A stretch of 39,071 nt of DNA, from NCBI GenBank assembly GCA_020444175.1, contig JAHLLM010000049.1:1-39071 (forward strand). The letters run 5' to 3'. The number at the start of each line of letters is the position of its first letter. Positions within the stretch are counted from its first letter, which is position 1. Positions 1 to 39,071 of this stretch are shown here, piece by piece. The translations under genes and the position numbers were made by a program. The notes beneath the pieces were generated by a model. That model saw nothing but the letters and a program-made list of their open reading frames with translations, had not been told where the DNA came from and did no database searches. The DNA is from Desulfobulbaceae bacterium (GTDB lineage: Bacteria; Desulfobacterota; Desulfobulbia; Desulfobulbales; SURF-16).

Positions 1-92
1 CGGGAATGACTTTTGTGTAGACAGTATTTTTTGAATTATTAATGCATTACAGTAGCTGCTGCTAGACTGGCTGAGTTTCAGTGGTAATCACA
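1..92 (+). repeat. 92-bp dispersed repeat, copy 1 (inverted relative to copy 2)
   Basis: Positions 1-92 match the reverse complement of 25634-25725 with only two mismatches by eye. The first ten bases are half of a REP palindrome (CGGGAATGAC), so this copy probably continues beyond the window edge. Similarity stops sharply after position 92, 33 bases from the stop codon of the RCC1 gene. No transposase or other coding capacity is visible, so it is a non-autonomous repeat of unknown origin. Confidence 0.85.
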
Positions 93-125
93 ATTTATTA
101 TGAAAATGATTCATTCGATCCCGGC

Positions 126-3100
126 TTATTTGATAACGATGTTATCCACTTCAACGGTGCCGCTGGAAATGGTCAGCGATCCGATAATTTCGGTGGCAAC
201 CGGGTTGTTGCTGAAGGCGCAGTCATAGCCGCCGGACAGAGTGAAGATGATATCCTGGTCAAAAACGAGATCCTCGCTTATCTCAGATGCTGTCAATTGA
301 ATGGTGTCGCCGTCAACGGTCAAGCTTGAGTAGGCTGCCCATACGGAGTGAAAGGTGCCGCCGGTTTCATAGTGCCGGATCGTTTCAAGGCAGACACTCA
401 GCAGAGGATCAAGGGGATATCCGTCAAAGCCGTCTTCAACTCCGTCATTGTCTGTATCCGCATCCAAGGGATCCGTGCCCGCTTCGTATTCACCTCTGTT
501 TGTCAGGCCATCCCCGTCGTCATCATAGCCGGCGTCAACAGGGTCATTGGGGTCGAGTCCGTAGAGGAGTTCCCAGTCGCCGCAGATGGTGTCGTTGTCA
601 GCATCGTTTTCCGGGTCGTCGGGGCAGAGGTCGCAGACATCGCCAAACTCGTCAAGATCGGCATTGGCCTGATCAAAGTTTGCGGTATCAGGACAGTTAT
701 CAACATCGCCGCACAGGCCATCGTTGTCAGCATCGTTGCCCGGATCATTGGGGCAGATATCCTGGAAATCGGGGATCAGGTCAAAGTCGCTGTCATCCGG
801 CAGGGAGGTTCTGCCAACTTCGGTACCATCCCCTAATTGGCCGTAATTGTTGTCGCCCCAGGTCCAGTATGTGTCGGTTGACTTAAAGGCAACGGTGAAG
901 TTCGAGCCTCCTGTGAGGTTCGTCCAGTGGGTGTCGGATGTTATGCGCACGGGAGCATTGCGGCTGGTGGTGGAACCATCCCCAACCTGACCTGCGGCGT
1001 TGCTGCCCCAGATCCAGAGAGTGCCGTCTGCTTTGCGGGCCATTGTATGGTTCTGGCCGCCGGCAATGGCCACCCAGTCTGTATCAGAGCCGATCTGCTG
1101 CGGAATATGACGGCTAATATTGGTGGAGTCGCCAAGCTGACCGTATAGATTGTCGCCCCAGGCCCAGAGGGTACCGTCCGCTTTCAGGGCAATGGAATGA
1201 CTCCCGCCGCCTGCTATGTCCACCCAGTCCGTATCGCTGCCGATGGGAACGGGGGAGTATCTGTTGACAGTGGTGCCGTCTCCAAGTTGCCCGGTGTTGT
1301 TGAATCCCCATGCCCAGAGAGTACCGTCAGCCTTGAGGGCAAGATTGTGTTGATGCCCGGCGGCAATAGTCTTCCAGTCGGTGTCCGTGCCAACCTGCAT
1401 ATGATAGTAAGGCGCACCCGGCAGCGGGTCCGCGTGGCCGAGCTGCCCCTGGTAATTCTGTCCCCAGGTCCAGATGGTGCCGTTTGATTTGAGAGCGATA
1501 CCGTGCCAGGTCCCGGCATCCAGGGCCATCCAGTCGGTGTCTTCCCCTGATTGAAACAGATATGTTTCCGGTGTGTACATTATTCCTGCAGGATCAAAAC
1601 CGAGCTGTCCAAAAGCATTATCTCCCCAGCCCCACAGGGTGCCGTCGGCTCGCAGGGCCAGTGAAAAATGAAAGCCCGAGGCAACATCGGTCCAGTCGGT
1701 CCTCCAGTCGTCAACAAGAATTGGAGAGAGGATTTCGGTGCCTGCACTGATGCTGATAACCTGTTCTGATTCGTTGAGCCCCCATGCCCAGAGAGTGCCG
1801 TTTCCTTTGAAAGCCACGGTGTGATAAAATCCGGAATCAACGGCAGCCCATGAAGAGGAGTCCGCAAGAATGAGTCCCGGTGAGTTGAGGTTGCCCGTAG
1901 AGCCAAGCTGACCAACACTGTTGTTTCCCCATGTCCACAGTGAGGAGTTGCCCTTGAGGGCGGCGGTATGCAGGCCGCCGCCGCTTATTGCCGTCCAATC
2001 CGTATCCGTGCCGATGGGGGTGGGGGAAAGTTTATTCTCTGTCGTCGCGTCGCCTATTGCGCCGTAGGAGTTGTCACCCCAGGCCCATAAGCTGTTGTCT
2101 GTCTTAAGGGCCAAAGAGTGGGATGCGCCTGCGGAAATGGCATTCCAGTCGGCATCCGCACCTATTTGAACGGGGGAAAATTGCTCAATCGTCGCACCGG
2201 TGCCCAGTTGACCATAATAATTGTCGCCCCAGGCCCAGAGGGTGCTATTGGTTTTCAGGGCCAGGGTATGGTCATACCCTGCGGCAATGGCGGACCAGTT
2301 GGTCTCCAAGCCGATCTGGACGGGTGTCAGGCTTTCGATGCCTGTTCCATCGCCGAGCTGACCGTAATAATTGTCGCCCCAGCCCCAGAGAGTAAGATCG
2401 CTTTTCAGGGCCATGGAGTGCGCGCCTCCTGCCGCAAGAGCGGTCCAGTCGGTATCGGTGCCGATTTGGATCGGTGTATTTCTGCTGTCGGTGGTGCCGT
2501 CGCCAAGTGCTCCCCAGGAGTTGTCTCCCCAGGCCCACAGGCTGTTATTGGTCTTCAGTGCCAGGTTATGATTCAGCCCGGCGGCAATGGCAGCCCAGTC
2601 GGTTCCGGAGCCGATCTGGGTCGGAATGTTTTTATTCCCCGTTGTTCCGTCGCCAAGTTGACCAAGGGAGTTATCCCCCCATGCCCACAGGGTCCCATCT
2701 GATTTCAGTGCCAGGGAGTAGGTGGCTCCAGCGGCAATGGCAGTCCAGTCGGTGTCAAAGCCTATCTGGATCGGACTATGGATATCTGTATAACCGCCGT
2801 TGCCCAGTTGTCCGTCATTGTTTTTGCCCCAGGCCCACAGGGTTCCGTCTGATCTTATTGCCAGGGTATGCAGAAAACCGGTTGCCATACTTTCCCAGTC
2901 AAGCTCAATGCCGACCTGTACCGGCGACTGCTTATTGTTGAATGTTCCATTGCCGAGTTGTCCGTCATTGTTGTATCCCCAGGCAAAGAACTCGCCGTTT
3001 CCCTTCATGGCCAGGGTGTGATAAGAGCCCGCTGCAACGCTGGTCCACTGTGTATTCGAGTCGATCTGGATAGGGGTATTTTTATAGATATTGGTGCCGT

Positions 3101-4058
3101 CGCCGAGCTGGCCGTAGTAGTTGTCCCCCCAGGCCCACAGGGTGCCGTTTGCTTTCAGGGCCAGGCTGTGATTCCAGCCCGCGGCAGGAGACGTCCAGTC
3201 GCTGTCCGAGCCGACCTGCACCGGAGAATGCCTCTCCAGGATTGTGCCGTCGCCAAGCTGTCCGTTATGGTTGAGTCCCCATGCCCAGAGTGTGCCGTTG
3301 GCCTTTAAGGCAATACCGTGATGAATACCGGCGGCAATTGCCGTCCAGTCGGTATCAGTGCCGATGTGGATGGGGGAGTTTGAATCGATTGTTGTGCCGT
3401 CGCCCAGTTTGCCGAACTGGTTGCTGCCCCAGGTCCACAGGCTGCCGTCGGCTTTCAGGGCCATGGAGAAATCACCGCCGCCGCCGATAGCGATCCAGTC
3501 GGTGTCACTGTTGACAGGACTTGGGGAAAGTTTACTGACCGTTGTGCCGTCACCGAGCTGACCCTGGAGGTTCCGCCCCCAGGCCCAGAGCGTACCGTCG
3601 GCTTTCAGGGCAAGGGAATGGTCTGTTCCTGCGGAAATTGCAGTCCAGTTGAAGGAAGAATCTATGGGCGTCGGTATGGTTCTGTTTGCGGTTGTTCCGT
3701 CACCGAGCTGGCCGTAGTAGTTGTCCCCCCAGGCCCAGAGGGTGCCGTCTGTTTTTAAGGCAATGGTGTGATGGGAGCCTGCTGCAACAGAAGACCAGTC
3801 ATTCTCCGTACCGATCTGAACAGGTGTGCTGGTCGTCTCGAAGGTGCCGTCACCAAGCTGGCCGGATTCATTATTTCCCCATGCCCACAGGCTACCGTCT
3901 GATTTCAGAATAATGGTATGGCCGAAGCCTGCCGTTATCTTATCTTGTTTTTTGATTGACTGGTGTTGACCCGCTTCGGCAAGAACGCCCAAGGGCAAAA
4001 GGAGGATGAACAGGAAAGATAAAGAACTGGCAGAAATACCTTTTAGAAAGCTTTTCAT
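126..4058 (-). CDS. Secreted RCC1-repeat protein with thrombospondin type 3-like calcium repeats
   Basis: The 1310-residue protein starts with a signal peptide (basic MKSFLKG, hydrophobic stretch, cleavage near VLAEA), so it is probably exported. From about residue 57 to 1064 there are 21 RCC1-type repeats of about 50 residues, each with a core like [19 protein letters not shown]1 proteins fold as seven-bladed propellers, so 21 repeats could form three propellers; that is an inference. Residues ~1085-1215 are Asp-rich ([16 protein letters not shown] type), typical of calcium-binding thrombospondin type 3 repeats, and probably form a rigid stalk. The last ~90 residues contain a GGYDCAFS motif and end in a beta-rich VEVDNIVIK segment, perhaps a surface-sorting or beta-helix-like cap. 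The ligand is unknown; bacterial RCC1 proteins are often adhesins or surface proteins. It is followed closely by the 92-bp repeat. Confidence 0.9.
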
Positions 4059-5251
4059 TTGCAGGGCCTTTTGTCATTAAAAATAAGCTCCAGCTATTAA
4101 TGCACATTAGATAAGCTGAATATCGGTCGTCATAACAATCGCATAGGTGCAAAGATCAAGAACATTTACTGCATTCGTATGTTTTGAATGTTTACTTGTG
4201 CGGCATGTCTTTCTGTTCATTTGTTTCACATCAAAAAAAGAGTGTTTCTGCAGGTCAAATTGATGTGAGCCTGGCGATGAAATGATAATCATTAACTAAT
4301 ATGTTGATTTGACTTCATTTCTTCCTTGCAAATAATAGGCCTTGCTTTCTGAAGGGGGAAACGGGGAAGAGATAAACCGATGACAATTTGCTTAACCTCT
4401 TAATTTAGTTTGAGGATTTCCTGTAAAAATAATGTTTTTTCCTTATTCGTGATTGCTTATAATTGTGCGGCATGAAGCTGTGCGTGGGGGAGCAAACTTA
4501 TGTGTGTTGGGTTATTTGCCCTAACAGTTGGGGCAAATGCCACGAAGTGGTCTTGTTGCTTGTGTCATCATTTGAAATTGCAATTCCCTCTGAAACTGAG
4601 TCAACTTCTCTAAATACCTGCCTTCATTGAAATGACAGGCTGAGTGCGGTTGGTAGGCACTTTTGAAAGAGAGCGAGAAAAGGAAGCCCGAGAGAATATT
4701 ACAATGGAAAAAAGAGTGATTAATAGCAATGTGAAACCATTCGCAGTCCCATGTAACCTGGGTTAAACAACCCAAAAGCCTACAATGTGGTTATATGCCC
4801 CAGTCTCTTGTGGTTGTTTTATTGCTTTTCATGGAGAGAATGATTTAAGCTAACTATCCGATATTTCAGATTATTACAAGAATGGGTGTACCTAGCTGTT
4901 CAACGGATCAAATATTGCATATATCCCACATAGAAAATTTGTCGGAAAATAAGTTTGCAACAGCAGCTTATTGAACGGTTAGGGGAAGAAACAGCCGAGG
5001 GATTAGATTGGGTGAGATGAAAATATTCTCATGCGCTGGGCTTTGTAATAAAAAGCGGCAATCCATATCCTCTGTGGCATGGTTTTGGAAAGTAAAATTT
5101 TGACGGTTTCGCAAAAACTCAAAAGCCTGACCTCCAGCCCACGGACTAACAACAAGGTAGAATCGTGTCGGCGACGGTTGCTCAGCTTTTTCCGGAACTG
5201 TCAGTTTATAAAAAAAATTGCCTCTATACAATCTCAGTAGCCAATCTCTAT
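4059..5251. other. Long intergenic region without a recognisable gene
   Basis: This is the spacer between the divergently transcribed RCC1 gene and the S74-domain gene. The open frames here are short, resemble nothing I recognise and lack convincing ribosome-binding sites. It holds a perfect 8-bp hairpin (ATTTGCCC / GGGCAAAT at 4514-4521 and 4531-4538). A related ATATGCCCC sequence lies near 4783. Promoters of both flanking genes should lie here, but I could not place them. Confidence 0.6.
4514..4538. repeat. Small hairpin with TTTGCCC / GGGCAAA arms
   Basis: Two perfect 8-base arms enclose a 9-base loop. Similar GTGGG..ATTTGCCCC sequences occur near 16394-16437 and, more weakly, near 4777 and 22942-22977, all intergenic. 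There is no U-tract, so it is not a classic terminator. Its function is unknown. Confidence 0.4.
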
Positions 5252-5316
5252 ACTCCCGTCCCCGCGGGAGTGACGGTGGGCTTGGTTCTGTCATTCCCGC
5301 GGAGGCGGGAATCCAG
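5252..5316. repeat. REP doublet (two inverted REP-like palindromes)
   Basis: A palindrome at 5252-5274 (ACTCCCG...CGGGAGTGAC) faces a second at 5290-5316 (GTCATTCCCGCG...CGGGAATCCAG). They form a convergent pair with a 15-base spacer, the usual architecture of REP/BIME elements. The same unit occurs at 25716-25787 and at the left edge of the window. Translation of this repeat gives the familiar spurious peptide WIPASAGMT, which explains the open frame crossing it. Confidence 0.85.
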
Positions 5317-5445
5317 TATTGGAAACTTGGCAACAGGAAAGTGGCAATTTTCAACTGAGAATTGTTTATAACCATATAAAAAATAAGATTTAACTGAAGA
5401 ACAAAAAAAGTTCACAGAGCCAACAAACAAAGGAGAACAACGTAG

Positions 5446-6540
5446 ATGAAAAAAATGATGAATAAAAAAACTCTGGCAATGTGTGTAGCTGCTGCCGCAC
5501 TTTTTACCCTTCCCCTGACCGCTTCTGCTCAGTTGGACAAGCTGGTTGTGAAAGATCCAGTTGGTACTCCCGTTTTTGTTGTTCAGGATTCAGGGAACGT
5601 AGGAGTTGGATCTGCAACACCAACTATACCAATGCATATATCTACTGAAAATGTCGGGCAGTATTTAGATGCTTTTGGGAATAATATAACAGCAGGAACT
5701 GCCGCTGACATTCGGACAACAACTGGAACTCCTCCAGGAGGCGCAATACAGGCAATCAGTAACGAGTTTTTAATAAGGTATGCGCCTGGAGTGGCTATAA
5801 CAAATAATTTCAATACTTTTAGGATGATTGCCAGGACCGATTCAACAACATCGGATAACTTTAATGGACATGTGGCTGCGGCCAATTTTATTTCTCAGCA
5901 TCAAGGAACAGGAACCGCAAATCTTTCTGTCGGTTTTATTACCAATGTTGCAAATAGAAGCTCAGGGACCATTACTTCGGCAGAAGCCATTCGAGCTGCT
6001 ACTCCATCAAATTTGGGCGGTGGTACCATTGTTAACGCCTACGGCATCCATATTCAACCACAGGGAGTAACTGGAGCAAGCAACCCATATGGTATATTTC
6101 AGGAAGGAGCAGGTGATTCTAATTACCTTGCAGGCAACACCGGTATTGGAACTGAAACTCCGACACATCTTCTTGAGCTCTCCGGTGGAGCATATTCCGA
6201 CGGTGCAACCTGGGATACCGGTTCCAGCAGGACCTTAAAAGAAAATATCAAAGAAGTTACTGCTGATGAAGCTATGGCTGCATTGGAAGAGCTTAATCCT
6301 GTTCAGTACAATTACAAAAAAGTCAAAGATGAAAATCGGATAGGATTTATCGCTGAAGATGTGCCTGAACTTGTCGCAATGAACAGCAGAAAGGCTGTCA
6401 ATGGTTTGGAGATTACTGCTGTGCTCACCAAGGTTGTCAAGGAACAGCAAAAAGTAATTGTTGAGCTTCAGGAAAAATTAGCTGAACTTGAGCAGAGAAC
6501 ATCTATACTCAAACCTAGAGCGGAAATAATAAACAGGTAA
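5446..6540 (+). CDS. Secreted protein with C-terminal peptidase S74-type intramolecular chaperone domain
   Basis: The 364-residue protein has a clear signal peptide (MKKMMNKKTLAM, hydrophobic core, ALFTLPLTASAQ). A good Shine-Dalgarno AAAGGAG precedes the ATG. After the signal come GNVGVGSATPTIPMHIS and, near residue 230, GNTGIGTETPTHLLELS. These resemble the GNVGIGT-type motifs common in tail-fibre-domain proteins. From about residue 262 the SRTLKENIKEV...NPVQYNYKK...RIGFIAEDVPELV segment matches the S74 chaperone family of phage tailspikes, followed by a coiled coil (VVKEQQKVIVELQEKLAELEQR). In that family the domain trimerises a beta-rich fibre and then cuts itself off at a conserved Ser before its N-terminus; SRTLKENI fits that site. 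A phage-type domain on a protein with a Sec signal suggests a trimeric surface fibre, not a virion part. No phage genes are nearby. Confidence 0.85.
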   Translation: MKKMMNKKTLAMCVAAAALFTLPLTASAQLDKLVVKDPVGTPVFVVQDSGNVGVGSATPTIPMHISTENVGQYLDAFGNNITAGTAADIRTTTGTPPGGAIQAISNEFLIRYAPGVAITNNFNTFRMIARTDSTTSDNFNGHVAAANFISQHQGTGTANLSVGFITNVANRSSGTITSAEAIRAATPSNLGGGTIVNAYGIHIQPQGVTGASNPYGIFQEGAGDSNYLAGNTGIGTETPTHLLELSGGAYSDGATWDTGSSRTLKENIKEVTADEAMAALEELNPVQYNYKKVKDENRIGFIAEDVPELVAMNSRKAVNGLEITAVLTKVVKEQQKVIVELQEKLAELEQRTSILKPRAEIINR

Positions 6541-6571
6541 GAAGTGCGAAAAATCTTTAGTTGTTTTTTTT

Positions 6572-6595
6572 AGGGCGATCGATTTAGATCGCCCT
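6572..6595 (+). terminator. Hairpin downstream of the S74-domain gene, probable terminator
   Basis: A perfect 9-bp stem (AGGGCGATC / GATCGCCCT) with a 6-base loop lies 31 bases after the stop codon. On the plus strand the following bases are only moderately T-rich. On the minus strand the stem is followed by eight A residues, not U. It is therefore a good structure but a weak intrinsic terminator by sequence. Confidence 0.6.
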
Positions 6596-6743
6596 AATTG
6601 TTTATGGACAGACCTTGATGCAAGATGGAACCTGCCATGCGGTTGTGAACCGATCGTCCCGGAAGAATTTGTTTTTGCTAAAGAGTTCCTTGTGTGAGCA
6701 AAATATCTGATCAACTTCAGAGAATATAAATTATACTTATGAA

Positions 6744-7652
6744 ATGAAAGTTTTCATTTATCAAGGGTATATTCAAGCTGGCGGCACATACATGGCCTAC
6801 CATATCGGTCGAGTGCTGCATCAGTACTTCGGTGCAGAGGTCTTTGTCGTTGGTGCTAAGCCTGAAAATGTGATGTTTTCATATCCGATTGATTTTCCCG
6901 TAATCGCACGGGACTCCTTTGAAAAATCAGTAGCAGAAGAGGACTTGTTTATATGTAATCCATCCTTTTCATCTGAGTTGTTCGGGCTCCGCCTGCCTTG
7001 CAGGAAGATTTCCTATATTCAAGGAATCAGGACATTTGCAATACTCGATGTCTTTTTTGATCACTATGTTTTTGTCTCAAAATTTGCCAGAGATTTCATC
7101 AAAAAGTATTACGGCATCAAAGGAAATGTGATACCTGCCTTTGTTCATACAGATCTGTTCAGTTGTTCAGATGACGGGCCTGCTCGCAAAACAAGCATTC
7201 CCATTACTCATTACAAATATGATGATGTTGTCTTTACCAAGTTCAAAGAGGTCTTCGCTGCAAAATATCCAGATTGTCCACTTGAATTTGAAAAATATCC
7301 AGTGCTTCCGCAGCATGAATTTGCTGGAGCACTCAGAAAACATAAGTATTATCTTAGTCTATCATGCATGGAGGGGTTCGGGTTACCGATGCTAGAAGCT
7401 ATGAGTTCGGGATGTGTAGCAGTTGGCTGGGATGCCGGAGGAAGCTCTGAATATGCTCGCCACGGTAGAAATTGCATGATAGCGCGCTATGGTGATTTTG
7501 AGGCTCTTGCCGATTATTTATACCTTGTGCTAAACAATCATCGTAGAGCAGAAAAACTTGCCCAAAAAGGCTTTAACACCAGTAGAAAATTTGATATCAA
7601 GCGTTTTGATAACGCATGGATAAAAGAGCTTTCAAGCTTTTTGAGTCGTTAA
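6744..7652 (+). CDS. GT4-family glycosyltransferase
   Basis: The 302-residue protein resembles GT-B glycosyltransferases of family GT4, which use nucleotide sugars to extend glycans at the cytoplasmic face. The N-terminus (MKVFIYQGYIQAGGTYMAYHIGRVL) fits the acceptor-binding Rossmann half. The donor-binding half carries MEGFGLPMLEAMSSGCVAVG (around residues 208-227), the E-x7-E motif typical of GT4. The protein is shorter than the usual ~350-400 residues. No strong Shine-Dalgarno precedes the ATG. It is the first gene of a plus-strand run with two sulfotransferases; the next gene begins two bases after its stop, implying co-transcription. The sugar and acceptor cannot be told from sequence. 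Confidence 0.85.
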   Translation: MKVFIYQGYIQAGGTYMAYHIGRVLHQYFGAEVFVVGAKPENVMFSYPIDFPVIARDSFEKSVAEEDLFICNPSFSSELFGLRLPCRKISYIQGIRTFAILDVFFDHYVFVSKFARDFIKKYYGIKGNVIPAFVHTDLFSCSDDGPARKTSIPITHYKYDDVVFTKFKEVFAAKYPDCPLEFEKYPVLPQHEFAGALRKHKYYLSLSCMEGFGLPMLEAMSSGCVAVGWDAGGSSEYARHGRNCMIARYGDFEALADYLYLVLNNHRRAEKLAQKGFNTSRKFDIKRFDNAWIKELSSFLSR

Positions 7653-7654
7653 AT

Positions 7655-8503
7655 ATGTCTCCTGCCCTCAATTTATCACTCGTAGTCACTGGTATGCCGC
7701 GAGGAGGAACCACTCTCCTTGGCTACATGATCAATCATCTGGAAAATGCGTATTGTTTGAGCGAGCCTATGGGGGTTGAAGAACACCAGCTTCAGGTGGC
7801 GAGTTCCGATGAGTTTCTTGATAAAATTCGTTCCTTCTTTAATGAGCAACGAGAACTTATCCTTAGCACGGGACGGTGTGTAAACCGGGTTGATAAAAAC
7901 GGAATGCCGGTAACCAACTATTTCAAACGAACAGGCAATAAATCAATTGAACACACTTCACAATTAACAGAAGAAGCTGTCCGCGTCCGTGATGAAGGTT
8001 TTCTTCTTGCAATCAAGCACAACGCTCATTTCTTATCGATACTACCTCTTTTGTGTAGCGCACCTGATATTTCCGTGCTGGCTTTGGTCCGGCATCCGAT
8101 TCCAACAATACTCTCCTGGCGCTCGCTTGATATCCCTATCAGTCATGGGCGACTGCCAAGTGGTGAAAAGTTTTGGCCTGAGCTTGCTGATATTGCAAGC
8201 AGCGATCGAGAAAATTTGCTCAAACAGGTGATGATCTATGAGCTCATTGTTTCACGTATAATGAATTGTCGAAAACAAATTAATTTGTTGTGCTATGAAA
8301 ACCTTATTAAGCATCCTGAACAACTTTGCGCAGTTTTAGGTTATCAGTTTCAGACCCCTGTAAAATTTAACAGCTGCAACAAAAATAAAGACTACAACTG
8401 GGGAGAAGTGCAAGAAGTCAAAGCATTGCTGAGACGCAATGCGCCGAATACTCTCAGGATTTACCCTGATTTGGACAACCCAGAAAGCTCTATGGAAATA
8501 TAG
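7655..8503 (+). CDS. Sulfotransferase family protein
   Basis: This 282-residue protein has the PAPS-binding 5'-phosphosulfate loop GMPRGGTT at residues 13-20 and a plausible 3'-phosphate site (ALVRHPIPTILSWRSL, near residue 145). Both are diagnostic of sulfotransferases, which move sulfate from PAPS to hydroxyl or amino groups. The frame also has an upstream ATG at 7616. I prefer 7655 because it follows the upstream stop by two bases and puts the P-loop at its normal distance from the N-terminus. The choice is not certain, since neither start has a clear Shine-Dalgarno. Together with the neighbouring glycosyltransferase and sulfotransferases it suggests modification of a glycan. Confidence 0.85.
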   Translation: MSPALNLSLVVTGMPRGGTTLLGYMINHLENAYCLSEPMGVEEHQLQVASSDEFLDKIRSFFNEQRELILSTGRCVNRVDKNGMPVTNYFKRTGNKSIEHTSQLTEEAVRVRDEGFLLAIKHNAHFLSILPLLCSAPDISVLALVRHPIPTILSWRSLDIPISHGRLPSGEKFWPELADIASSDRENLLKQVMIYELIVSRIMNCRKQINLLCYENLIKHPEQLCAVLGYQFQTPVKFNSCNKNKDYNWGEVQEVKALLRRNAPNTLRIYPDLDNPESSMEI

Positions 8504-8520
8504 CTTTGTATTTGGATCAC

Positions 8521-9294
8521 ATGGACAACCTGATAAAGATATTTGGAGAGAGAAACACCAATACAAATTATTTGAGTAAACTGATTCAGTTGAATCTTAA
8601 CGTGCGGGAGATTCCCGGAATCGTCCCTCACGTGATAATGTGGATGCAAAAAAAACTGCCAGGAAAAGAATTAGTAAGAGATATTTATTTTTATCTAACC
8701 CAGAAAAAGAACCTGGGATGGAAGCATACAAAAGTCCAATCTGCAAACCGCTTAAGGAGTTACCCTCTTGTAAAAAATAATAATGTTGTATTTGTGACAA
8801 TAACAAAAAATCCTTACTCCTGGTTATTATCTCTCTACAGGTCGCCTTATCATCAGCACTACACCACTAAACCGGATTTTGAGACTTTCCTGAAAACTCC
8901 TTGGAAAACTGTTCACAGGGATAATGTAGGAGGAGCATTAAAAAACCCTGTTGAATTATGGAATGTAAAAAATTCTTCCTATTTAAAGTTGGCAGAACTT
9001 GATGTCTTGAACATAACATCAGAGTCCACTTTTGCTGATCCATCGGCAGTCATCGATGAAATTCACAAGAGATTTTCTGTCAGCAAAGTATCTAAAGAGT
9101 TTATTAACTATGAGCGATCAACAAAGGATAGTAGCAAGGACTTCAAATATTACAGAGATTACTACTTAAGTGAAAAATGGAGAGATGAACTTTCGGATAA
9201 TGCTATATTGATTATAAATGAGACAGTTGATATGGAACTCATGGACCGATTTGGTTATGACGTATTGACAACTCGATCCTCTCAGTTTGCTTAA
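8521..9294 (+). CDS. Sulfotransferase-like protein with GERNTxTNYL loop
   Basis: The 257-residue protein begins MDNLIKIFGERNTNTNYLSKLI. The GERNTNTNYL loop resembles the phosphosulfate-binding loop of a sulfotransferase branch that usually reads GERNTGTNYL; here the central Gly is replaced by Asn. TITKNPYSWLLSLYRSPYH (about residues 95-113) fits the 3'-phosphate-binding Arg/Ser region, although Lys-Asn-Pro stands where Arg-Asp/His-Pro is more common. The frame is open from a TTG at 8506, but the ATG at 8521 is the more plausible start. Its stop codon lies only six bases from the convergent ABC ATPase gene. The acceptor is unknown and activity is not proven. Confidence 0.75.
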   Translation: MDNLIKIFGERNTNTNYLSKLIQLNLNVREIPGIVPHVIMWMQKKLPGKELVRDIYFYLTQKKNLGWKHTKVQSANRLRSYPLVKNNNVVFVTITKNPYSWLLSLYRSPYHQHYTTKPDFETFLKTPWKTVHRDNVGGALKNPVELWNVKNSSYLKLAELDVLNITSESTFADPSAVIDEIHKRFSVSKVSKEFINYERSTKDSSKDFKYYRDYYLSEKWRDELSDNAILIINETVDMELMDRFGYDVLTTRSSQFA

Positions 9295-9300
9295 TATTTC

Positions 9301-10014
9301 TTATTTATTTTGTTTGGATTGAATGAAGTCTTCATATGCTGTTACAACCTCCTCCGCTGTTCCTTCCATGCTTGTAACACCATTTTCAATCCAGACAGCC
9401 CGGTTGCAAAGGGTCTTAACTGTTCTTGCATCATGGGAAACAAGAACAATGGTTTGATCCGATATCAGTTTTGATTTCATGACTGCCATTGATTTCTTAC
9501 GAAATTCTATATCTCCGACGCCAAGGACTTCATCGACAAGCAGAACATCTGGATTCATTTCCAAGGCCACTGAGAAGCCAAGACGGGCTTTCATGCCTGC
9601 AGAGTATGATTTAACAGGCCTATCGATAAACTTGCCCAGCTCGGAAAAGGCAATAATTTTGTCAAGGTTTGCCTCTACCTCTTTTTTGCGGAATCCAAGA
9701 AGCATCCCACTGAGAATAGCATTAACCCGTCCGGAAAGTTCCGGGTCAAAACCGACCTGTAGGGCAAGAAGGGATGTTGTGGCATTGTTGTTTGTAATTT
9801 TACCGCTGTCCGGGCGGATGATGCCACCAAGGAGCTGGAGTAGAGTTGATTTGCCTGCTCCATTTCTGCCGATTACGCCTAGTGAATCACCCCGGTAGAG
9901 ATCAAAAGAAACATCTCTGAGGGCTTCAACGCTGTCGCGACTGAAAAGAGATCGTCTGGCCTTAAATCTGACCCCTATGTTCTGAACAGAGATTAAAACA
10001 TCGCCGCAACTCAC
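9301..10014 (-). CDS. ABC transporter ATPase for polysaccharide export (Wzt/KpsT-like)
   Basis: The ATPase energises export of an undecaprenol- or lipid-linked polysaccharide through the inner membrane with the permease encoded just upstream. It has Walker A GRNGAGKS (about residues 48-55), the signature YSAGMKARLGFSVAL, Walker B DVLLVDEVLG and the H-loop SHDARTV. The YSAGM signature is typical of the Wzt/TagH/KpsT group. The frame is open for 37 more codons, but a GTG at 10014 overlaps the permease stop (GTGA) and sits a few bases after AAGGGTGG, so I take GTG as the start (237 residues). It lacks the C-terminal carbohydrate-binding domain of long Wzt proteins, so export is probably independent of a terminal cap recognised by the ATPase. 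Confidence 0.9.
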   Translation of the reverse strand: MSCGDVLISVQNIGVRFKARRSLFSRDSVEALRDVSFDLYRGDSLGVIGRNGAGKSTLLQLLGGIIRPDSGKITNNNATTSLLALQVGFDPELSGRVNAILSGMLLGFRKKEVEANLDKIIAFSELGKFIDRPVKSYSAGMKARLGFSVALEMNPDVLLVDEVLGVGDIEFRKKSMAVMKSKLISDQTIVLVSHDARTVKTLCNRAVWIENGVTSMEGTAEEVVTAYEDFIQSKQNK

Positions 10015-10787
10015 ATTACCACCCTTGGATAGATATGGTCGAGTTTGTGAAGTACCCTCCACATTACAAATATAGCAATAAGAGAAACTCCCGAAATGAT
10101 AAGTAGGGAGTTCCAATTTGGCCATTGATTATTTAGGAAAATATCTCGGTAATTTCGCAAGAGATTTGCCATAGGGTTCATATAGAACCATTTGTGGTAT
10201 TCAGCTGGGATCATATTTGCGTTATAAAAAACACCGGAGCCAAACATGAGCATCTGTAATCCGGCAGTGACGAGAAATCGAAGGTCTGGAAGAAACGGAA
10301 TAATTGCTGATACAGTATAGGCGCATGCAGAGATGAAAAGTATTTGCGTGAAAAGAAGAAAAGGGAGTGCACACCAGCATAGGGTCGGTGTGATTCCGTA
10401 AAAAAACAGAAAGACCAGTAACATGATCATTACCACCATTTGTTTAATTGCATCCTGACATATAACAATGGTTGGGAGAATGATTTTGGGTAGATGTACC
10501 TGCATCATAAGTCCTCTTCCCTGGAAAATGCTCATCGTGCTATTTGATATTGATTTGTTAAACCACAGCCATGGAATCAAACCAGTTAATAAAAAGGCAA
10601 CAAAATTTTCTGTCCCTCGTTTTAGTAAAAAACCAAAGACAAAATAGAAAACAAGCATGTTAAGAAGTGGATCAAAAATCCACCAAAGATAGCTTAGGTA
10701 GTTGCGGGAAGCCTCTGCTCTCAAGTTAGCTGCGACTTTAACAAAAATTAGTTGTATATAGTGCTGTGCAGTAAAGAGCTTTTTCAT
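10011..10787 (-). CDS. ABC-2 type polysaccharide export permease (Wzm-like)
   Basis: This 258-residue membrane protein has about six hydrophobic segments and the ABC-2 pattern of Wzm/KpsM permeases: RNYLSYLWWIFDPLLNMLVFYFVFG near the N-terminus, GLIPWLWFNKSISN, and a C-terminal MNPMANLLRNYRDI segment. Such permeases form the inner-membrane channel for O-antigen, capsule or teichoic-type polymers. I start it at the ATG at 10787 (MKKLFTAQHYIQ), 19 bases after the upstream gene; an earlier ATG at 10856 would overlap that gene by 50 bases. It is coupled by GTGA overlap to its ATPase. Confidence 0.9.
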   Translation of the reverse strand: MKKLFTAQHYIQLIFVKVAANLRAEASRNYLSYLWWIFDPLLNMLVFYFVFGFLLKRGTENFVAFLLTGLIPWLWFNKSISNSTMSIFQGRGLMMQVHLPKIILPTIVICQDAIKQMVVMIMLLVFLFFYGITPTLCWCALPFLLFTQILFISACAYTVSAIIPFLPDLRFLVTAGLQMLMFGSGVFYNANMIPAEYHKWFYMNPMANLLRNYRDIFLNNQWPNWNSLLIISGVSLIAIFVMWRVLHKLDHIYPRVVM

Positions 10788-10806
10788 GAGATATAAGTAG
10801 CCGGAA

Positions 10807-11802
10807 TTATTTCTGTTCAAGGTTGAACTTGTAAGAGTCAAAGGGAGGAAATTCAATATTATTATTTATATATATATTCAAAGCTGCTCTGTTTTTGTTA
10901 ATCCAAGATTGAAATAAATTTTTCGTTTCTTCGCGAATTGAAGGGAGGGTATTTCTGTCAATAAAAGCGTTTTTGTAATTGGGAGTAACAACTCTGTTTA
11001 TGAAATTGAAATGTTCTTTGTCTTTCATTGGAATAAAATTATTCTGCCGGATTTTTTCCAATATTTCGTGGGGCAAACGGGGGTTAGAGTCTTTTCTCTT
11101 TGGGTAAACCCAATTCTGGGGCAACGGAACACCAAAAGACGTTAAAAAGAAATCATTTATTAAATTTCCATTTTTTGCATAAAAACCTACAGTTATATTG
11201 TTGTGGCCAAAAAAATTACCCCATTTTTGAATTTGTGCATCGAAATCAATTGAATTTTGAGCATTAAGTTTTTCTTTCAGGAATATATCAAATGTTTGGG
11301 TAAGGCGACGGTTCCCTTTTATCCCTTGAATGTAGTCAGAGAAAAGTAAATCTATCGGGTCTCGCAAATAAATAATAATTGATATCTCCTCGAAGATGTA
11401 ATCAAAAAAGTTTTTGATGTCTTTAGGTTTTGTGTGGAACGCAAAAGCTTCAGAACTAACAATAACTCTATTGCATTTCGATTGATTGACTTGGTTAAAT
11501 AATTCTTCTCCTATTTCTTGGATAATGGGCTTATACAAGTTTAATGCTATTGGGTGGTGAGCAAACACATCAACATTTTTTGTCCACTGTTTATCATGCC
11601 TCCAAGGGAATGAAGGATAGAAAATATTATTTCTTTCTAAAACCTTTCGATTTAGAAAGAAATTTTCTTGTATAGCAGTGGTTCCTGTTTTAGGGAGACC
11701 AATGTGCAAAAATAATTTTTTTTTCAATTTTACTTTGCTCTTTGGGCCAAGAAGAAAATTTATAAATTTATTTTTACAATTTCTCAAAGAAAAGATAGGC
11801 AT
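10807..11802 (-). CDS. Sulfotransferase family protein
   Basis: The 331-residue protein shows HIGLPKTGTTAIQENF (P-loop GLPKTGTT at residues 35-42) and IIIYLRDPIDLLFSDYI in the middle, the 5'- and 3'-phosphate-binding motifs of PAPS-dependent sulfotransferases. About 30 basic residues (KSKVKLKKK) precede the fold. The DNA is clearly more A+T-rich than the car/ftsH region, which suggests a different origin. It lies 11 bases after the next sulfotransferase and 19 before the export permease, consistent with one transcript for glycan modification and export. The substrate is unknown. Confidence 0.85.
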   Translation of the reverse strand: MPIFSLRNCKNKFINFLLGPKSKVKLKKKLFLHIGLPKTGTTAIQENFFLNRKVLERNNIFYPSFPWRHDKQWTKNVDVFAHHPIALNLYKPIIQEIGEELFNQVNQSKCNRVIVSSEAFAFHTKPKDIKNFFDYIFEEISIIIYLRDPIDLLFSDYIQGIKGNRRLTQTFDIFLKEKLNAQNSIDFDAQIQKWGNFFGHNNITVGFYAKNGNLINDFFLTSFGVPLPQNWVYPKRKDSNPRLPHEILEKIRQNNFIPMKDKEHFNFINRVVTPNYKNAFIDRNTLPSIREETKNLFQSWINKNRAALNIYINNNIEFPPFDSYKFNLEQK

Positions 11803-11813
11803 GTTGGCAATAC

Positions 11814-12638
11814 TTAGGCTCGCTCTAGGTCAACTTTTTTAAAAAAAACATCAAGTGCAAATTCATAGATTTCCATATCTAATGAATTGCATTCAGCAAG
11901 AAATCGATAGGTATCTTCTCCTATTATTTCTTTAATGCGGCTAATTTTTTCTTCGATTGACAATGTGTTTCTTTGAGATTTGTTCAGCCAGTAGTTTTTT
12001 ATTCTGATAGATGGAAAATCTTGCAATAAATAGTTTGACATTCTTTTTAAAGACTCGTCAAAATATTCAACTATGCCAAAGAAAGACATTTCACTTAGAA
12101 ATGTTTTGCAGTTCAAAATAATTTGTTCAGGTGTCAGGGTTGAAACTGCTCCAGGAACAAAATAGTCAGCATTCCCTAAACGTAATGCATGAAAATTGTC
12201 AAAAGGGTTTGTACCTGGACTGCTATATTTTGAGGAAATATAATTTTGTAATTTATTTTTATCTATCGTTGATAATTCTCCATTATGTTGAGTTTCAAAA
12301 AGAAATCCAGAGATCAATCTGTCGATAGGATGTCGAAGGAAGAAAATCGGATAAATTTTAATTTCACATTTCGGTAAAGGAAAAATTAGTTGGTGAGCTG
12401 AGAACGCAATCTTGTCTTTATAATGTTCAAGAATAGCTTCCAGTACTTTTGGGCTCATTCTTGTGTTTTGGTTTATGTTTTTGTTGTATATGTGGAATTT
12501 TTCGATAATGTCATCAGTTAATTTGATATCTTTAACATCGCAAGAAATCCATTTTTCTCCAAAAGAGTCCTGAAGTATTCTGTCAATTGAAGTCCCTGCA
12601 TTTTTATAAAAATGATAATGGACTATGGCTTTTCTCAT
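11814..12638 (-). CDS. Sulfotransferase family protein with KNAGTS loop
   Basis: The 274-residue protein begins MRKAIVHYHFYKNAGTSID. The FYKNAGTS loop (residues 10-17) resembles the phosphosulfate loop of the sulfotransferase group that includes heparan 2-O-sulfotransferase-like enzymes, which commonly read K-[NT]-x-G-[ST]-[ST]. FFLRHPIDRLISGFLFE (about residues 98-114) is a good 3'-phosphate site. The start has a strong Shine-Dalgarno (AGGAAGG, about eight bases upstream). The gene is A+T-rich; one 60-base line inside it (12001-12060) has 17 G+C by hand count. It follows the large fusion gene and precedes the other minus-strand sulfotransferase. Confidence 0.8.
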   Translation of the reverse strand: MRKAIVHYHFYKNAGTSIDRILQDSFGEKWISCDVKDIKLTDDIIEKFHIYNKNINQNTRMSPKVLEAILEHYKDKIAFSAHQLIFPLPKCEIKIYPIFFLRHPIDRLISGFLFETQHNGELSTIDKNKLQNYISSKYSSPGTNPFDNFHALRLGNADYFVPGAVSTLTPEQIILNCKTFLSEMSFFGIVEYFDESLKRMSNYLLQDFPSIRIKNYWLNKSQRNTLSIEEKISRIKEIIGEDTYRFLAECNSLDMEIYEFALDVFFKKVDLERA

Positions 12639-12697
12639 AGAAACAACCTTCCTATTTAGGTGTCATTTAAAAAAAGTACCTTATTATTATGTGTTCT

Positions 12698-15600
12698 TTA
12701 AAATGAAACGTCCTGACTCCAGATTTCTCGTACTCGTTCTTTGGAAAAATATTTGTTCAGACATTCCACACCTTGCCCCACTAAATTCTTCCATGAATTT
12801 TTATCCGAATAGGCGTTAAGTACATGAGTTGCAAATTCTTCAGGTGTATTGCCAATGCAGAGATAGTTGTCTGGAGTTGGCAAACCCTCTGCTCCGATAT
12901 CTGTGGTCACGACCGGCACCTGTTTGTACAGGGCCTCAAGAACTTTCCCCTTGATTCCTGCACCATAGCGCACCGGGACTATGGCAAGACGGGACTGGTC
13001 ATATATTATTTCAAGTTCAGCATCAGAAACCTCCCCGGCAATGATGATATTGTCTGAAGCAAGGTTTTTCACTTCATCCGGAATTTTCGAGCCAACCACT
13101 GTAAAGTGGATTGAGCTGTCACTATCAAGGATAAGTGGAAAGACCTCGTTGATGAACCATAATACTCCGTCAAGATTCGGCGGGTGACCAAAACCGCCAA
13201 CGAACATCAACCCCTTTTTCTCCTCAAAATCAATATCTTTGAGCTGCACTGTATCATAGATATTAAGTGGAATAGCCCTTATGCATTTTTTTGGGAAATG
13301 TTTTTGAACTTCTTTTTTTTCAACCAGAGAAGGGTAGTAGATAACATCCACCTTTTCAAAGATGGAGAATTCCTTTTTCTTCCATTCCGCTGCTATTGCT
13401 TTGAGGTTTTCATCCTTCTCGATTTCATATTGCCGTTCTATTCTCAGATAATGGAGATCGTGTCCGAAATAGATAATTTTGGCCCCTGAGTATTTGCGGG
13501 CCGCCTCAATGTATTTTGGGGCAATGTGGGGACGGTGCAGATATATGTAATCAATGTGCCTGCCGTTTTCTTTGAGCCATTGCTGCCAGTTTTGTGCATA
13601 CCAGGGACCGTGAAGAACTTCGATGCCTAGCTTCTGCAGATCGGTGGTGTAGGGCTCATGTTGATAGAAGTTGTCACCGATAAATTTGACGTTAAAGCCT
13701 GTTTCAACAAACCATTGCAGATATTGAAAAGTAGAGCGCGATCCGGCATCCTTGTCGTAATGGGGGACGTAGTGGTCGACCACAAGCATAGTCTTTTTCT
13801 TTTGGCTTCTATCGCGGACCAGAAAGACATTTTCTGCGTTGGGGTAATGCTCTGTTTCCAGAATATGCTGCCATTTCTCATAAAATTTCTTGTGATTTAC
13901 GACTTGGTATCTTTTTATACCGGTTGACTCATCCGTGCCATGTGACTGCCCTTCAAAATGGGTGACAACGGAAAAAGGTGTAAAAACAACATCAAAGCCT
14001 TTTTCCCGTATTGCAAAAGCAAGATCCGTGTCTTCATAATAAGCGGGCACATAACGCTCATCAAATCCACCCAGATCTTTCCACAAAGAACTTCGTACCA
14101 TGATGCTGGCCCCGGAAATATAATCAACCTGCTTTATATAGTTGTATTCCGGTTTTTCAGGGTTATCGAGTCTGCCGTAATTCCAACCGCTTGCATCATT
14201 CCAGATTATACCCCCTGCCTCTTGCATTTTGCCGTCCGGGTATATGAGTTTTGAGCCGGTCATTCCGACACGGGGATTTTCCATAACCTCAAGCATTGCC
14301 TGCAGCCAGTTTTCATGAACCACGGTATCATTATTCAGCAAGACGATATAATCTCCTGCCGCATGTCCTGCCGCATTGTTGCAGTTTTTCAGAAATCCGC
14401 TGTTTTGCGGAGTTTTGATTATTTTAAGGCCTGGGAAGAATTTCGCGGCATTGGCCGTGTCATCGGTTGAATGGTCATCTGCCAGGATAATTTCATACTT
14501 TACACCCACGGCACTTTTGGCAACGGAATAGATGCATTTTTTCGTGTATTGCCATTGGTTGTATACGGGTATAATAACAGAGACTAATGGGTCATCTATT
14601 GAGGGAAGCGTAAACGGCTTGTCCGGGAAAGGTTTATTGTCTTTGTCAGGGATTACGTTGTGGGGTGGAGAAGGAACTGTATCCCCATAGAGTTTCAGGT
14701 AGTAGTCAAAAATATTTTCCCGAACATTGGGTGACTGCTTGAACATCGTGATGTAGAGATTCTTGATACGTTCAGCATCAAGGAGTCTGGCAGTTTGAGC
14801 CGGATTTTTCAAGGCAGCAAGGGTGAGCCGGCAGAAAGTTTCCCAGCGACTGTTGCTTTCTTGTGATATCTGATTTTGATTGCCCAAGGGTGTTTTTTCG
14901 CTGTTTGCCAGAAAATTTGCATACTCGTTCAGTATTTCTTCAATATGATCCTTGGCTGTTCTTTGATTGAACCTGAGTAAAACCAGTTCAATAAGTGATG
15001 AAACAGAGTTGCCCGCCTTCCACCGAATGGAGGAGAAGATGTCTCTGACATCCCGGTCGATTTCCAGCAGCCAACTGTTGAACTGGGCGACTTTATCTCT
15101 TTCTTGGTTACATTCGGCCTGCAACGACTTGATCTGGCTGTTTAGCAGTTCACATACACCGCGAATCGCTTCATGCTGGCTGATGACCTTATTGTATTTA
15201 TCTTGCAATGAAGAATGCGATTGAGTGAGGTCTTCATGCCTGCTATGTAACTCAGAAAGCTGCCAGGAAAGGTTGTCGCGTTCATTTTTATTTTTTTCAA
15301 GCTCGGAAGTCTGTTGATTCAAGCATTCATTTTTTTGTGAGAGCTGTTGTTTGGTTTTATCAAGTTCAACAGCTTGTTCTTTGAGGTGTTCTTCTTTCTC
15401 TGCAACAGTTTGTATACTTTTTTCAAGCGATAAGTTGGCTGTATTTAGTTCGTGAACTGCTTTGTCGTGCTCTTGTTGTAAAGATGCGAGTTCTTTTTTG
15501 GATTGTTTTTGTCTGTTCAGGGCTATGGTTAAATCTTCCTGAATGCGTTTATGGCTAAAATAGTCTGACAAAACTTCTTTACTGCTTTGGGAAATTTTAA

Positions 15601-16354
15601 GATGAAATGAGTCGCCCAGCTCATCATTTGCAAAAATATCAATCAGGTCAAGCTGATTGCTGTTAAGGTAATCAGGGTATAGTCCTGAATCTTCCTTATT
15701 ATGGAAAAGGGAAGGTGTGATAAATGAGGTGATTTCTTCCCTTTCGGGTATCCGAAGGTCGGTAACCCCAATTTTTTCTAATTTACGGGTCAACCTTTCA
15801 ACTTCCGTAACAGGATCAGTCATTATATCTTCATAGCGTGTGACAAGAAGTTTGGTGCCCTGAGCAGCATTCAGGGCGGTGACCATATAATATTCCCACA
15901 GTGCTATTCCTGTAAATTGGGGAATCTTGTTTCTTTTTGCAAGGGATCTGGCTATCTGGATTGGATTTCTGTAGACAAACAAAGAGACAGGAACTTCAAG
16001 CCGCGCTTTCCAGAATGGAAAGACTAAACACATGCGTGGATCTTTCAAGAACCATGGCCTGTGTGCATCCATGTCAAGGACGATAGATTGAATTCGTTCG
16101 TCGATGCTGCCTTTTTGTTTCGTGTTTATTTTAGCAAAATCGAGGTGTGCAACATTATCCCAGGTTGCGCCGGCCAATTCCAGGATTTCATCATTAAGCT
16201 GCACGACATCTTCTCTTTCCCAGAATCCTTTTGGGTTATCGGGTTGAGAAAGCATCTCTTTGCCCTCAGGGGCAAAATAGGCCCCCATCATGTTGACCAA
16301 TCGGGCCACGCATGAAGTGCCGGAACGATGCATGCCTAAAATGATTATCTGCAT
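12698..16354 (-). CDS. Trifunctional fusion: sulfotransferase, coiled coil, GT2 and GT4 glycosyltransferases
   Basis: This 1218-residue protein has at least three catalytic modules. Residues 1-235 are a sulfotransferase with the P-loop GMHRSGTS (residues 7-14) and the 3' site VSLFVYRNPIQIARSLAKR. Residues ~270-440 are a long coiled coil rich in Lys, Glu and Gln. From about 590 to 840 there is a GT2 (GT-A) domain: VSVIIPVYNQ, DDHSTDD, the donor-site LLNNDTVVH (near 676) and YEDTDLAFAIREKG. From about 852 to the end there is a GT4 (GT-B) domain: MLVVDHYVPHYDKDAGS, VGGFGHPPNLDGV and RYGAGIKGKVLEAL. It could add two sugars and a sulfate to one growing chain, with the coiled coil promoting oligomerisation; that is inference. 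It lies upstream of two sulfotransferases and the exporter on the same strand. No frame interruption was seen. Confidence 0.9.
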   Translation of the reverse strand: MQIIILGMHRSGTSCVARLVNMMGAYFAPEGKEMLSQPDNPKGFWEREDVVQLNDEILELAGATWDNVAHLDFAKINTKQKGSIDERIQSIVLDMDAHRPWFLKDPRMCLVFPFWKARLEVPVSLFVYRNPIQIARSLAKRNKIPQFTGIALWEYYMVTALNAAQGTKLLVTRYEDIMTDPVTEVERLTRKLEKIGVTDLRIPEREEITSFITPSLFHNKEDSGLYPDYLNSNQLDLIDIFANDELGDSFHLKISQSSKEVLSDYFSHKRIQEDLTIALNRQKQSKKELASLQQEHDKAVHELNTANLSLEKSIQTVAEKEEHLKEQAVELDKTKQQLSQKNECLNQQTSELEKNKNERDNLSWQLSELHSRHEDLTQSHSSLQDKYNKVISQHEAIRGVCELLNSQIKSLQAECNQERDKVAQFNSWLLEIDRDVRDIFSSIRWKAGNSVSSLIELVLLRFNQRTAKDHIEEILNEYANFLANSEKTPLGNQNQISQESNSRWETFCRLTLAALKNPAQTARLLDAERIKNLYITMFKQSPNVRENIFDYYLKLYGDTVPSPPHNVIPDKDNKPFPDKPFTLPSIDDPLVSVIIPVYNQWQYTKKCIYSVAKSAVGVKYEIILADDHSTDDTANAAKFFPGLKIIKTPQNSGFLKNCNNAAGHAAGDYIVLLNNDTVVHENWLQAMLEVMENPRVGMTGSKLIYPDGKMQEAGGIIWNDASGWNYGRLDNPEKPEYNYIKQVDYISGASIMVRSSLWKDLGGFDERYVPAYYEDTDLAFAIREKGFDVVFTPFSVVTHFEGQSHGTDESTGIKRYQVVNHKKFYEKWQHILETEHYPNAENVFLVRDRSQKKKTMLVVDHYVPHYDKDAGSRSTFQYLQWFVETGFNVKFIGDNFYQHEPYTTDLQKLGIEVLHGPWYAQNWQQWLKENGRHIDYIYLHRPHIAPKYIEAARKYSGAKIIYFGHDLHYLRIERQYEIEKDENLKAIAAEWKKKEFSIFEKVDVIYYPSLVEKKEVQKHFPKKCIRAIPLNIYDTVQLKDIDFEEKKGLMFVGGFGHPPNLDGVLWFINEVFPLILDSDSSIHFTVVGSKIPDEVKNLASDNIIIAGEVSDAELEIIYDQSRLAIVPVRYGAGIKGKVLEALYKQVPVVTTDIGAEGLPTPDNYLCIGNTPEEFATHVLNAYSDKNSWKNLVGQGVECLNKYFSKERVREIWSQDVSF

Positions 16355-16641
16355 TGTAATTTTATATCTTTTCTCTGTGATGTAGAGTAGTTTTTGTGGG
16401 TCATTTGCCCCACTTTCTGCCTTGGAGTTGGCAAAAATTGATTCTCCTGGGCAAGTCCAAACAGGCTGAGGATTCTGCAGTCAGAACGTTTCCCTTTCCT
16501 GCTAGCCAAAGCGGGCAATAAAGTTGAGCTGGCCTGGCCAATGTCATGTTTGTTAAAGCAAATTCCATACCTATCTGTTTTTAGTGTTGATAGTATAGCA
16601 TGGATGGATGCAATTACGAATTAGGAATTGTATAAATACTA
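16355..16641. other. Intergenic region upstream of the fusion gene
   Basis: There is no gene here. It holds a GTGGGTCATTTGCCCCA sequence near 16396-16412, with a TTGGCAAA arm about 17 bases later. This resembles the hairpin at 4514-4538. It lies roughly 40-80 bases upstream of the fusion gene start and could be regulatory. The rest shows nothing I recognise. Confidence 0.45.
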
Positions 16642-16718
16642 GGACTGAGGACTGAGGACTGAGGGCTAAGGGCAGAGGACTGATGACTGAGGGCTAAGGG
16701 CAGAGGACTGATGACTGA
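16642..16718 (+). repeat. Heptanucleotide tandem repeat (GGACTGA family), 11 units
   Basis: Eleven consecutive 7-base units read GGACTGA x3, GGGCTAA, GGGCAGA, GGACTGA, TGACTGA, GGGCTAA, GGGCAGA, GGACTGA, TGACTGA. Four units form a perfect 28-bp duplication (16657-16684 and 16685-16712). Such STRR-like heptamers recur at 18525-18552, 22215-22242 and 30970-31001. It sits just beyond the terminator of the toxin-antitoxin pair. Confidence 0.9.
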
Positions 16719-16724
16719 GTGGGG

Positions 16725-16748
16725 AAAATGTCGGATGTCCGACATTTT
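16725..16748 (-). terminator. Perfect 24-base palindrome, probable bidirectional terminator of the toxin-antitoxin pair
   Basis: An 11-bp perfect stem (AAAATGTCGGA / TCCGACATTTT) with a 2-base loop lies 24 bases beyond the antitoxin stop codon. The A and T runs at the stem ends give a short U-tract on either strand, so it could stop transcripts from both sides. Confidence 0.65.
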
Positions 16749-16771
16749 AGAAGCTGACGGAAAAAAAAGAT

Positions 16772-17047
16772 TTATCTGACTTCTTTTAACAGTCCGCTGG
16801 CATATTTGTGAAGAATGCTTCCTATTAATGTTTGATATGGAATTCCTTCTCTTGCAGCTCTTCGTTGTATGGCGGAAAGGTCATTTTCTGATAGTCTGAT
16901 ATTAATCTTTCGGTTTTTCTTCATAGTCTGAGTGGCGATTGCCTGATAATCAACTTCCGACTCTGAGGGTTTGAGGCTTCCGTTTTCGTAAGCCTCAAGA
17001 ATTTCATTTTCATAGTCATCGAGTATTATTTTTGTTTTTTTAACCAT
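16772..17047 (-). CDS. brnA: BrnA-like antitoxin (ribbon-helix-helix type)
   Basis: The 91-residue protein has an acidic N-terminus (IILDDYENEILEAYENGS) and a C-terminal RHH/CopG-like segment: KINIRLSENDLSAIQRRAAREGIPYQTLIGSILHKYASG. This is the pattern of BrnA and related antitoxins, which neutralise BrnT through one part and bind their own operator through the RHH part. The ATG follows a good GGAG ribosome-binding site and overlaps the toxin gene by eight bases, so translation is coupled. A toxin-first order is normal for brnTA. The family call is strong for the pair; cognate activity is inferred. Confidence 0.85.
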   Translation of the reverse strand: MVKKTKIILDDYENEILEAYENGSLKPSESEVDYQAIATQTMKKNRKINIRLSENDLSAIQRRAAREGIPYQTLIGSILHKYASGLLKEVR

Positions 17048-17321
17048 TTTCTTCTCCTAAATATTTTTTCGTTGCTTTTCTGCTGGGAATGATTGTCTTG
17101 AGAAAATATTCGTTTTTTGTTCTGACGCATGGTACCAGGTAAGCATATCCATCTACATCAACAATTAATATTTTTTGGTTAGGGTATTTGTTTTGATTTG
17201 GATGGTCGGTTTCAATTATTTTAGCTCCTGCGCTGATACGTTGTACAATTTCTTCAAAAGTTATTCCCCTTTCTTTGGCGAGAATTTCATTCTTTTCTGC
17301 ATTCCATTTGAATATTTCCAT
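17040..17321 (-). CDS. brnT: BrnT-like toxin (type II toxin, RelE-fold family)
   Basis: From the ATG at 17321 the protein has 93 residues and begins MEIFKWNAEKNEILAKERGITFEEIVQRI, the hallmark start of the BrnT/DUF497 family (F-W-x-x-K-N...HGI-F-E-E). IETDHPNQNKYPNQKILIVDVDGYAYLVPCVR continues the RelE-like beta sheet. BrnT is a ribonuclease toxin that slows translation. The frame is open from 17357, but that codon lies inside the probable -35 box, so the shorter start is preferred. It would then be translated from an almost leaderless transcript. The pair sits between the fusion gene and the last glycosyltransferase, a typical place for a stabilising module in an acquired locus. Confidence 0.85.
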   Translation of the reverse strand: MEIFKWNAEKNEILAKERGITFEEIVQRISAGAKIIETDHPNQNKYPNQKILIVDVDGYAYLVPCVRTKNEYFLKTIIPSRKATKKYLGEENG

Positions 17322-17328
17322 AGAACAT

Positions 17329-17357
17329 ATGGTATGACATTGTGTAGACAAAGTCAA
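17329..17357 (-). promoter_or_regulatory. Probable sigma70-type promoter of brnTA
   Basis: On the minus strand TTGACT (17352-17357) and TACCAT (17329-17334) are separated by 17 bases. Transcription should start about one base before the preferred ATG, giving a leaderless or near-leaderless mRNA. The nearby CATACCATATG repeat could be part of an RHH operator, which is a guess. Confidence 0.5.
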
Positions 17358-17530
17358 CCCGTGGCTTATGGTAGAAGTTCGCGCCGAGGGGAGAAAAAGA
17401 CAGAACTGAGGGCTCCTGTGGAGCGTGAGAAGGAAGGTGTGAGGCGTGAGTCGGGAAGACAGTTGAGGGAGGAGTAACGAAATTCGAAAACTGTGTTGCC
17501 AGAATCCGTGAACTCCCCTAGACTCATTTT

Positions 17531-18538
17531 ATGATTGTTCCACAGGTTTCTTTCATCATTCTCAGTTTTGGGCAGCATGAAGTGACGATTTCATGTCTGG
17601 AATCCCTTGTCCGGCTTTCTTCTCCGAATGATACCTTTATTGTCTGTGACAATAATTCCTCAACCAAGGCCCAACAGGCCATCCTTGCCTGGGGCCAGAA
17701 ACAGTTCGGCACCGAGAACGTGGAAGTTCTGCATCAGGGTTTTGAAAAATCCGATACCGGGCAGGCAAAGTTCATCTTTATCCAGAACGGTGCAAATGTC
17801 GGGTTTGCCAGGGGGAACAACCCCGGCATCAGGTATGCCTTGTCCTGCAGGTCTGACTATATTTGGCTTCTCAACAATGACACCATCGTGCATCCAAAAG
17901 CACTTGCGCATCTACTGCGTTGCGCAGGGGAGGGTCAAGCTGACATTATCGGTAGCACGGTTGTCTTTGAAGATGACCCAAAAACAGTACAGTGTGCCGG
18001 AGGTTGTTCATACAGCCCTGCCACAACGATTTTCAAACCTGCAATGGGCGGGATGGCTCTTGATGAAGCAATGACCCTGAGCAATCACCCCCGCATAGAC
18101 TACATCTATGGCGCCTCTCTTTTTGTCAGAAGGGAGGTGTTTGAAAAGTGCGGATTGTTGAACGAAGACTTTTTTCTTTTTAACGAGGAAATTGATTTTT
18201 GCACAAAGGCAAAAAGGGCAGGGTATAAGCTGGGTTGGTGCCGGGACAGTATTGTTTTTCACAAAGGTGGTCAGACTGTGGGCCGGCCCGATTCCGGCAA
18301 TAAAAAAAAGATCGCCTTTGCCAATTATCATGAAAACCTGAGTACTCTTATTTACTCAAAGACTTTTTATCCTTTTTATCTCCCCTTTATTTTGACCTTC
18401 CGCTTTTTCGGCAAGATAGCAATTTTAGCAAAACGCGGAGAACTCTATCTGGTTAAGCCGTTATTGCACTCCTATTGCGATTTTTTTCTGGGGAGGAACC
18501 AGAGGGATACGTATCAAAGAGACAGGACTGAGGACTGA
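17531..18538 (+). CDS. GT2-family glycosyltransferase (rhamnosyltransferase-like)
   Basis: The 335-residue GT-A enzyme shows VSFIILSFGQHEVTISCLESL, VCDNNSS, NVGFARGNNPGIRYAL and the donor-site LLNNDTIVHP (near residues 113-122). It also has DYIYGASLFVRREVFEKCGLLNEDFFLFNEEIDFC, the layout of rhamnosyltransferase-like GT2 proteins. It would add a sugar to a lipid-linked glycan on the cytoplasmic side. The protein ends in DRTED, encoded by the first heptamers of a GGACTGA tandem repeat; the stop TGA is the second unit's TGA. The repeat has thus extended or truncated the original C-terminus. No strong Shine-Dalgarno is visible. Confidence 0.85.
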   Translation: MIVPQVSFIILSFGQHEVTISCLESLVRLSSPNDTFIVCDNNSSTKAQQAILAWGQKQFGTENVEVLHQGFEKSDTGQAKFIFIQNGANVGFARGNNPGIRYALSCRSDYIWLLNNDTIVHPKALAHLLRCAGEGQADIIGSTVVFEDDPKTVQCAGGCSYSPATTIFKPAMGGMALDEAMTLSNHPRIDYIYGASLFVRREVFEKCGLLNEDFFLFNEEIDFCTKAKRAGYKLGWCRDSIVFHKGGQTVGRPDSGNKKKIAFANYHENLSTLIYSKTFYPFYLPFILTFRFFGKIAILAKRGELYLVKPLLHSYCDFFLGRNQRDTYQRDRTED

Positions 18539-18552
18539 GGACTGAGGACTGA
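18525..18552 (+). repeat. GGACTGA tandem repeat, four perfect units
   Basis: Four exact GGACTGA units overlap the 3' end of the GT2 gene, whose stop codon is the TGA of unit two. The same heptamer is found at 16642-16718 and, degenerate, at 22215-22242. Confidence 0.9.
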
Positions 18553-18579
18553 GTGTGAAGCGCGAGCGTTTGAGGTGGA

Positions 18580-18801
18580 TTATACAATGATTTGGAAGGT
18601 GCTTTTCCGTGCCGGCCTGCTGGGTTGTGAATCCGTGTCCTTCTCCGTACCGTTATTTGCCGTTAAATCAGTTCCCAGTTTAAAGTCTGTATGAAATTCA
18701 TGACCGCAGTCAGGGCATTGCATGAGCATGCCGCCGATATCAGATGGGATGCGAAGCTGTTGATTGCACCTGCTGCAATTTCTGATGATTGTCTTTCTCA
18801 T
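18580..18801 (-). CDS. Small zinc-ribbon protein
   Basis: The protein from the ATG at 18801 has 73 residues. It contains CSRCNQQLRIPSDIGGMLMQCPDCGHEFHTDF: two CxxC knuckles spaced as in a single zinc ribbon. The C-terminal half is polar and low in complexity. The zinc-ribbon fold is well supported, but no function can be assigned; similar short proteins accompany many membrane or regulatory genes. A TTG at 18819 would add six residues. Neither start has a convincing ribosome-binding site, so confidence in the exact gene is moderate. Confidence 0.6.
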   Translation of the reverse strand: MRKTIIRNCSRCNQQLRIPSDIGGMLMQCPDCGHEFHTDFKLGTDLTANNGTEKDTDSQPSRPARKSTFQIIV

Positions 18802-19103
18802 GCGTATAGTATCGGACAATTGCGGCGGAAGAATAAATATAAGGTGTAAAAAAATCGATAGCTGGATGAAGAAACACTCTCACCCCGTTGTTTTTCGCAG
18901 GAGTTAGCGTGTTTGTTTTTGTGTATGTTATTTAAGAGATGGATTTGACCCCTTCCCGACACTGAAGAGTCGCCATGGGTATGGCGACCTACAGGACAAT
19001 TGAAGCGTGACATGACACTGGTGGCTTGTCCCTGTGTTGGGAGTATGGTTTAATCTTTGGTATCTATTCAGCAAGGGCTCGAAATGGGCCTCAACTCCAG
19101 GTC
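18802..19103. other. Intergenic region with a small hairpin
   Basis: No gene is visible. A perfect 8-bp stem (GTCGCCAT / ATGGCGAC, 18969-18976 and 18981-18988) lies here with a 4-base loop. It has no U-tract. The promoter of the downstream sensor kinase may lie in this interval or in the palindrome that follows. Confidence 0.5.
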
Positions 19104-19212
19104 GTAACTGTTCAGATGTGCCTTAGATTTGGACAAGCAGGCCTGCGAGGCTATAGCCCGTCTATGTGAGCAGGCCTGCTTGTCCAAAGATGAGGTGCAG
19201 CTGAATAGTTAC
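19104..19212. repeat. 109-base near-perfect palindrome upstream of a sensor kinase
   Basis: Arms 19104-19146 and 19170-19212 are inverted copies around a 23-base loop. The inner 19 bases (19128-19146 and 19170-19188) match exactly, and the ends read GTAACTGTTCAG and CTGAATAGTTAC. The ends resemble terminal inverted repeats of a small non-autonomous element, but no target duplication is obvious. It lies about 100 bases before the preferred start of the kinase gene and would form a strong hairpin in RNA. Confidence 0.85.
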
Positions 19213-19308
19213 AATCTTTGAAGTGTATTGAAATTGATCGCTCAGGTTGGATTTGTCACTGGCTCTTGTTGTAGTAGTGAAGCTGTTTGCAAAACAGGCA
19301 GGGAAAAG

Positions 19309-22221
19309 ATGAATCGTGATAACGAGAAAAACGATAATTGTTGTGATGTTATTGAAAAAATAGAAATTATTGCCGATTTGATCAAAAATGAGCTGGATGT
19401 TGAAAAACTTCTTGGCAAGATTTGTGAAAAACTGCTTGATATTTTTCAATGCGACAGGGCATGGCTGCTTTTTCCCTGTGATCCCAGGTCTGCGTACTGG
19501 CAGGTTCCCATAGAACGCACCGTGCCTGAGTTTCCGGGTGCAAAGTCCATGAATCTCTCCGTCGAGATGACCCCTGATACTGCCGAGATTTTCCAGGCTG
19601 CCCTTGAGAGCAAATCGCCTTTAATCTATGGGCCAAAGGGCCTGCCCCTCGCTGAGAGCACGAAAAATTTTGAAGTCAAATCCCAAATATCCATGGCGAT
19701 TTATCCTCGGGTGGGCAAACCCTGGCAATTCGGCCTTCATCAATGTTCCCATGAACGTGTCTGGAAAGAACCTGAGATCAAATTTTTTCAGCTTGCAGGC
19801 ACGATGACTGCCGAGGCATTAGGCAATCTTCTTTTATTGCGGGATCTTCAAAAAACAAACAAAGAGTTGGAGGAACGTGTTACAGAGCGGACCTCTGCCT
19901 TGCAGCAGCAGATTGAGGTTCGTAAAGAAGTGGAGAAAGGGCTCTTCGAATCCAGGATGTGGTTGTCAAAGATGTTTCATTCGCTGGAAGATGCTGTGCT
20001 CATCGTAACACCTGATAGGAAACTCGTTGATATCAACTTGGCAACAGAGAAAATATTCGGCTATACGAAAAGAGAATTAAGAGAGTTTACTACCGAGATT
20101 CTTCATGTTGATAACGGGCATTATCTTGAGTTTGGCAGGCGTGTTGAGGAAGCCTTTGAAAAGGGCGAAGTGGCCTCCTTTGAATTTAAACTAAAACGAA
20201 AAAATGGAGAAATTTTTCCGACAAGGCACACTGTGTCTCTTTTGAAAAATGATGCCGGCGAGCCCCTGGGCGTAGTCAGTGTTGTCCGGGATATTAGTGA
20301 ACAGAAGAAGGCTGCAGCAGCACTGGCCGAAAGCGAATACCGCTTTCGGCAGGTTTTTAACAGGATGAGTAACGGAGTGGCTATTTATGAAGCCGCAGAT
20401 AACGGAAATGATTTCATCTTTAAAGATATAAATCCGGCAGGGGCAATAAATGGTCAGGTCGAGCGTGATGAAATCATTGGGAGAAGTGTCGTCGATGTCT
20501 TTCCCGGCGTGGTTGACATGGGCCTTTTCGAGGTGTTTCAGCGTGTATGGCGGACAAATATGCCGGAACTTTATCCAACTTCCCTTTATACGGATCATAG
20601 GGTGAAACTTTGGGTGGAAAATTTTGTTTTTAAACTGCCATCCGGAGAAGTCGTTGCTGTTTATGATGATATAACAAAGCGCAAACAGTATGAAGAAGCT
20701 CTGGCACTGGCTAAAAACGAATGGGAAAAGACGTTTGATTCCATGGACGACATCGTCACTATCCAGGATAAAGATATGCGTATTATAAGAGCCAACAAAG
20801 CGGCCTTTGATACTTTTGACGTGACGCCGGAGGAATTAATCGGAAAACACTGCTATGAAATTTTTCGTGGCACAAATTTTCCCTGTCCGAATTGTCCTGA
20901 GCTTGAAACATTGAAAGACAAGCAGACACATTCGCAAAATATCAGCTATGACGAACTTAATAAGATTTTCCATGTGACAAGCTCTCCTATTCTGGATGAG
21001 CGTGACGAATTGAGCAACATCGTGCACGTTGCCAAGGACATAACCGAGCATAAAAAAATGGAAGAGGAGCTCTTCCAGGCCCATAAAATGGAGGCTATCG
21101 GCACCCTGGCCGGCGGTATTGCCCATGATTTTAATAACATCCTTGCGGCCATAATCGGCTATGCCGATATAGTCCGGCTCGATACACCGGTATCAAGTCC
21201 CTCGCGCAAAGATATTGATAAGGTGATTGCCGCCGGCAATCGGGCGAAGGACCTGGTCAAGCAGATTTTGACCTTCAGCCGCAAAGGCCAGGAAATACAG
21301 CAACCGATGGAGCCGGCTGTCATCATAAAAGAGGCGCTTAAACTCATGCGTGCCTCACTGCCGACAACCATTGATATCCAGGAGGACATTGATCCTGATT
21401 GCGGCGTTATTGTTGCGAATCCGACCAATGTGCATCAGGTTCTCGTAAATCTTTGCACAAATGCCCTCCATGCCATGGAAAAGGAAAAGGGGATTTTAAC
21501 AGTAAAACTGAAACCCGTGAAATTGTCACAAAAGGATGTCAGACATGAGCCTGGTCCGGCTGCAGGAAAATTTGTAGAGCTCATGGTAAGCGATACGGGG
21601 TGCGGCATGGACAAAGAGGTCGCGGAACGCATTTTCGATCCCTATTTTACGACCAAGGAGATTGGCAAAGGAAGCGGCATGGGCTTGGCTTTGGTGCATG
21701 GCATTGTCAAAAATTGCGCAGGTTTTATTCGTGTTGAGAGCGAGCCTGGGCAAGGCAGTACTTTTTATATTTATTTCCCTGCCGTCAAAGGACAGACTGC
21801 AAAGAATAAGACGTCTCAGAATGAAGTGCTCCCAAAGGGAAATGAGCGAATTCTGGCTGTTGATGACGAAGAAGTTATTGCCGGACTCTATAAAGCCTCT
21901 CTGCAGCGACTGGGATACACGGTTACAACCCATACCAGCAGCGAAGAGGCGCTTGCAACCTTTAAAGCAGCTCCCGACAGCTTTGATCTTGTGCTTACTG
22001 ATCAAACCATGCCCCGTCTTTCCGGTTCTGAACTGGCAAAGAAGATTCTGGCGATCAGGCCCGATATTCCCATCATCCTCTGCACGGGTTACAGTTCCAT
22101 GGTTTCGGAAGAAAAGGCCAAGAAGATAGGTCTTGCAGGATTTACCATGAAACCGGTGAACAGGAAAAAACTGGCAATCATTGTCCGGAAAGTTTTGGAT
22201 GAGCTGCAAAGAAAGGACTGA
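19309..22221 (+). CDS. Hybrid sensor histidine kinase: GAF, three PAS, HisKA, HATPase, receiver
   Basis: The ATG at 19309 is preferred because AGGGA precedes it; the open frame upstream begins only with TTG. The 970-residue protein has a GAF-like domain (about 15-175), a coiled coil (LEERVTERTSALQQQ), three PAS domains (about 217-335, 342-455, 470-585), then HisKA with phospho-acceptor H606 in GGIAHDFNN. The ATPase has DTGCGMD and GSGMGLALVHG motifs. A C-terminal receiver has the likely phospho-acceptor D898 (LVLTDQTMP) and conserved Lys in MKPVN. The third PAS contains CPNC, which might bind metal or respond to redox. There is no membrane segment, so it is cytoplasmic. The stop TGA is part of a GGACTGA heptamer. 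The ligand and output partner are unknown. Confidence 0.9.
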   Translation: MNRDNEKNDNCCDVIEKIEIIADLIKNELDVEKLLGKICEKLLDIFQCDRAWLLFPCDPRSAYWQVPIERTVPEFPGAKSMNLSVEMTPDTAEIFQAALESKSPLIYGPKGLPLAESTKNFEVKSQISMAIYPRVGKPWQFGLHQCSHERVWKEPEIKFFQLAGTMTAEALGNLLLLRDLQKTNKELEERVTERTSALQQQIEVRKEVEKGLFESRMWLSKMFHSLEDAVLIVTPDRKLVDINLATEKIFGYTKRELREFTTEILHVDNGHYLEFGRRVEEAFEKGEVASFEFKLKRKNGEIFPTRHTVSLLKNDAGEPLGVVSVVRDISEQKKAAAALAESEYRFRQVFNRMSNGVAIYEAADNGNDFIFKDINPAGAINGQVERDEIIGRSVVDVFPGVVDMGLFEVFQRVWRTNMPELYPTSLYTDHRVKLWVENFVFKLPSGEVVAVYDDITKRKQYEEALALAKNEWEKTFDSMDDIVTIQDKDMRIIRANKAAFDTFDVTPEELIGKHCYEIFRGTNFPCPNCPELETLKDKQTHSQNISYDELNKIFHVTSSPILDERDELSNIVHVAKDITEHKKMEEELFQAHKMEAIGTLAGGIAHDFNNILAAIIGYADIVRLDTPVSSPSRKDIDKVIAAGNRAKDLVKQILTFSRKGQEIQQPMEPAVIIKEALKLMRASLPTTIDIQEDIDPDCGVIVANPTNVHQVLVNLCTNALHAMEKEKGILTVKLKPVKLSQKDVRHEPGPAAGKFVELMVSDTGCGMDKEVAERIFDPYFTTKEIGKGSGMGLALVHGIVKNCAGFIRVESEPGQGSTFYIYFPAVKGQTAKNKTSQNEVLPKGNERILAVDDEEVIAGLYKASLQRLGYTVTTHTSSEEALATFKAAPDSFDLVLTDQTMPRLSGSELAKKILAIRPDIPIILCTGYSSMVSEEKAKKIGLAGFTMKPVNRKKLAIIVRKVLDELQRKD

Positions 22222-22242
22222 TGCTTGAGGACTCCGAACTGC
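22215..22242 (+). repeat. Degenerate heptanucleotide repeat overlapping a stop codon
   Basis: Units read GGACTGA, TGCTTGA, GGACTCC, GAACTGC. The first unit supplies the TGA stop of the hybrid kinase gene. The degeneracy suggests an older copy of the family seen at 18525-18552. Confidence 0.6.
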
Positions 22243-22335
22243 GCGAAGGAATGAGCTGTAGGTTCCTGATTATTGTCCGTTCCCGGGCGTTTTTGGCAAA
22301 GTGACCTGCCTGGAAGTAGTATGGGGCGATGGGGC

Positions 22336-22710
22336 TTAATATGCCAGGGGGAAGATCGGCTCTTCTTTTCTCTCAAGATGTTCCGCAATAAATGAATTTA
22401 TCGCATTCTGCTGGTGGGCGGTGAGATTGTCAAATTTGAGTCCGACCCTGCTCATTTTTACATTATCTTTGACTGCGTATGTCGTGTTGCTTTCCCAGGC
22501 AACTGAAACCGGCACATCGCTCAGTAAAGTGCCCCCCAGAAGAATATCTATATTTTTTTGTTTGCTGATCGGCGTTTCCACAAAAAGATACTTGATGGCA
22601 AAGCCTCCTGGGCTGATATTGAGTATCTGTCCCATACTTTCCGTTGTATAGACAATAGTGCCGACTGGGGTAGTGTGTCTCTGGTGCTTCCTTTGCTCTG
22701 TATTGGACAT
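22336..22710 (-). CDS. PilZ domain protein
   Basis: The 124-residue protein is a single PilZ domain. RKHQRH near the N-terminus matches the RxxxR motif and NISPGGFAI matches the [D/N]xSxxG motif that bind cyclic di-GMP. VGLKFDNLTAHQQNAINSFI is the usual end of the fold. Such stand-alone PilZ proteins pass a cyclic di-GMP signal to motility, adhesion or exopolysaccharide machinery. A GAGG ribosome-binding site precedes the ATG. It lies between two sensor kinases and not far from the glycan genes, so control of surface polysaccharide is possible but unproven. Confidence 0.88.
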   Translation of the reverse strand: MSNTEQRKHQRHTTPVGTIVYTTESMGQILNISPGGFAIKYLFVETPISKQKNIDILLGGTLLSDVPVSVAWESNTTYAVKDNVKMSRVGLKFDNLTAHQQNAINSFIAEHLERKEEPIFPLAY

Positions 22711-22998
22711 ATGCGACCTCTTTATAAATGTGAACTTTTGAGCCGGAAGTGAGCCCTGTGAGAAGGGTTTTCTTCTAAGGGGAAAAGTTGTTCTACTTTG
22801 TAAAGCAATAACTGAGCCGACTGGTGGATAGGAGGGGTTTTTTTAAAAAAATCTTTTATCTCATTACGTTACACGCTATGTCTCTGAAATAAAAGAACTC
22901 TTCCAGCGTGTGAGATTGGGGGATATGATCGAACAACAGTGTGTTTTGGGGGAAATGCCCCTGGTGGTTGGGGTAATAAACTGAATGTGGTTAAGGGT

Positions 22999-25437
22999 TT
23001 AGTTTATCTGACGTAATGTCTGTTTTACTGCTAAGCCGATTTGTTTCAGGGTATATGGTTTTTTAAGAAACTGTCCGGCTCCAAGGTCCTGTGCTTTAAA
23101 CACTTCCGCACTTGCTGAAAAGCCACTGGCAATAACGGCCTTTTGGCCCGGGTTTATTTTTGCTATTTGTTCATAGGTTTGACAACCGTTTATTCCTGGT
23201 CCCAGAATCATATCGAGCACCACCAGATCGGCAGTATTTTCGTGCAGGTATTGTATGGCCTCTTGGCCGGAACCTACCGTATGAACCTGGTAACCCAAAG
23301 ACGTCAGAAGCTTGGAGGCGATGATCTGTTGCTGCTTTTCATCATCCACGATGAGTATGCGTTCCCCGTTGCCCTGCAGATTCTCTGTTTCGATGTCTTT
23401 GAGCTCTTTATCGAGTTGATCCCTGGTAGCGGGAAAATAGAGGGTGAAAGTCGTCCCTTTGCCGCCGCTTGCAACGGACACGCCCCCGCCATGATCCTGG
23501 GCGGTATTCCAGACAATGGCCAGGCCCAGACCGGTTCCACTTTTCCCCATGACTTTTTTAGTGTAAAAGGGTTCGAAAATGTGTTCCAGGTCAACAGAAG
23601 ATATGCCTTGTCCGTTATCCGAAACCTGGAGCAAGGCATATTCACCTTTTGGCAGATACTGGTTCTGGGCAATGGGTTTGTCGATATACTTATTGGCCGT
23701 GGAGATAAAAATCTCACCGCTGCCCGTAATTGCTTCGGCAGCGTTAAGGATGAGATTCATCAAGCTTTTCTGGATGTGTAAAGGCGAACAGGAAATATTG
23801 AAAAGATCTGTGGACAATTCTGTCCTGACGTTGATGGCGGGATATTGAGAAAGGATTTTCGTACATTCCGGCGAATGAGCAAATTCCTCCACCAGCTTAT
23901 TAAGGCTGCAGATCTTTTTTGAAATAGCGGCCCCCCTTGCTACTGTAAGCAGATCTGACACAACTTGGGCCGCCCGCAGACCAGCCTCATGAAGGGATTT
24001 TAACGAGGGGCGCAGTTCACTTTCTTTTGGCAGCTTCATGAGCATCAGTTCCGGGTAGTTGACAATGCCTGAGAGAATGTTGTTCAGGTCATGGGCGACC
24101 CCGCCGGCCATCAGACCAATGGCTTTCATTTTTTGGGCCTGACCGAGCTTGGTTTCAAGCTGCTCTTTTTCTTTTTCCGCCTTCTGTCGCTGTTCAATCA
24201 TCTGGTTTGCCGAGTTAGCCAGTGACTGAAATTCGCTGAAAAAGGCTTTTTTCTGATCTATCTGAAGGGAGTTGGTGGCGGCTTTCTCGAAAAATCTGCT
24301 GAAAAGATCGAGATTCTTTTGAATTTTCCTGGTTGCCAGGCGAGCGAGCAGGTTGACGAGAAGAACAAGAAGACAAAGAAAAGCGATAATCTGGAAAATG
24401 TAAGATTTGATTTCACCATTTAACCGCGCTTGATTTTGCTGGATTACCTTTTCGATTTCATCGAGATAAACACCTGTTCCGATGTACCACTGCCAATCAG
24501 GAAGTCCCATTGCATAACTTATTTTGGGCAGAGGTTGCGTCCCTTCAAATTTCGGCATGATGTAGTGGACAAAACCTCCTCCCGACTTGGCCGCAGTGAT
24601 GAGTTCCTGGACAATTTGCACGCCATTGCTGTCTGTAATTAGCAGAAGATTTTTACCCATTGCCGACGGCGGGCCCAGCACACTGACCCCTTCCCAGGTG
24701 CCGATAAAAAAATATCCATCTGATCCAACACGCATTTGACTGATGCGGGACAGAATTTCTTCTTTAATTTCTTTTTCCTGGTCGTCCAGGTACTTGCCGT
24801 TGCCTATGACCCAGTCAAAGGGTTCAAAATATTTAACGTATGAGATTTTTGGGACATGCACGTTCGGATTTTCAGGCTTATTCCAGTAATAGGAACAGAA
24901 ACCTTCTCTTTGGGGTGAATTGGCGACAGCAAGAATATCACGCATGAGGTAGTTGCCCTTGCTGTCCTGGATATCAATGATATTTTTGCCCTCAAGTTCG
25001 GGGTTGTTGCGGTTGACCAGTTCCGTGCCTTTCATGTCTTCTGCAAAATAATACCCTTTGCCATCGTCCCAGGAGGCGGAAAACAGTGCGTCGTGAACCA
25101 TCTGCTTGATTTCAACCAGCGGTTTGCGGTCTTTTTGTTTTTCGTAAATATAGAATGCGGTATTGTAGGCTTCCAGTGTGCGTGATTTGACTTCTTTTTT
25201 CAGCCTTTGTTCGGCAAAGGATTTCTGATATTCAATGTAGGTGACGGCACTGGTAACTTCGGATTTTAAAAGTTCCTTCTGCGAGTCAATGTATTCTTTT
25301 TTTGCTGCCGCGCTTTCCTTTTTAAATTGATTCACTTCCTGACTGATCCACAGTCCTCCCAGTAGAAAAGAAATCAGCACAGAAAGCAGAGTCATGCTGT
25401 AAAAGTAGAGCTGTGTTAAGCTTTTTTGCTTTTTCAT
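22999..25437 (-). CDS. Membrane hybrid histidine kinase with tandem Cache domains and receiver
   Basis: The 812-residue protein has an N-terminal membrane helix (FYSMTLLSVLISFLLGGLWI) and a periplasmic region with two Cache_2-type domains. Their DDGKGYYFAEDMKG and SDGYFFIGTWEG segments are typical, each followed by a FDWVIGNGKYLDD- or WQWYIGTGVYLDE-like strand. A second helix near residue 345 precedes a HAMP-like linker and coiled coil. HisKA has H449 in GGVAHDLNN; the ATPase has DNGQGIS and GTGLGLAIVW. The C-terminal receiver has D742 (VVLDMILG). Cache domains bind small extracellular ligands such as carboxylates or amines. No output regulator gene is adjacent, so the phosphate may pass on elsewhere. 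Confidence 0.9.
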   Translation of the reverse strand: MKKQKSLTQLYFYSMTLLSVLISFLLGGLWISQEVNQFKKESAAAKKEYIDSQKELLKSEVTSAVTYIEYQKSFAEQRLKKEVKSRTLEAYNTAFYIYEKQKDRKPLVEIKQMVHDALFSASWDDGKGYYFAEDMKGTELVNRNNPELEGKNIIDIQDSKGNYLMRDILAVANSPQREGFCSYYWNKPENPNVHVPKISYVKYFEPFDWVIGNGKYLDDQEKEIKEEILSRISQMRVGSDGYFFIGTWEGVSVLGPPSAMGKNLLLITDSNGVQIVQELITAAKSGGGFVHYIMPKFEGTQPLPKISYAMGLPDWQWYIGTGVYLDEIEKVIQQNQARLNGEIKSYIFQIIAFLCLLVLLVNLLARLATRKIQKNLDLFSRFFEKAATNSLQIDQKKAFFSEFQSLANSANQMIEQRQKAEKEKEQLETKLGQAQKMKAIGLMAGGVAHDLNNILSGIVNYPELMLMKLPKESELRPSLKSLHEAGLRAAQVVSDLLTVARGAAISKKICSLNKLVEEFAHSPECTKILSQYPAINVRTELSTDLFNISCSPLHIQKSLMNLILNAAEAITGSGEIFISTANKYIDKPIAQNQYLPKGEYALLQVSDNGQGISSVDLEHIFEPFYTKKVMGKSGTGLGLAIVWNTAQDHGGGVSVASGGKGTTFTLYFPATRDQLDKELKDIETENLQGNGERILIVDDEKQQQIIASKLLTSLGYQVHTVGSGQEAIQYLHENTADLVVLDMILGPGINGCQTYEQIAKINPGQKAVIASGFSASAEVFKAQDLGAGQFLKKPYTLKQIGLAVKQTLRQIN

Positions 25438-25633
25438 TCTCAGGACCAGTATCTACGAAATGGAAAAAGGCTCATTTCCTTTAAAGTGTATTCGATATAC
25501 TATAACAGGAATGTCTTCTGATTACGATTAGTCCCTGGGCCGGCAAAAGACAACGTCAGCGGTGATCCTGTTTGCTTGTTTTGTGCAGACTTTGGGGAGA
25601 AAATGTTGCAGAAAGTGGTATCCCATTAATGCA

Positions 25634-25725
25634 TGTGATTACCACTGAAACTCAGCCAGTCTTGCAGCAGGTACTGTAATGCATTAATAATTCAAAAAAT
25701 ACTGTCTACACAAAAGTCATTCCCG
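25634..25725 (-). repeat. 92-bp dispersed repeat, copy 2
   Basis: This is the inverted partner of positions 1-92, with two mismatches. It runs directly into the REP palindrome at 25716. The two copies enclose 25.5 kb including the entire glycan locus. Confidence 0.85.
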
Positions 25726-25787
25726 CGAAAGCGGGAATCCAGAGTAGCTGGCTAGTCCGCCTAGATTCCCGCTTTCGCGGGAATGAC
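25716..25787. repeat. REP doublet with perfect 24-base inverted arms
   Basis: GTCATTCCCGCGAAAGCGGG at the left and its exact inverse at the right form 24-base arms (25716-25739 and 25764-25787) around a 24-base centre. Each arm is itself a REP palindrome. It is the same family as 5252-5316. Confidence 0.88.
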
Positions 25788-25912
25788 GTATAAAAAGGCT
25801 GAAAATGAGTAGTAATCCCATTAATAAATCATTCCCCTCCGACGATCCGTCCTGCGACAGTCACGGTAACATGTTGATACGAGAATAATGTATTGGGTTT
25901 TAAGGATAGAAC

Positions 25913-26995
25913 ATGGATATTGTCCTGCACGATTATTTTGAGTCCGCCGAGGGGGGAGGGCGTCTTGCCCTTATGCTTGCCCAGTCCCTGCAGGCTGACC
26001 TTGGCTATGGCTTTAAGGTGCCGGATCACCCTTATTTTTCGGACGATCTTTTTCAAGGAAAAGAATACCCTCTTCTTTCATTTACAGCCATACCCATCTG
26101 GCGGCAATATTGTCTGACCCGCGCCTTCAGGCGAAAAACCAATTTCCTGGCATCATACGATGCCGTGGTGTACAGCGGTTCCTATGCGCCACTTGCGAGT
26201 TGTAACAGTAAAAAAGGAAGAAATATTTACTATTGCCATACTCCCCCCCGCTTTCTCTATGATCAGCATGATTTTTTCCTGTCACTGATTCCCGGCTGGC
26301 AGCGTCCGATTCTTCATGCCTTTAATTCCTATTTTCGGCCTCAATATGAAGAGGCGGTGGGCGCCATGGACGTTGTTGTCACAAATTCCGACAACGTCAG
26401 GGGCAGGATAAAAAAATATCTTGGCCTTGACGCCGAGGTTGTTTATCCGCCTTGCGATACCGGAAAGTTCAAATGGCATGGACAACATGATTTTTACCTG
26501 TCAATGGCCAGGCTGGATCCTTTGAAACGAGTGGATCGCGTGGTTGAAGCTTTTCTGCAGATGCCTGACAAAAATCTTGTTGTTGTGTCCGGTGGACCTG
26601 AGCAGGGGCGTTTAGAGAAGTTAGCCGGTGGGGCTGTCAATATCGAAATACGGGGAAGGGTGTCTGAAAAGGAGCTTCTTGCCTTGCTTGGAAGATGTTT
26701 AGCAACAATCTATATCCCCAGGGATGAAGATTTTGGCATGGCGCCGGTGGAATCCATGGCCGCAGGAAAACCGGTTATCGCTGTTGCTGAAGGAGGTTTG
26801 CTGGAAAGTGTCGTGGATGGTCAAACCGGGCTTTTGCTGCACGCCGACCCGGGGACGCCGGAAATAATTGCGGCTGTGGAGCACCTGACCGGAGAAACTG
26901 CCGGGGCCATGCGCAGGGCCTGTGAAGAAAGGGCGCACATGTTTCGTCGTGAGCTGTTTGTTAAGAGGATGAGAGAGATGTGCGCTGCAGTATGA
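25913..26995 (+). CDS. GT4-family glycosyltransferase
   Basis: The 360-residue protein has the two halves of a GT-B enzyme. The N-terminal half has DYFESAEGGGRLALMLAQSL and a YYCHTPPRFLYD segment. The C-terminal half has FYLSMARLDPLKRVDRVVEAF, VVSGGPEQ and DEDFGMAPVESMAAGKPVIA, the E-x7-E donor motif (near residues 271-285). YCHTPPR and the mannosyltransferase-like layout suggest a GDP-mannose or similar donor, but the sugar is not certain. AAGGAT lies about six bases before the ATG. It is separated from the main glycan locus by the kinase genes. Confidence 0.88.
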   Translation: MDIVLHDYFESAEGGGRLALMLAQSLQADLGYGFKVPDHPYFSDDLFQGKEYPLLSFTAIPIWRQYCLTRAFRRKTNFLASYDAVVYSGSYAPLASCNSKKGRNIYYCHTPPRFLYDQHDFFLSLIPGWQRPILHAFNSYFRPQYEEAVGAMDVVVTNSDNVRGRIKKYLGLDAEVVYPPCDTGKFKWHGQHDFYLSMARLDPLKRVDRVVEAFLQMPDKNLVVVSGGPEQGRLEKLAGGAVNIEIRGRVSEKELLALLGRCLATIYIPRDEDFGMAPVESMAAGKPVIAVAEGGLLESVVDGQTGLLLHADPGTPEIIAAVEHLTGETAGAMRRACEERAHMFRRELFVKRMREMCAAV

Positions 26996-27077
26996 AAAAG
27001 TTTTTTTCAGAAAAAACAAGAAAAAACCGAGAAAATGGAACATGGGCTTTTTGAGGGAGACTATATAGGAGTTACCT

Positions 27078-27146
27078 ATGACAGTAACGGAATCCGTGGC
27101 AAGAACACAGAGTCCCGTGGGTGACCAAACCGGCAGGGAGAAGTAA
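27078..27146 (+). CDS. Possible 22-residue leader peptide
   Basis: An ATG with a well-placed GGAG (five to eight bases upstream) opens a 22-codon frame ending in TAA seven bases before the TTG start of the kinase. A second overlapping frame (27035-27124, 29 codons) is also open. Neither peptide resembles anything known. It could be a translational leader or chance; it is listed because its ribosome-binding site is the best in this interval. Confidence 0.25.
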   Translation: MTVTESVARTQSPVGDQTGREK

Positions 27147-27152
27147 AAAAAA

Positions 27153-28580
27153 TTGAAAATTCACTCCAGATCATTGATAATAAAAAGCACAACTTTTCTA
27201 TCCATTGCTTCGCTTTTTCACTTTGTGACAGGTAAAACGAAATTGTCCGTTCCCTCTAGTGTTAAATATATAGTTTTTGGGGGTGTCGTGGCCCTTATGG
27301 TTCACCTCCTGAACCTGGAAGCCACTTCTCACGTTAATCCTCGCTATCAGTATTTTCTTGCCATTGGCTCGGGAGCTGTGGTTGCCTACTTTGTCGGTCG
27401 CATGCGGGAAAGCTGGATACGCCGGACCAGACAGCTTGAAGAGGCCTATAGCAATCAGCAAAGAGAGATGGAAGAACGCAAGCAGGTTGAGCAGGCCTTG
27501 CGGCAAAGTGAAGAGCGTTACCGGGATCTTTTTGACAGTTCCGCTGATATGATCCAGATTATCTCTCCGGAGGGCAAGCTGATTTATGCCAATCAAAGCT
27601 GGCGTGAAAATCTTGGTATCTCCGCGGAAGAGGTAAATGGATTTCCCATGTTTGATATCATTACTCCGGAACATCATCCCCATTGTATGGAAAGATTCGA
27701 AAAGCTGCTGTCCGGTGGCAGTATGGACAAGCTGGAAACGGAATTTATTACCAGGGATGGCAATAAAATTCTGGTTGAGGGAAGTTGCAACTGTCGGTAT
27801 GAAGACGGCAAACCGGTATCCATTCGCGGAATTTTCCGTGATGTTACGGAAAGAAAGCAGATGGAAGAGGAGTTGCAGAAGTCCCAGAAGCTTGAATCCA
27901 TCGGGATACTTGCCGGGGGAATTGCCCACGACTTTAACAACCTGCTCAGTGGTGTACTCGGCGTTCTCTCCTTGATAAAATCTTCACTCCCCGAAGATGA
28001 CAAGCGAGTCGAAATATTGCAGGAGGCCCATGATACATGTATGCAGGGCAGGGAGTTGACCTCAAAATTTCTTACCTTTGCAGAGGGCGGCACTCCTTTC
28101 AAGAAATGTATCTCAATCGTATCCTTATTAAAGAAATCAGTTGAAATCGCCCTAACAGGATCGCATATACAATGTGATTACTCAATTCCGGATGATCTTT
28201 GGGAAGTGAATGTCGATGCGGGACAGCTCCAGCAGGTTTTTAACAACCTGATATTGAACGCCAGGGATGCCATGGACGAAGAGGGAGAATTGAAAATCAA
28301 TGCGGAAAATACGCCCTTTACCGCAGTTGAAGGATTTGTTCTGGCCCCTGGGAAATACATCAGGATATCAATAACAGATCATGGCGTCGGAATCCCGCCG
28401 GAGAATATTCCAAAAATCTTTGATCCTTATTTCACCACCAAGAATATGGCCAGTGACAGGGGGATGGGCTTCGGTCTTTCCATCTGCTACTCCATTGTTA
28501 AAAAACATGATGGCCTGATCACCGTCGAGTCCCAGAAAGGCATGGGGACTTCCTTTCACATTTTTTTGCCAAGCTGCTAA
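27153..28580 (+). CDS. Membrane-anchored PAS sensor histidine kinase
   Basis: The 475-residue protein has two likely membrane helices (YIVFGGVVALMVHLLNL and YFLAIGSGAVVAYFVG), a coiled coil, one PAS domain (about 125-240) and HisKA with H259 in GGIAHDFNN. The ATPase has NNLILNARDAMDEEG, DHGVGIPPENI and MGFGLSICYSIVKKH. There is no receiver, unlike the other two kinases here. The only start that keeps both helices is TTG at 27153, with AGGGAGAAG about ten bases upstream; the next ATG falls inside the first helix. Its stop overlaps the convergent selenoprotein gene by four bases. The response regulator is not in the window. Confidence 0.85.
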   Translation: MKIHSRSLIIKSTTFLSIASLFHFVTGKTKLSVPSSVKYIVFGGVVALMVHLLNLEATSHVNPRYQYFLAIGSGAVVAYFVGRMRESWIRRTRQLEEAYSNQQREMEERKQVEQALRQSEERYRDLFDSSADMIQIISPEGKLIYANQSWRENLGISAEEVNGFPMFDIITPEHHPHCMERFEKLLSGGSMDKLETEFITRDGNKILVEGSCNCRYEDGKPVSIRGIFRDVTERKQMEEELQKSQKLESIGILAGGIAHDFNNLLSGVLGVLSLIKSSLPEDDKRVEILQEAHDTCMQGRELTSKFLTFAEGGTPFKKCISIVSLLKKSVEIALTGSHIQCDYSIPDDLWEVNVDAGQLQQVFNNLILNARDAMDEEGELKINAENTPFTAVEGFVLAPGKYIRISITDHGVGIPPENIPKIFDPYFTTKNMASDRGMGFGLSICYSIVKKHDGLITVESQKGMGTSFHIFLPSC

Positions 28581-28831
28581 TTGGAATCGTAGAGTTCCCG
28601 AATAAACCGCCGTATTTCATTTTTGTTGAGAATAAAGCCCGAGAGCCTTTTGCTTCCTGCGACCAGAGTGGGAATCATTTTTATGCCATGCCGCAGGGTG
28701 AGCAATGGATTGGTGGTTACCTCGACTTCTTCAACAGTGAGGTCGGTGAACTCCTCCTGCATTTTTTTGAGCGCCCGGCCCACAAACATGCAGCGAGGTC
28801 AAATGGCGGATTTGTAAAAGGTAATGTGCAC
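28577..28831 (-). CDS. Thioredoxin-like selenoprotein with UPRC active site (TGA read as Sec)
   Basis: The conventional open frame begins at an ATG (28789) but lacks an active site. Reading upstream through an in-frame TGA at 28799-28801 to a GTG at 28831 gives 84 residues that begin MHITFYKSAIUPRCMFVGRAL. This is a thioredoxin fold start: a beta strand (HITFYKS), then the UPRC redox motif (U11, C14) in place of CPRC, then helix one. Downstream HGIKMIPTLV supplies the cis-Pro loop. Immediately after the TGA the RNA can form a 10-bp stem (CCUC and CUGCAU with GAGG and AUGCAG), as expected for a bacterial SECIS. Small redox selenoproteins are common in Desulfobacterota. It would reduce or form disulfides in the cytoplasm; its partner is unknown. 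The ribosome-binding site is weak. An alternative, a pseudogene, is less likely because the motif is intact on both sides of the TGA. Confidence 0.8.
28753..28798 (-). promoter_or_regulatory. SECIS-like stem-loop directly after the Sec codon
   Basis: Arms at 28788-28798 and 28753-28762 pair over ten base pairs with one bulged G, starting at the base after UGA. The enclosed loop is G-rich, with UGGG at 17-20 bases after UGA. This is close to where the formate-dehydrogenase SECIS of E. coli exposes its GGU. Inner pairs UUUG/CAAA could lengthen the stem. Predicted by eye only. Confidence 0.55.
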
Positions 28832-28899
28832 TGACAAAGGTCCATTGTGAATTTTTATGAGCTTTGAACGACGGGTGAACTTATAAACCGTAAACCGTT

Positions 28900-30843
28900 T
28901 TATTTCTCCAGCAATCCCTGAATATAATACTTTTCCTGCTGTTCCGGGATATACATTTCAAGATTGTTATTCCAGCGGCTTACATAGTGTCTTGTCAGGA
29001 GAACGCGGATGGCATTCTTCAGCTGCACCAGGGTGGTGTAGTAATGCATGAAGTATTCGCCGTAGTTGTTCACGGTGATAATAGTGGATTTAAAGGTAGA
29101 TGAACCTTTTACCGGCTCCTTGTCGAAATTGACTATAACCAGGGCGCGGGTTACGCTTTCAGTGCTGAGTAATTCGTCGGCAGAAATGTTGGAAAAATTG
29201 AACAGGGGAAAATTATTTAACAGGGTGTCCGCCAGGTTCTGCAGATCGGGCAGGTTGACGTTCAGAAAGTTCTTTGTGATGTGGATGCGGGTGCCTTTTT
29301 GCATAATACCGTTTATGGTCAGCCACATCATGAGATGAATCGGGTCAGTATCTCTTTTAATCTGCGAATCCGTATTCTGTCTGATGGACTCGGTATCGTG
29401 CTTGCCCTGGAAAACATAGTAGTAAATTACATTTTCATATTTGCTTGCATGAAAGGTAAGATGCTTCTGCTTCATGGCCTTGCGTGACAGGGTATGCAGA
29501 TAGGGTATCTTGTGTTCCTTGACATCGTAAAAGCTGAACAGTTTTTTGCCCAGTATGGACAGGTCTCGGTCGGTAATTGCCCGGCCGGTTTCTTCCGGAA
29601 AGGATTTTCTGAGCCAGCGCAAGCGATTATATGTGTCAAGCAGATAGGCGTGTACCCTGGTTCCGGTGGCAAGCAACTCTTTGTATTGCCAGTCATGGAG
29701 TTTTGCCATGCGTTTATAATCAGGGGGCAGCAGATCCCATTTTTGCATGAGAGCGAGTGTGGTCTGCAACTGCTTGTCTTCATTTTTTGGGGTCGTTCCC
29801 TCCAGGGTTTTCAAAAACAGGCATTCGCGGATAAGAACATCTTCATCCTTGATTTTGTTTTTCTGATAAAAGGCGATAATCTCCTTGGCCAGCAGCAGGT
29901 AGGGATCGATGTGCTGGATGGGAAGCTTCAGTTCGCTTTTCGGCAGCCGCTCCGGGAAAGTAACGAGGCAGAGAATCTTGGTTGAAAAAAGGGTAAAGAT
30001 TTTTGTTTTATTTTTAAGCAGCAGTTCAAGGTAGGCAAACTTGATCACTGATTTAAACGGGCTGTCCAGGGCCTTGTTGAGCTGCCACAGACAGGCCCCG
30101 AAAATTTCCGCCTTTGGAATATCGGCGATATAGCCAAGGTCAACAAAATTATCAGGATTCAGGTGGCGTTTATTAACAAGCTCCTGTACGTATTTTCGAT
30201 AACCATCTTCGGTCAGGCCCGGAGGGATAAGCCACCAGAGCAGCATTTTTCCGGCAACGAGAATATGGGTGCGGAAGAGCTCGTCCTTCAAAAGGAGTTT
30301 TAATGCCGATCCTGCTGATTCCTCTTCCGCTGCGGATGAAAATCTGTTTTCCCTGGTCTGATCGATATCCATTAAAAAGAAATAGACTTCCATTCCCTGT
30401 TCTGCTGCCCATTTTTCAATACCTTTGCATTTGGTGGACAGGAGCCCGGCCCCATATGAGCCTATTTCCTCAAGGCGAATACTTACCCAGAAATCACAGT
30501 CTGATTTTTCAGACTGGGCAATGGTGCCGATGCTGCCGATGGTTTTCAGCGAGTGAATACACGGGTTTCGGGCATAGGGCGATTTTGTTTTATGGCTTCT
30601 TGCTGTGGAGTCTGGGAAATATTGGCGGAAAAGCTCACCGTTAACCACCTTTTCCGGCAAAAAACGATAAATTCCAAAAGGACAGTCCGCATCATCGATA
30701 TAGCCGGGAAGATCAGGATAATTGCAGTGGAGAAGATAGGGTATGAGCTTGAAAAGAATGCCTGACCGGTTGGGCTGAAAGTTGATGGCTTTAACTTTGC
30801 GGCTTCTGTTATAGGCCTGGTATCTTTTTATTTTATCAAGCAT
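28900..30843 (-). CDS. cyaA: Class I adenylate cyclase
   Basis: The 647-residue protein has the class I adenylate cyclase catalytic signature near residues 100-120: TIGSIGTIAQSEKSDCDFWVSIR, where the two Asp of SDCD are the likely metal ligands and the Gly-Ser stretch belongs to the nucleotidyltransferase fold. The N-terminal start MLDKIKRYQAYNRSRKVKA also fits this family. It would make cyclic AMP from ATP in the cytoplasm. It is about 200 residues shorter than the 848-residue E. coli enzyme, chiefly in the C-terminal regulatory part. It follows folP after about 150 bases on the same strand. No CRP-like receptor is in the window. The start lacks a clear ribosome-binding site. Confidence 0.8.
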   Translation of the reverse strand: MLDKIKRYQAYNRSRKVKAINFQPNRSGILFKLIPYLLHCNYPDLPGYIDDADCPFGIYRFLPEKVVNGELFRQYFPDSTARSHKTKSPYARNPCIHSLKTIGSIGTIAQSEKSDCDFWVSIRLEEIGSYGAGLLSTKCKGIEKWAAEQGMEVYFFLMDIDQTRENRFSSAAEEESAGSALKLLLKDELFRTHILVAGKMLLWWLIPPGLTEDGYRKYVQELVNKRHLNPDNFVDLGYIADIPKAEIFGACLWQLNKALDSPFKSVIKFAYLELLLKNKTKIFTLFSTKILCLVTFPERLPKSELKLPIQHIDPYLLLAKEIIAFYQKNKIKDEDVLIRECLFLKTLEGTTPKNEDKQLQTTLALMQKWDLLPPDYKRMAKLHDWQYKELLATGTRVHAYLLDTYNRLRWLRKSFPEETGRAITDRDLSILGKKLFSFYDVKEHKIPYLHTLSRKAMKQKHLTFHASKYENVIYYYVFQGKHDTESIRQNTDSQIKRDTDPIHLMMWLTINGIMQKGTRIHITKNFLNVNLPDLQNLADTLLNNFPLFNFSNISADELLSTESVTRALVIVNFDKEPVKGSSTFKSTIITVNNYGEYFMHYYTTLVQLKNAIRVLLTRHYVSRWNNNLEMYIPEQQEKYYIQGLLEK

Positions 30844-30969
30844 GTATTGTTAGCGTGTTCAGCGTTTGAGTTCAGTGTTGGTGGGTTAAAGATAGAGCAT
30901 ACGTCGGTTCCGTTAAGAATTAAGAATATCACATTCCGCCGCGTCATTGGAAGAAGAAATGGCGCGTAT

Positions 30970-31001
30970 GTAACTCAGAACCGAGAACTCACAACTCAGA
31001 A
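30970..31001 (-). repeat. Heptanucleotide repeat (GTTCTGA type) at the 3' end of folP
   Basis: Read on the minus strand the units are GTTCTGA, GTTGTGA, GTTCTCG, GTTCTGA. The TGA of the first unit is the stop codon of folP. The core differs from GGACTGA but the 7-base period and the TGA position are the same. Confidence 0.7.
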
Positions 31002-31841
31002 CTTGTGATTTTCAATAGCCTCGACAATCTTAACGGCCTGAACCGTCCTGATCACATCATGGACCCGTAAGATAGATGCGCCTTTGCAGGCACAGAGAGC
31101 TGAAATGACGGCCGTTGCTTCATCACGTTCCTGAGGGTTGTCAAGGGCGAGAATCTTGCCGATAAATGATTTGCGGGAGTGCCCCATGAGAATCGGGCAG
31201 CCGAGGGATGAGAATTTTTCAAGATTTTTTATGATGGTCAGGTTGTGGGCCACGGTTTTACCAAAACCAATGCCCGGATCGATAATAATTTTTTTGCGGG
31301 AAAGACCGTGTTGTTCGGCCCAATCTATGCGTTCGGACAAGCCAGAACATATGTCAACAATCACATCATCATATGTCGGGTTAACCTGCATATCCCGCGG
31401 GGTGCCCTGCATATGCATGATTATAACCGGGACATCGTATTCCACGGCAACGGACACCATTTCTGCATCCTGCTTGAGTCCGCTGATGTCATTAATGATA
31501 TCAGCCCCGGCTCTGATGGCCTGCCGGGCGACTTCCGCTTTGGTTGTGTCGATGGAAATGGGTGTTTGGTAGCGTTTTCTGATACTCTGTATGGCCGGTA
31601 GAACTCTGTCAAGTTCGTCTTGCAGGGAAACAGCCTCGGCAAAAGGCCGTGTCGACTCGCCGCCGATATCAAGGATATCAACACCGGCGGCTACCATTTG
31701 CTCGACCTGGGTAAGAAAAGCATCTTCCCGGTTAAACATTCCTCCGTCAGAGAAAGAATCGGGCGTGACGTTAAGGATGCCCATGACATGGACGTGATCG
31801 GTAAAGTCCATGCTCCGTTCTTCTGAATCCCGCACCGTCAT
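30996..31841 (-). CDS. folP: Dihydropteroate synthase
   Basis: The 281-residue enzyme joins p-aminobenzoate to dihydropterin pyrophosphate in folate synthesis. It has [17 protein letters not shown] (the pterin-binding first signature), [46 protein letters not shown] and [10 protein letters not shown], in family order and complete. The ATG overlaps the ftsH stop as ATGA, so translation is coupled; the ftsH-folP order is also found in many proteobacteria. The C-terminus ends ENHKF with its TGA inside a heptamer repeat. The 10 residues before the fold ([10 protein letters not shown]) may be a slight extension; an internal ATG exists at residue 11. Confidence 0.97.
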
Positions 31842-33778
31842 GCCGTAGGGGCATCTCCTGGTTTTGGTTTTTCCGGTTGGTCAGAAGTCGGAGGAGGTGG
31901 AGGTTGTGTGCTTTCCTCGACCTTATCTTCTGCCGCCTGATCAGCCGGCTTGATTTCTTCCTGGCTTGGTTCAGGTGTCTGGCTGGGAGTTAAGCCATTG
32001 TCTCGCATGATTTTCTCAAGATCAACCAGTGTGAGGGTTTCCCGCTCAAGCAGGGCGTGGGAAATTGCTTTCAGTACCTCGAGATTGTCACCCAGAAGTT
32101 TAAATACCTTCTCGTTGGCCTCAACAACAAGTTTCCTGACCGCAGCATCGATCTGCAGAGCTGTTTCCTCGCTGAAATCCCGGTGCTGTGCGATCTCGCG
32201 GCCCAGGAATATCTGTTCCTCTTTCTTGCCATAGGTCAGGGGGCCGAGTTCATCGCTCATACCCCATTCGCAAACCATTTTTCTGGCCATTTCTGTGGCG
32301 CGTTCAATGTCATTACCTGACCCTGTAGTGATCTCGCCGAAAATAAGTTCTTCAGCCACCCTGCCGCCAAGCAGAATGCAGAGATTGTTGAGCAGATATG
32401 ATTTTGAATGAGTGTATTGGTCCGACGTCGGAAGCTGCTGGGTCAAACCAAGGGCGCGTCCCCTTGGTATGATGGTCACCTTGTGGATTGGGTCGGTTCC
32501 GGGCAGCAGTCTGGCAATCAGTGCATGGCCGGCCTCATGAAAGGCTGTAATCTCCTTTTCCTTGGGAGAAATAATCATGCTGCGGCGTTCAGCACCCATC
32601 ATGACTTTATCTTTGGCGCGTTCAAGGTGGTCCATCTCGACTTTATCCTTATTGGAACGGGCTGCAAGCAGGGCGGCTTCATTGACCAGGTTTTCAAGGT
32701 CGGCTCCTGTGAATCCGGGCGTCCCGCGGGCGATGACTTTCCATTCAACATCTTCGGCTATGGGAATCTTTTTGCCATGGACTTCAAGGATCTGTTCCCT
32801 GCCGCCTACATCCGGAACAGGGACAACGACCTGACGGTCAAAACGTCCCGGCCTCAAAAGAGCGGGATCGAGAACATCCGGACGGTTGGTGGCGGATATA
32901 ATGATAACGCCTTCGTTTGATTCAAACCCATCCATTTCCACAAGCAGCTGGTTCAGGGTCTGTTCCCGCTCATCATGTCCGCCGCCAAGTCCGGCGCCAC
33001 GATGGCGACCAACTGCGTCAATTTCATCGATAAAGATAATGCAGGGTGCGTTTTTCTTTCCTTGATTAAAAAGATCCCTGACCCTTGAAGCTCCGACACC
33101 GACAAACATCTCAACAAAATCGGAACCGCTGATGGAAAAAAAAGGAACATCCGCTTCGCCGGCAATGGCTTTGGCAAGCAGGGTCTTTCCTGTTCCCGGA
33201 GATCCAGCCAGAAGAACACCTTTTGGAATGCGGCCGCCCAGGCGGGTGAATTTTTTCGGGTCCCGCAGGAAATCAATTATTTCTGAAAGTTCTTCTTTGG
33301 CCTCTTCAATTCCAGCTACATCTTTAAAGGTGACCTTGGCTTTTTCATTATCAAGAATTTTATGCTTACTGCGGCCGAAGCTCATGGCTTTGCCGCCGCC
33401 CATCTGCATCTGGCGCATGAAAAAGATCCAGACGCCTATCAGAAGAAGCATGGGAAACCAGGAAACCAAGATAGTGATATACCATGGTGTTTCTTCTTTC
33501 TGTTTAACCGAGATATTCACACCTGATTTTCGCAGCTCGGGAATAAGCTCGCTGTCTGTCGGCGCAATCACCCGGAATTTTTTCCCGCCGCTTTGGCCGG
33601 TAATTTCATCGCCTTGGATTGTTACCTGATTTATTCCGCCGGATTCTACAGTTGCCATGAAATCACTGTAGCTCATTTCAATCAGACCTGTCTGGGGCTG
33701 ATTGAACATATTAAAGAGAAGAATCATCGTCAGGCCGATTACCAGCCACATGGATAAATTTTTGTAAAAATTATTCAA
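31838..33778 (-). CDS. ftsH: ATP-dependent zinc metalloprotease FtsH
   Basis: The 646-residue membrane AAA protease degrades misfolded membrane proteins and regulators. Two membrane helices ([36 protein letters not shown]) flank a periplasmic segment. Walker A is GSPGTGKT (about 192-199), Walker B is IIFIDEIDA, and the SRH region follows. The zinc site is HEAGH (about 412-416). The C-terminal tail is rich in Pro, Glu and Gln ([14 protein letters not shown]) and probably disordered. The start is TTG, but GGAG lies a few bases before it, so the choice is sound. It lies between carB and folP on the same strand. Confidence 0.97.
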
Positions 33779-33931
33779 GAAAAGCTCCGTTGGAAAATAG
33801 TTTTACGTTTAAGTTGAATGTAAGGGTACTAACAATATGAAAGAAGCAGAAATTAACATAAGGACTGCCTGCACGAAAGTCCAGAGTCTAAATCTTTTTT
33901 GCTTAAACTTAATACGTACCACTTGCCTTCA

Positions 33932-36900
33932 CTAAAAATACTCCTGCACGGATTTTACTTCCATGGATTTTTCTTTTAAAGTGGCAATTGCCATAGCCAT
34001 GAATTCCGCTCCAGCTGTTGTTGTCGTGTACGGCAGGTGGTAGTCCAGCGCTGCACGTCGTATTGTGTATGAGTCTTCTGTTGTCCGCGTACCCATGGAC
34101 GTGTTGACGATCCATTGGATTTTGTGGTCCTGGATTTTATCCAGAATGTGGGGGCGGCCTTCTGATATTTTATTGATTTTGGTGCAGGTGACACCATTGT
34201 CGTTTAAAAATTTTGAGGTGCCTTTTGTCCCCATGATGGAAAAACCGAGTTCGGCAAGTTGTTTTGCCACCGGCAAAATAGCGGCCTTGTCATTTCCCCT
34301 CATGCTGAAAAGCACGGTGCCTTCGCTGGGAATAGGCTGTCCTGCAGCAAACTGGGACTTGGCAAAGGCCAGACCCAGGGACTCATCCAGTCCCATAACC
34401 TCGCCGGTTGATTTCATTTCCGGGCCAAGCAGGGTGTCGACATTGTCAAAGCGGTCAAAGGGAAAGACTGCTTCTTTGACGGCAAAATGGTTTACCTCAA
34501 CCTCTTCAGTAAATCCAAGCTCCTTGAGCTTTTTGCCAACCATGATCTTTGTTGCCAGTTTGGCCAGTGGCACGCCTGTAGCCTTGCTGACAAAGGGGAT
34601 GGTACGTGAGGCCCGCGGGTTTACTTCAAGGATGTAAAGAATGTCGTCCTTTACGGCATACTGAATATTCATGAGGCCGATAACCTTCAGTTCAAGAGCC
34701 ATGGCCCGGGTTGCCTCTTTTATTTGTTCGATAAGCCCCGGAGAAAGACTGTGGGGTGGCAGCACGCAGGCCGAGTCGCCGGAATGGATTCCCGCCTCTT
34801 CAATATGCTGCATGATGCCGCCGATTACCGTGGTCTCTCCGTCAGATATGGCGTCCACATCGACTTCAATGGCCTCTTTGAGAAATTTGTCGATGAGTAT
34901 CGGGTGTTCCGAGGAAACATCGATGGCCGTGGACATGTAAATTTTCAGGTCCCGTTCATTGTAGACAATACGCATTGCCCTGCCGCCAAGCACATAGGAC
35001 GGTCTCACCACGACGGGATAGCCGATTTCTGCGGCGATTTTCAAGGCGTCTTCAGCCGTACGGGCAGTACCGTTGGCCGGTTGGATCAGATTAAGTTTCT
35101 GCAGGAATTTCTGAAAACGTTCTCTGTCTTCCGCCCTGTCAATGGAGTCCGGTGATGTGCCTATGATCGGCACGTTCATTTTAGCCAGAGGCACGGCAAG
35201 ATTTAAAGGGGTCTGGCCGCCAAACTGAACAATAACTCCGTCCGGTTGCTCTTTTTCAATAATGTGCAGAACATCCTCACGGGTTAACGGTTCAAAATAG
35301 AGCTTGTCAGAGGTGTCATAATCTGTACTGACTGTTTCGGGATTTGAATTGACCATAATGGATTCAACTCCCATTTCCTCAAGTGCGAAAGAGGCATGCA
35401 CGCAACAGTAATCAAACTCGATTCCCTGGCCGATGCGGTTCGGGCCGCCTCCGAGAATCATAATTTTGCGGTTGTCTGTATAACGTGACTCGTCCTCGAC
35501 TTCATAGGTTGAATAGTAGTACGGGGTGTACGCCTCAAATTCGGCGGCGCAGGTGTCAACGAGTTTATAAACCGGTTTTTGGTTTTTCTTTTCCCGAAGT
35601 TCAAGTATGTCGTCTTCGCTTGTTCCGGTCAGATAAGCAATTTGCATATCTGAAAAGCCAAACTGTTTGATCTTGCGCAAGAAAGTACTGTCAAGCCCGG
35701 AAAAACCGACTTTTTTTATGTCTGCTTCAACTTCAATGATCTGTTTGAGATTGTAGAGAAACCATGGATCAATGGCAGTGAGTTCATAGAGACGCTCAAT
35801 GGTCATCCCTCTCTCCAGGCCCTGATGCAAAGCAAAAATTCGTTCCGAGTTGGGGGTGGTCAGCATGTGCTCCAGATCCCTCTGGTCCATTGAGGAGAGT
35901 TCAAATTTTGCATTGCCCCCAAAGCCTGCGCAACCAATTTCCAGAGACCGCAGTCCTTTTTGAAACGCCTCTTTGAACGTTCTGCCTATTGCCATGGTCT
36001 CACCAACAGACTTCATGGCGGTTGTCAGAATGTTTTCCGCTTCGGGAAATTTCTCAAAAGTCCAGCGCGGGATTTTGACCACACAGTAATCGATTGAGGG
36101 TTCAAAGGAGGCATAGGTTTCCTTGGTGATATCGTTGGGGATTTCATCCAGGGTATAGCCCACAGCAAGTTTTGCGGCAATCTTGGCTATGGGAAAACCG
36201 GTGGCCTTGGAGGCCAGAGCAGAACTTCTTGAAACCCGAGGGTTCATTTCAATAACCATCAGCTCGCCGTCTTCCGGATTAACGGCAAACTGGACATTGG
36301 AGCCACCTGTCTCAACGCCGATTTCCCTGATGATGGCAACCGCAGCATCACGCATCATCTGGTATTCCGGGTCAGACAGGGTTTGGGCCGGCGCAACGGT
36401 GATGGAGTCCCCGGTATGAACACCCATGGCATCCATGTTTTCAATGGAACAGATAATAACGACATTATCGTTTTTATCGCGCATTACCTCGAGCTCATAC
36501 TCTTTCCAGCCCAGAAGGCTTCGTTCAAGCATAACCTCGGTGTTCAGGCTGAGATCAAGGCCTGCCGTGCAGAGCTCTTCAAGTTCATGGCTGTTATAAG
36601 CCACACCGCCGCCGGTACCCCCAAGAGTAAAACTTGGACGTACAATAATAGGGAAACCTATACGGTCAACCGCTGCCCTCGCTTCATCAATAGTATGGAC
36701 AATGGCGCTCTCTGGAACCTTGAGGCCGATTTTATACATTGCCTCACGGAATGAATCGCGTCCCTCCGCTTTTTTGATAACATCGATATTTGCTGCCAGC
36801 AATTCGACATTGTATTTCTCAAGCACTCCTGTTTCAGCAACCTTTATCGCTGTATTGAGACCCGTTTGTCCGCCCAGGGTGGGAAGAAGGGCATCAGGAC

Positions 36901-37144
36901 GTTCACGTTCAATGATTTTGGCAACCATCTCCGGTGTGATCGGTTCAATATATGTGCGGTCGGCGATTTCAGGATCAGTCATGATAGTGGCAGGATTCGA
37001 GTTAATAAGGATAACTTCGTATCCTTCTTCTTTCAGAGCCTTTACCGCCTGGGTGCCGGAGTAGTCAAACTCGCATGCCTGGCTGATTATAATTGGGCCG
37101 GAGCCGATGATAAGGATCTTTTTTATATCTGTTCGTTTAGGCAT
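33932..37144 (-). CDS. carB: Carbamoyl-phosphate synthase large subunit
   Basis: The 1070-residue protein makes carbamoyl phosphate from bicarbonate, ammonia delivered by CarA, and two ATP, for pyrimidine and arginine synthesis. It starts [33 protein letters not shown]. Two homologous ATP-grasp halves are seen, each with the [15 protein letters not shown] or [14 protein letters not shown] motif and VMEINPR-like metal sites ([45 protein letters not shown]). The last ~130 residues are the MGS-type allosteric domain ([25 protein letters not shown]). Length matches the family (about 1070). It follows carA after 233 bases and is probably in the same transcript. Confidence 0.98.
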
Positions 37145-37377
37145 TGTTATGTAAGCTATATGTCTGAATTTTAGGTTATAAGTTGAAAAGGAATGAACGA
37201 GTTGCGTTCTGTTGCCTGCCGCTGAACACTTACTGTTTAAAACTGTGCATCATGATTTGACGGTATCGCCTGTGCCCCTTAAGGCTGGGGAAAAGCCCCT
37301 CGGCCGCCGTGGACACCCATGCAACTTGTTGCTATTGCGTTGCCTGATGTTCAGCTACAGGATGTTTTGAAAGATCG

Positions 37378-38490
37378 TCATAATTTCATTGCCTCAATAA
37401 ATCTGTCAAAAAGATAAACTGAATCATGGGGACCAGGTGCGTTTTCCGGGTGATACTGCACTGAAAAGGCGGCAAATTTCTTATGCCGCATACCCTCAAG
37501 ACTTGAATCATTAAGGTTAATGTGAGTAAGCTCGACTTCATCCATGTTGAGACTTTCCAGATCAACGCAAAAGCCGTGATTCTGGGAGGTTATCTCAATC
37601 TTTCCAGTGGAAAGATCCTTGACGGGCTGATTAGCGCCGCGATGACCAAATTTCAATTTGTATGTAGAGCCCCCAAAGGCAAGACCGAGGATCTGGTGAC
37701 CAAGGCAGATGCCGAAAATTGGTTTCTGGCCCAGTAATTCACGTACAGTTTCAACGACACCTTCTACCCCGGCAGGATCTCCAGGGCCGTTTGAAAGAAA
37801 AATTCCATCCGGATTCATAGCCATAACTTCGGCAGCCGAAGTAGTTGCAGGCACTACCTGAACAGAACAGTCACGCTGGGTAAGATGACGAAGCTGGTTA
37901 TACTTTAAGCCAAAATCAAAGGTAACTACTTTATACTTTCCAGGTGAAGCCGTGCTGAAATCTGAGCCTTCCACTGACTTGCCTTCATTCCAGCCATAAG
38001 GGGCGGGACACGTAACTTCCTTAACCAGATCGCGTCCTATGAGGCCCGGAGAGTTTTTTGCTTTTCCAATAAGTGACTGCGGGTCAAGGTCAAGTGTGGA
38101 AACAATACCTTTCAGTGCTCCCTTGACACGAATATGGCGGGTAAGGGCTCTGGTGTCTATGCCCTGGACACCAAGGACATTGTGTTCTTTGAGAAAATCA
38201 GCCAACGTTCCGGTTGACCTGAAGTTGCTCGGTACAGAGTTGTATTCTTTAATCAGAAAAGCCGGAGGGTGAATTTTAAGTGATTCCATATCCTCGGGGG
38301 TTACGCCGTAATTTCCGATCAGCGGGTAGGTCATTGTGACAATCTGTCCACAATACGAAGGGTCGGTCAGTACTTCCTGGTATCCGGTCATGCCGGTGTT
38401 AAAAACAATTTCTCCAGCCGTTTCTCCTGGGCCGGTGAAGGATTCGCCTTCAAAAATGGTTCCGTCTTCTAAGGCTATTAGGGCTTTCAT
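37378..38490 (-). CDS. carA: Carbamoyl-phosphate synthase small subunit
   Basis: The 370-residue glutaminase subunit hydrolyses glutamine and channels ammonia to CarB. The N-terminal CPSase domain begins MKALIALEDGTIFEGESFTG and contains FNTGMTGYQEVLTDPSYCGQIV. The C-terminal class I amidotransferase has PIFGICLGHQILGLAFGG with the nucleophile near C262, and the His and Glu of SVQYHPENAPGPHD. The length is typical (about 380). AAAGGA lies about nine bases before the ATG. It is the first gene of the minus-strand carA-carB-ftsH-folP series, so its upstream region is likely to hold the promoter. Confidence 0.98.
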   Translation of the reverse strand: MKALIALEDGTIFEGESFTGPGETAGEIVFNTGMTGYQEVLTDPSYCGQIVTMTYPLIGNYGVTPEDMESLKIHPPAFLIKEYNSVPSNFRSTGTLADFLKEHNVLGVQGIDTRALTRHIRVKGALKGIVSTLDLDPQSLIGKAKNSPGLIGRDLVKEVTCPAPYGWNEGKSVEGSDFSTASPGKYKVVTFDFGLKYNQLRHLTQRDCSVQVVPATTSAAEVMAMNPDGIFLSNGPGDPAGVEGVVETVRELLGQKPIFGICLGHQILGLAFGGSTYKLKFGHRGANQPVKDLSTGKIEITSQNHGFCVDLESLNMDEVELTHINLNDSSLEGMRHKKFAAFSVQYHPENAPGPHDSVYLFDRFIEAMKL

Positions 38491-39071
38491 GTGTAATGAT
38501 CCTTTGTATTCAAAGCAAAATGCTATTATCTGAAGGTAAGTTATTTTTGTTTCAAGATTACTATTGTGTAAGACATTACTGAAGAAAAGAAACTGTCCCT
38601 GTCATGGTGCCTTTCTATATGTCTATCATTATATAGATCATCAAGAAAGCAACCCTCGGAAGGTTAATTGCTCATAAGGCTTTTTGGCGCTCTGTGAGTC
38701 TCATGTGAAAGACACAGAGGGAATTCTTTTGTTCCAGCTTGAAAAACAGTGCAAATTAAAATGAAAAAGCACTGTTTTTGAGAAAAAAATCATTACATTA
38801 AAACTGGTATTTGGGAAGCCGTCAATAAAAATAGACAAGGTTGTGAAAGATTAAGGCAAAAGAAAGGGCTGTGGCAAAGGGTTGGGTTCTGAGGAAAATG
38901 TATGGAGTTCAAGGGGTATGGTTTTATTTTTTTGCTTGTGTGTTGGCGAGTGTAAAAAAATGGTGGATACGGAGTGGGATCAAAAGGATAATTTGAGAGG
39001 TGGGATGTGAGGCTTATAGAAGATACTGTGGAATATGCATAGAGGAAGTTGCTGAATAAAATCTAATAAAA
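38491..39071. other. Region upstream of carA without a gene
   Basis: No convincing gene is seen. On the minus strand a GATAAT-like box (38525-38530) and TTGAAA (38550-38555) are 19 bases apart and could be a promoter for carA, with spacing longer than ideal. The rest is A+T-rich without a recognisable motif; the gene beyond the edge is not visible. Confidence 0.4.

Follow-up and report, generated by a model that had tools for sequence, protein, structure and literature searches.

Evidence for a minimal thioredoxin-like selenoprotein with a UPRC motif in Desulfobulbales

Small redox proteins with selenocysteine (Sec) in the active site have been sorted by domain and by motif. In Table 1 of a recent inventory of 119 selenoprotein families the domain PF13192 (Thioredoxin_3) is entered only with the motifs CxU and UxC, the thioredoxin-like selenoproteins Sec.1 and Sec.2, and the motif UxxC is listed for thioredoxin (PF00085) and glutaredoxin (PF00462) as well as for several further thioredoxin-like families (PMC13188914). 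The Sec-thioredoxins and Sec-glutaredoxins of that table, which are marked there as verified, are small redoxins in which UxxC opens the catalytic helix. Further relatives are the Uxx-star proteins (NF041212, NF047338), which are small glutaredoxin-like (seleno)proteins, and the PDO/AhpF-N-like selenoprotein (TIGR02187) and GOS_C (NF045500), whose domain of thioredoxin or glutaredoxin-like type carries UxxC. For the hairpin that directs decoding of UGA as Sec in bacteria, section 5 of the same source describes a bacterial SECIS (bSECIS) model with a loop of 3–9 nt, a stem of 4–16 bp, a G within the first two positions of the loop, a distance of 16–37 nt between UGA and loop and a minimum free energy (MFE) of at most -7.5 (PMC13188914). 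For Desulfolithobacter dissulfuricans GF1 (3,596,428 bp) the table of the deep-Sep paper appears to give 22 selenoprotein genes, all of them known (PMC12013277).

The gene considered here lies in a stretch of 39,071 nucleotides from a Desulfobulbaceae genome, referred to as the window, and has the following parts.

28577-28831, minus strand: thioredoxin-like gene of 84 codons plus stop, with a predicted Sec, based on translation, homologs, Pfam and AlphaFold
28799-28801, minus strand: in-frame TGA, read as Sec11, which opens UPRC
28790-28792, minus strand: Cys14, the second redox residue of UPRC, with a putative resolving role
28670-28672, minus strand: codon of Pro54 at the cis-proline place
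28754-28797, minus strand: predicted SECIS stem-loop, composed of a lower stem and an upper hairpin
28768-28782, minus strand: upper SECIS hairpin of 5 bp with the loop CGGGC at 28773-28777, 21 nt after the TGA

Read on the minus strand from 28831 to 28577 with TGA as U, the frame yields 84 residues with U at position 11 (VHITFYKSAIUPRCMFVGRALKKMQEEFTDLTVEEVEVTTNPLLTLRHGIKMIPTLVAGSKRLSGFILNKNEIRRFIRELYDSN*). The earlier note on this DNA had placed a small thioredoxin-like UPRC selenoprotein here without naming a strand, and its 84-residue product with U11 and the order HITFYKSAI-UPRC agrees with this translation. It had also warned that the usual call would start at 28789 and lose the catalytic motif, and indeed the mechanical open reading frame covers 28577-28789, with 70 residues beginning at an ATG (Met15) just past UPRC, so that the motif is lost from the called protein. 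The GTG start of the window gene at 28831 lines up with an ATG in many relatives. No Shine-Dalgarno-like 4-mer lies within 20 nt of this GTG, and one is found near the start in 26 of 67 homolog loci. At its other end the frame meets a histidine kinase frame on the plus strand (27153-28580) tail to tail in an overlap of four bases, 28577-28580.

How does this protein compare with the described families? With PF13192 it scores 25.8 bits, above the gathering cut-off of 24.8, and 18 of the 28 members of our family alignment match the same profile (E <= 0.001). It thus shares its domain with Sec.1 and Sec.2, whose motifs in Table 1 of PMC13188914 are CxU and UxC, and differs from both, Sec.2 included, in having UPRC, a UxxC motif. 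Scores of 24.1 bits with PF00085, barely above the cut-off of 23.5, and of 14.2 bits with PF00462, below that of 22.9, set the 84-residue protein apart from Sec-thioredoxin and Sec-glutaredoxin as far as profile scores tell; compared with classical thioredoxins it is without the first 20 or so residues, its residue 1 aligning near residues 20–28 of many chains. No NCBIfam model reaches its cut-off with the window protein. The best, TIGR00411 (MJ0307 family thioredoxin), gives 31.3 bits against a required 92.75, and 25 of the 28 aligned members, each scanned, match it (E <= 0.001). The Uxx-star models remain far below their cut-offs (NF041212 with 21.8 bits against 66, NF047338 with 21.6 against 97), and the UPRC family keeps the second Cys of UxxC in every aligned member. 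TIGR02187 (PDO_seleno_TRX) reaches 13.9 bits against 185, and NF045500 is not among the 11 NCBIfam families matched by the 28 members (E <= 0.001). None of the 119 entries of Table 1 of PMC13188914 clearly fits the UPRC redoxin; since that table lists UxxC under thioredoxin, glutaredoxin and others, the family could have been lumped there, and it may already be counted in an existing selenoprotein list. In the literature searched we found no selenoprotein with UPRC, and mentions of CPRC as a thioredoxin active site were judged unrelated. The kind of protein is already known, and the family apparently has no name of its own; that it is a lineage-specific family using a known mechanism is well supported. 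It adds a compact selenoprotein family that the standard open reading frame call truncates.

The predicted fold is that of a thioredoxin. An AlphaFold model built on the alignment (mean pLDDT 94.1, pTM 0.83) has strands at residues 2-7, 32-37, 55-58 and 61-64 and helices at 12-27, 42-47 and 70-83. The CxxC-type motif stands at the start of a helix and a proline before the third strand, as alignment and model agree. Six columns are invariant in all 28 members, the four of C/U-P-R-C, P54 and G65. The earlier note had proposed a helix after UPRC and an IP cis-proline loop; in the model Pro54 lies directly before strand 55-58, and its cis state we take from knowledge of the thioredoxin fold. In a Foldseek search thioredoxins dominate, with TM-scores by query of 0.72–0.86 among the 50 matches listed. 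With VIA-align the highest thioredoxin Z is obtained for 1v98_A (Z 13.7, rmsd 1.4 over 83 residues), and fold-switched KaiB also reaches Z 12.4, so that the fold alone is no proof of a redox function and the invariant motif says more. The best sequence match in the PDB is 1fo5_A, which we take to be MJ0307.

What emerges is, very likely, a genuine selenoprotein gene at 28577-28831, in which UGA is decoded as Sec in a minimal thioredoxin. The anatomy of the gene and the established mode of SelB action suggest that the ribosome would meet the UGA at codon 11 and that the hairpin close behind it would recruit SelB and selenocysteyl-tRNA(Sec), which would insert selenocysteine. The product would be a minimal cytosolic thioredoxin of the order beta-alpha-beta-alpha-beta-beta-alpha. 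Judging by fold and motif, the selenolate of Sec11 would attack a disulfide of the client, Cys14 would resolve the mixed selenosulfide, and a reductase would be needed to recharge the redoxin. The reading frame, the motif, the Sec/Cys exchange, the hairpin and the machinery on which this reading is built are all features read from sequence.

Of 116 genomes searched, that of the window among them, 68 have a homolog. The motif codon of the 67 loci that cover it, again including the window, is TGA in 27, TGC in 29 and TGT in 11, and thus encodes Cys in 40; one further locus (L089), cut at a contig end and without the motif, was dropped from this count. As the earlier note had expected, relatives carry UPRC or CPRC at the motif position, the TGA at 28799-28801 takes the place of the first active-site Cys, and across relatives this codon switches between TGA and Cys instead of being conserved as a stop. 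An in-frame UGA aligned with the redox Cys of homologs is one mark of a bacterial selenoprotein gene. A DNA pattern around the UGA, run on the genome_contigs collection, returned 67 stretches; by alignment score 58 of them encode the UPRC redoxin family and nine do not, and the 58 overlap the 27 TGA loci. With taxa as given in the records, 37 of the 58 belong to Desulfobulbales (Desulfobulbaceae, Desulfobulbus, Desulfocapsa, Desulfocapsaceae, Desulfatifera, Desulfobia), 12 are of Desulfobacterales, Desulfoarculaceae or Deltaproteobacteria type, seven are entered as Proteobacteria or Pseudomonadota, one is unplaced and one (L151) comes from a metagenome-assembled genome named Vicinamibacterales. 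This last locus has a Sec form and shows no cyclase match within its 8 kb; horizontal transfer or mis-binning may account for it. A search of 395 genomes of the phylum at a strict cut-off of 1e-8, with only about 13 candidates scored per genome, gave seven matches, all in the window's own order, and the viral_contigs collection contained no match to the DNA pattern of the UGA region.

In the window the following genes lie upstream of the redoxin.

28900-30843, minus strand: gene of a class-I adenylate cyclase (647 aa), the immediate upstream neighbour (PF12633 180.9 bits, PF01295 148.9 bits)
30996-31841, minus strand: gene of dihydropteroate synthase type (Pterin_bind, 308.8 bits), farther upstream in the same gene run

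Genes for FtsH and carbamoyl-phosphate synthase are also found farther upstream in the window. A homolog of the dihydropteroate synthase gene (folP) is among the flanking frames of four of the 67 loci, with flanks of 1.5–2 kb only. At 38 of the 67 loci, 10 with Sec and 28 with Cys forms, a cyclase homolog precedes the redoxin on its strand. In 23 of these 38 the cyclase ends at most 60 nt from a nominal start of the redoxin, and in two (L041, L079) another reading frame intervenes. It could be imagined from this arrangement that the redoxin is a redox partner dedicated to the class-I adenylate cyclase and links redox state, together with selenium supply, to cAMP, a reading that we consider improbable and that can hold together with the decoding of UGA as Sec. 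Co-occurrence speaks for it: of the 68 genomes that have the redoxin 40 also have the cyclase, compared to 14 of the 48 others (Fisher p 0.002 and odds ratio 3.5 before any correction for kinship). Against it, the 116 genomes include 28 with the redoxin and without a cyclase match and 14 with the cyclase and without the redoxin, 34 having neither. In another clade, moreover, the neighbours are different. At 17 loci the redoxin is accompanied by a divergent gene, which in the member tested (L057) is histone-deacetylase-like, and often by another that has CBS domains in the member tested (again L057). Whether redoxin and cyclase are functionally tied was examined through the cysteines of the cyclase, for which 36 of the 38 upstream pieces passed a length filter. 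Cys at position 95 is found in 14 of 17 cyclases with the redoxin versus one of 14, and Cys at position 292 in 23 of 36 versus two of 14. That these cysteines track the redoxin was rejected as a sign of partnership, as by clade they follow kinship at least in part; two genomes that have no redoxin keep Cys292, and the test lent no support to a direct link. In the literature searched we found no report tying a selenoprotein thioredoxin to adenylate cyclase in Desulfo- bacteria. A wider proposal, that the family is a selenium-dependent switch for the adjoining cyclase which ties cAMP to the thiol/selenol state in Desulfobulbales and that clades without the cyclase re-use the redoxin for other clients, we regard as improbable to the same degree. 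The frequent cyclase neighbour suggests a testable link to cAMP signalling.

The earlier note had a SECIS-like stem starting at the base after the TGA, which is almost correct: the predicted stem-loop spans nucleotides 5–48 counted from the T of the TGA (28797-28754). In the window the 48-nt stretch folds with an MFE of -17.6 kcal/mol (z -2.22; five of 200 shuffles as good), and the hairpin of 5 bp with loop CGGGC at +21 lies within the published bSECIS constraints. The 18-nt upper hairpin alone is ordinary (93 of 200 shuffles as good). For the nearest homolog (L023) a 51-nt stretch is no better than chance, with 187 of 200 shuffles as good, and the upper hairpin can form. An Rfam search of the window yielded no SECIS match and no family above the gathering level; the only matches at E up to 10, two to mir-4520 and one to a lncRNA, were taken as chance. 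Since the crude MFE of 42-nt stretches differed only weakly between Sec and Cys forms (one-sided p 0.04), a model-based hairpin test with the published constraints of bSECISearch was used instead. It was applied to 61 Sec forms, related to each other and not independent, that comprise the 27 TGA loci and 34 of the 58 pattern loci; 23 pattern loci that are duplicates over the first 48 nt and one that is too short (L156) were left out. The published geometry for simple hairpins, taken without the MFE limit, fits all 61 Sec forms and 24 of the 40 Cys forms. A strict version demanding a loop of the form [N]G[G/U] of 4–6 nt, a range narrowed after the sequences had been seen, is passed by 59 of 61 Sec forms (the exceptions being L040 and L140) and 11 of 40 Cys forms, as compared to a synonymous-codon null of 200 runs with a mean of 8.5 and a maximum of 15 for Sec forms and of 5.7 and 13 for Cys forms.

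The loop occurs in different registers. The window gene and its like have it at +21 (CGGGC and similar), a second Sec group at +28 (TGGAT, TGTAT and similar) and a third at +18 (GGTCT), with singletons at +16 and +17. Among the 29 sequences in the +21 register 94.5% of cells are paired versus 78.9% in shuffles, double-change cells number 21 versus 7.1 in shuffles, a number reached by none of 500, and a covariation score of 0.579 compares with 0.281 for shuffled and at most 0.168 for slid versions. Two of the five measures are not outstanding: four of five pairs are changed on both sides, which 41 of 500 shuffles equal or exceed (mean 2.5), and the count of 10 further pair types is reached by 108 of 500. 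Among the Cys forms these columns are paired in 100 of 200 cells, and in the +28 Sec group of 28 sequences all 140 cells pair. Judged by these alignments, the SECIS stem carries compensatory changes, and the stem suspected in the earlier note is of the bacterial SECIS type and covaries. Sec/Cys swapping and SECIS elements in the registers +21, +28 and +18 under one conserved protein make the family a natural data set.

Could the TGA nevertheless be a true stop, with a gene of 70 residues that starts at the ATG at 28789 and lacks the motif, the upstream codons being a relic? This is the standard open reading frame call, and an ATG follows within 12 codons of the TGA in 52 of the 61 Sec forms, which means that nine have none. 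The codons upstream of the TGA, as far as substitution patterns tell, evolve as coding sequence under purifying selection: across the 61 Sec forms pN/pS is 0.35 for the eight codons before the TGA and 0.51 for the 15 after it. UPRC alternates with CPRC, the hairpin is kept above synonymous-codon chance, and without residues 1–14 the modelled fold would lose its first strand. Taken together, this evidence leaves a true stop very improbable. That the TGA is a recent nonsense mutation of TGC or TGT in a pseudogene is hardly credible at all: there are relatives with Cys, a single step leads from either codon to TGA and the window copy has no Shine-Dalgarno sequence, but 27 of 67 loci and the 58 pattern loci (overlapping sets) share the TGA, the window gene evolves with a pN/pS of 0.26–0.39 versus five relatives (0.26 versus L023, the nearest), and the SECIS covaries.

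With Sec decoding as the preferred reading, the exchange between Sec and Cys can be followed on a quick tree of 99 rows from which the Sec codon was excluded and two sequences of under 60 residues (L105, L114) were omitted. It requires at least 12 changes, compared to 31.5 in shuffles, a count that is rough as the well-supported branches force only two. Three Cys forms (L051, L055, L069) match Sec-form sisters at 65, 64 and 58 of 66 nt and retain their hairpin despite the Cys codon, as expected for recent Sec-to-Cys changes; their hairpins are probably fossil SECIS elements, to go by DNA identity and hairpin retention.

The genome of the window (5.42 Mb in 90 contigs, completeness 100) has the machinery that the earlier note had named, with selA, selB, selC and selD all over their cut-offs: selC with 67.2 bits against a gathering threshold of 47, called by ARAGORN as tRNA-SeC with anticodon tca, selB with 367.8 against 242.25, selA with 621.9 against 267.9 and selD with 379.1 against 125. 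Co-occurrence with selA was rejected as a test for Sec because it is uninformative: selA is matched in 106 of the 116 genomes, among them most of those with Cys forms, and two Sec-form genomes, G058 (L070) and G115 (L058), have none by two profile models while selB is present, which may reflect a masked stretch, an assembly gap or a real loss. The selD gene of the window genome has an in-frame TGA of its own (L019, G000:C79:89271-90194), so that its product is probably a selenoprotein too.
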